61,914 nt of DNA, from IMG/VR virus record IMGVR_UViG_3300050821_005615, positions 1 through 61,914 of that record. One strand, given 5' to 3'. The stretch is from a virus. How positions within the stretch are numbered: position 1 is the first letter of the stretch; every line of letters starts with the position of its first letter. The translations under genes and the position numbers were made by a program. The notes below the pieces were generated by a model. It was not told where the DNA came from. It worked only from the letters and a program-made list of their open reading frames with translations, and did not search any database. This document shows, piece after piece, positions 1-61,914 of the stretch.

Positions 1-1
1 A

Positions 2-232
2 ATAAGCGGTTTTAAAGTTTATGACGAAGAAAGATTAAAAGCTGACGGATTTAAATTGCCTGATAAAATACCCGAATACGAATATAGGGATGACTCTATT
101 GGAAAATATAGTCCTTGGAATAATCAAAGATTCCTTGATAAGGTAGGATATTTAAGAAGTATAGACGACCCTTTAAGTTACGTTCCTTGTTATAACGATA
201 CAAACCCAGATTACTATGACGAAGATTATTAG
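2..232 (+). CDS. Unknown protein, 5' end cut by window edge
   Basis: An open frame enters at base 2 and stops with TAG at 230-232, giving the last 76 residues. The peptide is rich in Asp, Tyr and Pro and ends in a very acidic tail (YYDEDY). I recognise no domain. Its stop lies 17 bases inside the next gene, whose ATG is at 216, which fits a translationally coupled operon. The true start is outside the window. Confidence 0.7.
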   Translation: MSGFKVYDEERLKADGFKLPDKIPEYEYRDDSIGKYSPWNNQRFLDKVGYLRSIDDPLSYVPCYNDTNPDYYDEDY

Positions 233-548
233 CATTATACCCATTAAAGAGCCTCAAGGAGAAGGTAAAAAAGAAAAAGAGGGTAATGGTAGCCAAAAAG
301 AAAATGATGGCTTTAAGGGCATTATTCCGTCAATTTTAGAATCAGTAGAAAATGCCACTCCATTCGATATAAATAAGCCTGCGTTAGATGTATTGGTTGA
401 TGTATTAAATGAGGATAACAAACGCACCTTAAAAGAAAAGATTTCCGCCTATGAAAAGGAACTAAAAATATCTTCTTTGGGGGATAAACGTAAAAAGTGG
501 CTTGAAAACAGAATCAAAGAATTAAGTAAAGAGATGTATAATGATTAA
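216..548 (+). CDS. Unknown 110-aa charged protein
   Basis: The product starts hydrophobic (TKIISIIPI), continues with a Lys/Glu/Gly/Asn-rich linker, then has a Lys/Glu-rich helical C-terminal half (about residues 60-110) likely to be coiled-coil. It overlaps the upstream gene by 17 bases and the downstream gene by 8, so it is translated as part of the same operon. No family recognised. Confidence 0.7.
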   Translation: MTKIISIIPIKEPQGEGKKEKEGNGSQKENDGFKGIIPSILESVENATPFDINKPALDVLVDVLNEDNKRTLKEKISAYEKELKISSLGDKRKKWLENRIKELSKEMYND

Positions 549-744
549 CGCTAAAAAATTACATAAAAAGTTTCAGGAATTTTACCCCAATGAATATAAG
601 GGAGCTGATTTACAAAAAGTATGTGACTTTATCGTTTCTAAAATTAACCCAACAAATAAAAAGAACTCAATCGGTTATTGTCTTAAACATTACGTAGATG
701 TTTGTAACTTTTTAATACAATGGGAAGGAACTAATAAAAATTAA
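541..744 (+). CDS. Unknown 67-aa protein
   Basis: A small basic protein starting at an ATG that overlaps the end of the preceding gene by 8 bases. It has regularly spaced hydrophobic residues and two Cys (CDFIV, YCLKHYVDVCNF), suggesting a compact helical fold. No recognised motif. The tight packing supports it as real. Confidence 0.65.
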   Translation: MINAKKLHKKFQEFYPNEYKGADLQKVCDFIVSKINPTNKKNSIGYCLKHYVDVCNFLIQWEGTNKN

Positions 745-748
745 ATTT

Positions 749-916
749 ATGAATACTTGTAAAGTATGTGGAGAAAAAACAACAACCATTTTTAATATCG
801 ATTTTAAACCAGTTCCTATTTGTGAATCGTGTGCAGCATCAATATTTTTACAACAGGCAACTTTGTACACTAAACAAGAATTTAAAAATGATAAACATAC
901 AACCACAAATAGATAA
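749..916 (+). CDS. Small zinc-ribbon-like protein (55 aa)
   Basis: The product begins MNTCKVCGEKTTT and carries a second pair in CESCAAS, so it has two CxxC knuckles about 20 residues apart. That pattern is expected of a one-zinc ribbon. It fills the gap between its neighbours almost exactly (4 bases before, 3 after). The role is unknown; small zinc ribbons in phages often bind nucleic acid or partner proteins, which is only an analogy here. Confidence 0.6.
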   Translation: MNTCKVCGEKTTTIFNIDFKPVPICESCAASIFLQQATLYTKQEFKNDKHTTTNR

Positions 917-919
917 GTT

Positions 920-1369
920 ATGACTGGTAAAGAATATTTTGAAGAAATGCCTGATGAGGTAGTAGAGTATTATCGGATAATGGCTATTACTGGTGGTCTG
1001 ATGGGATTACAAATGTACAACCGATGTAAAGAAATAGTCGAAAATAATCCTAAATATTTTGTATGGGAACATACTTATAAATCTATCCCTGATGAAGTAC
1101 ATGAGGCTTATTTGGATGAAAAAAATCCGGATAGGCATAAACCACTTGAATTTAAAAAGATTGGTTCAGGTAATGGTATTTTAGCAGATATAGAAGCGAT
1201 GGAAATACCTGAATTTAAAATAGACCCTAATTTTAATCTTGCCAATGCTTTAATGGATATGATTAAACACCAAGATGCACTTCATAAAAAACAATGGGAG
1301 CAAGAAAATGCTGATAAGAAACTTTGGGATAAATATTACAAAAAATATAAACTGGAATATAGAAAATGA
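920..1369 (+). CDS. Unknown 149-aa protein
   Basis: An acidic N-terminal half (EEMPDEVVEYY) is followed by a Lys-rich, probably helical C-terminus (KKLWDKYYKKYKLEYRK). No domain recognised. Its TGA overlaps the ATG of the next small gene (ATGA), so the two are probably translationally coupled. Confidence 0.7.
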   Translation: MTGKEYFEEMPDEVVEYYRIMAITGGLMGLQMYNRCKEIVENNPKYFVWEHTYKSIPDEVHEAYLDEKNPDRHKPLEFKKIGSGNGILADIEAMEIPEFKIDPNFNLANALMDMIKHQDALHKKQWEQENADKKLWDKYYKKYKLEYRK

Positions 1370-1491
1370 GAACACTAAAATTGATTAAAATTTGGTATTA
1401 CGGTTACATCCCCTTAGCAAAGAAAGTAAGGGATAGAATAATAACCGACTGTGATGCTTATTTTACTAAAACTGAAAACTTGGGGATTTAA
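1366..1491 (+). CDS. Unknown 41-aa basic peptide
   Basis: Starts at the ATGA overlap with the preceding gene and stops with TAA inside the stem of a terminator hairpin. The N-terminal half is basic and aromatic (LKLIKIWYYGYIPLAKKVRDR). No family recognised. The ATGA coupling and the position as last gene before the terminator support it. Confidence 0.5.
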   Translation: MRTLKLIKIWYYGYIPLAKKVRDRIITDCDAYFTKTENLGI

Positions 1492-1504
1492 ATATCCCTT
1501 TTTT
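1483..1504 (+). terminator. Rho-independent terminator ending the left plus-strand operon
   Basis: GGGAT (1483-1487) pairs with ATCCC (1494-1498) around a six-base loop and is followed by a T-run at 1499-1504. It separates the plus-strand operon from the convergent minus-strand operon whose last stop is at 1504. The stem is short, so efficiency may be modest. Confidence 0.6.
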
Positions 1505-1947
1505 CATTTAGTTACTCCCTTTGTGCTTGATTCGTTCAACGCTTTCCTTGCAATATCAACGATAAATTTAGGGGCTAATCCGGCTTTGCTTATTTGCTCT
1601 AAAGCAGTACGCATAGCTTCATGCTGTATGCTTTGGGATTTAAACTGGTTGGCGTACTCGTTCATTGCTGCCAATGCACTACCCTTGTGTATCAATCCTG
1701 TGGGGTATATATTATCACTACTATGATATTTATTCAATATTTCTCCTGCTGTTTTCATGGGGGCTTGTTCATTTTCCTCCTGCATCTTTTCGTAGTCTTC
1801 TGCTCCTAAAATATATGCGGCACGAATGCAATCAATATTGCTCTTTAATTTTTCCATAGCAATTGGGCTATCTATTAAGCCTCCAAAATCATATGGGAAA
1901 TTATCAATAGCCATCTTCCTTATCTTATCCTTTGTTTCGGGTGTCAT
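1504..1947 (-). CDS. Unknown 147-aa protein
   Basis: Last gene of the long minus-strand operon. The sequence is mostly helical in character (MTPETKDKIRKMAIDNF at the start, a KALNESSTKG tail) with an internal stretch resembling a capped helical bundle. No family recognised. Its start overlaps the end of the upstream peptidase-like gene by 23 bases. Confidence 0.7.
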   Translation of the reverse strand: MTPETKDKIRKMAIDNFPYDFGGLIDSPIAMEKLKSNIDCIRAAYILGAEDYEKMQEENEQAPMKTAGEILNKYHSSDNIYPTGLIHKGSALAAMNEYANQFKSQSIQHEAMRTALEQISKAGLAPKFIVDIARKALNESSTKGVTK

Positions 1948-2449
1948 GGGGTTGGTTTTTAATTAAAGTTTGAAAATTAGATATAGTGGTTAGACCTTCT
2001 TTTGAAGGATGAGGGTCGTGAACTAATTTCCCTTCTTTGAAAATGCAAATATGATTAAACCCTCTTGGTGATTTACCGCTTACTAAATAGTAATTATGTT
2101 TATTTTTATATTGCCAATGTCTTCTATCATCGTGGTCTGGCATTAATTCTAAAACCTTGTTGTAATTACTTCCGTCTTGACAATTTATGTTAGGTATGGT
2201 CTTAAATCCATAATGGAATGATAAGTACTTGTCATCAGTGCACAAATCCCATCCCTTACTTTCTAAAAAAGTTAACATAACTTCTGCCCAATATCCTGTA
2301 TCTAAATGATAAAAAACTTCAACGTTAGGTATCTCTGTAATTGGCACTTCAAGAATAGATGCTATACATGCTGCAAAACAATTTCCCCTTGTAATTATTT
2401 CGCCTTTTGTATTTGTTATTACAACTTTAGTCTGTGTAACTGGTATCAT
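1925..2449 (-). CDS. Papain-like / C39-like cysteine peptidase fold protein
   Basis: The 174-aa product has the hallmarks of a phage family with a papain-like fold: GNCFAACIASILE near residues 22-34 (candidate nucleophile Cys24), SPRGFNHICIF near 127-137 (candidate His133) and VHDPHPSKEG near 143-152 (candidate Asp145). The order Cys-His-Asp fits a cysteine peptidase or amidase. The substrate is unknown. It lies in a block of early/accessory genes, which argues against a head-maturation protease. Inference: an enzyme acting on a host protein or peptide. Confidence 0.65.
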   Translation of the reverse strand: MIPVTQTKVVITNTKGEIITRGNCFAACIASILEVPITEIPNVEVFYHLDTGYWAEVMLTFLESKGWDLCTDDKYLSFHYGFKTIPNINCQDGSNYNKVLELMPDHDDRRHWQYKNKHNYYLVSGKSPRGFNHICIFKEGKLVHDPHPSKEGLTTISNFQTLIKNQPHDTRNKG

Positions 2450-2452
2450 ACA

Positions 2453-2884
2453 TTAAAGTTTAACTGTTAGTTCTGTTTGGGTTAAGGCGTATACCAAATT
2501 TTGAAACTCATGTAATGTTACTGGTATTCGCTCCATAATACACCATGAATTAAAATAAGTGCGACCATTAAAATAAGAGCCACTTGGTAAATGAATGCTA
2601 AGTTTTCCAAAGTCGAAACTGAATCCATTATATGTAGGAGTGTATTTCGGTTGGCACTTCTTTAATATTTCAGATGTCAAAGGAATGCCTTCAATATTAT
2701 CATAACTACAAGCCATCCCCATACCAATTACGGGGCTATCATTTGATACCCTACATTCTGATACAGACAGTTCTATTATAACGCTGTTATGAGGGTTCAT
2801 TTTATCATGTCCTTTCACATGAACGATATTCCCTATCCTTAAATCACTTGCCTTAATATCTGTATGCTCACGTTGTTGGCTCAT
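2453..2884 (-). CDS. LRIGN-type small protein widespread in Bacteroidota phages
   Basis: The 143-aa product contains ASDLRIGNIVHVKGH near its start, a GIPLTSEILKKC segment in the middle and a C-terminal LHEFQNLVYALTQTEL helix. This arrangement (LRIGN, then GIPLT, then LHxxQNLYxALT) recurs in small proteins of Bacteroidota phages and prophages. No biochemical function is established that I know of. The family match is by memory of the motif. Confidence 0.65.
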   Translation of the reverse strand: MSQQREHTDIKASDLRIGNIVHVKGHDKMNPHNSVIIELSVSECRVSNDSPVIGMGMACSYDNIEGIPLTSEILKKCQPKYTPTYNGFSFDFGKLSIHLPSGSYFNGRTYFNSWCIMERIPVTLHEFQNLVYALTQTELTVKL

Positions 2885-2907
2885 AATTAAAAAGGTTTTG
2901 TTTGTTG

Positions 2908-3327
2908 TTATTTAATGGGTGCGGCTTGTGGTTTAAAATCGTCACCAAAAAAGCTATCAAGCTGTCCATAATCTACTTTTACAACTTTGCCATTAAAATA
3001 TCCATAATTGGCTAATTTATCATCACCGCCGAAATGTTTTTTATGTTCAGGAATAAAAGTTGTTTGCCAATCTTCACTGGTAAGCATGGTAGCTTTTTTC
3101 ATTATTAATATCCAACCACCCCATGAACACCATAAAACAGGACAAAGTAAATAAGATGTACCCTTTTCATATTTGCCGCTATTCCATTTCCATGTTTTTG
3201 ATTCATCCATATTTGATATAAGACCCATTAAGAAGTGGCTCCATTGATGTGTAAATTTTGGAATCTTAACAACAAAATTTTTAAACTCAAAAACTATCCG
3301 TGTGCATCCGATCATATTTACTTTCAT
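2908..3327 (-). CDS. Kinase-fold-like small protein (function unknown)
   Basis: The 139-aa product reads VFEFKNFVVKIPKF near residues 12-25, then a WSHFLMGLISNMDES helix, LLCPVLWCSWGGWILIMKKA around 61-78, and ends KVVKVDYGQLD. The order VxKIP (like a kinase beta-3 Lys), a hinge-like segment and a late VDYG (like DFG) suggests a shortened protein-kinase fold. No HRD catalytic loop is evident, so it may be a pseudokinase or a different fold. Treat the fold call as tentative. Confidence 0.4.
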   Translation of the reverse strand: MKVNMIGCTRIVFEFKNFVVKIPKFTHQWSHFLMGLISNMDESKTWKWNSGKYEKGTSYLLCPVLWCSWGGWILIMKKATMLTSEDWQTTFIPEHKKHFGGDDKLANYGYFNGKVVKVDYGQLDSFFGDDFKPQAAPIK

Positions 3328-3411
3328 ACTATTTTAATTTACCACCACCTCAATAGATTGGATACTGATGGAAGGGTTATTGTTTTACTTTTTTTCTACT
3401 GCCTGAGCGGA

Positions 3412-3453
3412 TTAAAGCGGCACTTCCACCCAAATATCTGCATCTTTTATCAT
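3412..3453 (-). CDS. Possible 13-residue peptide or remnant
   Basis: An ATG overlaps the TGA of the upstream gene (ATGA) and opens MIKDADIWVEVPL before a TAA. The same frame continues past that TAA with two more stops before the next gene. It could be a coupled micro-peptide or the start of a degraded gene; bases 3328-3449 hold no other supported gene. Confidence 0.2.
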   Translation of the reverse strand: MIKDADIWVEVPL

Positions 3454-3674
3454 CCATTTTTTTCTTCTATGCCACTGAATGTTAATTGCAGTCCGCAAGA
3501 ATCATTCAAGTCTTTAATTTTAGCACATCCTATTACCCAAAATTCAGGGGAATTGCCAGGAACTTTTCGCATCATTAATATTTGCGCAGTAAGCAATTCC
3601 CTTACTGCGTGTTTATAACTTTCAGTAAGGGTAACCTTGCGAAAATCAAAATCCTTTTTTATAATCTTTCCCAT
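3450..3674 (-). CDS. Unknown 74-aa protein
   Basis: Starts MGKIIKKDFDFRKVTLTE and contains a helical EsYKHAVRELLTAQ-like stretch, then a WVIGCAKIKDLNDSC segment. No family recognised. Located within the tightly spaced minus-strand operon and ends in an ATGA overlap with a possible micro-ORF. Confidence 0.6.
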   Translation of the reverse strand: MGKIIKKDFDFRKVTLTESYKHAVRELLTAQILMMRKVPGNSPEFWVIGCAKIKDLNDSCGLQLTFSGIEEKNG

Positions 3675-3699
3675 ATCCTATTGTTTAGTGTGAGTTGAT

Positions 3700-3891
3700 T
3701 TATTTAATGAAGTTGCCTTTTATATTTCGCATAGAAATATTTGCCTGTTTTAATTGCTCTGGATGCCTGTGATTCATAGTTAATCGTGTTTCTTCACAGT
3801 TGATAACTATCTTAATTGATGTTGTAGTATCGGGGCATAAACGCTTAATTTCTTCAATTAATTCTTCGAAACGTAGCTTGTTGTCTATCAT
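3700..3891 (-). CDS. Unknown 63-aa protein
   Basis: A small protein with an acidic N-terminal helix (LRFEELIEEIKRLC) and a basic C-terminal half. No motif recognised. It starts only 2 bases after the upstream zinc-binding gene stops, consistent with co-translation. Confidence 0.55.
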   Translation of the reverse strand: MIDNKLRFEELIEEIKRLCPDTTTSIKIVINCEETRLTMNHRHPEQLKQANISMRNIKGNFIK

Positions 3892-3893
3892 GA

Positions 3894-4121
3894 TTATTTG
3901 TTTTTGCTGTTAATGTAGTTGGTGTATAGTTGTTCGGTAGTTAAATTTGGTTGAGACAACTGTAAGTAATTAAAATGCCTTATATCTGTAACTGGTTTTT
4001 CTTCTCCACATTCTCGACAAATGCCTTTCCAGCATGTACATACACCTGCACCTTTAAGTTGTTTTTCAGTTAGATATTTATGACCGCAATCAAGGCATAT
4101 AGGTCTGTTATCGTGCATCAT
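3894..4121 (-). CDS. Small zinc-binding protein (75 aa)
   Basis: The N-terminal half holds CLDCGHKY, then CTCWKGICRECGEE: at least five Cys plus His in CxxC-type pairs, consistent with one or two bound zinc ions. The C-terminal third is polar and probably helical. Function unknown. It is the first gene downstream of the TnpB element. Confidence 0.6.
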   Translation of the reverse strand: MMHDNRPICLDCGHKYLTEKQLKGAGVCTCWKGICRECGEEKPVTDIRHFNYLQLSQPNLTTEQLYTNYINSKNK

Positions 4122-4175
4122 TTTATTTTATAAGTTTAAGTATTAGCTGACATATCCAAAATCGGATTTTAAAAC

Positions 4176-5261
4176 CTACGCACGAACTATTGCTTCACGT
4201 TGGCGGTCTAAGGTAATGCCCTTACCTTCTATATTTTTAGCTGCGTTAAAATCAGCATTATCTTCGTTGCCACATTTTAAGCAGATAAATAACGACTGAC
4301 TGATTCTGTTTTTTGCATCTACATAACCACATTTATTACAAGTTTGTGATGTATGCCTTGCGTTAACTTTTACGCAATTAGTTTTGTATGCAATCATTTC
4401 GCCGAACATTCCCCACCCAGCATCTAAAATATGCTTGCTTAAATTTCCGTTTTTACTCATCCCTGAAACATTCAAATCCTCTATGTAAACCGTATGAAAG
4501 TTTTTGGCAATTTTGGTTGATTCCTTATGCAAAAAATCTTTTCTGATGTTAGCAATTTTATGGTGCAGTAACGATAATTTTTTGCACTGCCTTTTCCAAC
4601 TATTGCTGCCTTTTTTCTTACGTACTAACGACCTGTTTTCAATCCTAAGTTGTCTTTCATATTTTTTAAAATGCTTTGGATTTGCGATAAAATTCCCATT
4701 ACTATCAATGCAAAAATGCGATAATCCCATATCCAAACCAATGACTTGGTTCTCGTCTTTGTTTTGAATATCTTTTACCACATCTGTAACGATAGTTATA
4801 AAATAACCAGTAAGTTCTTTTTTTATTGTTGCCGCTTTGATGTTACCCATTATATGAGCATCTTTAAACATTTTTACCTTGCCAATCTTTGGCAGATTTA
4901 TATTATTAACACTTAATTTTATTATTCCGGAGTTTTGTTTAAATAAAATCGATTTATAATACCTTTTATTAGCCCACTTTGGAAATCCAGCTCCTTTAAA
5001 AAATCTATTATATGAGTTATCTAATCTTTCAATGACGTTTTGTAATGACTGGGCTGGTACATCAGCAATCCAATCTATATTTTTTATTGTCGTTAATTGT
5101 TTCATTAACTCAAACTTACCAACCGATTCTTGTTTATTTTTCCACGCCTCAATTCTAATTTCCAACGCCATATTATACACAAAACGGCACGTACCAATCC
5201 AGTTGTCGATTCGGATTTGCTGCGATTTTGTTAATATTAATTTGCGTTTATATGTTAGCAT
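4176..5261 (-). CDS. tnpB: IS200/IS605-family TnpB RNA-guided nuclease, apparently intact
   Basis: The 361-aa product has the full TnpB layout. It has an N-terminal RHH/WED-type region (SQQIRIDNWIGTCRFVYN), a three-part RuvC nuclease with Asp177 (VIGLDMG), Glu261 (VYIEDLNVSGM) and Asp337 (NADFNAAKNI), and a zinc ribbon with Cys308, Cys311, Cys327 and Cys330. It ends with the usual TLDRQREAIVRA tail. TnpB proteins are RNA-guided DNA nucleases whose guide RNA is made from the 3' part of the gene and the sequence just beyond. No TnpA transposase lies beside it, and phage genes abut both sides (18 bases upstream, 54 downstream). AAAAT-CCG-ATTTT at 4158-4170 may be part of the guide-RNA end. Confidence 0.93.
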   Translation of the reverse strand: MLTYKRKLILTKSQQIRIDNWIGTCRFVYNMALEIRIEAWKNKQESVGKFELMKQLTTIKNIDWIADVPAQSLQNVIERLDNSYNRFFKGAGFPKWANKRYYKSILFKQNSGIIKLSVNNINLPKIGKVKMFKDAHIMGNIKAATIKKELTGYFITIVTDVVKDIQNKDENQVIGLDMGLSHFCIDSNGNFIANPKHFKKYERQLRIENRSLVRKKKGSNSWKRQCKKLSLLHHKIANIRKDFLHKESTKIAKNFHTVYIEDLNVSGMSKNGNLSKHILDAGWGMFGEMIAYKTNCVKVNARHTSQTCNKCGYVDAKNRISQSLFICLKCGNEDNADFNAAKNIEGKGITLDRQREAIVRA

Positions 5262-5279
5262 ACTTCGTATATGGTTTGC

Positions 5280-5663
5280 TTACTTTTCATTGGTGGTTAT
5301 TTTTGATAGTTTATAAATAATCCATGCTGCGAAGTCATCTTGTATTTTAACTGCTTTTTCAACAGGAAAATTATGTGCGCCAGTTCCAGTTAAGTTGCCC
5401 CAGCCTCTTATCGTGATGAACAACTTGCCATTGTTTTTTATTTCAATGCCCTTAAGTGAAAGTTTAAGTTCATCTATCGGTTCATGCTTATTTGAATTAA
5501 GGGATTTTACAACCTTGTCTTGTAGTTCCAAACATCCCTTAGTATATTCTCCTTTATCATCAAATTCACTTTCAAACTGAAAAACAAAATTACCGTTAGC
5601 ATCATATATCCAACTTCCGTATTTTGGCTTATGAAATGGTTGTTTATAAAAAGATAATTCCAT
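5280..5663 (-). CDS. Unknown 127-aa protein of phage type
   Basis: The sequence reads like a small beta-rich protein: SWIYDANGNFVFQFE in the N-terminal third and IRGWGNLTGTGAHNF followed by a helix (EKAVKIQDDFAAWIIYKL) at the C-terminus. Similar RGWGxLTGxG proteins occur in phages without a known role. It lies just upstream of tnpB. Confidence 0.6.
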   Translation of the reverse strand: MELSFYKQPFHKPKYGSWIYDANGNFVFQFESEFDDKGEYTKGCLELQDKVVKSLNSNKHEPIDELKLSLKGIEIKNNGKLFITIRGWGNLTGTGAHNFPVEKAVKIQDDFAAWIIYKLSKITTNEK

Positions 5664-5670
5664 TGTTGTT

Positions 5671-5904
5671 TTATTTTAAGTATTCATCAATAGTTTTTTG
5701 TGCAAGTTTTATAAGTTCCAAAGGATTCCCGTCAGGGTGCATAGCGGCTACCTTTTCCAACGCCTCCAATAAAGGCTTACCATCCTTCCTACCCATTTCA
5801 TGCCCATCAATAAACCCATCCCTTCTTACAGGTGAGCATAGTCCTTTTTGCTGCATCCTTCTATCGTATAGGTTAGCGGCGTGGATTGTTTTTTGGTCGG
5901 GCAT
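5671..5904 (-). CDS. Unknown 77-aa protein
   Basis: A compact helical protein (ATG at 5904) containing YDRRMQQKGLCSPVRRDGFIDGHEMGRKDGK followed by a C-terminal helix. The paired Arg-rich and His/Glu residues are suggestive but match no family I know. It is spaced 7 bases from its neighbour on each side. Confidence 0.6.
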   Translation of the reverse strand: MPDQKTIHAANLYDRRMQQKGLCSPVRRDGFIDGHEMGRKDGKPLLEALEKVAAMHPDGNPLELIKLAQKTIDEYLK

Positions 5905-5910
5905 TGTTGG

Positions 5911-6336
5911 TTATTTAGTAATGACAGTTAAGAAATGAAAAGTACCGCTATCGCAATCGTATTCTTTTGTTATGTAATAAGCAAATACTCGTCTATGATG
6001 CTTATCATCATATAGAATACAGTTTTTTGTTTTGTTACCGCAATTAGAATAAAAGAAAGATGCCGTATGTTTTTGAAGTATATATTTTGAAACAATATAT
6101 CTAGTATTCAGATATTTAATATTGTTATTTTCATCAAGATAGAATGCCGATAGTACATTTTTTATAGTATCTGTTTTATGAACCCAATATGTACTATCCT
6201 TTATAGATATACAGGAGAGTTCATAAAAGTGATTCGTATCTCTCAATAGACTATAGGCACTATCGAGCTTTATCTGCCCATAGGCGTTACCCACAAAAAC
6301 CAAAACAGTAAGCAGGAGGATTGATTTATTTAGCAT
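5911..6336 (-). CDS. Exported protein with signal peptide
   Basis: Residues 1-20 (MLNKSILLLTVLVFVGNAYG) form a typical signal peptide with an AYG cleavage site, leaving a mature protein of about 120 residues. The mature part has four Cys that could form disulfides and is rich in Tyr and Lys. No domain recognised. Its placement in an early-type operon suggests a protein acting in the host envelope, for example in superinfection exclusion; that role is inference. Confidence 0.6.
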   Translation of the reverse strand: MLNKSILLLTVLVFVGNAYGQIKLDSAYSLLRDTNHFYELSCISIKDSTYWVHKTDTIKNVLSAFYLDENNNIKYLNTRYIVSKYILQKHTASFFYSNCGNKTKNCILYDDKHHRRVFAYYITKEYDCDSGTFHFLTVITK

Positions 6337-6354
6337 GGTTGGTTAGTTTTAAAA

Positions 6355-7089
6355 TTAATGACAATGGCATGATTCAGGAAACATATCTTCTGTGAAGTTT
6401 ATGTTGTCGAATATTACTCTTGTTTTGGCAATAATTAATCGAGCTACATAAGAAGTGAAATTATCGCTAAGGATGTCTTTTGTAAATGGCAATTCAAGTG
6501 TAACCCCATCAACAGATATTTTCATGGTTTTGGTATCCATAAAGCGGTTTGTTGATTTAATTTTATTAACTTCAGGCAACGTGAACAATTCGTGATAGGT
6601 TACCCCGTCATTAGTTTGTTTATGAAATCCTAGTCTGTACTTTTTTTCTGTATTAGAAATTTCAAGATATACAAATGTGCCATCATTCCTTTCCTCAAAA
6701 ACATCATAATCATCCATATCATGATTATTTATTCCAAAGTCGCTATCATCAACAAATTGTTTAAGAAATTCAGACATTTTTATTTCCGCTGGTTCTCTTG
6801 TGAGTAACTTTTTTACAATTGGTATAAACGTTTTAGCAACCGCAGCATTTGCAATAGCATCAATTTCATTACTTAACGAATCATTCAAAAGGGCGATTAT
6901 GTCTGGTAATTCCAAGCTGTACCCAATAGTTTTATTTTTCAATTCCTCTTCGATAGCTTTACGATACGGAGAATTGTAACCACTATAATATTCTTTAATG
7001 GTTTCTATTGCACCTTTCATCGCAAATTCGTTTGCTTTTTCTTTTAGTATTGCAGTATCCAATACTGGTAAAATTTCGTTTGTATTCAT
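6355..7089 (-). CDS. Unknown 244-aa protein
   Basis: The N-terminal half is helical (ILKEKANEFAMKGAIETIKEYY) and contains a segment like an oligomerising helix. The C-terminal half is beta-rich (TKTMKISVDGVTLELPF) and ends in SCHCH, a possible metal-binding tail. The layout recalls unknown proteins of Bacteroidota phages; no function can be assigned. Confidence 0.6.
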   Translation of the reverse strand: MNTNEILPVLDTAILKEKANEFAMKGAIETIKEYYSGYNSPYRKAIEEELKNKTIGYSLELPDIIALLNDSLSNEIDAIANAAVAKTFIPIVKKLLTREPAEIKMSEFLKQFVDDSDFGINNHDMDDYDVFEERNDGTFVYLEISNTEKKYRLGFHKQTNDGVTYHELFTLPEVNKIKSTNRFMDTKTMKISVDGVTLELPFTKDILSDNFTSYVARLIIAKTRVIFDNINFTEDMFPESCHCH

Positions 7090-7128
7090 GTTGTTGTTTT
7101 TATTTATAAATGATGTAAGGGGATAAGG

Positions 7129-7509
7129 TTAGTACTTTTTGCCGTGATATTTTTCACGAAGCGAATTGTAACGCATCTTAGCTTTTATATGAGCCTCAAG
7201 GTCTATATTTTTATAGGCAGCTAAGTCCATCACACGAATCATAATGTCGGCAAGTTCTTCCTCAAAAGTACCTTTAACATTCTGCCTGAATGATTTCCAA
7301 AAGTCCTCATCAGATACCCAGCCATTAACTGCTCCAATTGGTGACGATTCCATTCTTTTGTGCATGTACATATCGTTCCTATCTGCCTCTAACGCCTCTG
7401 ATACTTCACTATGTATAAGGCATAACATTTCGCCGATGTTCTTTTCTTTTTCAAAGAAGCCTTTGTCAATTGCGTTTTTGTGAATTTGTTTTGCAAGTTC
7501 GTTTATCAT
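7129..7509 (-). CDS. MazG-type nucleoside triphosphate pyrophosphohydrolase
   Basis: The 126-aa product carries the all-alpha NTP pyrophosphatase signature: HSEVSEALEA with Glu35 and Glu38, then EEELADIMIRVMDLA with Glu85 and Asp88. These acidic residues bind magnesium and hydrolyse NTPs or dNTPs to the monophosphate and pyrophosphate. In phages such enzymes are thought to clean the nucleotide pool or lower alarmone levels. The length matches single-domain MazG-like proteins. Confidence 0.85.
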   Translation of the reverse strand: MINELAKQIHKNAIDKGFFEKEKNIGEMLCLIHSEVSEALEADRNDMYMHKRMESSPIGAVNGWVSDEDFWKSFRQNVKGTFEEELADIMIRVMDLAAYKNIDLEAHIKAKMRYNSLREKYHGKKY

Positions 7510-7558
7510 TATATTTTGTTTAGTATTTTATACCCCCTTATGTATTGAAAGGGGTGGG

Positions 7559-8071
7559 TTAATCAGTGTATGCAATATATTCAAATGAGTATTTATCAAA
7601 GTGTTCAAACCTACCGCCGAATGAGCCTATTACACGTGGAAGTATTGTGGATGTCGTTTCTGTTCCTTCGGGGAATACTCCTAATACTTTTTGGCTAAAA
7701 TGAGTATGCGATTCTGTTCTCATTTCAAGTTTTGTCGCAGGTTCGTCACCACGATACTTTTTAAAAAATGAATCTCTTCGCTTATCCCATTGTTCATTTT
7801 GTAAGCGATACCTTTCCTGCTGCTCTTTACTAATCGTTGGCAATTCAACATCGCTTGCTTCCCAATCACATTTAGGACAAAATGCCGTATCAGTTGTGCA
7901 ATATGAACATGGTGGATTAATATGGCAACTGCAACAACCTTCTTTTTCGTGTTCATCAATAATACCTGTACATCCATCACGGTTACATACTTCGCCTTTA
8001 CAAACACCTTCTTGTATATTTATCCGTTGTGGATAAGGGCTTATACCTGTAGGTGGTTTATAGTCGTTCAT
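7559..8071 (-). CDS. Cysteine-rich zinc-binding protein
   Basis: Residues about 22-70 hold a dense run of Cys pairs (CKGEVCNRDGC, CCSCHINPPCSYC, FCPKCDW), enough for two or three zinc sites. A helical linker with many Arg and Glu follows and then a C-terminal domain of about 70 residues. No family recognised. Zinc-rich phage proteins often contact nucleic acid or host regulators. Confidence 0.6.
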   Translation of the reverse strand: MNDYKPPTGISPYPQRINIQEGVCKGEVCNRDGCTGIIDEHEKEGCCSCHINPPCSYCTTDTAFCPKCDWEASDVELPTISKEQQERYRLQNEQWDKRRDSFFKKYRGDEPATKLEMRTESHTHFSQKVLGVFPEGTETTSTILPRVIGSFGGRFEHFDKYSFEYIAYTD

Positions 8072-8076
8072 ATTTT

Positions 8077-8586
8077 TTATTTTAAAAGTTTAAGTACAAT
8101 AATCTTACCTGTTAGCTTTTTGGATTCGGCGGTTTCATAAGTTCTCCACTGTTCCTTTAGATTATCTTTTACATTTTGGTAATCATCCATTTTTGGAAAT
8201 CGTGGTTTTTCCAACGGATTCTGCCAGCAATAACCGTTAGCTAAGAGAAAAGCGTACATTTCTTTATTATAATCAATACCATTATAGCAATGTCCTTGAC
8301 AATAATTTTCGCAATAGTCTTGATACTTATTTTCACAATATTTATCATACACATAATCGAGGACAATGCTATCTGCATCAAAGTCTATTTCTGTTTCGGA
8401 TATAGTGCCGATGAGTTCAAATTTATCATCAACAATTAAACCGTTACTATATTTACCTGCTATATTACTAATCCCTATGCAGTAGCCAATGTTATTTATA
8501 TACTCATTGTTGATTTCAACCTTCGACTCCTTCGGCACTTCAATTATCCAAAGGTCTGTATCGGGGATTTGGGTTAGTGGGAGCAT
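8077..8586 (-). CDS. Unknown 169-aa protein
   Basis: The N-terminal part is beta-rich (DLWIIEVPKESKVEINN), the middle has a Cys/Tyr-rich stretch (YCENKYQDYCENYCQGHCYN) that may bind metal, and the C-terminus is helical. The first half resembles small phage proteins that begin PLTQIPDTDLWIIEVP, whose function is unknown. Confidence 0.6.
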   Translation of the reverse strand: MLPLTQIPDTDLWIIEVPKESKVEINNEYINNIGYCIGISNIAGKYSNGLIVDDKFELIGTISETEIDFDADSIVLDYVYDKYCENKYQDYCENYCQGHCYNGIDYNKEMYAFLLANGYCWQNPLEKPRFPKMDDYQNVKDNLKEQWRTYETAESKKLTGKIIVLKLLK

Positions 8587-8603
8587 TTATTTTTAATTAT
8601 ATT

Positions 8604-8831
8604 TCAAATAATTATTTTACGTGATATATTTATTAATTCATCTTGCGTAAGGTAAGATGGAATATCATTATGCATCCTTAAAATAGCAGTAAAATATCCA
8701 ATTAATTCATCTTTATTAAACATCTCAAAAGCATCTTTACTAAGTGTGTTATAAATATCCTTACATTTATCTAAAAACTCACCTTCTGAAACTTCCTTCC
8801 TAACACCTTCTTCATATAAATAATAATTCAT
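8604..8831 (-). CDS. Unknown 75-aa acidic helical protein
   Basis: A short, mostly helical acidic protein starting MNYYLYEEGVRKEVSEGEF. No motif recognised. It is the first minus-strand gene downstream of the structured, gene-free block at 8832-9607, and its leader would begin right after the last RNA stem. Confidence 0.55.
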   Translation of the reverse strand: MNYYLYEEGVRKEVSEGEFLDKCKDIYNTLSKDAFEMFNKDELIGYFTAILRMHNDIPSYLTQDELINISRKIII

Positions 8832-8859
8832 TGTTTTATGTATTTTATTTAAAAGTTAA

Positions 8860-9095
8860 AAAAGTAAAGCACCTTTAGTATGACAGGATTTAAGGAATAT
8901 ACTCATAAACATTATCTATGAGAACGCCTATATTACCTGTATGACTTGTTAGTTTTTTATGGTGTCTTTCGCACCTAGGCTGTCTCCCGTTACTGTTATA
9001 CTCTTTCTAAGTTTAGCCCTATGATTTTACATAAATTCTATTGAGTGGGATAATGTGTCTAATTCCACCACATACTTATATGGTGCTTTACTTTT
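8860..9095 (-). ncRNA. RNA domain A (14-bp closing stem, tRNA-like parts)
   Basis: GGTGCTTTACTTTT (9082-9095) pairs perfectly with 8860-8873. Stacked inside are CATACT/AGTATG (9071-9076 with 8877-8882) and CCTGT/ACAGG (8936-8940 with 8883-8887), the latter capped by CTCATA/TATGAG. Read on the minus strand, the 6-bp stem, TGGTGGAATTAGACAC (like a tRNA-Leu D arm) and the contiguous second stem mimic tRNA order, but the loop of the last arm is about 48 nt. GGTG/CACC (8961-8975) adds a further hairpin. Confidence 0.5.
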
Positions 9096-9100
9096 AAAAA

Positions 9101-9241
9101 TTAAGTGCATTGGTAAACCAATTGAACCCGGCAACTATAAATTGGCATAGCGTTTTATTCTCATTTTTATATCAACGCTGACCTCTCGCACGAGGTTATT
9201 ACCGCATAGTAATTTTATTAACTACTTACCAATACACTTAA
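9101..9241 (-). ncRNA. RNA domain B (16-bp closing stem)
   Basis: Bases 9101-9116 pair with 9226-9241 over 16 bp with one C-A opposition on the plus strand, which becomes a G-U wobble on the minus strand. The enclosed 109 bases contain CCTC/GAGG (around 9182-9195), a GCGTT/AACGC stem and a CCAATT/AATTGG stem around a GGGTTCAA run that resembles a tRNA T loop. Confidence 0.5.
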
Positions 9242-9247
9242 AGAAAG

Positions 9248-9333
9248 TTTGTGTTTAATTTTCGGTCAGAAGCGTTTGTTGAGTATCACAACAATTCTTA
9301 GTATTCGTCAACCTCCTACACACTAAACACAAA
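9248..9333 (-). ncRNA. RNA domain C (10-bp closing stem)
   Basis: TTTGTGTTTA (9248-9257) pairs perfectly with TAAACACAAA (9324-9333). Inside is a TGTTG/CAACA hairpin. It sits directly between domain B and the tRNA-like minihelix, with 6 and 4 bases of linker. Confidence 0.5.
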
Positions 9334-9337
9334 TTGT

Positions 9338-9380
9338 CAGGGTAGTTGGAATCGAACCAACCGAAGAACCTGCTACCCTG
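9338..9380 (-). ncRNA. tRNA-like minihelix (acceptor stem plus T arm)
   Basis: On the minus strand a 7-bp stem CAGGGTA/TACCCTG encloses a 12-base linker and then a perfect T arm: GTTGG, loop TTCGATT, CCAAC. The T stem runs directly into the 3' acceptor strand and an A follows as a possible discriminator base. No D arm or anticodon arm fits in the 43 bases, and extending upstream gives no cloverleaf, so it is not a normal tRNA. Confidence 0.55.
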
Positions 9381-9607
9381 TGGCGGCTTGCCTTTCATTA
9401 CGAGTCTGGCTACTTATTATAAAGGTTTAATTTAATGGAGGTGAAAACATATTTATTTCACTTATAAAATTGCATCCACAAATCAATATTCCCTTTGAGC
9501 CCTTTACGAAGGAGACCGATGATTACCCCTATGTACACTTAGGCATCGCTGCAAACCCCCTATCTGTTGGTTTTCTAAAAACCATAAATATATTCAATAC
9601 AAAGAAC

Positions 9608-9790
9608 CTATTCTCCTACATATTCATTTTCAACTGGTTCTTCACTTTCTTCTCCCAATACCCAACGTAAAGCAGCCTCTACACCCTCTTCGTAAGACAT
9701 TCCTTTTACATCCGTGTTACCTTCTGATGTCCACGATTGCGCTTTGTACATTTGGTCTTCTATTTCTTTTTTGCTTTTTAGTACTGACAT
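9608..9790 (-). CDS. Unknown 60-aa acidic protein
   Basis: Begins MSVLKSKKEIEDQMYKAQSW and ends in an acidic tail (GEESEEPVENEYVGE). The middle SYEEGVEAALRWVLGE looks helical. No family recognised. Its stop is 2 bases from the edge of the structured RNA block, so the RNA could be processed from or share the same transcript. Confidence 0.6.
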   Translation of the reverse strand: MSVLKSKKEIEDQMYKAQSWTSEGNTDVKGMSYEEGVEAALRWVLGEESEEPVENEYVGE

Positions 9791-9793
9791 TGT

Positions 9794-10417
9794 TTATGTA
9801 TTTATTGTTTTTGAAATTAATTTTGATTGAACAAATTTTAATTTTTCACGATAATGAATCAAAAGTTCTTTTAAATCCGATTGTGTAAACTTAAATGTTA
9901 GTCTTGCCTGTTCATCTAAATATTCAGTTATTCCTTTTCGTTCTGCTTCTAAAGCATTTTTAAATGGTGCTGTATCTGTTTCGTGCTTTGAGTTACAAAA
10001 CCCACATTGCGGACGGCAGTTATCTTCTTCGTAACGGGTTGCCATGTTGGCTCTTGAAGTATAATGACCGTTTTGTATATGCTTCCAAAATATTTTATTA
10101 GAACACGTAAAGCATTTTACCACGCCTTCACTATCCGCATATTTTAACCTTATATACTTAGAAAAAACATCATCCAAATCATTCATTAAGTAACTTAATC
10201 CAGTTTGGGCAACCACTTTTGTTTGTAGTTCTTTATCTTGTCCCCGTCCTAATTTCCTTATAGATGATATTTGGGATTGTTTTTGATTATGTTTTTTTAT
10301 TTTTTCCTGTAACATTTCGGGCTTACAAAACCTACTATACCCTTGAAAACCAATGTCAGGATAGTTATCGCATTTTCCGCACTTGCATTTTTTACGTATA
10401 ATACTACTGTATGCCAT
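9794..10417 (-). CDS. ninG: NinG/Rap-like recombination nuclease
   Basis: The 207-aa product starts with a Cys cluster (Cys11, Cys13, Cys16). Its core has Cys102-x2-Cys105, His113 and His118 in WKHIQNGHYTSR, and RPQCGFCNSKH with Cys138 and Cys141, matching the lambda NinG family. NinG (Rap) is a structure-specific endonuclease that promotes RecBCD-independent recombination and resolves branched DNA. The following gene starts at the same base (10417) where it begins, so the operon is tightly packed. Confidence 0.85.
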   Translation of the reverse strand: MAYSSIIRKKCKCGKCDNYPDIGFQGYSRFCKPEMLQEKIKKHNQKQSQISSIRKLGRGQDKELQTKVVAQTGLSYLMNDLDDVFSKYIRLKYADSEGVVKCFTCSNKIFWKHIQNGHYTSRANMATRYEEDNCRPQCGFCNSKHETDTAPFKNALEAERKGITEYLDEQARLTFKFTQSDLKELLIHYREKLKFVQSKLISKTINT

Positions 10418-10641
10418 TATTTTTTAGATTTAGAAACAAACCATCCACTAATTTTAATCCGAGTTCCGAAAATAAATACATACATAAATATGTGAACTAT
10501 TATTCCAGCAATAGGAATAAACCACATAATAGATATTATTGGGAATTCAGCACATTTATCCTTGTTTATTATTTTTATGTATAAATACCTGCAAGTAAAA
10601 ACGTGCGCAACATAAAAAAGTATTATAATTATTTTTTCCAT
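10417..10641 (-). CDS. Small membrane protein
   Basis: The 74-aa product has two hydrophobic segments, about residues 3-20 (IIIILFYVAHVF) and 35-58 (SIMWFIPIAGIIVHIFMYVFIF), separated by a charged loop and followed by a basic tail. A two-pass inner-membrane protein is likely. Role unknown. Confidence 0.6.
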   Translation of the reverse strand: MEKIIIILFYVAHVFTCRYLYIKIINKDKCAEFPIISIMWFIPIAGIIVHIFMYVFIFGTRIKISGWFVSKSKK

Positions 10642-10642
10642 A

Positions 10643-10888
10643 TTATCCTATATTAACGTGTTGTAAATCGTCCTTAGTGTTTTGATAACTATTTTCACAA
10701 GCTGCCAATATCTCTTTATATACGTCCTCTTGAAGTATTTTTAGACTGTAAAATTCAAGTTCATACACGCCGATTGATACTTTTTCAATATCTATATACT
10801 TCCCTAATCCTGCTTCAAGGTTTACTACCTTATATTCTACATTGAATCTATCCCCGTTGCTAATTGTAATTTCTACTGTCCTTGTCAT
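10643..10888 (-). CDS. Unknown 81-aa protein, first gene of minus-strand operon
   Basis: The N-terminal half is beta-rich (TVEITISNGDRFNVEYKVV) and the C-terminal half helical. No family recognised. It is the promoter-proximal gene of the long minus-strand operon; its ATG lies 22 bases downstream of a TATATTCG box. Confidence 0.6.
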   Translation of the reverse strand: MTRTVEITISNGDRFNVEYKVVNLEAGLGKYIDIEKVSIGVYELEFYSLKILQEDVYKEILAACENSYQNTKDDLQHVNIG

Positions 10889-10909
10889 AGTGTTTTTGAT
10901 TTGATAATG

Positions 10910-10917
10910 CGAATATA
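10910..10917 (-). promoter_or_regulatory. Bacteroidota-type -7 box for minus-strand operon
   Basis: TATATTCG on the minus strand fits the TAnnTTYG form of the Bacteroidota -7 element and lies 22 bases before the first gene of the operon. No clear TTTG is seen at -33. It mirrors the plus-strand box at 10966-10973, making a divergent promoter pair. Confidence 0.5.
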
Positions 10918-10965
10918 TAACCTTTCATTTAAAAATAAAAATTATTTTTTTTAATTAGATTTACA

Positions 10966-10973
10966 TATCTTCG
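10966..10973 (+). promoter_or_regulatory. Bacteroidota-type -7 box for plus-strand early operon
   Basis: TATCTTCG fits the TAnnTTYG -7 element and lies 16 bases before the ATG at 10989. Upstream is a very AT-rich run instead of an evident TTTG. With 10910-10917 it defines the early divergent control region. Confidence 0.5.
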
Positions 10974-10988
10974 TAAAAATTATAGGAA

Positions 10989-11222
10989 ATGATTAAAGTT
11001 GAAACAGAAGAAATATCCATTTCGGATAAAATAAATAAGGCTTTAGATGGTCGTTCACAGGTGTGGCTCGTTGATAAAGTAAAAGAGTACGGGGAAACCA
11101 ATAATGACGATAATTTAAAACTATTTACCGATGTTAAATTATCCCGTAGAATGAAGGAAAGGGAAGATTGGAAAAGTAACGAATTAAAAGCTATTGGTAA
11201 AATACTAAAAATTAAACTTTAA
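10989..11222 (+). CDS. HTH-type regulator, probable early repressor/activator
   Basis: The 77-aa product has a helix-turn-helix-like order: INKALDGRSQVWLVDKVKEYG, a short turn, then LSRRMKEREDWKSNELKAIGKILKI, which resembles small phage Cro/XRE-like regulators. It is the first plus-strand gene after the divergent promoters, the usual place for a regulator that controls both directions. Confidence 0.6.
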   Translation: MIKVETEEISISDKINKALDGRSQVWLVDKVKEYGETNNDDNLKLFTDVKLSRRMKEREDWKSNELKAIGKILKIKL

Positions 11223-11225
11223 ATA

Positions 11226-11501
11226 ATGAGTATAAAAAAAGGTATCGGTCATTCACCACTAACAGATAAAGTTTACTTAGGTAAACAGAATAAAGAAAAA
11301 GGTATGTGGGTAGGAGAAAAGGAGGATATTACAAATGACTTTATTGCTGTATCCTTTGCGTATTTTAGAGAAAATACTATTAGAACTATAACCAGTTCGG
11401 ATGATAGCAAAAACTTATTCATAAACATAAAGGAAGATAAACCAAGTTTAGAAAAGACTATTAAAAACCTAACTAAAATGTTAGATAAATTAAATGTCTA
11501 A
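11226..11501 (+). CDS. Unknown 91-aa phage protein (GIGHSPLTDKVYLG type)
   Basis: The N-terminus SIKKGIGHSPLTDKVYLGKQ followed by MWVGEKEDIT is a pattern seen in small conserved phage proteins of unknown function. The C-terminus is a Lys-rich helix. It overlaps the next small gene by 8 bases. Confidence 0.6.
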   Translation: MSIKKGIGHSPLTDKVYLGKQNKEKGMWVGEKEDITNDFIAVSFAYFRENTIRTITSSDDSKNLFINIKEDKPSLEKTIKNLTKMLDKLNV

Positions 11502-11655
11502 ACAAGTAAGTACCCATATACCAAAGGAAACTAAGTGGGTGATATTTTTAGGGACTAAAAGATATAAAAGTATATTACCTATACCTTACTTTTTTAATAT
11601 TGATTGGAAACAAATTAAACTTTTAAAAAATAATAACAATGCAAACAAAGACTGA
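11494..11655 (+). CDS. Unknown 53-aa basic protein
   Basis: Starts MSKQVSTHIPKETKWVIFLG and runs to a TGA at 11653-11655. It overlaps the upstream gene by 8 bases and the clamp gene by 17, so its position in the operon supports it. Basic and hydrophobic, no motif recognised. Confidence 0.45.
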   Translation: MSKQVSTHIPKETKWVIFLGTKRYKSILPIPYFFNIDWKQIKLLKNNNNANKD

Positions 11656-12775
11656 AATTGAATTAGCTGCTACTGAAAAAATTATTCAGGCAAAACAATT
11701 TTTTGTTATAAGTAAAAAAGAAGCCAAAAAGTCTATTAAGATATTAAAGATGGCTATAAAGCAAAGTACTGTATTGCCGATATTAGACTTTGTAGTAATC
11801 GATATTGATAAGTTAGGAGTAAGGATGGGTGCTACTGATTTAGAAAACTATATTACAGTAGAACCTGAACTTATTTCATATAGTGGCGAAAAGTCTTTTT
11901 GTGTGCATGGTAAGCATCTTGAATGGTTCTTTAATAAATCTTTGAGCGAGGAAATAAAAATCGAAATTGTTGGAAATGATTGTGTAATGACTTGTGATAA
12001 TTTTACTGTTAGTGTATCTACTGAAAAAGCAGAATCATATCCAAAAAAACATACTATAGAACCTAAAAGGAATATCACTATAGGTAAAGAGTTAATCAGC
12101 GCAATGTCAGCAGCTATTAAATATGTAAGTAATGATGATTTACGTCCGTCTATGACAGGGATTAATTTAGTAAGTGTAAAGAATGAATTATACATTGCTG
12201 CTACCGATGCACACAGGTTATTTTATAGAAATTTAAAAACTACCGTTGATGATGTATTGGATATTATAATATCTAAACGAGGTAGTGAAATAATATACAA
12301 TACTTTTAAGGGGGATATTAATTTAGAAATTGATGCAAACTATATCCGTATTAAAACAGATAATGTAGAATTAATTTCAAGGAAAATAGATTCACGTTAT
12401 CCTAACTGGCAAGCAGTTTTACCTGAAACCCCGTTTTCATTTACAGTTAACAGAAAAAAACTAATTGAATATTTCGATATTGCTCAATATTTTTCCAATA
12501 GTTATACAAAACAGGTTATTTTAAGTTTAAATAAAAATAAACTTGATATTTTAATTGACAATGTAGATTGGTCTATTAAGTCTGAATTTACAATACCTAT
12601 ACAATCATCAAATACAGAAAAACATAAAGCTGCATTTAACGCATTATTTATGCTTACTTCATTATTAACTAATGGCAAAAATGAAACTGTCGAAATAAAG
12701 CATACAGGAGTTGCCACCAAAGCAATAATTATAGATAACGAAATACTTGTAATGCCATTAATGATAAATAATTAA
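11639..12775 (+). CDS. dnaN: DNA polymerase III beta subunit (sliding clamp)
   Basis: The 378-aa product matches the bacterial beta clamp across its length. An N-terminal domain around VLPILDFVVIDI and MGATDLENYITVE is followed by a middle domain with SMTGINLVSVKNELYIAATDAHRL and a C-terminal domain with SRYPNWQAVLPET, ending VMPLMI, the usual clamp end. The clamp encircles DNA and tethers the polymerase. The length is normal. Phage-encoded bacterial-type clamps are uncommon; here no polymerase or clamp loader is visible, so the protein probably works with host PolIII. Confidence 0.92.
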   Translation: MQTKTEIELAATEKIIQAKQFFVISKKEAKKSIKILKMAIKQSTVLPILDFVVIDIDKLGVRMGATDLENYITVEPELISYSGEKSFCVHGKHLEWFFNKSLSEEIKIEIVGNDCVMTCDNFTVSVSTEKAESYPKKHTIEPKRNITIGKELISAMSAAIKYVSNDDLRPSMTGINLVSVKNELYIAATDAHRLFYRNLKTTVDDVLDIIISKRGSEIIYNTFKGDINLEIDANYIRIKTDNVELISRKIDSRYPNWQAVLPETPFSFTVNRKKLIEYFDIAQYFSNSYTKQVILSLNKNKLDILIDNVDWSIKSEFTIPIQSSNTEKHKAAFNALFMLTSLLTNGKNETVEIKHTGVATKAIIIDNEILVMPLMINN

Positions 12776-12785
12776 ACTACTGGTT

Positions 12786-13178
12786 ATGTCAAAACGTAAA
12801 AACCCCGATACAAGCAATGAAGCATATCGTTCTATTACGCCGGATATGCTTTCAGATATTTACCAAAAAATATTAAAGGCACTTGAAAGGTTAGGTAATG
12901 CAAGTGGGCAACAAATAGCTATGTACCTTACTTTGGATGACAATAAAATTAGCCGCCGATTGAAAGAAATGGAAGGCTTAGGATTAATTTATAATACTGG
13001 ATTACGTACACCAACAAAAAGTGGGCGAAGTGCCTTCCAATGGGCTTTAAAAAGCACAGGAATAAAACCAGTAACTAAACAGGTTGATTATAGTAAAAAA
13101 ATAGAAACGGCTGCGGATATAGCATCTAATATAATCAACCAAACTGCACCTAAATACAAAGAACAACAACTATTTTGA
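12786..13178 (+). CDS. Winged-helix DNA-binding protein
   Basis: The 130-aa product contains LSDIYQKILKALERLGNASGQQIAMYLTLD followed by DNKISRRLKEMEGLGLIYNTG, a clear winged helix-turn-helix with the recognition helix at ISRRLKEME. A basic C-terminal tail follows. Probably a regulator or replication-accessory protein in the early operon. Confidence 0.7.
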   Translation: MSKRKNPDTSNEAYRSITPDMLSDIYQKILKALERLGNASGQQIAMYLTLDDNKISRRLKEMEGLGLIYNTGLRTPTKSGRSAFQWALKSTGIKPVTKQVDYSKKIETAADIASNIINQTAPKYKEQQLF

Positions 13179-13220
13179 TTTTGGATAAGTACATACAATC
13201 AGCTATAATAGGTTAAAATT

Positions 13221-13496
13221 ATGCCCAAACAAATACTATTAAACAACTTAGAATATTTACGTAAATCAAATGGTTTTACATCAGGTAAAATGGATGTTAT
13301 AATGGGTTATAAAAGTAAGTTATATGACCATATTAAAAATGATGGTTTATATCCAACTACAAAAGCACTAAAAAAAGTTTTCGATAATTTTAAAATATCT
13401 ATAAATGCTTTATGCCGTATTGATATAAAAAAGCAAGATGCAACCAAAATAAGAAAGGAATATAACTCAATACAGGCACTTTTAAAACAAAAATAA
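13221..13496 (+). CDS. XRE/HTH-like small protein
   Basis: The 91-aa product starts with LLNNLEYLRKSNGFTSGKMDVIMGYKSKLYDHI and continues LYPTTKALKKVFDNFKISINALCRIDI, the layout of a lambda-repressor-like HTH domain (helix 2 and 3 around SGKMDVIMGYKS) without a partner domain. A role in regulation is likely but unproven. Confidence 0.6.
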   Translation: MPKQILLNNLEYLRKSNGFTSGKMDVIMGYKSKLYDHIKNDGLYPTTKALKKVFDNFKISINALCRIDIKKQDATKIRKEYNSIQALLKQK

Positions 13497-13537
13497 TTGA
13501 CACCACTTCAAATATATATTCACTTAGAGGAACGATA

Positions 13538-13750
13538 ATGGAAAAGTGTAAATACGAATTATGTACCAGACGTAATGGTTATAAATATTCATTCGTAACT
13601 ACTACACGAAATACAGAAGAATGCATTAATATTTTACTCGAAAAGGCTTATTTATTACCAGACGGATATAAGTCATATAAAATATATAAAACTGTTAATG
13701 GTATTCGTGAATTAATAGTTTACGGTAAAGGACGAACTTACTTCCGTTGA
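13538..13750 (+). CDS. Unknown 70-aa protein
   Basis: A small basic, Tyr-rich protein (CKYELCTRRNGYKYSFVTTT) with a likely beta-alpha-beta pattern. No family recognised. The stop is followed 9 bases later by a promoter for the structured leader. Confidence 0.55.
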   Translation: MEKCKYELCTRRNGYKYSFVTTTRNTEECINILLEKAYLLPDGYKSYKIYKTVNGIRELIVYGKGRTYFR

Positions 13751-13759
13751 AAAAATATA

Positions 13760-13790
13760 TTTGCACAATTAATAATAATTACTACTTTTA
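13760..13790 (+). promoter_or_regulatory. Promoter for the structured leader (TTTG-N19-TACTTTTA)
   Basis: TTTG at 13760-13763 and TACTTTTA at 13783-13790 are separated by exactly 19 bases, the Bacteroidota primary-sigma geometry. Transcription should start near 13797, at the left edge of the structured leader. The same TTTG-N19-TACTTTTA arrangement recurs at 17435-17466. Confidence 0.65.
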
Positions 13791-13813
13791 TACCGCATAA
13801 TCATACATTACAA

Positions 13814-13843
13814 ATGAATAATCAATATTTATTTTCGACTTAA
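13814..13843 (+). CDS. Possible nine-codon leader peptide
   Basis: ATG at 13814 opens MNNQYLFST and stops with TAA at 13841-13843, between arm a and arm b of the leader RNA. Its start codon lies inside arm a, so a ribosome here would break the a-c pairing. There is no run of one amino acid, so classic amino-acid attenuation is not indicated. Confidence 0.3.
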   Translation: MNNQYLFST

Positions 13844-13848
13844 ATACG

Positions 13849-13941
13849 GGCTATCCCCTTTGCTGTTATCGTTCAAACGGTACGTTTACGTGCCACCATT
13901 TGTAAACTGATTATGCAGCAGCAGGGGGATAGTCTTTTTTT
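13849..13941 (+). terminator. Terminator of the structured leader
   Basis: GGCTATCCCC (13849-13858) pairs with GGGGATAGTC (13925-13934) including one G-U, GCTG/CAGC extends the stem inward, and TTTTTTT follows at 13935-13941. The long internal segment makes it a leader-type terminator that could be conditional. Confidence 0.65.
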
Positions 13942-14316
13942 ATGCTTATGAGTTACCAAGATGATTTAAAAACAGATTCGTGGCAAAAGCGTAGGTTATA
14001 TATACTTGAAAGGGATAATTGGACTTGTCAAGCACCATCCTGCGATAAAAAAGATAAAATATTCGATGTTCACCATAAAATTTATATCGGTGACATAAAA
14101 CCGTGGCTATATCCTGACGATTTATTGATAACATTATGTAAAAAGTGCCATCAAAAGGAGCAAGATAGGGTTGGTTTAGAAATACATTTATCCAATACTT
14201 TAAAAATGAAAGGTTTTTTAGTTTCAGATTTATTGGCGTTTTCTTGCAAATTAGATACGGATGATATATTTTGTACATCCTTGCTAAAAATATTACGAAA
14301 CTTTCAAAACCGATAA
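13942..14316 (+). CDS. HNH endonuclease
   Basis: The 124-aa product has the HNH order: RDNWTCQAPSC, then DVHHKIYI, then LCKKCHQKE, giving a zinc-supported beta-beta-alpha nuclease core. The start is ATG 13942, or ATG 13948 two codons on. It sits directly after the terminator of the leader RNA and before the replication genes. It may be a free-standing homing nuclease or serve recombination. Confidence 0.8.
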   Translation: MLMSYQDDLKTDSWQKRRLYILERDNWTCQAPSCDKKDKIFDVHHKIYIGDIKPWLYPDDLLITLCKKCHQKEQDRVGLEIHLSNTLKMKGFLVSDLLAFSCKLDTDDIFCTSLLKILRNFQNR

Positions 14317-14319
14317 ATT

Positions 14320-15105
14320 ATGAGCGGAAAAGACCCTGCATTTTTATTTTACTCTCAAAGATGGCTTGAAGGAACGGCAGAGTTTACATCCGCAGAGAAA
14401 GGTGTTTATATTGACTTATTAGCGCATCAACATCAAAAAGGAAGCCTCCCATTAGATACAAAAAGATTATGTAGACTTACATCTTTATCTGAAAGTGAAT
14501 TTTTACCATTTTGGGAAGGTATAAAACACAAATTTATTAAAAATTCGGATAACCGATTGGTTAACCGAACGCTTACCGAAATAACAAACGAACGGTCAAA
14601 CAAAGGTCATACCAATTCGATAAGCGGTAAGTTTGCTTCACTTATAAGGTCGGTTAGCCATTTGCCTACCGAATCAATAGAAAGTATAAAATCAGACTTC
14701 AATATTGATGATTTTATACCGTTTGATAAGGAAACAGCTACCAAACGGTTGACCGAATGGTTCTATAATCGGTTGAAAAGCATTATAAATATAAATAGAG
14801 ATATAAATAAGGATAGTAAGGAGGGTATGGGAGGAAAGAAAGGATTTAATACAACACCATTATATAGCCAATATAACGGATTACCAGAAGTTAAAGTTGG
14901 AGCAGCTATTCAATTATTTAAAATAACAAAACAGACAGATATTACATCAAAAGAGATTGACGGGCTTTGGAATATATTCAAAATACAGAATTTAACAGGT
15001 AAAAAATTCTATAAAGAAGAGGATGATATTTATAGCCATTTTATAAACTGGCTTAAAATGCAAAAAATAGAAGGGAATAAAAATAAAAGCCAATTTACTT
15101 TATGA
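14320..15105 (+). CDS. DUF1376-like replication-initiator / helicase-loader-type protein
   Basis: The first 80 residues (FLFYSQRWLEGTAEFTSAEKGVYIDLLAHQHQKGSLP) match the DUF1376-type N-terminal domain, a winged-helix-like module found in phage replication initiation proteins. The C-terminal half is a different, helical domain (EVKVGAAIQLFKI, WNIFKIQNLTGKKFY) of the kind seen in helicase loaders. The stop overlaps the start of the primase-helicase by 4 bases, supporting a joint role at the origin. Confidence 0.7.
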   Translation: MSGKDPAFLFYSQRWLEGTAEFTSAEKGVYIDLLAHQHQKGSLPLDTKRLCRLTSLSESEFLPFWEGIKHKFIKNSDNRLVNRTLTEITNERSNKGHTNSISGKFASLIRSVSHLPTESIESIKSDFNIDDFIPFDKETATKRLTEWFYNRLKSIININRDINKDSKEGMGGKKGFNTTPLYSQYNGLPEVKVGAAIQLFKITKQTDITSKEIDGLWNIFKIQNLTGKKFYKEEDDIYSHFINWLKMQKIEGNKNKSQFTL

Positions 15106-16874
15106 TTTCAGAAAGCAATATACAGTTAGTAAAGGATTCGGTAGTAACCTATGATGTGGTTAGTAGTTTCATTGCCTTAAAAAAGAAAGGAACTGATTAT
15201 GTTGCTTGTTGCCCGTACCATGATGAAAAAACACCTTCATTTTCCGTAAGTCCTGTTAAAAATATTTATAAATGTTTTGGATGTGGTAAATCAGGTAATG
15301 GGATAACATTTCTTATGGATCATGAAAGAATGTCTTTTATTGAGGCAATAAAATGGGTTGCTGAAAAAAATAATATAAGTATTGAAGAAGAATTTGTAAA
15401 AAAAATACCACTAAAACCGCAACCTCGTTTAGAAAAATTAAATAAGGATTTTATAGAGTACTTTGAAAAGCGTGGGATAAGTAATAATACTTTAATTCGT
15501 TTCGGAGTAACAGAATCTTTAGAGTGGATGCCGAAAGCTAAAAAAGAAGTACGTGCTGTTTGTTTTAATTACATACGAGACGAAGAAATAATAAATATTA
15601 AATTCAGGGCATCAAATAAGGATTTTAAAATGTCGAAGGATGCGGAGTTGATACTATATAACCTTGATGCAATAAAAGATGAAGAAAATATTTGTATTAC
15701 CGAAGGAGAGATTGATTGTATGAGTGTATTTGAATCGGGTTTTTATAATGTTGTTTCTGTTCCTAATGGTGCTGCCGCAAATGGTAATAACCAAAGACTT
15801 GAATATTTAAACAACTGTTGGAATTATTTTACCGATAAGACTAAAGTTATTTTAATGACTGATAATGATACCGCAGGTAATAAGTTAAGAGAAGAATTAG
15901 CAAGGCGTATCGGGTATGGTAAGTGTTATTTAGTGGATTATATGGAAGGATGTAAAGATGCTAATGAGGTATTAGTTAAATTTGGTAAAGAAGCATTAGC
16001 TAATATAATTGAAAATGCAAGAGTATATCCATTGGAAGGTGAAGTGCCAATGGATGATATGTTTGAAACGGTAATGGATTTTTATGAGAATGGTTATCCA
16101 GCAGGGTATGAATCTGGTATATCAATGGATTTTGATAATCATTTAAAATTCTATCCGGGACAGTTAACGATTGTTACAGGAATACCGGGTAGTGGTAAAA
16201 GTGAATTTGTAGATTTAATAATGACAAGTCTTAGTAAAAGGCATCAATGGAATTGGGGTGTTTGTAGCTTTGAGTGTGCGCCTGAATTTCACGTAACAAA
16301 ACTTGCAGAAAAATTTACAGGTAGAGCATTTGCATTTAGAAAAGACCCGTCAAATAGAATGAGTGGAGAACAATTAGGTAACGCAATTGGATTGATTGAT
16401 AAACATTTTAAGTTTATGAATTTAGATATTATTGACGTTACTATTGATGGGCTTATAAAAAAAGCAGAGGAGTTTGTTATAAGATACGGCATAAACGGGT
16501 TCTTATTCGACCCGTGGAACTGTATAGAGGCAAAAGGAGAAGGAACTGATTATATACTACAGTGCTTAAATAAACTTATAAATTTTTTAAGGAAATTCAG
16601 AGTTCATGGTATATTAGTTGCTCATCCTACTAAGTTACAAAAGGATAAGGGAACTGGTAAATATGAAGTCCCAACACTTTACAGCATATCAGGTTCAGCA
16701 CACTTTTTTAATAGAACAGATAACGGGATAAGCGTTTATAGAGACTTTCAAACAAATATGGTAGATGTACACGTTCAAAAGATAAAACAATACTGGTTAG
16801 GTAAATTAGGAATGTGCAGTTTTTCTTTTGATACTGATAAACGAAGTTATTTTCCAATTGAAAATTTTAATTAA
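15102..16874 (+). CDS. Bifunctional DNA primase-helicase (T7 gp4/Twinkle-like)
   Basis: The 590-aa product has three parts. A DnaG-type zinc domain has Cys37, His40, Cys58 and Cys61 (CCPYHDEKTPSFSV, CFGCGKSGNG). A Toprim domain follows with Glu201 in CITEGEID and Asp254/Asp256 in LMTDNDTAG. A RecA-like helicase domain has Walker A GIPGSGKS at about 360-367 and a hydrophobic Walker B near FLFDPWN. The enzyme primes lagging-strand synthesis and unwinds the fork. Start chosen at the 4-base overlap with the upstream gene. Confidence 0.92.
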   Translation: MISESNIQLVKDSVVTYDVVSSFIALKKKGTDYVACCPYHDEKTPSFSVSPVKNIYKCFGCGKSGNGITFLMDHERMSFIEAIKWVAEKNNISIEEEFVKKIPLKPQPRLEKLNKDFIEYFEKRGISNNTLIRFGVTESLEWMPKAKKEVRAVCFNYIRDEEIINIKFRASNKDFKMSKDAELILYNLDAIKDEENICITEGEIDCMSVFESGFYNVVSVPNGAAANGNNQRLEYLNNCWNYFTDKTKVILMTDNDTAGNKLREELARRIGYGKCYLVDYMEGCKDANEVLVKFGKEALANIIENARVYPLEGEVPMDDMFETVMDFYENGYPAGYESGISMDFDNHLKFYPGQLTIVTGIPGSGKSEFVDLIMTSLSKRHQWNWGVCSFECAPEFHVTKLAEKFTGRAFAFRKDPSNRMSGEQLGNAIGLIDKHFKFMNLDIIDVTIDGLIKKAEEFVIRYGINGFLFDPWNCIEAKGEGTDYILQCLNKLINFLRKFRVHGILVAHPTKLQKDKGTGKYEVPTLYSISGSAHFFNRTDNGISVYRDFQTNMVDVHVQKIKQYWLGKLGMCSFSFDTDKRSYFPIENFN

Positions 16875-16953
16875 ATACTATCCCGATACAGAAACAAGAA
16901 TAAAAGCAAGAAAGTGTGCTTATGTATTAAACCTTATAACTTCAACTGAATGA
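16858..16953 (+). CDS. Possible 31-aa protein with TTG start
   Basis: A frame distinct from the primase opens at TTG 16858 and reads KILIKYYPDTETRIKARK, ending with TGA at 16951-16953, 3 bases before the next gene. The peptide looks protein-like and fills the gap, but the start codon is uncertain and the overlap with the primase is 17 bases. Confidence 0.35.
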   Translation: MKILIKYYPDTETRIKARKCAYVLNLITSTE

Positions 16954-16956
16954 TTT

Positions 16957-17169
16957 ATGACAGTAGATTTATTAAACGATTTAAGATACGATAGACAAAA
17001 TAAGAGAAGATTAAAAAAGAAGTTAGTCTTTAAAAGGAGAATATATTATTTTAAAGAGTATTGTAGAATAAACAGACAGTTACAAAGTGCAGTAGGTATA
17101 TTTTCAAAACCAACTATGCCAAAAGGATTACCATTATACACGGTTGATTATTTAAAAAAACATAAATAA
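16957..17169 (+). CDS. Unknown 70-aa highly basic protein
   Basis: Very rich in Arg and Lys (RQNKRRLKKKLVFKRRIYY), suggesting nucleic-acid binding. It starts 3 bases after the small upstream frame and its last base is shared with the next ATG (TAATG). No family recognised. Confidence 0.6.
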   Translation: MTVDLLNDLRYDRQNKRRLKKKLVFKRRIYYFKEYCRINRQLQSAVGIFSKPTMPKGLPLYTVDYLKKHK

Positions 17170-17426
17170 TGATAAATAATAAAAACCACACATACACCTT
17201 TGAAAGGAACGGTATAAGTGCAGAAGTAAACGCAAATTGCAGTCAGGATGATAGTATATCCTTAACCTTTCCACAAGTAGATGATGGTAATAGGTTTTGT
17301 GTAGATGTGCAATCAGTATTTATAAATGGCATAAACATATACGACTTCATAAGAAATTCAGAAATAGAAGAACAGATTATTACTAAAGGGGAAGAGTTGT
17401 GTTTCGGTCTTTTTAATGAACTTTAA
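17169..17426 (+). CDS. Unknown 85-aa acidic protein
   Basis: The sequence looks beta-rich (HTYTFERNGISAEVNAN, RFCVDVQSVFING) with an acidic C-terminus (EEQIITKGEELCFGLFNEL). Coupled to the preceding gene by a TAATG overlap. No family recognised. Confidence 0.6.
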   Translation: MINNKNHTYTFERNGISAEVNANCSQDDSISLTFPQVDDGNRFCVDVQSVFINGINIYDFIRNSEIEEQIITKGEELCFGLFNEL

Positions 17427-17434
17427 AAAATAAA

Positions 17435-17466
17435 TTTGGTTATTAAATTACTTTTACTACTTTTAC
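17435..17466 (+). promoter_or_regulatory. Promoter TTTG-N19-TACTTTTAC
   Basis: TTTG (17435-17438) and TACTTTTAC (17458-17466) are 19 bases apart, the same geometry and -7 wording as the promoter at 13760-13790. The next ATG is only 4 bases downstream, so a transcript starting here would be leaderless or nearly so for that gene. Confidence 0.6.
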
Positions 17467-17469
17467 AAA

Positions 17470-17631
17470 ATGGACGATAAATTTAAAACAATAAAAGTTT
17501 TAACGGATTCAGTGAAGGATTTAAATTTAATAGCTGCTATCACAGGTGAGAAACAATATCAAGTTGTTGAACGGTTATCTAAAATCGAAAAGAAAGAAGT
17601 TACTAAACCAAACAAACCAAAAAATAAATAA
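17470..17631 (+). CDS. Small RHH-like or helical protein (53 aa)
   Basis: Begins MDDKFKTIKVLTDSVKDL followed by a helix-turn-helix-like NLIAAITGEKQYQVVERLSKIE and a basic Lys/Pro tail. The short beta strand plus two helices recall ribbon-helix-helix proteins. Its TAA shares a base with the next ATG (TAATG). It lies immediately after a promoter. Confidence 0.5.
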   Translation: MDDKFKTIKVLTDSVKDLNLIAAITGEKQYQVVERLSKIEKKEVTKPNKPKNK

Positions 17632-17870
17632 TGAAATTACTTTTTACCATTACACTACTACTAACATTTTTATTCCCCAATGCTCAAACAAAAGTAAAGA
17701 CAGATACTACGCATAAGGTAGTTAATGATACACTTGTAATTTTAAGTTTTAAAGAAGCACAAGTATTAGCAGAGTGGATAGATAAACAAAACGCTCCGCA
17801 TCAAGAAGTAAAACAACTGGAACAATTCATTTACGATAGAGTTAAAATTATACCACGAACACAAAAATAA
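17631..17870 (+). CDS. Exported small protein with signal peptide
   Basis: Residues 1-19 (MKLLFTITLLLTFLFPNAQ) form a typical Bacteroidota signal peptide ending at Gln, leaving about 60 mature residues with a helical C-terminal half. No domain recognised. Coupled by TAATG overlap to the preceding gene. Confidence 0.6.
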   Translation: MKLLFTITLLLTFLFPNAQTKVKTDTTHKVVNDTLVILSFKEAQVLAEWIDKQNAPHQEVKQLEQFIYDRVKIIPRTQK

Positions 17871-17874
17871 ACTA

Positions 17875-18348
17875 ATGACACCTTCTGAATTTAAAATTAC
17901 TCATCCTGAATATAGCCATCTTGAAGGTATTGACTTATGGAATAAAATGGAGGATACTTTTATAAGTAACCATAAGAACGATAATCCTGAAATAATAAAA
18001 GATTGGATGGGGAATGTTATAGATGAAGGAATGGAAATAGTTTTTATCCAAACAAAAAAGACATATATGCAATTCGGTATGTTTATCCCATTACAAGATG
18101 GCACTCATAAGGAAATGTATGCAGATAAAATACCTGATGAAGAATGTTGGGAAGTAAGTGAACCAGTAAAAATATTTAAGGATGATGGTGGACTAAGATT
18201 TGAAACAAATAAAGGTGAATATACCTTTATACAACCGTTGTCAATGGTAAAGTTTTTAATAGGTCAAAATACTCTGTTAGGAATTAAAGGAATATCTGAT
18301 ACTAAACAACAAGATAACGGCAATGCGTACAAGAAACAAACCATATAA
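17875..18348 (+). CDS. Unknown 157-aa protein
   Basis: An acidic protein starting MTPSEFKITHPEYSHLEGIDLW with a beta-rich middle (MEIVFIQTKKTYMQFGMFIPL) that reads like a small barrel. No family recognised. It overlaps the small membrane gene that follows by 26 bases. Confidence 0.6.
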   Translation: MTPSEFKITHPEYSHLEGIDLWNKMEDTFISNHKNDNPEIIKDWMGNVIDEGMEIVFIQTKKTYMQFGMFIPLQDGTHKEMYADKIPDEECWEVSEPVKIFKDDGGLRFETNKGEYTFIQPLSMVKFLIGQNTLLGIKGISDTKQQDNGNAYKKQTI

Positions 18349-18472
18349 CATACCACTACATAAGATGAGTAGTTATCATTATAAAATAAACTGGGAGAAC
18401 TTAATATCTTTTTTATTTATTCTAATATCGGGGGTTTGGTTGGTTGAACTTATTTTAAATTATAAAAAATAA
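18323..18472 (+). CDS. Small membrane protein (49 aa)
   Basis: ATG 18323 opens a basic N-terminus followed by one hydrophobic segment (LISFLFILISGVWLVELIL) and a short basic tail, indicating a single-pass membrane protein. It ends 2 bases before the GroES-like gene. The overlap with the upstream gene is larger than usual, so the start could be the internal ATG at 18365. Confidence 0.45.
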   Translation: MRTRNKPYNIPLHKMSSYHYKINWENLISFLFILISGVWLVELILNYKK

Positions 18473-18474
18473 CA

Positions 18475-18768
18475 ATGAGCATAAAGATTAAACCGCAGGG
18501 TAAAAAGTTAATTGCATTACCATTAAAAACAGAAAATTTCGTAACTAAACATGGTCTTGAGATAGTAGATACTGTTTTAGCTTACGCTAAAGTGGTAGAG
18601 GTGAGTGATGAATTGAGTGATGTTTACACCGTTGGAGATATTATTCAACATCCTGTTGGTAGCGGTGTTGGAATATTTTATAATAAAGAACATTCACTAT
18701 ACATAAGACAAGACGAAATTTGGGGAATAGTTACCGAAATAGATGATAAAAAAGCAAGTAAAAAATGA
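18475..18768 (+). CDS. GroES/Cpn10-like co-chaperonin
   Basis: The 97-aa product has the Cpn10 order: KIKPQGKKLIALPL at the start, a mobile-loop-like ENFVTKHGLEIVDT, YAKVVEVSDE, then VGDIIQHPVGSGVGIFYNKEHSLYIRQDEIWGIV at the end. GroES caps the GroEL chamber; some phages encode their own version to fold capsid proteins (T4 gp31 is the known case). Length is normal. No GroEL is seen, so it would use the host chaperonin. Confidence 0.75.
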   Translation: MSIKIKPQGKKLIALPLKTENFVTKHGLEIVDTVLAYAKVVEVSDELSDVYTVGDIIQHPVGSGVGIFYNKEHSLYIRQDEIWGIVTEIDDKKASKK

Positions 18769-19493
18769 GTAACCCAAAATTCCCATTTATTATCTTAGTA
18801 AAGTACGCAACAAGGGGAAGGGTAGAGCGATTCTTTGAGGGTATGGAGACTATTTATAACCTTGCCTCACAAGTTGATTATATAAGGGTTTTAATTACAG
18901 CAGACGAGGATGATTTAACCATGAATAATGATGATGTAAAAGAACGTATTTCAAAGTACAAAAATGCTCATGTTATTTACGGTAAAAGTAATAATAAAAT
19001 CCACGCAATAAACCGTGATTTTGATATAATGCCTGAATCACATAAAGACTGGAATATTTTAGCTAATTTTTCTGACGATATGCGATGGAATATTCCAATG
19101 TGGGATGATTATATAAGAGTACATTTTAATTCTGTATTCCCTGAAACATTAGACGGTTACATGGCTTATTTAGATGTAGATACTCAATCAGCATTATCAA
19201 CTTTATACATAGCTGGCAGACCGTTTTATGAAAGATTTGGATTTATATATGACCCACAGTTTGTTTCTCTGTTTTGTGATAATTTAATAGAGGATTGCGC
19301 TAAACACATTGGTAAGTACCATTATACAGGTTTTACAATTTATAAGCATTTAAATCCTTGTTATGGACATATAGAAGAAGATACCATGTTTAGGCAACAA
19401 CAGGATATTGGGTGGGATGTAGATAATAAACTGTACTATAAAATAAAAGACGAAATAGGTATCTATAATTACTTAAAACAATTTAATTTATAA
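18765..19493 (+). CDS. Glycosyltransferase-like protein (GT-A fold)
   Basis: The 242-aa product opens PFIILVKYATRGRVERFFEGMETI and has a nucleotide-sugar-binding region ending in ILANFSDDMRWN, a GT-A type DxD variant. The rest (WDDYIRVHF, GFIYDPQFVSLFCDNL) also fits a GT2-like enzyme. First of a run of sugar-transfer genes. It overlaps the GroES-like gene by 4 bases. Confidence 0.65.
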   Translation: MSNPKFPFIILVKYATRGRVERFFEGMETIYNLASQVDYIRVLITADEDDLTMNNDDVKERISKYKNAHVIYGKSNNKIHAINRDFDIMPESHKDWNILANFSDDMRWNIPMWDDYIRVHFNSVFPETLDGYMAYLDVDTQSALSTLYIAGRPFYERFGFIYDPQFVSLFCDNLIEDCAKHIGKYHYTGFTIYKHLNPCYGHIEEDTMFRQQQDIGWDVDNKLYYKIKDEIGIYNYLKQFNL

Positions 19494-19496
19494 ACA

Positions 19497-19706
19497 ATGG
19501 AAAAAGTATTTGATGGTTATTCCGAAGCCTGCCAAAATGCAGTATTAGAATCAAGAAAACAAAAAGATAAGATACTGTATGTTTTTAATAAAGTTATCAA
19601 TGGAGTAAAATATGTTTTAACAGACGATGAAAAATCAACTGGTAACTTACTACAATCTTATCAGAATGGAATGGTTTATGAAAAACCAAAAGAAGAAACA
19701 AAATGA
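19497..19706 (+). CDS. Unknown 69-aa protein
   Basis: A small protein (EKVFDGYSEACQNAVLESRK) with a predicted helix then a beta-rich middle. No family recognised. It overlaps the next glycosyltransferase gene by 4 bases, so it belongs to the same cassette. Confidence 0.55.
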   Translation: MEKVFDGYSEACQNAVLESRKQKDKILYVFNKVINGVKYVLTDDEKSTGNLLQSYQNGMVYEKPKEETK

Positions 19707-20335
19707 ACCAACCATTATTAAGTATATTAATTCCGACAGTTTCAGGCAGGGAGGATGTGTTGAACAAATTCATGGTAAAACATTTTAATGATAATGTTGA
19801 TGAATTAATTTACGGAGAATATCGGATAATTGGCGAAAACTTAGAAGTGATAATTTTAAAAGATAATAAAGAAATTACAATAGGCGAAAAAAGAGAGCAA
19901 CTCTATCAATCTGCAAATGGTTTATTTAGCTGGCAAATCGATGACGATGATGATATATCCGACAATGCAATAGAACTAATACTTAATTCGATTAAATCAA
20001 ATCCTGAAATAGACTGTATAACTTTCGAGGAATATTGCAATATGGACGGTAAAGAATATAAAAGTAATCATAGTTTAACTTATTCAGGATGGTATGGGGA
20101 TGGTTCTCACCTATTGCATGACGGCTTCCATTTTCACCGCACACCTTTTTTTAAATCAGTTATTAAAACATCAATTGCACAATCAGTACCCATAAAACAC
20201 GTTAGATTCGGAGAAGATAATTTTTGGGCTGATGATTTACATAAACATCTGAAAACAGAGATACATATTTCTGAACAACTATACTTATATATCCATAAAC
20301 CTACAAACTTTAATGAAAGGTATGGTATCAAATAA
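19703..20335 (+). CDS. Family 2-like glycosyltransferase
   Basis: The 210-aa product begins LLSILIPTVSGREDVLNKF, as GT2 enzymes do, and has the metal/nucleotide-sugar motif WQIDDDDDIS about 100 residues in. A later GEDNFWADDLHKHL segment matches the ED(W) acceptor-site motif. The predicted role is transfer of a sugar from a nucleotide-sugar to a glycan. Confidence 0.75.
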   Translation: MNQPLLSILIPTVSGREDVLNKFMVKHFNDNVDELIYGEYRIIGENLEVIILKDNKEITIGEKREQLYQSANGLFSWQIDDDDDISDNAIELILNSIKSNPEIDCITFEEYCNMDGKEYKSNHSLTYSGWYGDGSHLLHDGFHFHRTPFFKSVIKTSIAQSVPIKHVRFGEDNFWADDLHKHLKTEIHISEQLYLYIHKPTNFNERYGIK

Positions 20336-20711
20336 AAAATTAAGCAATAAAGCTCGTAGTATATTAACAAGTAGAGTATGGGATTACAATGAATGGTGCG
20401 AAACTAATACCAATGAAAGTATAAGAAATATGTACTACATTTTACAGTACAGAAATAAAATGCTTTTGGATAAAAAACAAAAAATATACGGTGTTGATGA
20501 GGTAATGGTTGGACAAGTATCGGCAGCTTATTTATCACTTGATTTCCCATATTACTTAGTGCTGCATGAGTTCTATAATTTTATGTATGAAAAATTATAC
20601 ATAAAAAAAGAAAAATATTGTTCATTTACTTATAGCAGTTATACGGAGGGGAATAAAATTAATAAACCAACATTTTGGCAAAAATTTAAAGATTATTTTA
20701 AATGGACTTAG
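20313..20711 (+). CDS. Unknown 132-aa protein in the sugar-transfer cassette
   Basis: A basic, Tyr/Trp-rich protein (SRVWDYNEWCETNTNESIRNMYY, DFPYYLVLHEFYNFMYEK) likely helical. It overlaps the upstream GT gene by 23 bases and the next by 10. A start at ATG 20322 would shorten it by 3 codons. No family recognised. Confidence 0.55.
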   Translation: MKGMVSNKKLSNKARSILTSRVWDYNEWCETNTNESIRNMYYILQYRNKMLLDKKQKIYGVDEVMVGQVSAAYLSLDFPYYLVLHEFYNFMYEKLYIKKEKYCSFTYSSYTEGNKINKPTFWQKFKDYFKWT

Positions 20712-21382
20712 TATCAGGTAAAGCAGTAATTATATCGGCAGGAATAACGGGCTGGTATCCGGCAGGAGTAAAAAGATTGGTAAGGACGTTGAACTTTGAA
20801 GGGTGGGGAGGTTCGATATTAACATGGACTGATTATTTACCTGAATGCCCAAATCATAATGATATACCTTATTATTTTAAAATAGCAGCATTTGAAGAAG
20901 CTATAAAGCAAGGTTTCACGCATATTCTTTGGGTTGATGCAAGTTTTTTCGCCGTTAGGAATCCAATGCAAATGTTTGATATAATGAATGAACAGGGTTT
21001 TTGGTTTTTTAGTTCAGGATATAATTTAGCACAATCAGTAAATGATAACGCCTTACATTATGTAGGTAAAACAAGAGATGAAGCAGAGCAACAAATTGAG
21101 TGGGCAAGCGGATGCGTAGGCATTAATTTAGAAAATCCTGATGGTAAAAAACTTTATGAAGGATGGAAAAAATACATGGATGCAGGATTAAGTAAAGGTA
21201 GCAGATTGCATGACAACCAAAGTTCAGATAAACGATTTCTTTTCCACCGGCAAGACCAAAGTTGTCTTAATTTAGCTATTTGGGATTTAGGATTAAAAAA
21301 TGAAAGAGTAAACGACATGATTGCCTATAAAGGAACTAATTACAATCCTGATAAAATAATTTGGTTTATACAAAGTTTATGA
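20702..21382 (+). CDS. Glycosyltransferase-like protein (GT8-type)
   Basis: The 226-aa product has a GT-A core: KAVIISAGITGWYPAGVKRL at the N-terminus, then ILWVDASFFAVRNP, a D-x-D-like motif of GT8-family enzymes, and HDNQSSDKRFLFHRQDQSCLN near the C-terminus, typical of retaining GT8 enzymes. The target sugar is unknown. Confidence 0.6.
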   Translation: MDLVSGKAVIISAGITGWYPAGVKRLVRTLNFEGWGGSILTWTDYLPECPNHNDIPYYFKIAAFEEAIKQGFTHILWVDASFFAVRNPMQMFDIMNEQGFWFFSSGYNLAQSVNDNALHYVGKTRDEAEQQIEWASGCVGINLENPDGKKLYEGWKKYMDAGLSKGSRLHDNQSSDKRFLFHRQDQSCLNLAIWDLGLKNERVNDMIAYKGTNYNPDKIIWFIQSL

Positions 21383-22176
21383 TAGCAGTATTATCCGCAA
21401 CCGAAAATGATTTTTACGCATATCCATTACCTATAGTAGTTTGGACATGGTATAAATTAGGAATTAAAAGTATTGTATTTACTCCTGAAAATGTAGGTAG
21501 TAAAATTGAATTAGCAAAAAAGTATTGTGGTGAAATGACTTCATTCCATACTTTTAAATGTGAAGAAAGAAAAGAGGCAACTTACGCTCAAACAAGTAGA
21601 TTATTTGGTGCAACTGTAGTTGAAGATGAAAATGAAATTTTAATAACAGGGGATTCAGACCTTGCAGTTTTTGGTAATCAATTTGAGCAATTTAAGGATA
21701 GTGAGGTTAGAATAATTGGGGCAGACCTGTTAAGTGATGAAATGAATCAATTCCCGATGTGTTTTATAGGGATGCCTGTTTATAAATGGAAAGACATATT
21801 TTGTTTAAGAGGGGACACATTGCAAATGGCATTAGATGATACAGTAGGTAATCTTGAATCTATTTCATTTCGTGGGGACTTTTGGGGGTACGACCAATGG
21901 CTTGCTTATCAAACTATAACAAGAAGTGGGGTGAAGATATTTAAAAACTCAAGAGCTAAGATGCCTGAAAGGTTTGCAATGAATAGGTGTGATAGAGATA
22001 ATATTTTTTGGGAAAAAGATTTAACTAAACAAACGATGGACGCTCATTTGTGGAGACCATTATTTGAAGCAGAAAATTTTGAAAAATTAATGAAATTATT
22101 AAAGTTCTTTTATCCTGACGAAAATTACGATTGGTTAACATCATATAATTCCGAATATTTAAAAATAATAGAATGA
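21379..22176 (+). CDS. Glycosyltransferase-like protein (GT-A DxD)
   Basis: Contains a LITGDSDLAVFG motif (DxD) after a Rossmann-like N-terminus (MIAVLSATENDFYAYPLPIV). I choose ATG 21379 because it forms an ATGA overlap with the preceding TGA; an upstream in-frame ATG at 21361 would add six residues inside the previous gene. 265 residues. Part of the same cassette. Confidence 0.6.
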   Translation: MIAVLSATENDFYAYPLPIVVWTWYKLGIKSIVFTPENVGSKIELAKKYCGEMTSFHTFKCEERKEATYAQTSRLFGATVVEDENEILITGDSDLAVFGNQFEQFKDSEVRIIGADLLSDEMNQFPMCFIGMPVYKWKDIFCLRGDTLQMALDDTVGNLESISFRGDFWGYDQWLAYQTITRSGVKIFKNSRAKMPERFAMNRCDRDNIFWEKDLTKQTMDAHLWRPLFEAENFEKLMKLLKFFYPDENYDWLTSYNSEYLKIIE

Positions 22177-22490
22177 AACACTTAATTTTATTAGCTATTG
22201 TTTGCACTTTATTTTCATGTGCAACTGAAAAAAATGCTTTAGATAGTTGGATAGGTAAAACAAAGCATGACTTAATAATGGAAGCTGGTTATCCAACAAG
22301 GATTGACCCTGATGGAGATGGTGGGGAAGTATTATTATGGTCGCAGGATTTATATAATCCATTTACTGGTAATAAATTTTATAAGTACACAATGTATTTT
22401 GTAAATAAGAATGATATTGTTTATCATTGGTTAGTACAACAAGGAGCAATACCACCTCAACAATTAGATATATCACTTTTTATAAGATAA
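22173..22490 (+). CDS. Small lipoprotein (lipobox LFSC)
   Basis: The N-terminus MKHLILLAIVCTLFSCATEK is a lipoprotein signal peptide with the lipobox Cys at residue 16. The mature part (DSWIGKTKHDLIMEAGYPTRIDPDGDG) has a SmpA/OmlA-like flavour. A protein anchored in the host envelope may alter surface properties. Coupled to the upstream GT gene by a 4-base overlap. Confidence 0.65.
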   Translation: MKHLILLAIVCTLFSCATEKNALDSWIGKTKHDLIMEAGYPTRIDPDGDGGEVLLWSQDLYNPFTGNKFYKYTMYFVNKNDIVYHWLVQQGAIPPQQLDISLFIR

Positions 22491-22492
22491 TT

Positions 22493-23041
22493 ATGGAACT
22501 AAGTTTTGGACAGCGTTACGATGAAGGATTAATACAGCCGTGGTTTACTCATGGGGCTTTGGATGAAATAAAAGGAATGGATTTAAGTGATAAAAATGTA
22601 ATCATGTTCGGTTCTGGCATGGGTGATAAGTGGTTAAGCCAACGTTGTAAAAAATTAGTGATAGTAGAAAGAAAGGAAGAATGGTATAGTAAAGGAGCAA
22701 GTATAGCAAGCGAAAATATGACATATTTATTTCGTCCTTGTAATGATAGCGATGGTAAAGCAGATTATTATTTAGAAATACCAAATGATACAGAATTTGA
22801 TGTTATTATCAACGATGATTCCTATAGAACTGAATGTTGTGAAGTAGCAATAGATTATTTTAAAAAACGTAATGGCGGTATTTTAATATGTGATAATTAT
22901 TGGCAAGATTTTGTTTGGAAAAGTCCTATTGCTATTGAATGGTTAGAGCCGTTTGAAAAACATATTCATATTCAAGAAAATCATACAGACTTTGAAAATG
23001 AAGGATGTTCATGGAAAACCGCAATAATATTTATTAAATAG
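22493..23041 (+). CDS. SAM-dependent methyltransferase-like protein
   Basis: The 182-aa product has DKNVIMFGSGMGDKWLSQRC (a SAM-binding glycine loop), then VIVERKEEWY, and FDVIINDDSYRTECCEVAIDYFKKRNGGILICDNYW, resembling class I methyltransferases. I start at ATG 22493; an upstream in-frame ATG at 22427 would lie inside the lipoprotein gene. The substrate is unknown. Confidence 0.65.
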   Translation: MELSFGQRYDEGLIQPWFTHGALDEIKGMDLSDKNVIMFGSGMGDKWLSQRCKKLVIVERKEEWYSKGASIASENMTYLFRPCNDSDGKADYYLEIPNDTEFDVIINDDSYRTECCEVAIDYFKKRNGGILICDNYWQDFVWKSPIAIEWLEPFEKHIHIQENHTDFENEGCSWKTAIIFIK

Positions 23042-23047
23042 TTAATA

Positions 23048-23587
23048 ATGGAACAGGAAACATGGGTTTCAGTAAAAGGGTGGGAAGGTATTTACGAAGT
23101 TAGTAATATGGGCTTTGCTAAAAGATTAGCAATAACAACTCGTAATAATATACAAATGCCTGAAAGAGCTATGAAATATGAAGTTGTTGATGGAGGGTAT
23201 TTAAGAGTTAGATTTGTTAAAAGACCTAAGTATGAAAGATACATGGTAAATAGACTTGTAGCATTACATTTTATTCCTAACCCGTTAAATAAACCAGAGG
23301 TAAATCATAAGGATGGAAATAAGTTAAATAATGCTGTTTGGAATTTAGAATGGAGTACAGAAAAAAAAAATGTAAATGATGCTTTTGCAAAAGGGATAAA
23401 AGACAACAAAAAACCAAAAAGACCTCCTGTAAGTAAAGATTTAGTATTAACTATATTTAATTCACCATTATCCTTAAAAAAGTTATCAATACAATATGAT
23501 TTACCAAAATTAACTATACAGTCAATAAAGAGTGGCAAAAGACATTTTAAAATCACAGGTAAACAATATAATGGTAAAAGAGCATGA
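23048..23587 (+). CDS. NUMOD4-HNH homing endonuclease
   Basis: The N-terminus WVSVKGWEGIYEVSNMGFAKRL is the NUMOD4 module, and YMVNRLVALHFIPNPLNKPEVNHKDGNKLNN plus NLEWSTEKKNVN is the HNH core. A C-terminal helix-turn-helix-like segment (LKKLSIQYDLPKLTIQSIK) probably helps target choice. Free-standing homing nucleases of this class cut a homologous site and spread by repair. It splits the methyltransferase/GT cassette. Confidence 0.9.
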   Translation: MEQETWVSVKGWEGIYEVSNMGFAKRLAITTRNNIQMPERAMKYEVVDGGYLRVRFVKRPKYERYMVNRLVALHFIPNPLNKPEVNHKDGNKLNNAVWNLEWSTEKKNVNDAFAKGIKDNKKPKRPPVSKDLVLTIFNSPLSLKKLSIQYDLPKLTIQSIKSGKRHFKITGKQYNGKRA

Positions 23588-24099
23588 AAACGATAACTTA
23601 TATAGATACATCCGAAGAATGGGAAATTACTAATGACTGGGATTCACACCGTCCACTTTTACATTTGGCATTACAAAAAAATAATGGATTTGTTATTGAA
23701 GCAGGATGTGGTTTTGGCTCTACTGTATTAATAGATAAATTTGTTGATAAAGGAAACTTAATATCTTATGAAACCAATGAAATGTGGTTTGAAAAAATGT
23801 ATCCCTTAATTAAGGGCGCAATGGTTTTATTAAAAAAATGGGATGATATATATTTACAAAGTTGTAATTTGTTTTTTTGTGATGCAGCACCAGCAGAAGA
23901 TAGGATATTATTAATGGATAAGTTTAAGGATTTGGCAGAAGTAATAATCGTACATGACACCGAAGAATCGGCAGATTACGTTTATCATTTAAAAGACATA
24001 CTTAATACTTTTAAATACAGATTAGATTTCAGACCAGAAGGTATGCCACACACTACGGCGGTATCAAATTTCATTGATGTTGAAAAGTGGGTTGAATGA
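23584..24099 (+). CDS. Methyltransferase-like protein
   Basis: The 171-aa product has VIEAGCGFGSTVLIDKFVDKG, a SAM-binding glycine motif, and LFFCDAAPAEDRILLMDKF with an acidic residue set for SAM ribose and catalysis. It overlaps both neighbours by 4 bases. Together with the gene at 22493 it gives two methyltransferase-like enzymes next to the GT genes. Confidence 0.65.
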   Translation: MKTITYIDTSEEWEITNDWDSHRPLLHLALQKNNGFVIEAGCGFGSTVLIDKFVDKGNLISYETNEMWFEKMYPLIKGAMVLLKKWDDIYLQSCNLFFCDAAPAEDRILLMDKFKDLAEVIIVHDTEESADYVYHLKDILNTFKYRLDFRPEGMPHTTAVSNFIDVEKWVE

Positions 24100-24659
24100 G
24101 AATAGTAGTAATTTACGATAATCGAAGAAGTGAAAAATTGCCATTGTTTAAGGAGCAATTAGAAAAACAAGGTATTATCGAATATGAAATATTTCCCGCA
24201 ATCGTTTTAAGTCATAGTGTTATTGAAAGTATATCAGCAAGCTTTAAAGCAGTAATAAGACAAGCAAAAGAAAATAATGAAGATGAGATTTGTATAATGG
24301 AAGATGATATTTTCTTTCCCAATAAAAACAGTTGGAAATATTTTTTAGAAAATAAACCATCAAAGTACAGCGTATATATCGGAGGAAATTATTTAATTGA
24401 TAACAGGCTTAATTATATTGCTCCATTAGTAAAGTGCAATGAATGGGTAGGAAACCACTGTGTAATCGTACATAATTCTTACTTCGATACATGGTTAGAA
24501 ACAGATGAAAAATTACATTGCGATAACGTTCATGCAGGCAAAGGAGAATTTTACACTTGTTTCCCTTTTATCGCTTTACAATGTGCAGGTAATTTCAGTT
24601 TAAATCACAAAGAATTTGTAAACTATAACGGAATAATACCTAAAGAATATATTTATTAA
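24096..24659 (+). CDS. GT25-like glycosyltransferase
   Basis: The 187-aa product starts MRIVVIYDNRRSEKLPLFKEQLEKQGI and contains a predicted nucleotide-sugar site ICIMEDDIFFPNK near residue 68, which fits glycosyltransferase family 25 (LPS-type). The remaining part (YSVYIGGNYL, CNEWVGNHCVIV) also reads like GT25. It overlaps upstream and downstream genes by 4 and 1 bases. Confidence 0.65.
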   Translation: MRIVVIYDNRRSEKLPLFKEQLEKQGIIEYEIFPAIVLSHSVIESISASFKAVIRQAKENNEDEICIMEDDIFFPNKNSWKYFLENKPSKYSVYIGGNYLIDNRLNYIAPLVKCNEWVGNHCVIVHNSYFDTWLETDEKLHCDNVHAGKGEFYTCFPFIALQCAGNFSLNHKEFVNYNGIIPKEYIY

Positions 24660-24985
24660 TGCAACCTTATATTACTTTTGTTGAGACTAATGATAAAGGG
24701 GAATTAATTTATTATATTTTACAAAAATCATTTCCTAATTACCTTGCATATATTTCAACAACAAGAGTAGAAAAAGCATTAGCGCAAGCAACAGTAGCAG
24801 GGTATAATATGCAGGTAGTTTTTTGTGGTACGATTCAAGGGGCATTTATTCCTTCATATCGTGGTGTAGTAGAACAAATACAATTAGCTTTAGAAGATAT
24901 GGCAAACTGGTTTTTATCTAATCGGATAAATTTAGAATCTAAAAAATACTTAAAATTTAAACTTAATGTTGACCGCAGCGTATAA
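24659..24985 (+). CDS. Unknown 108-aa protein
   Basis: A helical/beta mix (QPYITFVETNDKGELIYYILQ, VVEQIQLALEDMANWFLSNR). No family recognised. Shares the last base of the upstream stop as its ATG start and overlaps the downstream gene by 20 bases. Confidence 0.55.
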   Translation: MQPYITFVETNDKGELIYYILQKSFPNYLAYISTTRVEKALAQATVAGYNMQVVFCGTIQGAFIPSYRGVVEQIQLALEDMANWFLSNRINLESKKYLKFKLNVDRSV

Positions 24986-25589
24986 TGATGTATTCGTGAA
25001 GGTAAAATACACTTCTCAAAAAAGTAAAACAGCAATAGCTATCGCTGCATCAATGGAGCATAATTCTACTGTAAACTTAATGGATTATATAACCATTACA
25101 GGAGAAGTAGTTTCGATACCAAAAAAAATTGATACAGGAGAACATGATAACGGATATTCAACAAAAGACATTCAGATAGGCGATACTGCAATATTTTCAT
25201 ATTATGTAGTGGGGGATTTATCAGTAAAAGATGATAATCATTACCATAAAAATCTTGTATTTTATCAAGGGCAACAATTATTTAAAGCATCCATTGATAA
25301 CATATTCGGCGTAATAAGGAACGGAGAAATAATAATGATAAACGGATATGTGATGATTGAGGACTTTAAAGCATCCAAACTTATTTTACCATCCTATTTA
25401 AAATGCCTTATATCTGCCAGCAAATCAAAATTGCTATATATTGGTAGTCCAAAAGAAAATGAAGAACCAATAACTGCCAAACAAAATGATACTGTTTATT
25501 TCAATCCTTTCATAGTACAACGATACAATATCGGAGACAAAAAATTCTGCATCATACGCCAAGACCAAATATTAGGTGTCGAATTATAA
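24966..25589 (+). CDS. Beta-barrel protein with GroES-like segments
   Basis: The 207-aa product reads as a mostly beta protein. Two segments look like Cpn10 halves: DYITITGEVVSIPKK with IQIGDTAIFSYYVVG, and NDTVYFNPFIVQRYNIGDKK ending CIIRQDQILGVEL, the way GroES ends. It may be a GroES-fold capsid-assembly helper. This is fold impression only. Last gene before the late promoter at 25588. Confidence 0.45.
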   Translation: MLTAAYNDVFVKVKYTSQKSKTAIAIAASMEHNSTVNLMDYITITGEVVSIPKKIDTGEHDNGYSTKDIQIGDTAIFSYYVVGDLSVKDDNHYHKNLVFYQGQQLFKASIDNIFGVIRNGEIIMINGYVMIEDFKASKLILPSYLKCLISASKSKLLYIGSPKENEEPITAKQNDTVYFNPFIVQRYNIGDKKFCIIRQDQILGVEL

Positions 25590-25641
25590 AAAATAATAAA
25601 AATTAATAATCGTAAGCCTCTTAACAGAAGTTTAATTTTAC
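25588..25641 (+). promoter_or_regulatory. Late promoter, copy 1 (AT-rich box, N20, TTTAATTTTAC)
   Basis: A 22-bp AT-rich box (25589-25610), 20 bases, then TTTAATTTTAC (25631-25641) lie 30 bases before the gene at 25672. The same box, same 20-base gap and same second block occur at 46493-46545. The second block contains TAATTTTAC, similar to the TACTTTTAC -7 boxes of the early promoters, but no TTTG sits at -33. I infer a phage-specific late promoter whose AT box replaces the -33 element. Confidence 0.6.
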
Positions 25642-25671
25642 AAGGAAGTGTATTTGCTTCGGTAAAATTAT

Positions 25672-26352
25672 ATGGACTTACAACAAGTTTTTTTCATACT
25701 TAATTTCTTCATAAACAAATATACTGGTAGCTGGTACACAGTACAGGAGTTACAGACATTATTGGATAACGGGCAGATTTCTTATTATACTGATATTAAG
25801 CCTAAATATGCGACTTCTCAATTAGTTAAAGATACGTTATCCATTTTCAGAGCCACATACGATTTTAGCCCTTCAAATACAGTTTCAGGATACATAGTTA
25901 TTCCCTCAAATAGTAATTATCTTGATTTATTAGATGTTCAAATAACCTACCAAATAAGCAATAGAACTGTTTATAGTCCCGTAAAGATGATAAATGAGGA
26001 TGAACGGGCTATTCGATTAAACTCACAGGTTGACCCAGTAACAGTAACAAGTCCTGTTGGAGAACAAACAGCACCAAGATATATACGATTATATCCACTT
26101 TCAGGATATACAGGTACAGTAACTTATTTTAGGAGACCTATTGCCCCTGTATTTGCATATACGGTAATTTCAGGAAGGGTAATAGTTTATAATCAGGCTG
26201 CATCAACTCAATTAGAATGGCGTGTAACCGAAATTCAGCAAATATGCATCAAAAGCCTTCGTTCAATAGGAATAAACCTATCAGATGAAGAAATTGCAAG
26301 TTTTGCCCAAACAGCGTCAATGCAAAATTTTCAAGGAGTAAACAGACTATAG
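25672..26352 (+). CDS. Virion structural protein (head-tail or tail)
   Basis: The 226-aa product has a helical N-terminus (FFILNFFINKYTGSWYTVQELQTLLDNG) and a beta-rich C-terminal half (SVSGYIVIPSNSNYLDLLDVQI, YIRLYPLSGYTGTVTYFRRP). This pattern occurs in small structural proteins of Bacteroidota podoviruses. First gene of the late block and directly downstream of the late promoter. Exact role not assigned. Confidence 0.6.
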   Translation: MDLQQVFFILNFFINKYTGSWYTVQELQTLLDNGQISYYTDIKPKYATSQLVKDTLSIFRATYDFSPSNTVSGYIVIPSNSNYLDLLDVQITYQISNRTVYSPVKMINEDERAIRLNSQVDPVTVTSPVGEQTAPRYIRLYPLSGYTGTVTYFRRPIAPVFAYTVISGRVIVYNQAASTQLEWRVTEIQQICIKSLRSIGINLSDEEIASFAQTASMQNFQGVNRL

Positions 26353-26356
26353 AAAA

Positions 26357-27427
26357 ATGACAAAACCAACATTCACAGACGGAGTAGCTGCTTTATTTAA
26401 GAGTAAAAAGCAAAATAACGATTTTCACGTGAAACGTTCCCATATGGAACAAAGTGAAAAAGGGGCTATTTCTAAGTTTTTGGAAGATAACTATAAGCAC
26501 TATAACGCAGGTACAGTTTTAAGAGCAGCAAAGGCTTACAAGGAATTAATTGATAGTGGCGGTAAAATGTGTGTTTCACTTGCAGGGGCTATGAGTACCG
26601 CCGAATTAGGTATTTCATTGGCTGAAATGATTAGGCAAGACAAAATATCAATGATTAGCTGTACAGGAGCAAATTTGGAAGAGGACGTATTTAATTTGGT
26701 TGCAAGAAGTTCTTATGTAGAGTTGCCAAATTATAGGGACATGACCCCTGAAGATGATAAGGAATTAACCAAAAAGCATCTTAATAGGGTTACTGATAGT
26801 GCAATTCCTGAAAAAAAGGCAATGCGATTAGTTGAAAAATTAATAGAAAAAGAATGGAAAGATGCGGATAATAAAGGCAAATCCTACTTCCCGCACGAAT
26901 ACCTCTATAAAATATTGTTAAGCGGAGATTTAGTAAAAGATTATGATATTGACCCTAAAAATAGTTGGATGTTGGCGGCAGCTCAAAAGAATTTACCAAT
27001 AGTTTGTTTTGGGTGGGAAGATAGTTCATTAGGTAATATTTTTACTTCGGAATGTTACGATAAAGAATTAAAGGTATCTACAATTAAAAGCGGCGTTGAT
27101 TATATGCTTTATTTGATTGACTTATACCCAAAATTATCAAAGGGGAAAGGGATTGGTTTTTTTCAAATTGGAGGTGGCTTGAGCGGTGATGCACCTATAT
27201 GCGTTGTTCCATTATTAAAGTTGGATTTAAAGAAACCTGAAACACCATTTTGGGCTTACTATGCACAAGTGAGTGATGCAGTACAAAGTTACGGAGGGTA
27301 TTCAGGTGCAGGTGGTAGCGAGAAAATTAGCTGGTTCAAGGTAGATGTTCATACACCAATGTTTAATATAGAGAGTGATGCTACAATAGTATGCCCACTT
27401 GTTTTTGCTTATGTATTAAATCAGTAA
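26357..27427 (+). CDS. Deoxyhypusine synthase-like enzyme
   Basis: The 356-aa product matches the DHS family across its length. The N-terminal half has SLAGAMSTAELGISLAEMIR (about 74-93) and SCTGANLEEDVFNLVA; the middle has LPNYRDMTPEDDKELT, NRVTDSAIPEKKAMR and IDPKNSWMLAAAQKNLPIVCFGWEDSSLGNIF; the end has GIGFFQIGGGLSGDAP, SYGGYSGAGGSEKISWFKVD with Lys328 (active-site Lys of DHS WGK, here WFK), and ESDATIVCPLVFAYVL. In eukaryotes DHS joins spermidine to eIF5A; bacterial relatives act on polyamines. Placement inside the virion gene block is unusual. Confidence 0.9.
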   Translation: MTKPTFTDGVAALFKSKKQNNDFHVKRSHMEQSEKGAISKFLEDNYKHYNAGTVLRAAKAYKELIDSGGKMCVSLAGAMSTAELGISLAEMIRQDKISMISCTGANLEEDVFNLVARSSYVELPNYRDMTPEDDKELTKKHLNRVTDSAIPEKKAMRLVEKLIEKEWKDADNKGKSYFPHEYLYKILLSGDLVKDYDIDPKNSWMLAAAQKNLPIVCFGWEDSSLGNIFTSECYDKELKVSTIKSGVDYMLYLIDLYPKLSKGKGIGFFQIGGGLSGDAPICVVPLLKLDLKKPETPFWAYYAQVSDAVQSYGGYSGAGGSEKISWFKVDVHTPMFNIESDATIVCPLVFAYVLNQ

Positions 27428-27430
27428 AAA

Positions 27431-27766
27431 GTGGCTATATGGGAATATACATTAGAAAGACTTTGTTTTATTGAAGATGCCATAGGTAACGCTGCAAATG
27501 AAGAAAGAAAAAATGCGTTGCTAATTATAAAAGAAAATATACTCAAATTTATGAGAATGAATTTCAAAGTAGTAAATAGCAGAGAAGTCCGAACAATCGG
27601 ATATGATACAGAAAAGAAAATTTGTGTTATAGAGTACAATCATTCTCATTCAGGAAAAACAGTTTATTACTACGACATATCACAAGAACAATTCGATATA
27701 TTAATGAAGTCAGAAGATATAAGCAAGGATGCAGATTTTTTATTTAAAGATAAAGTGAAACGATAA
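27431..27766 (+). CDS. KTSC-domain protein
   Basis: A GTG start at 27431 is used by position (4 bases after the DHS stop, ending in a 1-base overlap). The C-terminal part REVRTIGYDTEKKICVIEYNHSHSGKTVYYYDI fits the KTSC domain (beta hairpin, Y.Y motif), seen in small phage and bacterial proteins of unknown function. The N-terminal part (EYTLERLCFIEDAIGNAANEE) is helical. A second KTSC gene is at 29220. Confidence 0.6.
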   Translation: MAIWEYTLERLCFIEDAIGNAANEERKNALLIIKENILKFMRMNFKVVNSREVRTIGYDTEKKICVIEYNHSHSGKTVYYYDISQEQFDILMKSEDISKDADFLFKDKVKR

Positions 27767-28455
27767 TGGCAACTTTAACCCTCTATAGAATTTCGGAAGA
27801 AATTTTAAAATTGTTGGCTGGGGATGAAATTTCCGCATCTTCTAATACGTCCATTAACGAAATTAAAATAGCTGTTTGTCAGATAGCAAATCAGTTATTA
27901 AAAACCGAACATTTTCAGATAAACGAGAAGATGGGGGAACGCATACCCAATGGTTCTGTTTTAGGGTTATATACTGAAATACCAATAACATCTTATAATG
28001 GTAAAAGCATGGCTACACTTCCAATTAAGCCGTTGAAATTGCCACGTAATATGGGAGTGTTTGCGGTTTATTTCAGGAACGATACAAACCAAAATTATGA
28101 TTTAGATAACGAGGCAATACCACTACAAATGGGACAAGGTTCTTTATTAAAATCGCAGCCAATGATAAATAATTTATTGGGACAAACTGGTTATGAATGT
28201 TTCGGTGAACAAATAATATTTACTAAGGATTTACCCGCTTTATTTCCAAATATCGTATGTGCTATGAGGTTGGCTATTTTAGATTTTTCCCAATATGGAG
28301 ATTATGACCCATTACCATTGCTACCTGAACAGGAATGGACAATAAAACAACAGGTAGTACAATTATATTCTAAAACTCCAATCGGGGATAAATTAGTAGA
28401 TAGTACAACCGCACAACAAACTGGTACACCATTAATAAAACAAGTTCAAAGCTAA
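27766..28455 (+). CDS. Virion structural protein
   Basis: The 229-aa product starts MATLTLYRISEEILKLLAGDE with a helical segment and continues with a beta-rich middle (LGLYTEIPITSYNGKSMATLPIKPLKL) as in small head-tail proteins. It lies in the structural block between DHS and tail genes. No specific role assigned. Confidence 0.55.
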   Translation: MATLTLYRISEEILKLLAGDEISASSNTSINEIKIAVCQIANQLLKTEHFQINEKMGERIPNGSVLGLYTEIPITSYNGKSMATLPIKPLKLPRNMGVFAVYFRNDTNQNYDLDNEAIPLQMGQGSLLKSQPMINNLLGQTGYECFGEQIIFTKDLPALFPNIVCAMRLAILDFSQYGDYDPLPLLPEQEWTIKQQVVQLYSKTPIGDKLVDSTTAQQTGTPLIKQVQS

Positions 28456-28458
28456 CCT

Positions 28459-29217
28459 ATGATATTAAATACCATAGACCAAATAGTAAGGCGTGGGCTA
28501 CTTGAAGACAGCTTACCTATTCATTTTTATGCTCAATTTTTAGTTAATTCAGCTACTTGTGTACGTGAACTTTCATTTGATTCATTACAAATAATAAACA
28601 CGGTTATAATTCCAATTGATTCCACAGGTGCAGGTGAATTGCCTATGGATTTCGTTGATGATGTGGCTGTTTCAAATAGCATTGGAGGTACTTTAACACC
28701 GATACCACATAAAAGCAACATTAACCCATTGAGATTGAAAGATAACAATGGGAATTTCATTCCATATCCAAATAGAAATATCCAAATTAATGATACTAAT
28801 TTCGATTTTTATTTTGGCGTATTCGGTTTTAGCTGGTATTTCAACTTCAACGATTATATGGAGCCAACCGGACGTTTTTTTGGAGCAAACGGAGGTACGG
28901 AAAGAGGTTATTCCATAATTAGAGAAAGAAGACAAATTCAGGTAGCTGGAATGGGAAGTTGTCAATCAATTATTTTGATGTATATAAGTGATGGACAAAA
29001 TATCGATAATGCAACACAAATAGACCCCCAATGTTTTCAAACAATAAGAGCGTTTCAGGAATGGAAATTTAGTCCTAATATGAATAATGAAATGTCTCCT
29101 GAAGGGAGGTATTATCATAATCAAAGAAGATTATTCAGAGCAAGGAAAGATGATTTAACACCAGTTGATATTAAGAATATTTTTAGGTTGAATTATTCCG
29201 CCACAATCAAAAATTAG
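28459..29217 (+). CDS. Virion structural protein (head-tail connector or tail)
   Basis: A helical start (TIDQIVRRGLLEDSLPIHFYAQFLVN) is followed by a long beta-rich region (FYFGVFGFSWYFNFNDYM). It ends in a helical segment (DIKNIFRLNYSATIKN). The pattern is typical of podoviral neck or adaptor proteins in Bacteroidota phages, but the exact role cannot be fixed by eye. Confidence 0.55.
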   Translation: MILNTIDQIVRRGLLEDSLPIHFYAQFLVNSATCVRELSFDSLQIINTVIIPIDSTGAGELPMDFVDDVAVSNSIGGTLTPIPHKSNINPLRLKDNNGNFIPYPNRNIQINDTNFDFYFGVFGFSWYFNFNDYMEPTGRFFGANGGTERGYSIIRERRQIQVAGMGSCQSIILMYISDGQNIDNATQIDPQCFQTIRAFQEWKFSPNMNNEMSPEGRYYHNQRRLFRARKDDLTPVDIKNIFRLNYSATIKN

Positions 29218-29219
29218 AT

Positions 29220-29429
29220 ATGGACTTAATACCAGTTAATTCAAGTGATTTAGAAGGTGTTATGTATGACCCAGAAACAGGAATATTATTGGTAGAATTT
29301 AAGAGTGGTAATACTTATCAGTACAATGGAGTACAGCAAGATGTTTTTAATGAATTAGTAAGTGCTTCATCTATAGGTAAATATTTTAATCAATTTATAA
29401 AAGGTAGTTATTCTTATTCAAAAATATAA
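29220..29429 (+). CDS. KTSC-domain protein (short)
   Basis: The 69-aa product reads SSDLEGVMYDPETGILLVEFKSGNTYQYNGVQQDVFNEL followed by ASSIGKYFNQFIKG, the complete KTSC pattern. Known members are small and of unknown function; in phages they are frequent in structural or early blocks. Start 2 bases after the preceding stop. Confidence 0.75.
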   Translation: MDLIPVNSSDLEGVMYDPETGILLVEFKSGNTYQYNGVQQDVFNELVSASSIGKYFNQFIKGSYSYSKI

Positions 29430-29719
29430 TGGCAACATCTGTTATTTCAGGACATACAAGCGGTTCTATTTTAAGCCAGCGTTTTCAATATGATGGAGGT
29501 AATATTATTTCTTATGTGGTAACTGATAGAAGTGGTGACGGGGGTATTGTAACATTAGCTATAGTAAATGCAGGAGACCAAGTTTACATAGATTATATAG
29601 AGTTAGCAGGAAATGAATCTTATCGAAAAGAAATAAATATTGGCGTATCATCAGGAAACGAACTTTTAATAATATCAAGTACTATGATTGATTATTACGT
29701 AACGCTAAACGGAGTATAA
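29429..29719 (+). CDS. Small beta-rich virion protein
   Basis: The 96-aa product (ATSVISGHTSGSILSQRFQYDGGN, YIDYIELAGNESYRKEINI) reads as a beta sandwich, as seen in small decoration or head-completion proteins. No specific family recognised. Adjacent to the large tail gene. Confidence 0.5.
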   Translation: MATSVISGHTSGSILSQRFQYDGGNIISYVVTDRSGDGGIVTLAIVNAGDQVYIDYIELAGNESYRKEINIGVSSGNELLIISSTMIDYYVTLNGV

Positions 29720-29724
29720 AATAA

Positions 29725-32700
29725 ATGCAGCAGAAAGAAAGAAAATACAATGGGGGTAAGGACGGGATGTTAGATTCTGATTCGGCATCTTTTGCCGTTG
29801 CTCCTAATGCGTGGGTGAATGCCGAAAATGTAAGAAGTGGCACAACCGATAAAGGCGTTACTGAAACAATTGAAAGTATAGGTAATACAGTGCTTATCTC
29901 TCAACCACAACCTTCAATTAATTTTATAGATATAGGCAAAGCAGAAGATATACCTAATAATCGTTTTTGTAAATTCAAATTCAATACAACAGGAAGAAAT
30001 GATAAGATAGTTTGCTATGATGAAAATTTAGGTGTTGAAATGGATGTTCTTTTATCTTCTCAAGTTGTAGGAGGATTGAATTTTAGTAAAGAATCTCCAA
30101 TACATAGTGCAAGGGTTATAAATGGCTTATTGTATTGGGTTGACAGTACGAATAATCAACCACGAAAAATAAATATTGATGCAGCTATATTAGCAAATAA
30201 TCCTTCTTTTATACCGTATCAAAAAGATGTAGTTGCTTATATATTCCCTATTAATTTTAGTGAAATAACAATTATAAAACCGCCTCCTATATATGCTCCT
30301 TCTATTGTAAAGGCAGTTGATAATACAATACCTGTTGATTTGATTTTTGCAAATTCTTTTGAATTTTCATGGCAATATGTATGGTATGATAATGAAACAA
30401 CTGTATTGGGAATGTATTCAATAAGTTCTAAAATAAATGCAGCTACCGATATTTTTAATGTTGTTCAAGTTACAATGTCATTACTTGAACAAATACCCGA
30501 ATCTGTTAGAATTGTTAATTTAATAGTAAGAATACAAGACGGAACAGTTACGGGAGGAGTAAATAGTTTTATTATTAATACATGGGATAAGCAAAATCAA
30601 CAACAGGCTGTTGAGATTTTAAGCCAAAATTTAGGTATTACATCATTGAATTATAATTATTATTATAATAATACAGGTACGGCAATAGGCTCATCGGACG
30701 TGCTTAGACCATTTGACAATGTGCCTATTTTTTCTGAAAGTATGGAAACAGCAAAAGATTTAATATTCCCAGCGAATAACACAGAAGGATATGATACTCC
30801 AAATATAACATCTTTAACTGCATCTGTAATTAACACATCTGGGACTACGTATCAAGTAACAGGATTACAAATAATAGGTAGGGCATCTGTCCTTATTGAT
30901 GGGATTTACCCTTATGCTACTTATACGGCATTACTTATATTTTATAATAATGCTTATTATGCAATAACAAGCGATGAAGATTCAGCTCCATCAATGGGCC
31001 CTTTTTATGATGGATTAGGCCCTGTACCGCCAGCAGTTCCATTAACAGGTATTCAATTGCGAGGGAATACTATATTAGATGTTATTAATTATGCAATACA
31101 TACTTATATCCCTACCAATACAGGAGGAGGTACTATAACATTAGTCAGCGATATAGTAACAGCTAATTATGGCACAACTTCATTAACAGGAATACCAAGT
31201 CCACTATCAAACGTATTTATACCGCATTCTATATACTTTACAGGTATTTGTTTTTATGATTTTGCAAAAAGAAAATGCGGAGTAGTTACAAACAGTTCCT
31301 TAAATATGAATATTAATGAAAGGGATTATTCATTTTCTACAGGAGCAACTGCAATACAATGGGGTCTTGATAATTCAAGTGCTATAAATGAAATTCCTGA
31401 TTGGGCTTATTGGTATGCCCCTTTAATATCATTGAACCAAAAGACAAGATTTTTTATAGAATCAGTTTCAGTAACCCCAAGTTATGTTACTAAAGATTCA
31501 AGTGGTAATTATGTTTACAATAATTCTACTTTTTCTGCAAGCACAGTTGGGATTGCATTAGATACATTGGCATTAATACAAGCAGGGTTGGGGTATGTTT
31601 TTAATGATGGAGATATAGCAACAGTAATATTATCCAATAATAATACTTATTATATCCCTGTAATTGCACAAGATGGTAATTATATAATACTAAAAGCACA
31701 AAATATAGGAACATTAATAACAGTCCCTGCAACACCGGTAATATACAATGTTTATACTCCTTATCAAACAAGCCAACAAGAACCATATTATGAAATTGGA
31801 CAAATATATCCAATAATATCTCCTACTACTATCAATAGAAATTACAGAGTATTAAGCGGTAATTTTTTGCCTGATTCATTTGTATTGCCAAGAGTTTATA
31901 ATAGCACAACATATTTATCATCAGCTATGTCGCCTAACGATTATTATTATAAAAGATGGGATAATAATATAGGTATGTCTGACTTTATAACAGCTTTAGG
32001 ACAAGTAGTAAAAACACAATACACATCATGGAGCGACCCATTCATTCCTAATACAGCGGTAAATGGATTAAGTACATTCAGAGTAGGTAATGAGATACCT
32101 GTACCACAAAATTGTGGTGCTATACAAAAATTAATCCTTACATCAAAGGTATCCGATATAAAAGAAGGGAATGTAATGCTTGCTATCTGTACCAATGAAG
32201 CAAGTTCAATGTATTTAGGTGAAAATCAAATTTCAGATAGTCAGGGACAAAACCAATTCTTTAGTTCATCAACAAATGTAATTGGAACTATAAATACATT
32301 AAAAGGTTCATCGGGAACTATCAATCCTGAAAGTGTATGTGAGTACAGAGGTAAGGTATGGTGGTACGATGCTATTAATGGTAGAATAACACAATATGCA
32401 GAAAATGGACTGTTTTTTATTTCCAGTTACAAAATGACAAGGTTTTGGAAAAATTGGAGTTTACAATATAACAGCATGACTGCTGCACAAATAGAAGCAT
32501 TAGGTAGCCGTCCATTTATATTTATGGTTGTTGACCCTGCACATGATGAGTTATTGATTTCAATACCTAAACTTTCAAATACACCACCACAAGGATATTT
32601 ACCCGATTATCCCGATACAATTTATCCTTTTGATATTTTGGATTATCAGGCAAAAACAATTGTCTTTAAATTAGAACAAGCAGGGATACCACCACATTGG

Positions 32701-33192
32701 CAAGGTGCATTTACAATGACACCAGAAGGATTTGTAACATTGAATAATCAATTGTTCTCATTTAAAAATGGATTGACCTATTTACATAACCAAACCAATG
32801 GTGTACCGAATACTTTTTATGGTACTACTTACTTATCAAAAATAATGTTTTTAAGTAACGCAAATCCATCAATACCTAAAGTATATAATAATATACAAGT
32901 GCAAGCTAACATGAAACCATTTTTTGTATATCTTTATAACCTATTACCAGAACAACAAGCAAGCGATTTGGTTGACTTTGATTTTAGACCATATGAAGGG
33001 ATATTAAAATCACCAATTTATAGGAATAAATTAATCCCAACATTTGATGGATATACAATAGATGGATTACTTACAGGGCAAAAAATGAGAAATGTGGCTA
33101 TGTTTATTATGATACAATTTAATCCTGTAAATACTCCATTGGAATTAAAATTCATTGACATTGATTATGATATATCTCGTGGCAATTTATAA
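29725..33192 (+). CDS. Large tail protein (tail tubular/hub type)
   Basis: The 1155-aa product starts QQKERKYNGGKDGMLDSDSASFAVAPNAWVNAENVRSG, then is beta-rich and Asn/Thr/Tyr-heavy throughout, with repeated short strands. This size, start and composition fit the large tail tube or hub proteins of podoviruses (T7 gp12/P22 gp10 class). A role in tail assembly or envelope contact is inferred from position among structural genes. Confidence 0.65.
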   Translation: MQQKERKYNGGKDGMLDSDSASFAVAPNAWVNAENVRSGTTDKGVTETIESIGNTVLISQPQPSINFIDIGKAEDIPNNRFCKFKFNTTGRNDKIVCYDENLGVEMDVLLSSQVVGGLNFSKESPIHSARVINGLLYWVDSTNNQPRKINIDAAILANNPSFIPYQKDVVAYIFPINFSEITIIKPPPIYAPSIVKAVDNTIPVDLIFANSFEFSWQYVWYDNETTVLGMYSISSKINAATDIFNVVQVTMSLLEQIPESVRIVNLIVRIQDGTVTGGVNSFIINTWDKQNQQQAVEILSQNLGITSLNYNYYYNNTGTAIGSSDVLRPFDNVPIFSESMETAKDLIFPANNTEGYDTPNITSLTASVINTSGTTYQVTGLQIIGRASVLIDGIYPYATYTALLIFYNNAYYAITSDEDSAPSMGPFYDGLGPVPPAVPLTGIQLRGNTILDVINYAIHTYIPTNTGGGTITLVSDIVTANYGTTSLTGIPSPLSNVFIPHSIYFTGICFYDFAKRKCGVVTNSSLNMNINERDYSFSTGATAIQWGLDNSSAINEIPDWAYWYAPLISLNQKTRFFIESVSVTPSYVTKDSSGNYVYNNSTFSASTVGIALDTLALIQAGLGYVFNDGDIATVILSNNNTYYIPVIAQDGNYIILKAQNIGTLITVPATPVIYNVYTPYQTSQQEPYYEIGQIYPIISPTTINRNYRVLSGNFLPDSFVLPRVYNSTTYLSSAMSPNDYYYKRWDNNIGMSDFITALGQVVKTQYTSWSDPFIPNTAVNGLSTFRVGNEIPVPQNCGAIQKLILTSKVSDIKEGNVMLAICTNEASSMYLGENQISDSQGQNQFFSSSTNVIGTINTLKGSSGTINPESVCEYRGKVWWYDAINGRITQYAENGLFFISSYKMTRFWKNWSLQYNSMTAAQIEALGSRPFIFMVVDPAHDELLISIPKLSNTPPQGYLPDYPDTIYPFDILDYQAKTIVFKLEQAGIPPHWQGAFTMTPEGFVTLNNQLFSFKNGLTYLHNQTNGVPNTFYGTTYLSKIMFLSNANPSIPKVYNNIQVQANMKPFFVYLYNLLPEQQASDLVDFDFRPYEGILKSPIYRNKLIPTFDGYTIDGLLTGQKMRNVAMFIMIQFNPVNTPLELKFIDIDYDISRGNL

Positions 33193-33204
33193 TAAAAAAT
33201 TTTT

Positions 33205-33819
33205 ATGAAAAAAATAATAGACAGTTTTCCAAATTACGAAATATCAACAGATGGTGTTGTTAGCAATATAAAAACTGGAAAAAAATTAGTCCATACTTAT
33301 AATAAAAAAGGGTATGCAAGTGTCACTCTTTGCAACAATGAAACCTATATTAGAAAACAATTTAGATTAAACAGATTGGTTGCACAGGCATTTATCCCTA
33401 ACCCAGAAAATAAATCACAGGTTAATCATAAAGATGGCAAAAAATCGAACAATAATGTAACTAATTTAGAATGGACTACGCCAAGTGAAAATATAAAACA
33501 TGGGTGGGCTACAGGTTTATTTGAAAAAACAAGAGAATCAACGATAAGAAGACATAATTTAAAAAGTAATGATATACAATTAAAAAGAGCGCTTGCACTA
33601 AGAAAACCAATAGTTCAATATGATTTAAGCGGCAATTACATAAGAAAATTTGAATCAGTAAAAGAGGCTTATGAGGAAATGGGTATTCAGCCTATTCATG
33701 CTTTAAAAAATAGAACAAAGCAATCTTCCGGTTATATTTGGAAGTATGTGGGAGATGGGAACAGAAAATGCGCTCCGTGTATTATCCATTCATTAAATCC
33801 AATAACCATTAAAAATTAA
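33205..33819 (+). CDS. NUMOD4-HNH-NUMOD1 homing endonuclease
   Basis: The 204-aa product begins KKIIDSFPNYEISTDGVVSNIKTGKKLV (NUMOD4-like), then RLNRLVAQAFIPNPENKSQVNHKDGKKSNNNVTNLEWTTPSEN (HNH), and ends with KPIVQYDLSGNYIRKFESVKEAYEEMG, the NUMOD1 DNA-binding module. A complete free-standing homing nuclease. It is inserted between structural genes without breaking either one. Confidence 0.92.
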   Translation: MKKIIDSFPNYEISTDGVVSNIKTGKKLVHTYNKKGYASVTLCNNETYIRKQFRLNRLVAQAFIPNPENKSQVNHKDGKKSNNNVTNLEWTTPSENIKHGWATGLFEKTRESTIRRHNLKSNDIQLKRALALRKPIVQYDLSGNYIRKFESVKEAYEEMGIQPIHALKNRTKQSSGYIWKYVGDGNRKCAPCIIHSLNPITIKN

Positions 33820-33824
33820 ATAAA

Positions 33825-34454
33825 TTGAATCCACTTTCATTAATAGGCTTAGGTACTGGATTAATTGGCGGGATAGGTCAATTGTTTGGTACATCTTCTG
33901 CCAATAAAAAACTACAAGCATTACAGCAACAAAATGATGCACTTGCAGATAATCGTTTGGGGCTTGCTAAAACGTTATTAAATGCAAGAACGCCGGGCAG
34001 TGCAGATGTGGAACGAAATATATTTACTAACCAAGCAAATGAATTAGGGCAAGTTAATCGTACTGCTACTTCATCAAACGAAGCGTTACTTGCAGGTGCA
34101 GGAGTACAAGGACAAACAAATGATGCACTTAATAAATTAGGTATTCAAGACAAGCAAGACTACCAAAGAAGATATGGAAATCTACAAAATGCGGAAGATG
34201 CCAAATTACAATCACTTGAAGGGGATGCACAATTAGAAGGAGCGCAATCTAAAAATAATTACAATACATGGGGAAATATTTCTAATATGGGTATGGGATT
34301 AGCTGATATAGGGCTTGCAGGTGGATTTAAAGGGTTGTTTGGGAATAGCGGAGGTACTACAAGCACTACAGGAACAACCGATAATAATGCAGCAATACAA
34401 GCATGGATAAGAAATAATAGAGTTAACCCACAAGGAACAGATTTACCACAATAA
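33825..34454 (+). CDS. DNA-ejection / internal virion protein (small)
   Basis: A TTG start at 33825 gives 209 residues. A Gly-rich hydrophobic N-terminus (LSLIGLGTGLIGGIGQLFGTSSANKK) precedes a Gln/Asn/Ala-rich helical region and a Gly-rich end. This resembles small ejection or internal virion proteins (T7 gp14 / P22 gp7 class). It is directly upstream of two larger candidate ejection proteins. Confidence 0.55.
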   Translation: MNPLSLIGLGTGLIGGIGQLFGTSSANKKLQALQQQNDALADNRLGLAKTLLNARTPGSADVERNIFTNQANELGQVNRTATSSNEALLAGAGVQGQTNDALNKLGIQDKQDYQRRYGNLQNAEDAKLQSLEGDAQLEGAQSKNNYNTWGNISNMGMGLADIGLAGGFKGLFGNSGGTTSTTGTTDNNAAIQAWIRNNRVNPQGTDLPQ

Positions 34455-34466
34455 AAATAATAGATA

Positions 34467-35912
34467 ATGGCAGGTGGTTTTGACACATCAGGTTTTGTTC
34501 TTCCCGAAAATAACTTCGGCGGTCTTTATAAGATTGCAGGGGATTTACGTGCAGAAAATCAACGCAAAGCACTTGCACAACAGAAAGCAGAACAACAAAA
34601 AATAGTTGGCGAAAAATATATAGGTAATCAATTCGGGAAAGATAATCTTTATACAGGTACACCATTTGACCCTGTACATACTGCTATGATAAGTAATGCC
34701 AAAAATCAAGCCTATGAAATGTTTGATAAAGGAGCAGATTTAGGGGATGTGCAATTAGCTATTTCTCCATTAATAGACCAAGCTGCAAAATATTCAACTT
34801 TTGCAAAAGATTATGCTACACAAAAAAAAGCAGTCTTGCAACAAGTAAGTGGAATGAAAGGGATTGATAAAGATAAATTAAGTGCTGAAATGGATAATCA
34901 GGCATTTCCAAAAGATGCAAATGGTAATCCTGATATTTCAAAATTTGACCCCAATACAAACTATGCAGACCAAGCATTACGTACAGGTAATGTTTATACC
35001 AATGATGCTATAAGTGGTATGGTTGCGAAATCAGGTAAAAATGTTTTGGATAATAATGTAAAAACAGTTGGTGCAGACGGAAGAACAGTACAAACAAAAT
35101 TAGATATGACTGTACCTAATTTTATGCAACCTGAAACAGATGCAAGAGGAAGGGTGATTGGGCTTGTTCCAAAATATCAAGTAGCAACAGATGAAGATAA
35201 TGCACTTGTGCATAATTTCGGGGAGCAAGGAGACCATCCAGTTAGAATGGTTACACAAGATGTATTTGATGCGATGCCACCCGTTGCGAAAGCTTATATC
35301 CTTCAAGAAACAAAATCAGCATTGGCAAAATCAGGTGCAAACGTTACAATAGATAGCCCACAAGCTGAAACGCTTGCTAAAGCTATTGCTTATGATGAAC
35401 TTAAAAATTCAACAAAAGGATATTCTACTTTAAAAACAACTTCCGTAGATAAAGCTGCACCTACTGATAAATTCTATGCACACAGAGCGTTTGATATTTT
35501 ACATGGTATAGTACCTGATAATTCAAATTACAATGCAGGATATGTAATTGACAGAACAGGTTCAACTAAACCAATACCATTACAATCAGGGGGTAGAATT
35601 GAAAACGGAACTGTATATGACAAGGATGGTAATTTAATGAAAGACGGTACAATCAATATTGACCGTAATCAATTGCCAGCAGAATTTACAAATGTACTTA
35701 CAGCAAATAAAATTAACTTGCCAAAAAATACTAACTTAGATATTAAAGACGGTGTAATAATAGGAGTACATACACCAAGTGGTGTAATTGACAGAGACCA
35801 ATTACAGGATATGGAAAAACAAGCACAGGTTAAAAACAAGATAACACCTCAAAAAACATTTGGTACAAAAAAAGTAGATATTCAAAGTTTAAGAAGTAAA
35901 TACAAATACTAA
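34467..35912 (+). CDS. Internal virion / ejection protein (481 aa)
   Basis: The N-terminus is helical and Gln/Lys-rich (LAQQKAEQQKIVGEKYIG), followed by many repeated short helices. The C-terminal end is basic (TKKVDIQSLRSKYKY). The composition matches internal virion proteins that are ejected with DNA. The stop codon's last base is shared with the next ATG (TAATG), so it is coupled to the 1797-aa gene. Confidence 0.55.
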   Translation: MAGGFDTSGFVLPENNFGGLYKIAGDLRAENQRKALAQQKAEQQKIVGEKYIGNQFGKDNLYTGTPFDPVHTAMISNAKNQAYEMFDKGADLGDVQLAISPLIDQAAKYSTFAKDYATQKKAVLQQVSGMKGIDKDKLSAEMDNQAFPKDANGNPDISKFDPNTNYADQALRTGNVYTNDAISGMVAKSGKNVLDNNVKTVGADGRTVQTKLDMTVPNFMQPETDARGRVIGLVPKYQVATDEDNALVHNFGEQGDHPVRMVTQDVFDAMPPVAKAYILQETKSALAKSGANVTIDSPQAETLAKAIAYDELKNSTKGYSTLKTTSVDKAAPTDKFYAHRAFDILHGIVPDNSNYNAGYVIDRTGSTKPIPLQSGGRIENGTVYDKDGNLMKDGTINIDRNQLPAEFTNVLTANKINLPKNTNLDIKDGVIIGVHTPSGVIDRDQLQDMEKQAQVKNKITPQKTFGTKKVDIQSLRSKYKY

Positions 35913-38900
35913 TGCCGAACGGAGATTTAAACGATACAGACCGCCAAAAATTAGATGGTATAGTTCATCAAATGATTTCTAATAAAGAAAGCGATGATGC
36001 TATACAATCAGTCGTAAATGACTTTAAAGAAAAATACGGTGAAAAAAAAAGTCCAATCGACAACGGTTCAAACAATGGCTCAAAAACTCCGACACCAAGT
36101 TCTGCAACTGGTGCTGTTCCTCATTCCCAATATCAATCACAATCACCTTCGGACGAAACAAACATATTTAGTGATAAATATGACCCTGCAAAGGCTCAAC
36201 AAAAACAACAAGCTGATATATTAAGCCAACAGGAGCATGGAACACAACCTTATAATACAACACCCGTTACCGTAGCTAAATCTACAGGTACACCTTTAAA
36301 TATACCTAAAGATTTTAAGTCTCATGCTACTAAACTAAAAGAAGATTTACAAACAGCCGTTAATACAACTGTACCAAAATTACTTGCCAATAAAGGATTA
36401 ACGGGAACTAATGCAGACCCTAATGGTGGTAATGCTTTAATGGAAAAAGACGATTTAGAAAAGCAAATAAAAGATGGCGATTTAACCTTAACATACGATA
36501 AAGATGGACAACCTAAACTTGCAAAGAATTTAGGTTTTTTTGGTTCACTTGCAAAAGCACATACCGATGCGTGGGAAGAAGCAGCAAATGCTGATTTGTT
36601 TACAAAGTCTAATACAAAAGATAAGTTGGAATATTTGCAAATGGAGAAAGACCAAAAAGACAAAGACCCATTTGCATATAAAATGGATGCTTATGGCAAA
36701 TTTATTGGTAGTCAAGAACAGCCTTTAGAAAATATGATAACGGGCTTAGTGGCAGGTTCAGCAGCTTCGGCAGCAGCACCATTAACAGGCGGCACATCAT
36801 TGGCAGGATTACCTGCGGTAGCTGCGGTAGCTACAAGTTCAAAAGACGTATATAATAGTGCTTATAAACAAGAATGGCAACGTGCATTTCCTATAATAAA
36901 ACAACAACATCCTGATTGGACAGATGACCAAATAGGAGAAGAAGCAGATAAACAAGCAACGGCAGGTGGTGCAGTTGGAATGGCTGCAAATGCTGCTTTA
37001 ATTGGTAGTGGCGGAGAAGTGTCTAATGCAGCAAAAGATGTATTGGCAAATACTTTAAAGGGTACAGCTAAAATGTCTTTAGTACCACCAGCAGGTAAAG
37101 TGGCATTAGAAGAATATGGTAATTTAAAAGGCATAAAGACATCTCAAAAAGATATAGCCAATGATGCACTACAATCTTTTAAAGATAACTTAATTCCTGC
37201 AATAGTAATTCATGCTTTAGGAGCTTTACAATCAGGATTGGCTACAGATGCAAAACCACAAGTTGTAGATGCTTTAAAAAATGCAGCAGCCGATATTCCG
37301 AAAGACCAAATAAAAGAAACATTACAAACGGGAGAACAAACAGGGGTATATCCACAAGGAACAACCGATGCAGTAGTATCGGATATAGGTAAATACAAAG
37401 ACGCTAAAGATGCAATACCTACTGATATGCCCGAAGAAATAAAAGTTAAGATAGTACCATTGATTCAGGAAAAGCAATCTTTGATTGAAGAACAAAAAAG
37501 TAAAGACCCTATATTTAAAGATGACTACCAACAAAAAATTAATGCGATTGATGACCAGATAAAAAAAATAACAACAGAACCTTCAACTACTCCACAAGTA
37601 GAAGAAAAAGAAGGTATATCAATATCGCAACCTCAAAAAATAAATGAACCTGTAACCATAGGGGATAATAACGATATTTCTTCACCAAAAACAGAAAGCG
37701 ATGAAAACAAAGATGAAGCCAAAGGGCGGCAAAAAATAGCCCCTGAAAATGGGGAAGGTGAGGTGGCTGCAAATACGGGCGAAGCCTCACCTAATCCTAT
37801 TAAATTCCCTGCAAGAAATGATGATTTTGCAGATAAGTATTTTAATGAAAGTGAAAGAAAAAAATTCGATGCTGCCGATGATGAAGGTAAGAAACAAATG
37901 ATTTCAGATAAAAAAGAAGAAATTTTAAAACAACAACCTGATGGAGAAAACAAGCCATTTAAGCAAGAAAATGATACTGAAAATAAACAAGGCAACCAGT
38001 CCGCAAAGAAAACGGAGCAACCTGAAAAACCAGTTATTGAAATTAAGCAACCAACAATCGAAGCAGAAGAACCAAAAGGTAATCAAGTAGGTGTTAATAA
38101 TGCTGCATTAACTGAATTATCTGAAAAATATGGTTTAGCTAAACCCGAACCGGGACAATATTTTACACCCGAAGAACACGCAGAGCGTGGTAAATTCTTT
38201 TTGGCAAAAGGAGCAGATATTAGTGAGATAGATAATCCAAATAATGAACTACATGACCGTATTTCTATTGGCAGGGCTTATATTGAAAAAACAGAAGGGG
38301 AACTAAATGATTTGAGAAGGGACGGTAAACAAAATACCAAAGAATATAAAGATAAAACAGCCGAACTTGAAAAGTTGATACCAAAAGTAAAAGAATTAGG
38401 TTCTAAAGCAGGTAGCGCAATGACAAGTTTGCAAGGAACAAGAGATGCTGAAACTGATAATTTTATTACTGCAAAAAGAAATTTAGAAGAAAAACAAGGT
38501 AAGCCTTTAAGTAAAGACCAATTAGAAAAATTGCAAAAACTTACCGATGAAAATGCCAATTTAAAAAAGCAAATTTCAGATTTAGATAAAAAAACAACAG
38601 ACAAAACGGATGAAACTATTAGGGATAAAAAAGCGAAGAAAACACATGACCAATATGTAAAAGAAAGAGTAGATTCATTTCAGGCAGCAAGAGATGCACT
38701 TAAAAAATTACGTAGTGGACAAAGTGGATTAGGTGTAAGTGTTCCATTTGCAAGGGAATTGGCTGCTATTGCTCCGCACGTTGCTAAGATAGTAAAATCA
38801 TTAATTGATGAAGGTATAGATAAGTTAGGGGATATAGTAGATAATATACACGATGAACTTTCTAAAGATATGGTTGGTTTGCGTAGAAGGGATGTTGTTG

Positions 38901-41305
38901 ATTTGATTTCAGGTAAATATCAAAAAGAAATAACGAATGAACCGACAAAGTTATCTGACATAAAAAAACAATCAAAATTAGTTGGCAAATTAGAAGATTT
39001 ACAAAACGGGTTGCCCGAAGATTTTGATAGTAAAAAAACTGAACAAACACCCGAAGTTAAAAAACTTGTAGAGCAGATTAAAAAAGTCAAAAAGGATTTG
39101 GCTGATATGGGTTACATGAAGCATACAGAAGAACCATTGACCGATGAAGAAAGAAAAATAAAATCATTAGAAAAACAACGGGATGATTTACAAGCAGGTA
39201 AAGACGGGCAAAAAGATAAGCCTGATTATAAATTCACCGAAGAACAGCAGAAAAAAGTAAATGACCTTCAAGATGAAATTGATGACCTTAAAAAGAAGAT
39301 GGGTATTACTAAAAGTAAAGTTGAAAAACCATTAACCGAATCCGAACAAATAGAACAGGACAATAAAGAGTTATCTGAATTGCAAAAACAATTTGCCGAT
39401 AAAAAAGACAATAAATTTACACTTGAAGAAAAAAACAAAATATGGGATTACGCAAAGAAAAATTATATCAATAAAGGCGTATCGTATATAGATGCCTTAT
39501 CAAGAACAGCAAAAGATATTGGTTTATCATTGAGACAAGTTGCCGAAGCTGTTATGACACCTGAAAATAAAAGATTGTCTGATGAACTTTGGAAGAAGCA
39601 ATACCAATATCAAAAAGGACAAAGTGCTACAAGGCAATATATAGAAAATCAAAATCAGAATCCTATTGCAAAAGTATGGAAGAAAATTACTGCCGTACCA
39701 AGAGCATTGGCAACTGCTTTTCACGGACATATATTTGGGGGAACGCACTATCCGATGGGGTTTGTAACACCAACTGATTGGGGGATATTTTTTAAAGGTA
39801 TCGGTAAAATGTGGAGTGGGGCTTATGGTTCTACCGCAAAATACGAACAAGGTGTTAGAGATATGCTGAATGATAAAAATTATATTACTGCAAGACGTGC
39901 AGGATTGGAAAATGACCCTCAACACGTAAGTATGGATGATTATGAAAGGAGTGGTAAAATATTAGGTAGATTAGGAGAAACAGGAGCAAGGGGATTTACT
40001 GGATTGAAATGGATTAGGCAACAAATGTTCAATAAATATTGGGATAAATTATCTCCCGAAGAACAAACGCCCGAAGCTGCAAAATCGTTAGCATGGTTAA
40101 TGAATAATGCAACGGGAGCAACAAACTTAAATATACCATCTGCTATACAAGAAGGATTATTTAGTGCTGGGATGGAAAGTGCAAGGTGGGGTAGATTTAT
40201 ACGTAATCCTGCCGAAGCAGCAGCAAGAGGAACAAGGTTATTGGCTGATATGGCAAAAGGCAAGGAAATAAGACCGGAAGATAAAGTATTTGCTAAAGTA
40301 TGGTTTAGTAGAGTAGGGCAACAGTTAGGAACAATGGCTGGTATATTAGCAATAAATGCAGCAATACAGAAAAAAATAAATCCTAAAAATCCAGTAAATC
40401 TAACCGACCCTTCACAACCTGATTTTTTTAAAATAAAAATGGGAGATAATGATGTGGATATTTCAGGGGGTAATTTAGGCGTAAAAAATTTACTAACTGC
40501 ATTAAGTGGGTATGCTAAAAAAGATAATAGTTATACCCAAGAAAAAGGAGACTTAGGAGGTAAGTTACTTCAATATGGTAGAGGTAAATTAAGCCCTGCT
40601 TATGGAGACATTGCAGATTTGCCATTAGGGACAGACTTTATGGGAAATGTTTTGCCATTCTCTGATAAAAAAGTACCAGCAGGTAAAAGAAAAATAGGAT
40701 GGGCGGAATATGCAACAAGCAAAATTGCACCAATATTTGTACAAGATGCCATGAAAAATATAATGGATAATGCACAAGATAATGGAGTACCTAAATCAAC
40801 TACTGAAAAAACAGTTAACGGATTAATAGAAAGTGGATTAAATTTTGGAGCAGGGATACATTCCAACCCATCATTCACACCCCGTCCAACACCTTTTACT
40901 GATGCTGATTATAAAGACCCTGTATTCAAATACTTCTCTAAAGATTGGGGTATGGAGTTACCAAATACCGCACCCCAATCCGAAGAAATAAAAGATGAAG
41001 ATAAAGGTACAAGAATGAAGCTAAGTGATTATCCAAAAGAAACACAGGATAAATACGAAGCACAACATAAAGAAAACTTACACGATGCCTTATCCGATAT
41101 AAAAGATAACGGTACAGTATATGTGAAAAAATTCAAAGATGCACAAGGTAAAGACAATAATGAAGTTTCATTATCAGCACCAAAAGAAGGAGATTATGAT
41201 GAAGTTGATTTAGACAAATTAACCACTCCTGAAAAAGCCCAAGTTTTAAGATTAGCACAAGACAAAGCAACTGCTAAAACTAAAAAAGATATTTTTAATC
41301 AATAA
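35912..41305 (+). CDS. Very large internal virion / polyvalent-type protein (1797 aa)
   Basis: The N-terminal 700 residues are low-complexity, Lys/Gln/Asp/Pro-rich and disordered-looking, with a Gly/Ala-rich hydrophobic segment around residues 275-310 (GLVAGSAASAAAPLTGGTSLAGLPAVAAVA written in parts: GLVAGSAASAAAPL then GGTSLAGLPAVAAVA). The middle is coiled-coil (TAELEKLIPKVKELGSKAG, LKKLRSGQSGLGVSVPFARELAAIAPHVAK). The C-terminal 550 residues are a folded domain (ALATAFHGHIFGGTHYPMGF, LPLGTDFMGNVLPFSDKK). The layout recalls giant ejection proteins of Bacteroidota phages (large polyvalent proteins). I see no lysozyme or protease motif. Confidence 0.6.
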   Translation: MPNGDLNDTDRQKLDGIVHQMISNKESDDAIQSVVNDFKEKYGEKKSPIDNGSNNGSKTPTPSSATGAVPHSQYQSQSPSDETNIFSDKYDPAKAQQKQQADILSQQEHGTQPYNTTPVTVAKSTGTPLNIPKDFKSHATKLKEDLQTAVNTTVPKLLANKGLTGTNADPNGGNALMEKDDLEKQIKDGDLTLTYDKDGQPKLAKNLGFFGSLAKAHTDAWEEAANADLFTKSNTKDKLEYLQMEKDQKDKDPFAYKMDAYGKFIGSQEQPLENMITGLVAGSAASAAAPLTGGTSLAGLPAVAAVATSSKDVYNSAYKQEWQRAFPIIKQQHPDWTDDQIGEEADKQATAGGAVGMAANAALIGSGGEVSNAAKDVLANTLKGTAKMSLVPPAGKVALEEYGNLKGIKTSQKDIANDALQSFKDNLIPAIVIHALGALQSGLATDAKPQVVDALKNAAADIPKDQIKETLQTGEQTGVYPQGTTDAVVSDIGKYKDAKDAIPTDMPEEIKVKIVPLIQEKQSLIEEQKSKDPIFKDDYQQKINAIDDQIKKITTEPSTTPQVEEKEGISISQPQKINEPVTIGDNNDISSPKTESDENKDEAKGRQKIAPENGEGEVAANTGEASPNPIKFPARNDDFADKYFNESERKKFDAADDEGKKQMISDKKEEILKQQPDGENKPFKQENDTENKQGNQSAKKTEQPEKPVIEIKQPTIEAEEPKGNQVGVNNAALTELSEKYGLAKPEPGQYFTPEEHAERGKFFLAKGADISEIDNPNNELHDRISIGRAYIEKTEGELNDLRRDGKQNTKEYKDKTAELEKLIPKVKELGSKAGSAMTSLQGTRDAETDNFITAKRNLEEKQGKPLSKDQLEKLQKLTDENANLKKQISDLDKKTTDKTDETIRDKKAKKTHDQYVKERVDSFQAARDALKKLRSGQSGLGVSVPFARELAAIAPHVAKIVKSLIDEGIDKLGDIVDNIHDELSKDMVGLRRRDVVDLISGKYQKEITNEPTKLSDIKKQSKLVGKLEDLQNGLPEDFDSKKTEQTPEVKKLVEQIKKVKKDLADMGYMKHTEEPLTDEERKIKSLEKQRDDLQAGKDGQKDKPDYKFTEEQQKKVNDLQDEIDDLKKKMGITKSKVEKPLTESEQIEQDNKELSELQKQFADKKDNKFTLEEKNKIWDYAKKNYINKGVSYIDALSRTAKDIGLSLRQVAEAVMTPENKRLSDELWKKQYQYQKGQSATRQYIENQNQNPIAKVWKKITAVPRALATAFHGHIFGGTHYPMGFVTPTDWGIFFKGIGKMWSGAYGSTAKYEQGVRDMLNDKNYITARRAGLENDPQHVSMDDYERSGKILGRLGETGARGFTGLKWIRQQMFNKYWDKLSPEEQTPEAAKSLAWLMNNATGATNLNIPSAIQEGLFSAGMESARWGRFIRNPAEAAARGTRLLADMAKGKEIRPEDKVFAKVWFSRVGQQLGTMAGILAINAAIQKKINPKNPVNLTDPSQPDFFKIKMGDNDVDISGGNLGVKNLLTALSGYAKKDNSYTQEKGDLGGKLLQYGRGKLSPAYGDIADLPLGTDFMGNVLPFSDKKVPAGKRKIGWAEYATSKIAPIFVQDAMKNIMDNAQDNGVPKSTTEKTVNGLIESGLNFGAGIHSNPSFTPRPTPFTDADYKDPVFKYFSKDWGMELPNTAPQSEEIKDEDKGTRMKLSDYPKETQDKYEAQHKENLHDALSDIKDNGTVYVKKFKDAQGKDNNEVSLSAPKEGDYDEVDLDKLTTPEKAQVLRLAQDKATAKTKKDIFNQ

Positions 41306-41311
41306 ATAAAA

Positions 41312-41317
41312 AGGAGG
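41312..41317 (+). promoter_or_regulatory. Strong Shine-Dalgarno deciding a TTG start
   Basis: AGGAGG lies 6 bases upstream of TTG 41324. Most starts in this genome have no such motif, so it supports the TTG start of the small gene that follows. Confidence 0.6.
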
Positions 41318-41323
41318 TATCAA

Positions 41324-41476
41324 TTGCCACAGTTATACGAAAAAATAAAAGCAGAATACCAAGCCAAAGGAAAATCTGATAAGGATAGCAAATCAATTGC
41401 TGCCGCTATATATAATACTATTAAAAAAAATCATCCTTCGATGGCTAAATTGTCGAATAAAAAAGGTGCAAAATGA
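41324..41476 (+). CDS. Small basic protein (50 aa, TTG start)
   Basis: The product reads PQLYEKIKAEYQAKGKSDK then SIAAAIYNTIKKNHPSMAK, a small Lys-rich helical pattern common in Bacteroidota phages. Its TGA overlaps the next ATG (ATGA) at 41473. The strong Shine-Dalgarno and the overlap both support it. Function unknown. Confidence 0.65.
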   Translation: MPQLYEKIKAEYQAKGKSDKDSKSIAAAIYNTIKKNHPSMAKLSNKKGAK

Positions 41477-41811
41477 GCGAACCAATAGACTATAAAAAAA
41501 GATGCGAAGAATACGAGAAGCGTATGGGTATTGGAGATAATGACCCTGCTAAAGACGGATACTTAGTATTGGTAAGTATTCTAAGACAACAAAATGAATT
41601 TTTATCAGAGTTTAAATTGAAATCAAAAATTTCTTCCGAAGAAAAACCTGATGCAGTAATGTATAAAAATGCAAAAGATTTATGGGAGGGATTGCCAGAT
41701 ATGATTGAATCAGTTAAGAATTTAAAAATTTCTTTAAAGATGGAAGGCGAAGAAAAGAAAACACAATATTCACCAATTTCAGCAAAAGAAATAGCCAACG
41801 GTAATGTTTAA
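41473..41811 (+). CDS. Unknown 112-aa protein upstream of terminase
   Basis: A Lys/Glu-rich protein with predicted helices (YKKRCEEYEKRMGIGDND, DLWEGLPDMIESVKNLKI). Its position directly before terL is where the small terminase subunit often lies, but there is no DNA-binding motif to support that. It overlaps terL by 8 bases. Confidence 0.5.
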   Translation: MSEPIDYKKRCEEYEKRMGIGDNDPAKDGYLVLVSILRQQNEFLSEFKLKSKISSEEKPDAVMYKNAKDLWEGLPDMIESVKNLKISLKMEGEEKKTQYSPISAKEIANGNV

Positions 41812-43930
41812 AGATAGAGGACACGGACATATTGATATATCTGATAATGCCTTTGGATTTGTTTATAGGTGTTACTTGCCAAAGGTAGGGTATGGTATAA
41901 ATTCTGTTACCTATAAAATGGAGGAAACGGATATACTGCCTGCGTCCGAAAATCCATTAGAGCATATATGGATTAGACCTGAATTGGGTGCAGATTTTAA
42001 AGTACGCAGAGCCAAAGAAAAAAAAGTACAAGCAATAGACCCTTATTATGTTGATGAATATTTAGAAGGCATAAGAAAAAGGGAATGGAAAAGGCGTTTG
42101 TTGGGGGTGTGGTTTTGGAACTATAATCCTATAACAAAAAAGAGCATTTTAGAGTACATTACAGGGTTGAATTATTTCTATATTACCCATTGGAAGTTTC
42201 AGGGTAAATTAATGGATTTCAGGATAGCAGATAGAGATATATTTTATGTGATAGCATACGATATGGAGGATGATAAATGCCTCGGTCCGAATGAAATTAC
42301 AAAAAGAAAAAATGGCAAAACTGCCCGTATGGGTTGTTGGGCTTACGAAAGAGTATCAAGAACAAATTATCATCATGCTGGTTTGCAATCAAAAAGCGAC
42401 ACAGATGCGGAAGAAGCATTTAAAAAAGCAATTATACATCCGTGGCAAAAACTACCTGATTTTTTCCGTCCACGATATGATTTAATGAAAGGGGAGGAAC
42501 CAAATGAATTAAGATTTTTCGCTACTGCAAGAAGGGGTAGTAAAGTTGAAGAAGAAGATGATAGTATAGAAGAACCGTTGGAATCTTTTTTTGATTATAA
42601 AGTATCAACAGAATCTGCGTATGATGGTCCAGAGGTACATACTTATTGTAGTGAAGAAGCTGGTAAAACAAAGAAGCCAGTATCAATAAAAGAACGACAA
42701 AACGTTGTAAGGTTTTGTACTGAAATTGACTTTGAATTAAAGGGAAAACATTTTTATACAAGTACAGTAGAGCCTGAAAAAAATGAAGAAGAAAACTATG
42801 AGTTCCAAGAATTAACGGCTAATAGTAATCCATTAGAACGGGATGAGAATGGTTTTACAGGTACAGGGTTATATACATATTTTTTACCTGCTCAAAAAGG
42901 TATGTATATTAATAAGGAATATGCAAGATATGGGTATGTAGATGAAACAATGAATTTAGAGTTTTTGGCTAATAAAATAAAAGCACTCGAAGAAAAAAAT
43001 GATACAAGAGGCGTTAGTTCATTCAAGAGAAAAAACCCAAGAAACTTAAAAGAGGCATTTTCCGCAGATGGAGAATTTGCGCTGTATGACCCTGAATTAA
43101 TAAATGAGCAGTTAGATAGTATTTCATGGGGGCAACCAGTTACAGAGAGATTTGATTTAGATTGGAAGGATGGTTTTGAATTTGAAAGACCAGTTATAAA
43201 TGCAAATGGAGAAACTGAATATGTTGTCAATGAATTAATTGATGTTATAAAATTAGATGGGAAGTATGAAAGAGTTATCGGGTGGCAACCTAAAGAACCA
43301 AATAAAGTAGTAAAGATAAATGGTTGCTTTAAGCCTAATAACAATTTTGCACATAGAGTTGGGTGCGACCCTTTTAAATATGATAAAACAAAAGACAAAA
43401 GAAGGTCTAAAGCAGCAGCTTTTTTATATCAAATAAAAGATGACCTATATCCAAATGACCCGTACAATGATACGGCTACTGTAAAATATGTTTTAAGAGC
43501 AGCAGGGACAAAAGAATCGGATATGGATGTATTGAAACTTGTATGGTGGGCAGGATGTCAAGTGTTATTTGAAAGAAACGTAAATCATTGGAAAGATAAT
43601 TTTGCATCATGGGATTGTTCTAATTTTTTAATGTGGTTACCGGGCGAAGTAGAACCGGGTATTTATACAGATGGAGCAAATACAGTAGTTCAAATGGTTT
43701 GTAATTATACTGAATCTTATATAAATGAACACATAAAAAAAGTAAGATTCAAATCGTTAATGAGAAAGGATACAGGTTGGTTAGGATTTAAGGTAGAAGA
43801 AACACAAAATTTTGATGAACCAATGGGATTTGGATTTACACTGATAGCAGTAAAAGGTAAAAAATATATTAAAGTTCAAGATAAACAAATAGACGTAGAA
43901 TCATTAATACCATATCATAAAGCAGGTTAA
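41804..43930 (+). CDS. terL: Terminase large subunit
   Basis: The 708-aa product has an ATPase part with Walker A RKNGKT (about 168-173) and a later VHTYCSEEAG region (about 278-287) acting as Walker B, followed by FYTSTVEPE as a coupling motif. The nuclease part has VGCDPFKY with Asp522 as a metal ligand. It packages DNA into the prohead. Directly upstream of the portal gene, as expected. Confidence 0.85.
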   Translation: MFKDRGHGHIDISDNAFGFVYRCYLPKVGYGINSVTYKMEETDILPASENPLEHIWIRPELGADFKVRRAKEKKVQAIDPYYVDEYLEGIRKREWKRRLLGVWFWNYNPITKKSILEYITGLNYFYITHWKFQGKLMDFRIADRDIFYVIAYDMEDDKCLGPNEITKRKNGKTARMGCWAYERVSRTNYHHAGLQSKSDTDAEEAFKKAIIHPWQKLPDFFRPRYDLMKGEEPNELRFFATARRGSKVEEEDDSIEEPLESFFDYKVSTESAYDGPEVHTYCSEEAGKTKKPVSIKERQNVVRFCTEIDFELKGKHFYTSTVEPEKNEEENYEFQELTANSNPLERDENGFTGTGLYTYFLPAQKGMYINKEYARYGYVDETMNLEFLANKIKALEEKNDTRGVSSFKRKNPRNLKEAFSADGEFALYDPELINEQLDSISWGQPVTERFDLDWKDGFEFERPVINANGETEYVVNELIDVIKLDGKYERVIGWQPKEPNKVVKINGCFKPNNNFAHRVGCDPFKYDKTKDKRRSKAAAFLYQIKDDLYPNDPYNDTATVKYVLRAAGTKESDMDVLKLVWWAGCQVLFERNVNHWKDNFASWDCSNFLMWLPGEVEPGIYTDGANTVVQMVCNYTESYINEHIKKVRFKSLMRKDTGWLGFKVEETQNFDEPMGFGFTLIAVKGKKYIKVQDKQIDVESLIPYHKAG

Positions 43931-43942
43931 AATTTAATAAAA

Positions 43943-46303
43943 ATGGAATACCAACAAATAACAGCAAGTTCTCAATATGCCTATCCAAGTCATAATATTG
44001 CTCCAGATAAGAAGGATGCGGATTGGTGCATGGCTTATGCTAAGGCAGCTTATTGGGATTGGAATTTTAGCTATTTAAAGGGTATATTTTCATCTAACGG
44101 AGGCGACTATGAAAAATTTAGAATGTATGCGTTGGGTAAACAATCCATAAGCCAATATAAAAAATGGTTAGGAGTTGACCAACAAAATAATAATACGCAA
44201 CTTGTAGTTGATTGGAGTGTACGTGCTATTGTTAGTGGGTATAGGGATAAGGCTATAAGCCAGTTAATGAAAGAAGAATACAATATCATTGCTGTACCTA
44301 TTGATATGCTATCTAAAAGTGAAATAGATGCTGAATACAATAAGCTAAAAGCAAAATTAGCAGTAAGGCAATTGACGCAGCAACAAAATCCTGAATTAGC
44401 GAATCATCCACAATTACAATTAGGGTCAAATGACCCACAAGATATTGATGAACTACAAATGCGTATTGATTCAGGGGAACAATTCAATAGGGCTAAAGAT
44501 GCAGAGATGGCAATTGAATTAGGCTTTTATGAAAATGATTATCATTTGATAAGAAAAGCATGGTACGAAGATTTATTCGATTATGGAGTAGCAGGTTATC
44601 GTGAATGGTTAGGGGATGATAATAAGGCTAAATTCAGAAGGGTTAATCCAGATGCTGTTATTATAAACTATTGCCGTGATTCTACTTTTAAAGATTTAAT
44701 TCATGCAGGGGAAGAAATAGATGTATCATTAGTTGACCTTGCAATGGTGCAGGATAAGGATGGCAATGATTTATTCACAGAAGAAGAACTTACCTTTTTT
44801 GCAAGTTCAATAGCAGGTAAATACGGCAATCCTCCGGGAGTAAGCAATCGTACAACAGGATTTTTAAAACCATACGATAAATTTAAGTGTAAAGTATTTG
44901 ACATATCATTCTATACTTATAATGATAGTGTTTATAAAGATACTACGGATGAAAACGGTAATACTGATTTTAGAAAAGCAGAATATGGCAGAGGTAAACA
45001 ATCCGACAAATACAAACGTAAAAGAATACAATATGTTTATAAATGCAAATGGATAGTGGGAACTGATAAGTGTTATGATTGGGGAATGTGCTATGACCAA
45101 AAAAGGGCATCCGATAATAAAAAGAAAGCAGCAACAAAATTACCATATAGTTTTTGTGCTTATAATTTTTATGAAATGAAGTGCCAATCAATTATGTCCA
45201 AATTGATTCCTTATATTGATGACTACCAGTTAACAATGATGAAAATTCAAAACTGGAAAAATCGTTCTATCCCTTCTGGTTGGTGGATTAATTTAGATGC
45301 ACTTGAAAATGTTGCATTGAATAAAGGGGGTAAGAATATGCAGCCACATGAACTATTAAAAATGTTTACCGAAACAGGGATAATAGTTGGTAGGACACAA
45401 GGCGCAGATGGGCAATCTTTATTCCAAAATACACAACCAATTATACCAATCAGTAATTCTATCATGGCTGAATTAGCAGGGTTCTATAATGACTTATTAC
45501 AAACAATAGCAACCATTGAAAAGATGGTAGGGTTCAATGACATTACTAATGGCAACCCTAATCCAAAAACACTTGTTCCGGGATATGATATAGCGAATCA
45601 AGCAACTATTAATTCTCTTTACCCGTTAGCACAAGCAGAAGAATACCTTACTCTTAATCTATCGGAAGATGTTTTATGCAGGATGAAACAAGGTATTAAG
45701 AAAGGAGAAGTTTCAGGATATGCACCATATAAAGGAGCATTAGGTGGTAATACTTTAAAATTCATAGAACTTGATGAAGGAATGAGTTTAAGAGATTATG
45801 GTATCATGCTTGAAAAAGGAACAACAGAACAGGAAAAGGTTTGGATATTACAGCAATTAAACGCAGATATAGCAAATGGTTTCTTAGATGTAAGTGATGC
45901 AATTCTTATTATAGAGACACATAACGCTAAACAAGCCCTACAGGTACTTTCTTATAGAGTGAAGAAAGCTAAACAAAATGCCAATCAGCAAAAAATGGCA
46001 GAGATACAATCTCAAAATCAAGGTTTAGCGCAACAAGCACAGATAACTACCCAAGCGGCTCAACAGCAATTGCAAGCGACATTAGCATCTAAGGAAAAAA
46101 TTGCTAAGATGGAAATTGATGGAGATATAGAAAAGAAGCGGATAGAAATGCAAGCACAAATTTTAATGAACCAGCAAACTAACCAATCAAGAGTAGGTGC
46201 AGCCAGTATTACTGCCGATGCGAAAATATCATCCCACATTTTAGATGGGCATAGTGCAATAGCTAAACAAGAAAAAGCTAATGAAAAATCTACGGCAGAA
46301 TAA
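43943..46303 (+). CDS. Portal protein
   Basis: The 786-aa product is located right after terL and has the layout of Bacteroidota podoviral portals. A helical N-terminal region is followed by a stem segment around DDYQLTMMKIQNWKNRSIPSG and a C-terminal Gln/Ala-rich helical barrel (AQQAQITTQAAQQQLQATLA). Portal proteins form the dodecameric channel for DNA. Assigned from position, length and composition, without a named motif. Confidence 0.8.
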   Translation: MEYQQITASSQYAYPSHNIAPDKKDADWCMAYAKAAYWDWNFSYLKGIFSSNGGDYEKFRMYALGKQSISQYKKWLGVDQQNNNTQLVVDWSVRAIVSGYRDKAISQLMKEEYNIIAVPIDMLSKSEIDAEYNKLKAKLAVRQLTQQQNPELANHPQLQLGSNDPQDIDELQMRIDSGEQFNRAKDAEMAIELGFYENDYHLIRKAWYEDLFDYGVAGYREWLGDDNKAKFRRVNPDAVIINYCRDSTFKDLIHAGEEIDVSLVDLAMVQDKDGNDLFTEEELTFFASSIAGKYGNPPGVSNRTTGFLKPYDKFKCKVFDISFYTYNDSVYKDTTDENGNTDFRKAEYGRGKQSDKYKRKRIQYVYKCKWIVGTDKCYDWGMCYDQKRASDNKKKAATKLPYSFCAYNFYEMKCQSIMSKLIPYIDDYQLTMMKIQNWKNRSIPSGWWINLDALENVALNKGGKNMQPHELLKMFTETGIIVGRTQGADGQSLFQNTQPIIPISNSIMAELAGFYNDLLQTIATIEKMVGFNDITNGNPNPKTLVPGYDIANQATINSLYPLAQAEEYLTLNLSEDVLCRMKQGIKKGEVSGYAPYKGALGGNTLKFIELDEGMSLRDYGIMLEKGTTEQEKVWILQQLNADIANGFLDVSDAILIIETHNAKQALQVLSYRVKKAKQNANQQKMAEIQSQNQGLAQQAQITTQAAQQQLQATLASKEKIAKMEIDGDIEKKRIEMQAQILMNQQTNQSRVGAASITADAKISSHILDGHSAIAKQEKANEKSTAE

Positions 46304-46324
46304 CATTTAGTTATTCTGCTTTTT
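46295..46324 (+). terminator. Terminator after the portal gene
   Basis: GCAGAATAAC (46295-46304) and GTTATTCTGC (46310-46319) form a perfect 10-bp stem with a 5-base loop, followed by TTTTT (46320-46324). The portal stop lies inside the left arm. The convergent small gene also ends in this hairpin, so it may serve both strands. Confidence 0.8.
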
Positions 46325-46468
46325 AGTTTCTCTTTCAATTTTTTCCTTAATGGCTTTATCCGAAAATTTTCCCAGTTTACCGTCCGTTTTTTCTATGTGT
46401 TCAACGAGCATTGAATGAGTTTCATTGCTTATGGCAATACATTTTGTTTGTTCGATTTTCTTAGACAT
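46307..46468 (-). CDS. Ribbon-helix-helix-like regulator on opposite strand (53 aa)
   Basis: On the minus strand, ATG 46466-46468 opens SKKIEQTKCIAISNETHSM followed by LVEHIEKTDGKLGKFSDKA and a Lys/Glu-rich tail. The order strand, then two helices (SNETHSMLVEHIEK, GKFSDKAIKEKI) matches an Arc/CopG-type RHH DNA-binding protein. It is the only minus-strand gene in the late block and is divergent from the copy-2 late promoter, so it may regulate late transcription. Confidence 0.6.
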   Translation of the reverse strand: MSKKIEQTKCIAISNETHSMLVEHIEKTDGKLGKFSDKAIKEKIERETKKQNN

Positions 46469-46492
46469 AAGATGTTAGTATATTTATTTATC

Positions 46493-46545
46493 AAAAATAA
46501 TAAAAATTAATAATTACTTATTGAAAAAATAGAATTTAATTTTAC
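46493..46545 (+). promoter_or_regulatory. Late promoter, copy 2
   Basis: The 22-bp AT-rich box (46493-46514) is identical to that at 25589-25610, and TTTAATTTTAC (46535-46545) follows after the same 20 bases. The scaffold gene starts 25 bases downstream. Between the two blocks the sequences differ, so the shared parts look like true binding sites. Confidence 0.6.
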
Positions 46546-46570
46546 TCACACAACCAAATAAGTATAGATT

Positions 46571-47812
46571 ATGATATTCATACGTAAATTTTATGATGCA
46601 GCGGTAGCAGATGCAGGTGCAGCACCCGAAACGGAAACAGCACCATTATCAATGGCTGCTATGATGGCAAAGGGAGGAATGAAAACGGAGAATAGTCCTA
46701 CAGTTTATACGAAAGAAACAAAGGAGAACGAAAATCAAGATAACGGTAATCAGGAAAAGCCAAAAGAAGAAACGAAAATTGCTGCGACAGCTACTTCGGA
46801 AACTGAAAAAGGCAAACCTGAACCCAAAGAACAACCAAAAGCGCAAGAGGAAGCTGCAAAGCCAATAGCTCAAGAGCAACCGAAAGCCCCTACGTTGGAA
46901 GATGTTCTCAAAACAGTACAACCTAAAGCAGTATTAAAAGCGATGGGTATGGACGATGACGAGATAGCTATCTTAGATGAATTAAAAGGTTATGAGAAAA
47001 AACAGTATTTCTCACAACTAATAAAAAACATCAAAGAAGGAAAAGGTAATGAGTATTTAAAAGAATGGACAACGGATTACAACAAGATGCTCCCAGAAGA
47101 TGTGATGCGACATCAGCTTCAAAAGGATTATCCAAAAGCAAACGCAGCCCAATTAAATGCTCTCTACAAAAAAGAGGTTATTGAAAAATATAATCTTAAT
47201 TCCGAAGATGAAGATGAAAAAAATGAAGGCTTAATGTTATTAGAAGCACAAGCCGACAGGCATCGGGATAATTTTGTAGAAAATCAAAAAAACTATCTTA
47301 CACCTAAAGCGATCGAACCAAAGCAGGAAGTTGTTGTAGATAATACAGAACAACAGAGAGCGCAGGATTTTGAAGTATATAAAAAGAGTGTAACCGATAA
47401 TCCATTAACAAAGGATTTATTTGATAAAAGAATTTTAACGGTAGGCGAAGGAGATGATAAATTAGTCCTTAATATAACAAAGGATTTAGGAATTGAACCT
47501 TCGGACATTACAGATATATTGTTTGATAGCGATAAATGGGCGCAAAGTTTCTTTACCATCGAAAAAGATTCAAGTGGTAAAGAGATAATGATACCAGACG
47601 TAGAAAAACAATTGTTCATGGGTGCTGCCGCAAAAGATTTACCGGGATTACTTCGTAACATTTCTAAATACTACAAAGCCATTGGGGGCAAAGCTGCCAT
47701 CGAACCCATAGACAACGCAAAACCTAAAGACGGAGACAACTCTGCCAAATCGCAAAAACAGCCACAAACACTGGCAGAAGCAATGGCAAAAGGCGGTAAA
47801 GTCGTAGGTTAA
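46571..47812 (+). CDS. Probable capsid scaffold protein
   Basis: The 413-aa product has a Pro/Lys/Glu/Gln-rich, disordered N-terminal third (ETKENENQDNGNQEKPKEE), a helical middle and an acidic linker. It lies between the portal and major capsid genes, the normal scaffold position. MAAMMAKGG near the start and LAEAMAKGGKVVG at the end resemble each other and could be capsid- or portal-binding tags. First gene after the late promoter copy 2. Confidence 0.65.
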   Translation: MIFIRKFYDAAVADAGAAPETETAPLSMAAMMAKGGMKTENSPTVYTKETKENENQDNGNQEKPKEETKIAATATSETEKGKPEPKEQPKAQEEAAKPIAQEQPKAPTLEDVLKTVQPKAVLKAMGMDDDEIAILDELKGYEKKQYFSQLIKNIKEGKGNEYLKEWTTDYNKMLPEDVMRHQLQKDYPKANAAQLNALYKKEVIEKYNLNSEDEDEKNEGLMLLEAQADRHRDNFVENQKNYLTPKAIEPKQEVVVDNTEQQRAQDFEVYKKSVTDNPLTKDLFDKRILTVGEGDDKLVLNITKDLGIEPSDITDILFDSDKWAQSFFTIEKDSSGKEIMIPDVEKQLFMGAAAKDLPGLLRNISKYYKAIGGKAAIEPIDNAKPKDGDNSAKSQKQPQTLAEAMAKGGKVVG

Positions 47813-47869
47813 TACATTATGCTTAAAGGTTGTAATAAAAATTATTACTAACTCTACAATCATAATAAA

Positions 47870-49219
47870 ATGGCATCTTCACAAGGACAAATGAACAAGG
47901 CGTTCGTCAGCGCCATCGATTTTCTTGACCAAAGGGAAATCGACCCGAATCTATACGATGTAAGTCGGGATAGGGCTTTGACGGACATAATGAAATTGGT
48001 GGACAGGCGTAAACCTATTGAAACAGGGATACCAAACTATCATAACTTCGTAAACAACAATGTTTATGAAACAGGAACTATCAGCGCAGTAACCTCAACA
48101 GGTCTTGCACAGATTCAGTTCACAATAAGCACAGGTAGCACATTCCCAAGAGTTACAGATTTATTCCGTTCAAATAACGTAAATAACGCAGGGCAGCAAG
48201 GTTTAGTTACAGCAGTAACGCCGGGGTCTGGTACAGCTACAATTACAGTAGTAAGCGTTGCTGGTAATGCTGCACCATTGTATGCTACCGTTGGGGATTT
48301 AGTAACATTCTCTGGTAATGCTCAATCTGAAAGTTCAGGCGCACCAGTTAACCGTAGATACGGTGTTACTAAGTACTTTAATAAAGTACAAATTTTCCGT
48401 GAAGTAGATGAAATTACAGACGTTCAGAAAGTAGCTAAAATAGAAATTACTACTCCGGGCGGTGATTACGGAATGTTGCCTATTCAACATATCTATAAAG
48501 TAGTAAAATTAAACGCAGATATTTCTGCCCAAATGATTGCAGGTGTTCAGTCATCCACATCATACGGTGATTCAAATCCGTTCTTAACTATTGGAGGTAA
48601 TCCAGTACAAACAACAGGCGGTTTGAATTGGTATGTCACTACTTATGGTATCGTAAACCAAGCAGCCGTATTAGGTACATTTGGATTCAATGAATTAAAC
48701 ACTATCGTTGATAGCTGGTTGGCAAATAAAGCGCCGAAAGACCAAATGGCTTTCATCGCTTCTAAAGCAAAAGGTATTATTGATGTGTTCTTGAAAAACT
48801 TAGGTAGTGCAGGTGTTACATCAGTAAGGATGAATATTGATGGAAGAGAAGTTGATATGGAAGTTGACCATTTCAGTTATCGTGGATGCGAAATTGATTT
48901 TGTGTACTTACCTATCTTAGACCATCCTCAAATTTTCGGTACACTTTCACCAGATATTACAGGTTCAATTTATTTTGTTCCTAAAGACCAAATTGAGGTA
49001 GTAGGCGGAGGTCGTGCGCCACGTATGCAGATACGTTATACACCTTCACCATTTAGCGGTTCAAATGGTTCATCTGATGGTGTAATGAAAGAATGGAGAA
49101 CAGGTGCATTGGCTGAAATTCCAACAAACTCAACTGCTAATCTGCATACCGATTGGTACACAGAACAAGGTTTGGAATGTTTGGGTGTTCAGTTATTCCA
49201 AAAATTCAGAGTAGTTTAA
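47870..49219 (+). CDS. Major capsid protein
   Basis: The 449-aa product is downstream of the scaffold and has an HK97-like flow. The N-terminal part is helical (QGQMNKAFVSAIDFLDQREIDPNLYDVSRDR), an inserted beta-rich domain of Thr/Ser/Gly repeats (about residues 70-150) follows, and the core has IQHIYKVVKLNADISAQMIAGVQ and a conserved end (DWYTEQGLECLGVQLFQKFRVV). Assigned by position and composition. It ends just before a strong terminator. Confidence 0.75.
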   Translation: MASSQGQMNKAFVSAIDFLDQREIDPNLYDVSRDRALTDIMKLVDRRKPIETGIPNYHNFVNNNVYETGTISAVTSTGLAQIQFTISTGSTFPRVTDLFRSNNVNNAGQQGLVTAVTPGSGTATITVVSVAGNAAPLYATVGDLVTFSGNAQSESSGAPVNRRYGVTKYFNKVQIFREVDEITDVQKVAKIEITTPGGDYGMLPIQHIYKVVKLNADISAQMIAGVQSSTSYGDSNPFLTIGGNPVQTTGGLNWYVTTYGIVNQAAVLGTFGFNELNTIVDSWLANKAPKDQMAFIASKAKGIIDVFLKNLGSAGVTSVRMNIDGREVDMEVDHFSYRGCEIDFVYLPILDHPQIFGTLSPDITGSIYFVPKDQIEVVGGGRAPRMQIRYTPSPFSGSNGSSDGVMKEWRTGALAEIPTNSTANLHTDWYTEQGLECLGVQLFQKFRVV

Positions 49220-49233
49220 TAACTCACAATAAA

Positions 49234-49264
49234 GGGTAGAAGCCATTGCTTCTGCCCTTATTTT
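49234..49264 (+). terminator. Terminator after the capsid gene
   Basis: GGGTAGAAGC (49234-49243) and GCTTCTGCCC (49248-49257) form a 10-bp stem (one G-U) with a CATT loop, followed by TTATTTT. It probably raises capsid-transcript levels relative to downstream genes. The next gene's start is taken after it. Confidence 0.75.
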
Positions 49265-49287
49265 ACAACCAAATAAAATTTACAACC

Positions 49288-50205
49288 ATGTTACAACAAG
49301 CAGGACGATATAATGATTTATCGCCAAAACTTATTGAAAAAATTAATAATCGTATTGATTCATTCGGAAGAAAAGTGAGGTACAAATTTGAAATTTCAAA
49401 TCCTGACCCTCATCCAGATAATAAAGGGCAAAGGATATTCCCTTTTTTATATACACTTGACCCAGTAACTTTTAATATAATTGACAACGAAGAAGATAGA
49501 AAAGATAAGCAGAAATTAAAAAGAATTGGTATAGTTGAATCGCTAAAAGAAAATGGAGAGCCTGACAGATTTAGAGTAATAAGAATAGCACAAAGAGAAG
49601 CAGGGGTACGTGTTTTGGATATGGAAAAACCAGAGGATAGGGAAGATGCTTTTTATCTTGAATTGCATCCTAAATTAACTGGTGGATTATTTGCAGATAA
49701 AGATAAAAGAGCAATCGTATCAAGGATAGACGAATCTGCACTTGCAACAGAACAAAGGGACTTACGTAAAGCAAAAAATAAAGCATCAGATGTTGCAGTA
49801 AATATGTCTGATAAGGAAGTAGTTGAATTTGCAGATGCAATGAGCGGAGGTAATAATGTAGAATGGGATAGCACACAAGACCCCTTAGTATTAAGGAATA
49901 AGATAGAAGAATTAGCCGAAACTCAACCTGTATATTTTAACGAATTGGTTGAAAGTAAAAATATAGAATATCAAGCTGTAATTAAACAGGCAATGAATAA
50001 AGGACATATTATTTTTGACCCTACTGGTTACAGTTTTAAATGGACAACAAATAATATATCTTTTGCTATATTGCAACCACAGGTAGGGAAGAATGAGGTA
50101 CAATTATTAGCTGAAATTTTCCAAGCCGGAGATGTGAAACAGAAAGCACTTTATCAAAAGATAAAATCCATTGTATCAGGCAAAGAAAAAGAAGCAACAG
50201 CATAA
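49288..50205 (+). CDS. Unknown virion-block protein (305 aa)
   Basis: I start at ATG 49288 because an earlier in-frame ATG at 49246 lies inside the terminator hairpin. The product is helical and charged (LSPKLIEKINNRIDSFGRKVRY, DLRKAKNKASDVAVNMSDKEVVEF) and also carries a beta-rich middle. No family recognised; its place after the capsid gene suggests a head-related role. Confidence 0.55.
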   Translation: MLQQAGRYNDLSPKLIEKINNRIDSFGRKVRYKFEISNPDPHPDNKGQRIFPFLYTLDPVTFNIIDNEEDRKDKQKLKRIGIVESLKENGEPDRFRVIRIAQREAGVRVLDMEKPEDREDAFYLELHPKLTGGLFADKDKRAIVSRIDESALATEQRDLRKAKNKASDVAVNMSDKEVVEFADAMSGGNNVEWDSTQDPLVLRNKIEELAETQPVYFNELVESKNIEYQAVIKQAMNKGHIIFDPTGYSFKWTTNNISFAILQPQVGKNEVQLLAEIFQAGDVKQKALYQKIKSIVSGKEKEATA

Positions 50206-50303
50206 AGATTTTTCATTGGTTGTGAAATAAAGATAGGTGTAAACCTTGACCTCGTTTGGTTGCATTTGCAATAATGAGTATTTTTTTAAATTAAAATTAT
50301 AAA

Positions 50304-50837
50304 ATGTCATTCGTAGCAGCCTTTTTAACAACGCAAACGCAAGGAGTTCCAGCAAGCGTCAATTTTAAGGATGTTTCTACTGGTAGCGATACAAATATAG
50401 TTAGTCGGGCGATTTATATACAAACATCGTCCGGCTCTTTTTTAGTTACATCAGGAGTAAGTACCCAGTTTAATGTATGGGCTTTAAATGTAAATCCAAT
50501 CACACTTTCAAATATACTAACTTCGGATACAGCCGCCATAGTTACCGTTCAATGGTTAGATATAAATGGGAATGTTTTATATGTAAGTGTACAGGTAGTA
50601 GGATACACACTAAAAGGAGAAACATTTGATTATTATACTACTCAAAAAATGGCAGGTAATCCAGCGTTAATTAATGATAATAGTTGGTTTGAAAATAAAA
50701 GTTTAATAAGATTATTTATAGATTCAGGTAATCAAGCAATATCATTCGCAAGCGACACTTTTAATGCACAATTATGTTATAACGCAGAGAATGAATTGAT
50801 ACTAAATAAACGGCAATATTTTAATATTAATTCATAA
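50304..50837 (+). CDS. Virion structural protein (177 aa)
   Basis: A Thr/Ser/Val-rich beta protein (FVAAFLTTQTQGVPASVNFKDV, IDSGNQAISFASDTFNAQLCY) in the tail region of the late block. It is followed with a 1-base overlap by another structural gene. The 98 bases before it hold no gene. Confidence 0.55.
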   Translation: MSFVAAFLTTQTQGVPASVNFKDVSTGSDTNIVSRAIYIQTSSGSFLVTSGVSTQFNVWALNVNPITLSNILTSDTAAIVTVQWLDINGNVLYVSVQVVGYTLKGETFDYYTTQKMAGNPALINDNSWFENKSLIRLFIDSGNQAISFASDTFNAQLCYNAENELILNKRQYFNINS

Positions 50838-51370
50838 TGGCAGTTTATAGCATACAACAGATAATAAACATTGCTAAAATATCTCAATACATCGCCGTAA
50901 GTGAAGTGTTGAAAAATGGATTATGGGGCGGCGGGGAAGATTTAAAATTAGGAAGAAAATTATATGTAATTCGTAAGAGCATTGAAGATGATTACATTTC
51001 AAATCCATCAGACCCTACATTATATACAACATCAGCTTACCTGTATGCTTTATGCGCTCCATATAGTCAAAAGGCAATAGAAATATTAAACGCAGGTGGC
51101 GGGGGTTCTATTTCACCAATTACACCATCTCAAAGACCATTACCATTATACTTTAATGTAAGTGATACTACACCTATACCAACAGGAGGCAATACAGTTA
51201 CATTAACACAGTTTAAGGGATGGAATATTGTATTTTCAAGAGGTGGTATTACGCAAACACAAGTAGTTGACCATAACAATCAATACTTCCTTTGGAATCC
51301 TATAACAGCAGTACTTTTTATTTATGGTAATGCAACAGAAGGGGAAGGAATGACAATAACACCAGCATAA
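50837..51370 (+). CDS. Virion structural protein (177 aa, second)
   Basis: N-terminal helices (YSIQQIINIAKISQYIAVSEV) are followed by a Gly/Pro-rich hinge (NAGGGGSISPITPSQRP) and a beta-rich C-terminal part. Consistent with a tail or fibre-adaptor protein. No family recognised. Ends 1 base before the fibre gene start. Confidence 0.55.
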   Translation: MAVYSIQQIINIAKISQYIAVSEVLKNGLWGGGEDLKLGRKLYVIRKSIEDDYISNPSDPTLYTTSAYLYALCAPYSQKAIEILNAGGGGSISPITPSQRPLPLYFNVSDTTPIPTGGNTVTLTQFKGWNIVFSRGGITQTQVVDHNNQYFLWNPITAVLFIYGNATEGEGMTITPA

Positions 51371-51371
51371 A

Positions 51372-54300
51372 ATGAGAAAATTAATTACGATATTTATTTT
51401 ATTATTTCTTATAGGTAAATCCTATGGGCAAACATATCCATTACCATACACTAATTTAGGTAGTATAAATACAACTGTAAGGGATACGGGAGGTCTATTT
51501 GTTAGACAAACTTTTGTACCTCCTACTTATGTAGATACAAATGCAGCAAATATTATGGGTTATCCTGCAAAATATATAGGTTCTCAAATATTTTCAAAAT
51601 CCGATTCGTCTGAATATATATGGTTTGGTAAATGGATAAAACAAGCATCAACAGGGGGGAGTAATCCAGTCACGACAATTTATAATGGCAATGGTACAAT
51701 ACTAAGTGATAGAACTGTTAATGGTAATGGAAAGCATTTAGATATACAAGGATTAGGACATTATGAAAGTTACGTAAGTTCATTAACAGGTAATAATACC
51801 TTAGAAATAGATAGCCAATTTATTGATTTATTGGATGGTGTCAACCATAATGAAATATACTTTGACAATACAGGCATTTCATTTAATTCAGTAAAAGGAT
51901 GGCAGGTAAATGGGGATTTTGGTACATCGGGATATGTGCTAACGAGTAATGGAAGTACATCCCCTCCCACATGGTCTGCACCTACAAGTTCATTGGGTCT
52001 TCAAAACGTAATAAATAATAACAATATACTTAATCAAGACAACTATATTAATTCTACCAACCATAGTTTAACATTAGATAGTATAAATGATTTTACATTA
52101 AATGCACAAGAAGTAAATGTAACATCGGCAGATGTAGTCAGCCTTACATCAGGTACAAGCGGTGGTGAAATATCCCTTACATCCCCATTTGGCGGGATAG
52201 CTATTGCTGCAAATAATTCGGGAAGTATCTCATTAGCAACAGTAGATGGAGGGATAAATGCGACTACAACAGGAGCTGGTAGCATAAATTTCAATAGTGC
52301 CAATGGGGTAACATTTACTACAGCCGGTGCAATCCAATTTAATAATTATCATTTCCCTTTATCTGATGGAAGTACAGGTCAAGTATTAACAACAGACGGT
52401 GCGGGTAGTGTAACATGGCAGACTATTAGTAGTGGTTCACAAAATTTACAATCGGTAACTGATATAGGCAATACTACTACTAACAGCATAGTACTTTCAG
52501 GAGCACCTAGTTCTTATACTTTAAAAAATAATACAGGGGAATTTCAAGTAATTTCTGCCGTTAGTAATTTTCAGTTTTTGGATAACGGTATAGTTTCAAT
52601 ATTAGGTACAATAGGCGACTATGCATTAGTCCCAACAGATTCCACAGGAATAAGTGATACTATCCCCAAAGCAAATGGAGTATTAGCATTATCTGTTAAT
52701 GGTAATCATGCTGATGAGAGAGGTAATATAACAATATCAACTGGCACAACATATAGCGGAACGGGATACTTAAAATTAAGCGGTACAACACCATCTTATA
52801 TTTCATCAATACCTAATATTGATTTATCGCATAGTTCAATTACATTAAGTAGTCCTTTTGGCGTTAATTACAGTGGAAGCGGCGTTGTTGCATTGGGCAA
52901 TACATTGACATTAACTATTGATACTACTAAGTTACAAACAGTGTTTGCGGGACTTGATACGGCGAATGTTTTACGTAATTTAATAAATGGCAAACAAGGA
53001 GTATTGACATTGTCTACAAATAATCGTGGCGGGTTAGCTACCTTAACAGGAAGTGCTTTGAATATTCCAAATTACTTTTCAGCAACTGGCGATAGTGCTT
53101 CATATATAAACCTTCCAAACGAAACAACACTAACACCTACTCCACCATCCGGAGTAAATATGTTTGATAGTTCAGGAAGATGGAGTTACAGGACTTCTTT
53201 AGGTAAGACAGTTTCTTTTTCAACAAACAATATTTCTGCTAATAGTGCAATAATAGATTCATTTGAAAACAAAAGCGGGGTATTGGCATTATTGAGCGAT
53301 ACCGTTAATTCACTTTACCCTCGCACATCAAATCCTAATGGATACCTTACATCTACTACGGGTCAATCGAATACTGCATTTACAAGCGGCTCTGTATTAT
53401 TTAGGGGGGCAGCCGCTATATCACAAGACAATGCCAATTTTTTCTATGACAGCACAAACCATAAATTAGCCATTGGCACTAATACATTTGATGCAACTAA
53501 TCCTGAAAAACTTTTGGTTGCGGCAGGTACGACAACAAGCGTAAATGCTATCCATGCAACAGGGAGCATCAATAATTATTTCCAACTAAATATACAGAAC
53601 CAATCAAGCGGAACAGCCGCCTCATCCGATATAGTAGCCACTGAAAACAATGGCAGCGAAACGTTTAATTACTTGGATATGGGCATCAACGGCAGTGGAT
53701 ATACTGGAACAACTTTTGGAGGCGCAGGTAATGGGTATTTGTATTCTTCAAGTAACACATTAAATTTAGGTACAGATTCCCTTTTAGGTCATTTAGGTTT
53801 TTGGACAAATAATGTCCAAAGGGCAGAGATAGATAGCTTGGGGCATTTTGGTATCAATACATCCATCCCTACAGCTTTATTGCAACTTGAAAATGATGGT
53901 TTGGGCGCAGCTATTCCCGATTCAAGCAAAGGGTTATTGCTTCGTAACAACACCGCAGCTACATCATCGGTATCACAATCAAGTTTATTCGAATATTTCC
54001 AAGGGCATTATTGGAATACGACAAGTGGGACATCAAATATTACATCATGGAAGATAGGGGATAGTTCATTAAACAGTGCCAATATGAATGGTGCATCTCA
54101 TCTTATTACCCAAGGATGGACAGGGACACAATACGCCACCGCAATCGATTTAACTACACAGTCAGGGAATGCTTTTTTACTCACGTTACCTCCCGCAACG
54201 ATATTAGCTACGAATACTATTGAAGCAGCAACTGGGTCGATTGTATCAGTCAATGGTGGAATATATCAAACTACTACGGCTGTCAATAGTTTTCTCGGCG

Positions 54301-54848
54301 CAATGGCTTTTGGCATAAACCCAGCTTCCATAAACAGCAGTGCAGAATTGGATTTAAGCAATATAACTACAAAAGGTGTATTATTGCCTAAGCTGACTAC
54401 TACCCAAATGAACGCTATTTCGTCTCCTGCAACGGGTTTAATGGTATATAATACTACAATAGGGCAAAATTATAGGTACAGTGGCACAAGTTGGTTGCCT
54501 GAACAAATAGGTGGTGTTAATCCTACAATAGCAGCTGGAGCAGGAAGTGGTACGGGTAGTTCTGTTTCTGTTACTGGAAATAATACAGACGGTATAATAA
54601 CAGTAACATCAGGAACACTTCCAACAGCAAGTGCGGTGATTGCTACTATTACATTAGGCGGTAGCCAATCTTATCCAACTTCTGCTACCATGACGTTAAC
54701 ACCAAACAATGCAAATGCAGCCTTGTTAAGTGGTGCGTCAATGGTTTATGTTACAGGTACAGGGACAACTACGGTGCTAAATTCAGGGACTACCAATATC
54801 ACAGGAAGTTTGCTCTACAGTTGGACGTACCATATTGGAGGTTATTAA
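51372..54848 (+). CDS. Tail fibre / adhesin with N-terminal signal peptide
   Basis: The 1158-aa product starts with a hydrophobic leader (MRKLITIFILLFLIGKSYGQ) and then consists of Gly/Thr/Ser/Asn-rich repeats typical of phage tail fibres (short beta strands, repeated GSSGTINPES-like and TGAG stretches). Close to its C-terminus it has LPKLTTTQMNAISSPATGL followed by MVYNTTIGQNYRYSG, a pattern common to Bacteroidota fibres, and it ends YHIGGY. A signal peptide on a fibre is odd and implies export to the host envelope or a false start. Confidence 0.75.
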   Translation: MRKLITIFILLFLIGKSYGQTYPLPYTNLGSINTTVRDTGGLFVRQTFVPPTYVDTNAANIMGYPAKYIGSQIFSKSDSSEYIWFGKWIKQASTGGSNPVTTIYNGNGTILSDRTVNGNGKHLDIQGLGHYESYVSSLTGNNTLEIDSQFIDLLDGVNHNEIYFDNTGISFNSVKGWQVNGDFGTSGYVLTSNGSTSPPTWSAPTSSLGLQNVINNNNILNQDNYINSTNHSLTLDSINDFTLNAQEVNVTSADVVSLTSGTSGGEISLTSPFGGIAIAANNSGSISLATVDGGINATTTGAGSINFNSANGVTFTTAGAIQFNNYHFPLSDGSTGQVLTTDGAGSVTWQTISSGSQNLQSVTDIGNTTTNSIVLSGAPSSYTLKNNTGEFQVISAVSNFQFLDNGIVSILGTIGDYALVPTDSTGISDTIPKANGVLALSVNGNHADERGNITISTGTTYSGTGYLKLSGTTPSYISSIPNIDLSHSSITLSSPFGVNYSGSGVVALGNTLTLTIDTTKLQTVFAGLDTANVLRNLINGKQGVLTLSTNNRGGLATLTGSALNIPNYFSATGDSASYINLPNETTLTPTPPSGVNMFDSSGRWSYRTSLGKTVSFSTNNISANSAIIDSFENKSGVLALLSDTVNSLYPRTSNPNGYLTSTTGQSNTAFTSGSVLFRGAAAISQDNANFFYDSTNHKLAIGTNTFDATNPEKLLVAAGTTTSVNAIHATGSINNYFQLNIQNQSSGTAASSDIVATENNGSETFNYLDMGINGSGYTGTTFGGAGNGYLYSSSNTLNLGTDSLLGHLGFWTNNVQRAEIDSLGHFGINTSIPTALLQLENDGLGAAIPDSSKGLLLRNNTAATSSVSQSSLFEYFQGHYWNTTSGTSNITSWKIGDSSLNSANMNGASHLITQGWTGTQYATAIDLTTQSGNAFLLTLPPATILATNTIEAATGSIVSVNGGIYQTTTAVNSFLGAMAFGINPASINSSAELDLSNITTKGVLLPKLTTTQMNAISSPATGLMVYNTTIGQNYRYSGTSWLPEQIGGVNPTIAAGAGSGTGSSVSVTGNNTDGIITVTSGTLPTASAVIATITLGGSQSYPTSATMTLTPNNANAALLSGASMVYVTGTGTTTVLNSGTTNITGSLLYSWTYHIGGY

Positions 54849-54861
54849 AAATAAATAAATT

Positions 54862-56037
54862 ATGTCAATATGTAAAGATTGCAATATAAAAATAAAATGT
54901 GGCAGACAGAGATGTTCTGTTTGTGATAAGGCATATAGGAAAACAGATGCTTATATCCAAATAAAAAGAGAAGGTATGCTCGCCATAAACAAAAAACATT
55001 CTCCTGAAAAGATAAAAGAGTACATCAGCAATAGGAGTAAAATAAGGCAGATAAAAATAGAGCAAGGGTTAATAAAAATGAAGTCATTTTTAATTTGTGA
55101 TATTTGTAATAAACCTAAAATAAGAAATGAAAGCAAGGTTTGTAGACCATGCGCATCAAAAATTGCAATAAGAACAGATGAATGGAAAAGAAAAATTTCT
55201 GAATCTCAAAAAGGTAAAATAATATCCCCCGAGCAGATAAAAAAATTTGTAGAAAAAATGAAAGGAAGAGTATCTCCTTTAAAAGGAATACCAAAACTGC
55301 ATTTAAGGGGGGATAAAAACCCTTGCTGGAAAGGGGGTAGAAATGAAAGAATGCAACTAATGGGGCAAGTTGAATATATCAATTGGAGGAAAATGGTTTT
55401 TGAAAGAGATAATTACACTTGTCAATTCTGTGGCAAAAGAGGATGTAAAATACAAGCTGACCATATTTTAGCGTGGGCAACGCACCCTGAATCAAGATAT
55501 GATATTAACAACGGTAGAACACTATGTATTCCATGTCATAGGATGACAGATACATACGGAGGCAGGGGAATGAAAAAAGATATTAAAACAAAAACGATGA
55601 AAAAAATAACCTTAACAATCCTAATTGCCTTATCCATTTTAAAAGCACCTGCACAGGATTCATTACATGTAAGTGGATTGGTATTGCCTGCATATATTTA
55701 TGCTTTAACTATGGGAAGCTACAGTACATCTGCCGACAGTTCAAAGATAAATCCTGCTATGCGTGTATTGGTAACTATTGAAACTACATCCAATATCACT
55801 TACAATACAAGCATTACAGCAGGTGCAATTAGTACAGCTACTATTGCAGATATGTATAGGATTGCTTACAATACTCCTGCATATACAGGAGCAGCATCTA
55901 CTTTCAAAACAGCGTTAGTAACATTAAGGGCTAATAATAATTACCTGAATACACTTTGTACCACAATAGAAAATAATGCAACAGCACAATTAATATCGCA
56001 AGTAAATAATCAGATACAAGCATGGCGTGGGTATTAA
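54862..56037 (+). CDS. HNH endonuclease fused in frame to an exported protein
   Basis: The 391-aa frame has an N-terminal zinc-rich part (CKDCNIKIKCGRQRCSVC, CDICNKPKIRNESKVCRPC), an NUMOD3-like region (KKFVEKMKGRVSPLKG) and an HNH core (MVFERDNYTCQFCGKRGCKIQADHI, LCIPCHRM). From residue 246 (ATG 55597) it continues with a signal peptide MKKITLTILIALSILKAPAQ and a 125-aa exported domain. No stop separates the two. I infer that a homing-type HNH gene lies directly before a separate gene and lost its stop. Confidence 0.75.
   Translation: MSICKDCNIKIKCGRQRCSVCDKAYRKTDAYIQIKREGMLAINKKHSPEKIKEYISNRSKIRQIKIEQGLIKMKSFLICDICNKPKIRNESKVCRPCASKIAIRTDEWKRKISESQKGKIISPEQIKKFVEKMKGRVSPLKGIPKLHLRGDKNPCWKGGRNERMQLMGQVEYINWRKMVFERDNYTCQFCGKRGCKIQADHILAWATHPESRYDINNGRTLCIPCHRMTDTYGGRGMKKDIKTKTMKKITLTILIALSILKAPAQDSLHVSGLVLPAYIYALTMGSYSTSADSSKINPAMRVLVTIETTSNITYNTSITAGAISTATIADMYRIAYNTPAYTGAASTFKTALVTLRANNNYLNTLCTTIENNATAQLISQVNNQIQAWRGY
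55597..56037 (+). CDS. Exported tail-block protein (alternative start inside HNH frame)
   Basis: ATG 55597 is in frame with the HNH gene and opens MKKITLTILIALSILKAPAQ, a full signal peptide. The remaining 127 residues (DSLHVSGLVLPAYIYALTMG) are beta-rich. It is the natural start for this protein if it is translated separately. It may be a fibre accessory or receptor-binding protein, given its neighbours. Confidence 0.6.
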   Translation: MKKITLTILIALSILKAPAQDSLHVSGLVLPAYIYALTMGSYSTSADSSKINPAMRVLVTIETTSNITYNTSITAGAISTATIADMYRIAYNTPAYTGAASTFKTALVTLRANNNYLNTLCTTIENNATAQLISQVNNQIQAWRGY

Positions 56038-56049
56038 AAAATTTATATA

Positions 56050-56745
56050 ATGAAAACATTAACATTCTTAATATTAATCCTGTTTACTTTATTACCACGT
56101 AGTATTGGTATAACACAGGTAACAAATGGAGGCACAGCAGTTAATCAAGGTAATCAAATGGCTACCTGTCAAAATTTATCCGATGTAACTAACCCTGTAA
56201 ATGGATTGACTATTTACTGTTATTGCGATAATTTAATCCATTATTATAACAATGGATGGAGTAAATGTATGAATAGCGATTCAACAAATGCAATACCCCG
56301 TGTTACATCAGTTAAAGATAGTTCCACAGATTTAAATATAACGGGTAATAATCCTATAACAAGTACAGGCACAGCTATATTGACATTAAAAAATCAAAAT
56401 AAAACATTGTATTTTGGTAATTATAGTACAAGTGGATTAATACATAGAGAGTTAGATACTATTGTAACTCCAAATACTGCACAAGGTGATTCTGTTAATT
56501 TTTCTTATATTGGGTTTACTCAAACACCAGAGGTTGAATGTATCCCTCAATATTATACTACAAGTGCAGGGGCAGTACCCAATGTATCAATAAGAGCAGT
56601 TAGTAGCACAGGTGTATCATTTAATATAGTTAATGGGAATAGTGCAGTTGTAACATTATTAAGTACCGTTTTGCCTTTGGGTGCGGCTACATCTTTTGCA
56701 ACGGTAGGTTCTATTACATTACATATAATAGCAAAAGGATATTGA
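56050..56745 (+). CDS. Exported tail-block protein (231 aa)
   Basis: The N-terminus MKTLTFLILILFTLLPRSIG is a likely signal peptide. The mature part is beta-rich with many Thr, Ser and Asn (ITGNNPITSTGTAILTLKNQN) and ends HIIAKGY, similar in feel to the fibre's HIGGY end. Probably an exported adhesin-like or tail-tip protein. Its TGA overlaps the next small gene. Confidence 0.6.
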   Translation: MKTLTFLILILFTLLPRSIGITQVTNGGTAVNQGNQMATCQNLSDVTNPVNGLTIYCYCDNLIHYYNNGWSKCMNSDSTNAIPRVTSVKDSSTDLNITGNNPITSTGTAILTLKNQNKTLYFGNYSTSGLIHRELDTIVTPNTAQGDSVNFSYIGFTQTPEVECIPQYYTTSAGAVPNVSIRAVSSTGVSFNIVNGNSAVVTLLSTVLPLGAATSFATVGSITLHIIAKGY

Positions 56746-56840
56746 CAATAAATAAAACCAATATTATATGCGTAGTAATAAGTATTTTATTATTAATTTT
56801 ATGGGTATTATCTATTCATTATAAAAACACGACATCATGA
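56742..56840 (+). CDS. Small membrane peptide (32 aa, TTG start)
   Basis: TTG 56742 overlaps the preceding TGA (TTGA), and the product is one hydrophobic helix (CVVISILLLILWVLSIHY) with short polar ends. It stops with a TGA that overlaps the next ATG (ATGA). These tight overlaps make it plausible as a single-pass membrane protein near the lysis genes. Confidence 0.5.
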   Translation: MTINKTNIICVVISILLLILWVLSIHYKNTTS

Positions 56841-56950
56841 GTAAAAAAAGCACTAAGTCAACAAAGCCAAAACCAACAGCTAAACCAAAAGTAAAAACAG
56901 ATGATTTAGTAGGCCCTCATCCTTCACAACCACCGGGGGGAGGAAGTTAG
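56837..56950 (+). CDS. Small basic Pro-rich peptide (37 aa)
   Basis: The product is Lys/Thr/Pro-rich (SKKSTKSTKPKPTAKPK) and ends in PPGGGS. It overlaps the upstream gene by 4 bases and its TAG is followed immediately by the next ATG. Probably disordered. Function unknown. Confidence 0.45.
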   Translation: MSKKSTKSTKPKPTAKPKVKTDDLVGPHPSQPPGGGS

Positions 56951-57298
56951 ATGAAATACAGTAAATGGTTGTTACTGCTTACTATTGTAGTTTTAATAAT
57001 AGGGGACAACCTTTGGACAGTATTCAATGACCCTGCTATTTATTACAAAGCACATTCTTTGGGATGGTTTTTGATAACTGTTTATTGTGTTTATAAAGAA
57101 AAATACGGGGAGTTTAAAGACATAATATTTGCAAAAGGGTTCAATGCCTTTAAAATTGCGTTATGTTTCTTTTTATTAGCAGGGAATGATTTGATAGTAG
57201 AGTTCTTTTTTGATGGGACAAAGACAGAAGTAAATGCTTATGTTTACTTGCTTGTTGTAATAGTTTATTTAGTAAGCACGGCACGATGGAGAAAATAA
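56951..57298 (+). CDS. Polytopic membrane protein (115 aa)
   Basis: Three or four hydrophobic segments (WLLLLTIVVLIIG, AHSLGWFLITVYCVY, FKIALCFFLLAGND, YVYLLVVIVYLVS) suggest a small inner-membrane protein. It begins directly after the preceding TAG. Holin, antiholin or membrane-modifying roles are possible given the lysis genes nearby. Confidence 0.55.
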   Translation: MKYSKWLLLLTIVVLIIGDNLWTVFNDPAIYYKAHSLGWFLITVYCVYKEKYGEFKDIIFAKGFNAFKIALCFFLLAGNDLIVEFFFDGTKTEVNAYVYLLVVIVYLVSTARWRK

Positions 57299-57307
57299 TC
57301 AATAGCA

Positions 57308-57634
57308 ATGGGCAAAGAAGTAAACAACGAACTATATCAGGCTATATCTAAAATATCTACATGGGCATTTTCTTTGTTTGCTGGTGTAGTCGGTAAAATA
57401 TCATACGATTTGTATTTAAAGAAAAAGAGAAGCTGGTTACAATGGATTGGTGTTACAGGCATCAGTATCTTTGTTGGGTATATGAGCATGAAGGCTTGTG
57501 TAGTATGGGGGCATGAAGATAAGATAGGGATAGTTGTACCTTCGTGTACTTTATTCGGTGAGAAAATAATATGGTGGTTCACCTTGAAGTTTGATAAGAT
57601 ACGTGAACTTGCTTCTGAAATTGTTAAGAAATAA
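57308..57634 (+). CDS. Holin-like protein
   Basis: The 108-aa product has a helical N-terminal (VNNELYQAISKISTW), then two hydrophobic stretches (AFSLFAGVVGKISYDLYL and WIGVTGISIFVGYMSMKACVVWG) and a charged C-terminus. That is the layout of phage holins which permeabilise the inner membrane. It lies 5' of the spanin-like and endolysin genes. Confidence 0.55.
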   Translation: MGKEVNNELYQAISKISTWAFSLFAGVVGKISYDLYLKKKRSWLQWIGVTGISIFVGYMSMKACVVWGHEDKIGIVVPSCTLFGEKIIWWFTLKFDKIRELASEIVKK

Positions 57635-57658
57635 TTTATTAACCAAAACATAAATAAA

Positions 57659-57913
57659 ATGAGAAAGAGACTTTTTTTAATTACAATCATGTTGCTATCA
57701 GTAGCATGTGTATTTGCTCAAGTAGATAGTACTTATATTCCTATTCTTACTCCAATAGTAAATGCAGCAGAAGGAAAATATACATGGGTTGCGCCTGCAT
57801 TTATGGGGTTGTTTTTACTGTCGGAAATATTATCTATGATTCCTGCGGTAAAATCAAATGGGGTTTTTCAATTATTGTTTGGCTGGATTTCATTCTTTAG
57901 TAAGAAGCCATAA
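57659..57913 (+). CDS. Small membrane/exported protein, holin-associated
   Basis: MRKRLFLITIMLLSVACVFAQ is a signal peptide. The mature part has one further hydrophobic segment (WVAPAFMGLFLLSEILSMIPA). It could be a second holin component or an antiholin. A strong terminator follows. Confidence 0.5.
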   Translation: MRKRLFLITIMLLSVACVFAQVDSTYIPILTPIVNAAEGKYTWVAPAFMGLFLLSEILSMIPAVKSNGVFQLLFGWISFFSKKP

Positions 57914-57950
57914 GATAGTTTTCATGTGTATTTTTAAGGTTGAATTGGTC

Positions 57951-57986
57951 AGAGCTACGGGCGTTGTTTCCTGTAGCTCTATTTTT
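57951..57986 (+). terminator. Strong terminator before the lysis genes
   Basis: AGAGCTACGGG (57951-57961) pairs with CCTGTAGCTCT (57970-57980) over 11 bp with one G-U, loop of 8 bases, followed by ATTTTT. It ends the preceding transcript, and a new promoter follows. Confidence 0.85.
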
Positions 57987-57988
57987 AA

Positions 57989-58019
57989 TTTGTAAATATG
58001 AGTAATAGTTGTTATTTTG
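57989..58019 (+). promoter_or_regulatory. Promoter for the spanin-endolysin pair
   Basis: TTTG (57989-57992), 20 bases, then TATTTTG (58013-58019) is close to the Bacteroidota TTTG / TAnnTTTG consensus and lies 20 bases before ATG 58040. Its place right after a terminator supports independent control of lysis. Confidence 0.5.
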
Positions 58020-58039
58020 TATTCCTAAACTAACTGCAA

Positions 58040-58678
58040 ATGGCGTGTTACTACACTGATTCAAATAAACCACCTAAAAAATGGAATTGGGTATTTTTAT
58101 TAGCTATTGCCTTATTGATAATATTTTGTTTAAGTTTATTGACTAGTTGCGACCCGTATAAACAATTAGCCCCACAGAAACGTCCACCCGAAACAACACA
58201 AGACAGCAGCAATTTATCGGGTAGGTGTATAGCTACATTCCCACCTCAAACAATTACAGTAAAGCAATCCATTCCAGTTATTACAGTAGTAACAAAGAAG
58301 GATACAATGCAATCAAAGGAATTACAGAAAACAATTGATAGCTTATTTACAACAAATCAAACTTTAAATATATTATTGGATTCCGTGCCTGATATTGATT
58401 CCTTAAAGCAAGCAATTAAAAACTCAATAGTAAATGATTGCAACCCTTTCGAGGATGATTCCACTTTTGTAATACACGATACATCATACATATATGCAGA
58501 TAGCGCACTTGTATTTAATTTAATGTCTGCAAACGCTTCACAACTAAAACAAATAACATCATTAACCACCCAATTATCCGATGCTACAAGCGATAAGAAT
58601 AAGTATTTTTGGCTATTAATTATTGCTGCTTTAGGATTAGGTGTAGGAGGGTATTTGGCAATTAAAAGTAAACTATAA
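58040..58678 (+). CDS. Unimolecular-spanin-like lipoprotein
   Basis: The 212-aa product has a hydrophobic N-terminal segment ending in a lipobox (FLLAIALLIIFCLSLLTSC, Cys37). A long polar periplasm-type middle follows, partly coiled (MQSKELQKTIDSLFTTNQTL), and then a C-terminal transmembrane segment (YFWLLIIAALGLGVGGYL). One protein with an outer-membrane lipid anchor and an inner-membrane helix is the layout of a u-spanin, which fuses the two membranes at lysis. Directly upstream of the endolysin. Confidence 0.65.
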   Translation: MACYYTDSNKPPKKWNWVFLLAIALLIIFCLSLLTSCDPYKQLAPQKRPPETTQDSSNLSGRCIATFPPQTITVKQSIPVITVVTKKDTMQSKELQKTIDSLFTTNQTLNILLDSVPDIDSLKQAIKNSIVNDCNPFEDDSTFVIHDTSYIYADSALVFNLMSANASQLKQITSLTTQLSDATSDKNKYFWLLIIAALGLGVGGYLAIKSKL

Positions 58679-58680
58679 AA

Positions 58681-59208
58681 ATGGCAGACCTTAATATATA
58701 TGCAGCTAAACTTCCAACGTGGGAGGGGAAGTTAGGTAATTTTACAGAAACGCCGAATGATTTAGGAGGCGCAACAAATTGTGGTATTACATTAAATACT
58801 TTTATTGGTTATCGCAGACAAATGCAATTACCTACACCAACTGTAGATGATTTAAAGAACTTGTCTTATACAGAATGGTTAGCAATATTAAAAGCAGATT
58901 TTTGGGATAAATGGCAAGGTGATTTATTAGAAAATCAATCGGTGGCAGAATGTTGTGTAGAATTTCTATGGGGAAGTGGTATGCAAGGCATTAAGATACC
59001 ACAACGGTTATTAGGGTTGATAGATGACGGCATAGTTGGAAATGCGACTGTAGCGGCTGTAAATGACCAAAATCAACAAGAATTTCATGCTCAATTAGTC
59101 AATGCAAAAATAAGTTTTATCAATCAGTTAATTTTAAACCATCCTGAACAAGAGAAATTCCGTAACGGATGGATGCGAAGGGTAAACGCTTTCACTTTTG
59201 CACCTTAA
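58681..59208 (+). CDS. Endolysin (GH108-type lysozyme)
   Basis: The 175-aa product starts with a muramidase motif, Glu15 in WEGKLGNFTETPNDLGGATNCGIT, as in the glycoside hydrolase 108 family, and its C-terminal half (PQRLLGLIDDGIVGNATVAAVN) matches the associated PG-binding domain. It cleaves the peptidoglycan glycan strand. No signal peptide, so release needs the holin. Length is normal for the family. Confidence 0.85.
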   Translation: MADLNIYAAKLPTWEGKLGNFTETPNDLGGATNCGITLNTFIGYRRQMQLPTPTVDDLKNLSYTEWLAILKADFWDKWQGDLLENQSVAECCVEFLWGSGMQGIKIPQRLLGLIDDGIVGNATVAAVNDQNQQEFHAQLVNAKISFINQLILNHPEQEKFRNGWMRRVNAFTFAP

Positions 59209-59248
59209 AGATAGTTTTAATGGTCAGGTTGATTTGGAACAAAAACGT

Positions 59249-59280
59249 AAGCCCCGATATTTTCATATCAGGGCTTCTTA
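59249..59280. terminator. Bidirectional terminator between late genes and right minus-strand block
   Basis: AAGCCC (59249-59254) pairs with GGGCTT (59271-59276) and GATA with TATC inside, with one internal C/A mismatch and a 6-base loop. T-rich sequence follows on both strands. It separates the convergent late operon and the minus-strand gene at 59311. Confidence 0.7.
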
Positions 59281-59310
59281 ATTTAGCTTTGGTTAATCGT
59301 AGGCTTGTGG

Positions 59311-59529
59311 TTACGCAGGGGCTTGTTCCGTAGCTACTGGTGCAGGAGGATTAGCTTCTGCATCCAAAGTGCTTACTAATTGTTCAAAATTAGTTGCGAA
59401 GATTTGTAAGCTGGTTAATGTAGCTGCTGTAACGCCGCCTGTTAACGCTGGTAAGTCATTTTGTAAAGTTGCCAAAGAGGTGTTCAATGAAGCAACGATA
59501 GCCGCAATTTGTGAATCTTGTACTGCCAT
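59311..59529 (-). CDS. Small Ala/Thr-rich protein (72 aa)
   Basis: I choose ATG 59529 (MAVQDSQIAAIVASLNTSLATL) because the upstream in-frame GTG at 59637 lies in a terminator. The product is Ala/Thr/Leu-rich and helical with a Pro/Ala-rich tail (NPPAPVATEQAPA). It resembles small structural or coiled phage proteins; no family recognised. Confidence 0.6.
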   Translation of the reverse strand: MAVQDSQIAAIVASLNTSLATLQNDLPALTGGVTAATLTSLQIFATNFEQLVSTLDAEANPPAPVATEQAPA

Positions 59530-59623
59530 TTGTTTAATGTTTTTTTTGATTAAATAGTTATCCCTAATAATTTTAATTAGAGCCAATATGTAAATGATAT
59601 TTAGTATCATAATACTAAGGTAA

Positions 59624-59649
59624 TAAAAAACGCCCACAATGTGAGCGTT
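59624..59649 (-). terminator. Terminator ending the right minus-strand operon
   Basis: On the minus strand AACGCTCAC and GTGGGCGTT form a 9-bp stem (one G-U) with a 3-base loop, followed by a run of T (read as TTTTTTATT). It ends the operon of small genes to its right and separates it from the gene at 59311. Confidence 0.75.
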
Positions 59650-59671
59650 AAGTTTTGGTTATTTATTAAAT

Positions 59672-59743
59672 TTAATCATCGTCATCCAGTCCAAAAGAAG
59701 TTTCATCTTCGTCAGGATTCCAGTTTTTGAGTTGTTTTTTCAT
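59672..59743 (-). CDS. Small acidic peptide (23 aa)
   Basis: The peptide starts MKKQLKNWNPDEDE and ends in four Asp. It lies directly after a terminator hairpin and just before the next gene's stop region. An acidic tail of this type can mimic nucleic acid, which is speculative here. Confidence 0.4.
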   Translation of the reverse strand: MKKQLKNWNPDEDETSFGLDDDD

Positions 59744-59756
59744 GTTTGTTTTGTTT

Positions 59757-59957
59757 TTAAGTGTTAAAAAAATGCACCAAAGTATTTTGAGTATAGAGGC
59801 AGTAACAAATAAACATACCCATTACCGTACCATATATTAAAGTTAAAATCATACACATAATGAAGTACTTTAAACTATAGCAAACTAAAATAAAAGCTAT
59901 AATTAATACCGTTAATAAATAGCAATCGCACATTAAATGTAAGGTTGTATTATTCAT
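59757..59957 (-). CDS. Small membrane protein (66 aa)
   Basis: Two hydrophobic stretches (LLTVLIIAFILVCYSLKYFI and CMILTLIYGTVMGMFICYCL) dominate the product, indicating a two-pass membrane protein rich in Cys. No family recognised. Confidence 0.55.
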   Translation of the reverse strand: MNNTTLHLMCDCYLLTVLIIAFILVCYSLKYFIMCMILTLIYGTVMGMFICYCLYTQNTLVHFFNT

Positions 59958-59962
59958 ATTGT

Positions 59963-60073
59963 TTATTTTATAAATTGATAATGATTTTGCAATAATATAC
60001 CTATCAAAACTCCGCTAATAATAGCAAGTATAAAAATAGTAAATAGGTAGGGTGTTTGGTTAAATGTTTTCAT
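59963..60073 (-). CDS. Small membrane peptide (36 aa)
   Basis: Starts MKTFNQTPYLFTIFILAIIS and has one hydrophobic segment ending VLIGILLQ, then a short polar tail. It lies 4 bases after the upstream gene and 5 before the next, so it fits the operon. Role unknown. Confidence 0.5.
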   Translation of the reverse strand: MKTFNQTPYLFTIFILAIISGVLIGILLQNHYQFIK

Positions 60074-60077
60074 AAAG

Positions 60078-60401
60078 TTATTTTTTTAGTTGTATTTCTA
60101 ATTCGTTTAAGTATTTACGATTAGACCGAAATGAAAAATTTAAATACATTTTATACCCTTCTTTAATACATTCATTAATATGTTTGAGTGGGTAAAAACA
60201 CATAAAGTAATGACTAATTCCACTTGTGTTAGTATCGCTTACGGATTTAAAATAAATTCTCATTCTACATGCACCACCTTCATATTGGTCAGTAGTAAAA
60301 TAAGTCCTTTCAGCTTTATAAGCAACTACATGGGTTATTTCTAAACGTTTAAATTCTTCATTAACCCAATCAACCAATGTAGTGTAATTAAGATGAGCCA
60401 T
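60078..60401 (-). CDS. Unknown 107-aa protein
   Basis: A mixed alpha/beta protein (HLNYTTLVDWVNEEFKRLEITHVV, RTYFTTDQYEGGACRMRIYFK). No family recognised. Its ATG overlaps the preceding small gene's TAA (TAATG). Confidence 0.55.
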   Translation of the reverse strand: MAHLNYTTLVDWVNEEFKRLEITHVVAYKAERTYFTTDQYEGGACRMRIYFKSVSDTNTSGISHYFMCFYPLKHINECIKEGYKMYLNFSFRSNRKYLNELEIQLKK

Positions 60402-60469
60402 TATAATATTTTTAGTATTTCATTATACCCGTAATCGGGAAGGTCTATATCTTCAAGGTTTAGTATCAT
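60401..60469 (-). CDS. Tiny acidic gene (22 aa)
   Basis: The peptide MILNLEDIDLPDYGYNEILK ends in IL before TAA. Its ATG overlaps the preceding TGA (ATGA) and its TAA overlaps the following ATG (TAATG). Overlaps on both sides support it as a real, coupled mini-gene. Confidence 0.5.
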   Translation of the reverse strand: MILNLEDIDLPDYGYNEILKIL

Positions 60470-60792
60470 TTGCTTTCAATTTTTTTAAGTACGGCTTCGG
60501 CTAATAATGCACAACATTCTGCATCCCATCCATGATTATTTCTTTTATCAATAATCATTTGCAAAACATCTTTCAATAATTCATGTGAATTAACTGCTTT
60601 AACTATAAAGACTGCGTTTGCCTGCGCTTCTTCATCTGGAATATTTGATGCGAAGGAAAAACAATCTGCAATGTGCCATCTTATTCCCTTATCATTATCT
60701 ACAAGAATCCTTAATTGTAAATCAGACCCTACTTTAGTAGCTAAATAAAACTCACCTTTAGTATGCAGTACTTCTTCTTTGTTGTTGTTCAT
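60466..60792 (-). CDS. Unknown 108-aa protein
   Basis: An acidic/helical protein (NKEEVLHTKGEFYLATKVGSD, DVLQMIIDKRNNHGWDAECC). No family recognised. Its start lies 35 bases inside the upstream gene; a later start is possible. Confidence 0.55.
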   Translation of the reverse strand: MNNNKEEVLHTKGEFYLATKVGSDLQLRILVDNDKGIRWHIADCFSFASNIPDEEAQANAVFIVKAVNSHELLKDVLQMIIDKRNNHGWDAECCALLAEAVLKKIESK

Positions 60793-60964
60793 TGTGTTTA
60801 GTTTTTAATTTAATAAATTCGATTTCAGCTTTCAATTGATTATACCAATTTTTTATATCTTGATATATAAAAGGGTTAGTTAATTTTTTGTTTTTTATAG
60901 ACGGGTCAATACCCTGCAATTTTTTCATTATATCTTTTCGACTAAATACTTTTTCGTCTTTCAT
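60758..60964 (-). CDS. Unknown 68-aa basic protein
   Basis: Lys/Gln-rich helical protein (KVFSRKDIMKKLQGIDPSIKN) with a basic tail (KHNEQQQRRSTAY). No family recognised. It overlaps the downstream gene by 35 bases and sits 2 bases after the upstream stop. Confidence 0.5.
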   Translation of the reverse strand: MKDEKVFSRKDIMKKLQGIDPSIKNKKLTNPFIYQDIKNWYNQLKAEIEFIKLKTKHNEQQQRRSTAY

Positions 60965-60966
60965 AT

Positions 60967-61281
60967 CTATTTAATTTTAAGTTCGCTTAATACCTTAGTT
61001 TCAATATTAACTACTATGAATAGTAGTACAGAGTTATTGACGTTACCTTTACATGATGAAATAATATGCGTGGCTTGATTGTGATTTTTGAAATCCACCA
61101 TTTCGCCATCTTCGATACGACATTTATCTCCTATTGTCCATCTTGCTTTTTTGCCCGAAGGCGTAATCAAAACAGGGTCAGTAATCCATATAGCTACTAA
61201 GTCATGTACCTTATTATGTTCTTCACTATTTGGATTTAGTACGTCTATTAAGTTATCTAAAAGAGTGGTGTTTGTTTGCAT
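60967..61281 (-). CDS. Unknown 104-aa protein
   Basis: A helical N-terminal (LLDNLIDVLNPNSEEHNKVHDLVA) is followed by a beta-rich region (WTIGDKCRIEDGEMVDF) and a hydrophobic strand (SVLLFIVVNIE). No family recognised. ATG 12 bases after the repeat protein's stop. Confidence 0.5.
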   Translation of the reverse strand: MQTNTTLLDNLIDVLNPNSEEHNKVHDLVAIWITDPVLITPSGKKARWTIGDKCRIEDGEMVDFKNHNQATHIISSCKGNVNNSVLLFIVVNIETKVLSELKIK

Positions 61282-61293
61282 GGTAATTAGGTT

Positions 61294-61914
61294 TTAATCT
61301 TCGGATTTAGTTTCTATTTCTAATTTTAGCCAATCAGCGAAATTTAATTCTTTATTATCACGTTGTTCAAAGGATGCAGCTAATTCTATATATGCAATAG
61401 CATTTGATTGACTAATCGAACCGAAATTTTGCGTTGGCATATCGGGATGGGTTTTGACATGAATCAGTGATGCAGCTTTTGCCCATCCATATTGCTTCAT
61501 TAAATCATAACCCATTGTACCACCCATATTTACCAAATGTCCAGCAGTACACATTTGAGTACCACATAAATTTTCTTTAGGGTCATATTTCGGCCCGAAA
61601 TCAGATTGATTATGAACTCTCTTTTTTGCCTTAATATCATTTATAAGATTAGTATATGGGTTATCTAATAAAGGGACTGCATCCCATAAATCTTGTATCT
61701 TCTTCAACGTGTCGGCTGATAAATTCTTCAACGTGTAGGCTGATAAATTATTCAACGTGTCGGCTGATAAATTATTCAACGTGTAGGCTGATAAATTATT
61801 CAACGTGTCGGCTGATAAATTATTCAACGTGTAGGCTGATAAATTCTTCAACGTGTCGGCTGATAAATTATTCAACGTGTCGGCTGATAAATTATTCAAC
61901 GTGTCGGCTGATAA
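61294..61914 (-). CDS. Tandem-repeat protein, 5' end beyond window
   Basis: The frame is open to the window edge. The N-terminal part is a run of NNLSADTL-type octapeptides encoded by 24-bp repeats, with positions alternating Asp/Tyr (SADTL/SAYTL) and Asn/Lys. The C-terminal 135 residues (IQDLWDAVPLLDNPYTNLIND, CTAGHLVNMGG, AIAYIELAASFEQR) look like a globular domain with a possible metal site (Cys/His). No function assigned; the real start is not in the window. Confidence 0.65.
   Translation of the reverse strand, partial: LSADTLNNLSADTLNNLSADTLKNLSAYTLNNLSADTLNNLSAYTLNNLSADTLNNLSAYTLKNLSADTLKKIQDLWDAVPLLDNPYTNLINDIKAKKRVHNQSDFGPKYDPKENLCGTQMCTAGHLVNMGGTMGYDLMKQYGWAKAASLIHVKTHPDMPTQNFGSISQSNAIAYIELAASFEQRDNKELNFADWLKLEIETKSED
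61701..61914. repeat. Nine or more tandem copies of a 24-bp coding repeat
   Basis: The unit (plus strand) is close to TTATTCAACGTG then TCGGCTGATAAA. About nine copies run to the edge with differences mainly at two positions: CGG versus AGG (Asp/Tyr) and TTATT versus TTCTT (Asn/Lys). There are no spacers, so it is not a CRISPR array. The array is in frame with the protein at 61294 and probably continues past the window. Confidence 0.85.

Follow-up and report, generated by a model that had tools for sequence, protein, structure and literature searches.

The question raised by this locus is what a block of about 750 bases free of genes does inside a leftward phage operon. The window, i.e. the whole stretch of DNA analysed (61,914 nucleotides, IMG/VR record IMGVR_UViG_3300050821_005615), is most closely related to podovirus-like phages that infect Bacteroidota. 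Its portal protein points to Flavobacterium and Cellulophaga phages, its TerL to a phage contig in a Bacteroidia MAG. It comes from a bacterial virus, probably with a host among the Bacteroidota. Phages offer few large structured RNAs, and these are poorly understood; positions 8832-9607 are for now a single-sequence candidate. The block probably specifies a functional structured RNA of some kind, acting in trans or in cis; that it is a structured non-coding RNA on the minus strand, co-transcribed with the leftward operon, stable and trans-acting, is a reading whose prospects we judge to be even.

The only large gap in the genome

The 61.9-kb phage record is densely coding: once open reading frames (ORFs) of at least 60 aa are masked, positions 8832-9469 are the sole gap that reaches 300 nt. 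From there to 9607 the only overlapping ORF is one of 66 aa on the plus strand, which starts with TTG. No minus-strand ORF within 8832-9607 is credible, the longest being 47 aa; the gene-free block described in the initial annotation is thereby upheld. Both flanking genes belong to a leftward, minus-strand operon of which a NinG/Rap-like gene is also a member (Table 1), and the block begins directly after the stop codon of the upstream 60-aa gene. The same leftward gene block also contains an IS605-family TnpB-like gene (4176-5261, minus strand).

Table 1 Features of the gene-free block and its neighbourhood (window coordinates; z, fold energy against shuffled sequences).
Feature	Position	Strand	Remarks
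Gene-free block, whole candidate RNA region	8832..9607	-	Between two minus-strand genes
Upstream flanking gene, 60 aa, phrog_6680, function unknown	9608..9790	-	
Downstream flanking gene, 75 aa, without family	8604..8831	-	
NinG/Rap-like endonuclease, same leftward operon	9794..10417	-	Pfam NinG 1.2e-13
5' leader, opening with GGTTCTTTGTATTG (weakly boxA-like) after the upstream stop codon	9383..9607	-	z +1.03, +0.2
Structured core (predicted): minihelix and three tandem domains, each with a long closing stem	8853..9382	-	Fold z, helix tiling
tRNA-like minihelix	9338..9380	-	CAGGGTA-12 nt-GTTGG-TTCGATT-CCAAC-TACCCTG
Domain II, 12-pair closing stem 9333-9322/9259-9248 (G-U counted)	9248..9333	-	z -1.6 alone
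Domain III, 16-18-pair closing stem, inner hairpins	9101..9241	-	z -5.3, -4.7
Domain IV, 14-bp perfect closing stem 9095-9082/8873-8860	8853..9102	-	z -4.0, -3.6
GTGGTGGAATTAGACAC, inside domain IV	9055..9071	-	Single occurrence in 1.27 Mb of loci

Architecture, stability and strand

Read 5' to 3' on the minus strand, the block comprises the leader (9607-9383), the minihelix (9380-9338) and domains II, III and IV, with only a few bases between the minihelix and the successive domains. All the stems reported in the initial annotation were recovered: the closing stem of domain IV (14 bp perfect; 21 nt at 86%), that of domain III (9241-9226/9116-9101, 16 bp, 18 pairs with its extension), the 12 pairs of domain II and the minihelix. 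The tandem arrangement was quantified as the sum of non-overlapping long helices. This statistic was 114 for the minus strand of the block, against maxima of 100.5 in 300 dinucleotide shuffles and 109 over 308 other same-sized segments of the window, so that the tiling was matched by none of the shuffles (0/300) and none of the segments (0/308).

The minimum free energy of the block was also lower than that of shuffled sequences (z -4.6 on the minus and -5.05 on the plus strand, 0/20 shuffles as stable on each), and its minus strand ranked second by z among 48 sampled 776-nt segments. Stability above that of shuffled sequence, a general test for structured RNAs, was found in the minus-strand core 8853-9382 (z -4.33, 0/200 shuffles as stable; tiling 0/300), in domain III (z -4.7 to -5.3, no shuffle equally stable) and in domain IV (z -3.6 to -4.0). 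The structure of the 225-nt leader was not beyond chance (z +1.03 in 200 shuffles; +0.2), and the structural claim is therefore confined to the core. The tandem stems are more regular than chance would produce, and a minus-strand RNA fold explains them best.

The energy of the fold relative to shuffles is about equal on both strands and does not choose between them. The minus strand is favoured because of the orientation of the flanking genes, the longest stem, which is uninterrupted through G-U pairing, and the polarity of the T-loop. This stem is unbroken on the minus strand only: one minus-strand G-U pair of domain III becomes an A-C mismatch on the plus strand, in agreement with the earlier claim that the 16-bp stem is G-U compatible on the minus strand alone. 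Likewise, the loop of the minihelix reads TTCGATT (T-loop) on the minus strand only. The multi-domain minus-strand RNA initially proposed for the whole block is thus sustained in part, by the tandem stems, the T-loop and the gene orientation, but not over its 5' 225 nt, which carry no structural signal.

The tRNA-like minihelix

The minihelix combines a 7-bp acceptor (CAGGGTA/TACCCTG), a 12-nt linker, a 5-bp T-stem (GTTGG/CCAAC) and a consensus T-loop, without D arm, anticodon arm or encoded CCA. A full tRNA was rejected, as the acceptor and T arms are present and the D and anticodon arms absent; ARAGORN found no tRNA, tmRNA or tag in the window, and a weak tRNA-Sec score (18.5 bits, E 0.55) was far under the gathering score of 47 bits. 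Shuffled sequence totalling 3.7 Mb contained three minihelices with 12/12 pairs (G-U allowed), so that about 0.001 would be expected in the block, both strands included. An equivalent scan of related and candidate contigs, several hundred kilobases in all, gave one further match, with a longer linker. Low-scoring BLASTN matches of the minihelix corresponded to the 3' halves of phage tRNAs. A rod hairpin is favoured over the T-arm form by 4.7 kcal/mol (-18.6 vs -13.9 kcal/mol) in the nearest-neighbour model, which omits the tertiary contacts of the T-loop.

The element GTGGTGGAATTAGACAC of domain IV resembles a bacterial tRNA-Leu D-arm with a 3-nt deletion. Next to it are an acceptor-like helix of 6 bp (AGTATG/CATACT) and, contiguous on the 3' side, a helix of 5 bp (ACAGG/CCTGT).

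Search for homologues

BLASTN found no homologue of the block in GenBank phages or PLSDB plasmids. Viral contigs gathered through NinG, primase, TerL, portal, a TerL alignment and the flanking genes brought in relatives that are 41-83% identical in TerL and 55-63% in portal. No homologue came from these or from genome contigs, and the block sequence was absent from the longer relative records searched. In 395 Bacteroidia genomes, BLASTN gave seven short matches that upon inspection were due to chance, none credible, and a covariance model (R1) gave no match. Run on 57 sources of related and candidate contigs, R1, a single-sequence build which reaches near relatives only, found the window itself as the only credible match. 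Two DNA patterns gave three matches, all set aside: two are coding coincidences (L069, L070) and the third, in a phage tRNA array (L107), is compatible with chance. Large gaps are present in relatives (L002 8488-9023, L045 5479-6211, L047 12987-13724), but the sequence and stems of the window are not shared by them. Since no homologue was found in these records, from which very close relatives may be missing, the fold is a single-sequence model.

Comparison with known RNA families

The initial annotation had suggested a link with GOLLD or ROOL, which is not supported, and a check for tmRNA; none of the three models reports the region, even at relaxed thresholds. Across the window every Rfam family stayed below its gathering score, and nothing credible emerged when the block was scanned with relaxed settings. 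The ROOL model (RF03087, gathering 99.1 bits) had no match at E up to 10, nor in whole-window or local Rfam scans; this model matched no control genome either, so that the negative is weaker and leans on the Rfam scans too. The GOLLD model (RF02032; conserved 3' region, gathering 150 bits) had no match in the block. Its sole signal, of 17.4 bits, falls in coding DNA (1847-2064), and sub-threshold matches were likewise seen in several control genomes. The tmRNA model (RF00023) was silent at E up to 10. In the open-access literature searched, no similar RNA is described.

ROOL and GOLLD build RNA-only cages and are often near tRNA islands; their lengths are 659 nt for the ROOL studied and more than 800 nt for many GOLLD RNAs (PMC12286853). 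The candidate is like ROOL in being a large non-protein-coding RNA of phages or prophages with a tRNA association (PMC12286853), and unlike it in its predicted architecture, where a tRNA-like minihelix is followed by separate domains each closed by a stem, and in the silence of the model. It shares size class and phage source with GOLLD, and differs in lacking a model match; a tRNA within or beside the RNA, a common but not universal GOLLD feature, is absent from the window, which has the minihelix only. The GOLLD/ROOL comparison is one of size and setting only, and any role of the GOLLD or ROOL kind is an inference.

Like tmRNA, the candidate joins a tRNA-like acceptor and T-arm to a large RNA body, without a D-stem; unlike tmRNA, its 5' acceptor strand lies 12 nt from the T-arm, and there is no encoded CCA and no tag. 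With phage tRNAs and tRNA-Sec (RF00005, RF01852) it has in common the acceptor and T-arm geometry and the T-loop consensus, and it differs from them by the missing D and anticodon arms and the low score. Full-length tRNA (ARAGORN), tmRNA (Rfam), coding gene (ORF lengths) and replication origin (GC skew, iterons) were each rejected.

Proposed maturation and alternative explanations

The minus-strand RNA reading is based on the sole large gap, the helix tiling, the z of the core, the rarity of the minihelix, the operon orientation and the absence of iteron repeats; against it are the lack of a homologue and with it of covariation, the equal folding of the plus strand, the unstructured 5' third, the preference for the rod and the lack of an Rfam match. 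In this model, the block would be transcribed from the minus strand together with the NinG-like and 60-aa genes upstream and the 75-aa gene downstream, and the core (approximately 9382 to 8853) would fold as a chain of independent domains, the minihelix followed by the three stem-closed domains. An acceptor joined to a T-arm is the minimal substrate shape for bacterial RNase P. The minihelix may accordingly present the minimal shape recognised by RNase P on its 5' side and by RNase Z on its 3' side, and a cut at this point would release the core from the mRNA upstream as a stable trans-acting RNA of about 480-530 nt; such RNase P/Z processing is possible, if doubtful. It is unlikely that the candidate represents a new class of large phage RNA, i.e. 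a string of stem-closed domains headed by a tRNA-derived processing module, which the RNase P and RNase Z of the host would mature and which might act as a scaffold or as a tRNA decoy in the infected cell. If true, the RNA would add a class similar in size to GOLLD and ROOL but unrelated to them, with a tRNA-like processing module of its own, and would offer a simple test of whether the tRNA enzymes of the host are used by phages to excise long non-coding RNAs from operons.

Foremost among the alternatives, and somewhat unlikely in our estimate, is a cis-acting structured spacer in a polycistronic mRNA with no trans role, which would shield, separate or time the neighbouring genes, as processing or stability punctuation or as a long 5' leader of the 75-aa gene. 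The intra-operon site, with no terminator-like site found on the minus strand, agrees with such a spacer, as does the position of its end about 20-30 nt ahead of the next start codon, domain IV closing just upstream; the tRNA-like element would be a natural processing site, given the established biology of RNase P and RNase Z. However, about 530 nt and four domains are more than is usual for a cis element, and no riboswitch or leader family matched.

The block might instead be remnant DNA, the ruins of a decayed tRNA cluster or of genes without RNA function, which we consider distinctly unlikely. The T-arm without D or anticodon arm, the tRNA-Leu-like D-arm fragment, the lack of homologues and the tRNA array with odd tRNAs on at least one further phage contig whose composition is similar (L107) are consistent with this origin, but decay would not leave three tandem, near-perfect long-range stems of 12-18 bp. 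More improbable is a DNA-level element, namely a replication origin, a recombination hot spot or nested miniature inverted-repeat elements: the inverted repeats are near-perfect at the DNA level, folding is strand-neutral and the NinG/Rap recombination endonuclease is nearby, whereas iterons and direct-repeat arrays were not found in the block, the GC skew turns at about 10.9-11.0 kb, away from it, the genome has no second copy of it, and a T-loop consensus would be unexpected. A divergent, nanocage-forming GOLLD- or ROOL-type RNA, for which size class, phage source and tRNA link (PMC12286853) would speak, is highly improbable, with both models silent on the region at E up to 10, the GOLLD signal elsewhere in coding DNA and no full tRNA in the window.

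Further possibly structured gaps in the window and in other phages

Two smaller gaps of the window (13751-13941 and 46339-46570) coincide in part with 150-nt folds of unusual stability (z about -3.4 on the plus and -3.2 on the minus strand), possibly terminators or small RNAs. Some of the large gaps in relatives also seem to be structured. A 733-nt gap in the closest long relative by TerL (L045, record G011) contains, at 5535-5680, the helices AGCGTGGG/CCCACGCT, CTTGGGAG/CTCCCAAG and TTGTTCGA/TCGAACAA, which could be arranged as a large pseudoknot. In another relative (L047, record G012), the 738-nt gap upstream of the primase operon (12987-13724) carries the boxA-like sequences AAGTTCTTTGAATC and AAGTTCTTTAACATAG, each behind a strong hairpin, the second segment having a z of -2.95. 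The boxA AGTTCTTTRA is over-represented in related phages between genes, with 5 occurrences in 26 kb of gaps against 8 elsewhere; the window carries GGTTCTTTGT instead, and boxA-led transcription of the block was left as a weak lead. The phage tRNA array of L107 (5400-7015) lies behind the boxA-like AGTTCTTTGAAATATTG and includes unusual tRNAs missed by ARAGORN, in one of which the 3' acceptor can pair with its own variable arm and not with the 5' acceptor strand.

Flavobacterium elemo phages have a structured block of about 140 nt right after tRNA-Met (L108, NC_055855.1, 20701-20850; also L109 and L110), which terminates in a hairpin and a U-run. It is like the candidate in being a structured non-coding flavophage block beside a tRNA and close to the primase operon, and unlike it in its sequence, its length, its location on the primase strand and its U-run after the hairpin. 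Among the three variants, only four positions of this block differ, the whole 320-nt gap being about 85% identical, and two of the changes preserve a base pair (GC to GU, UG to UA).
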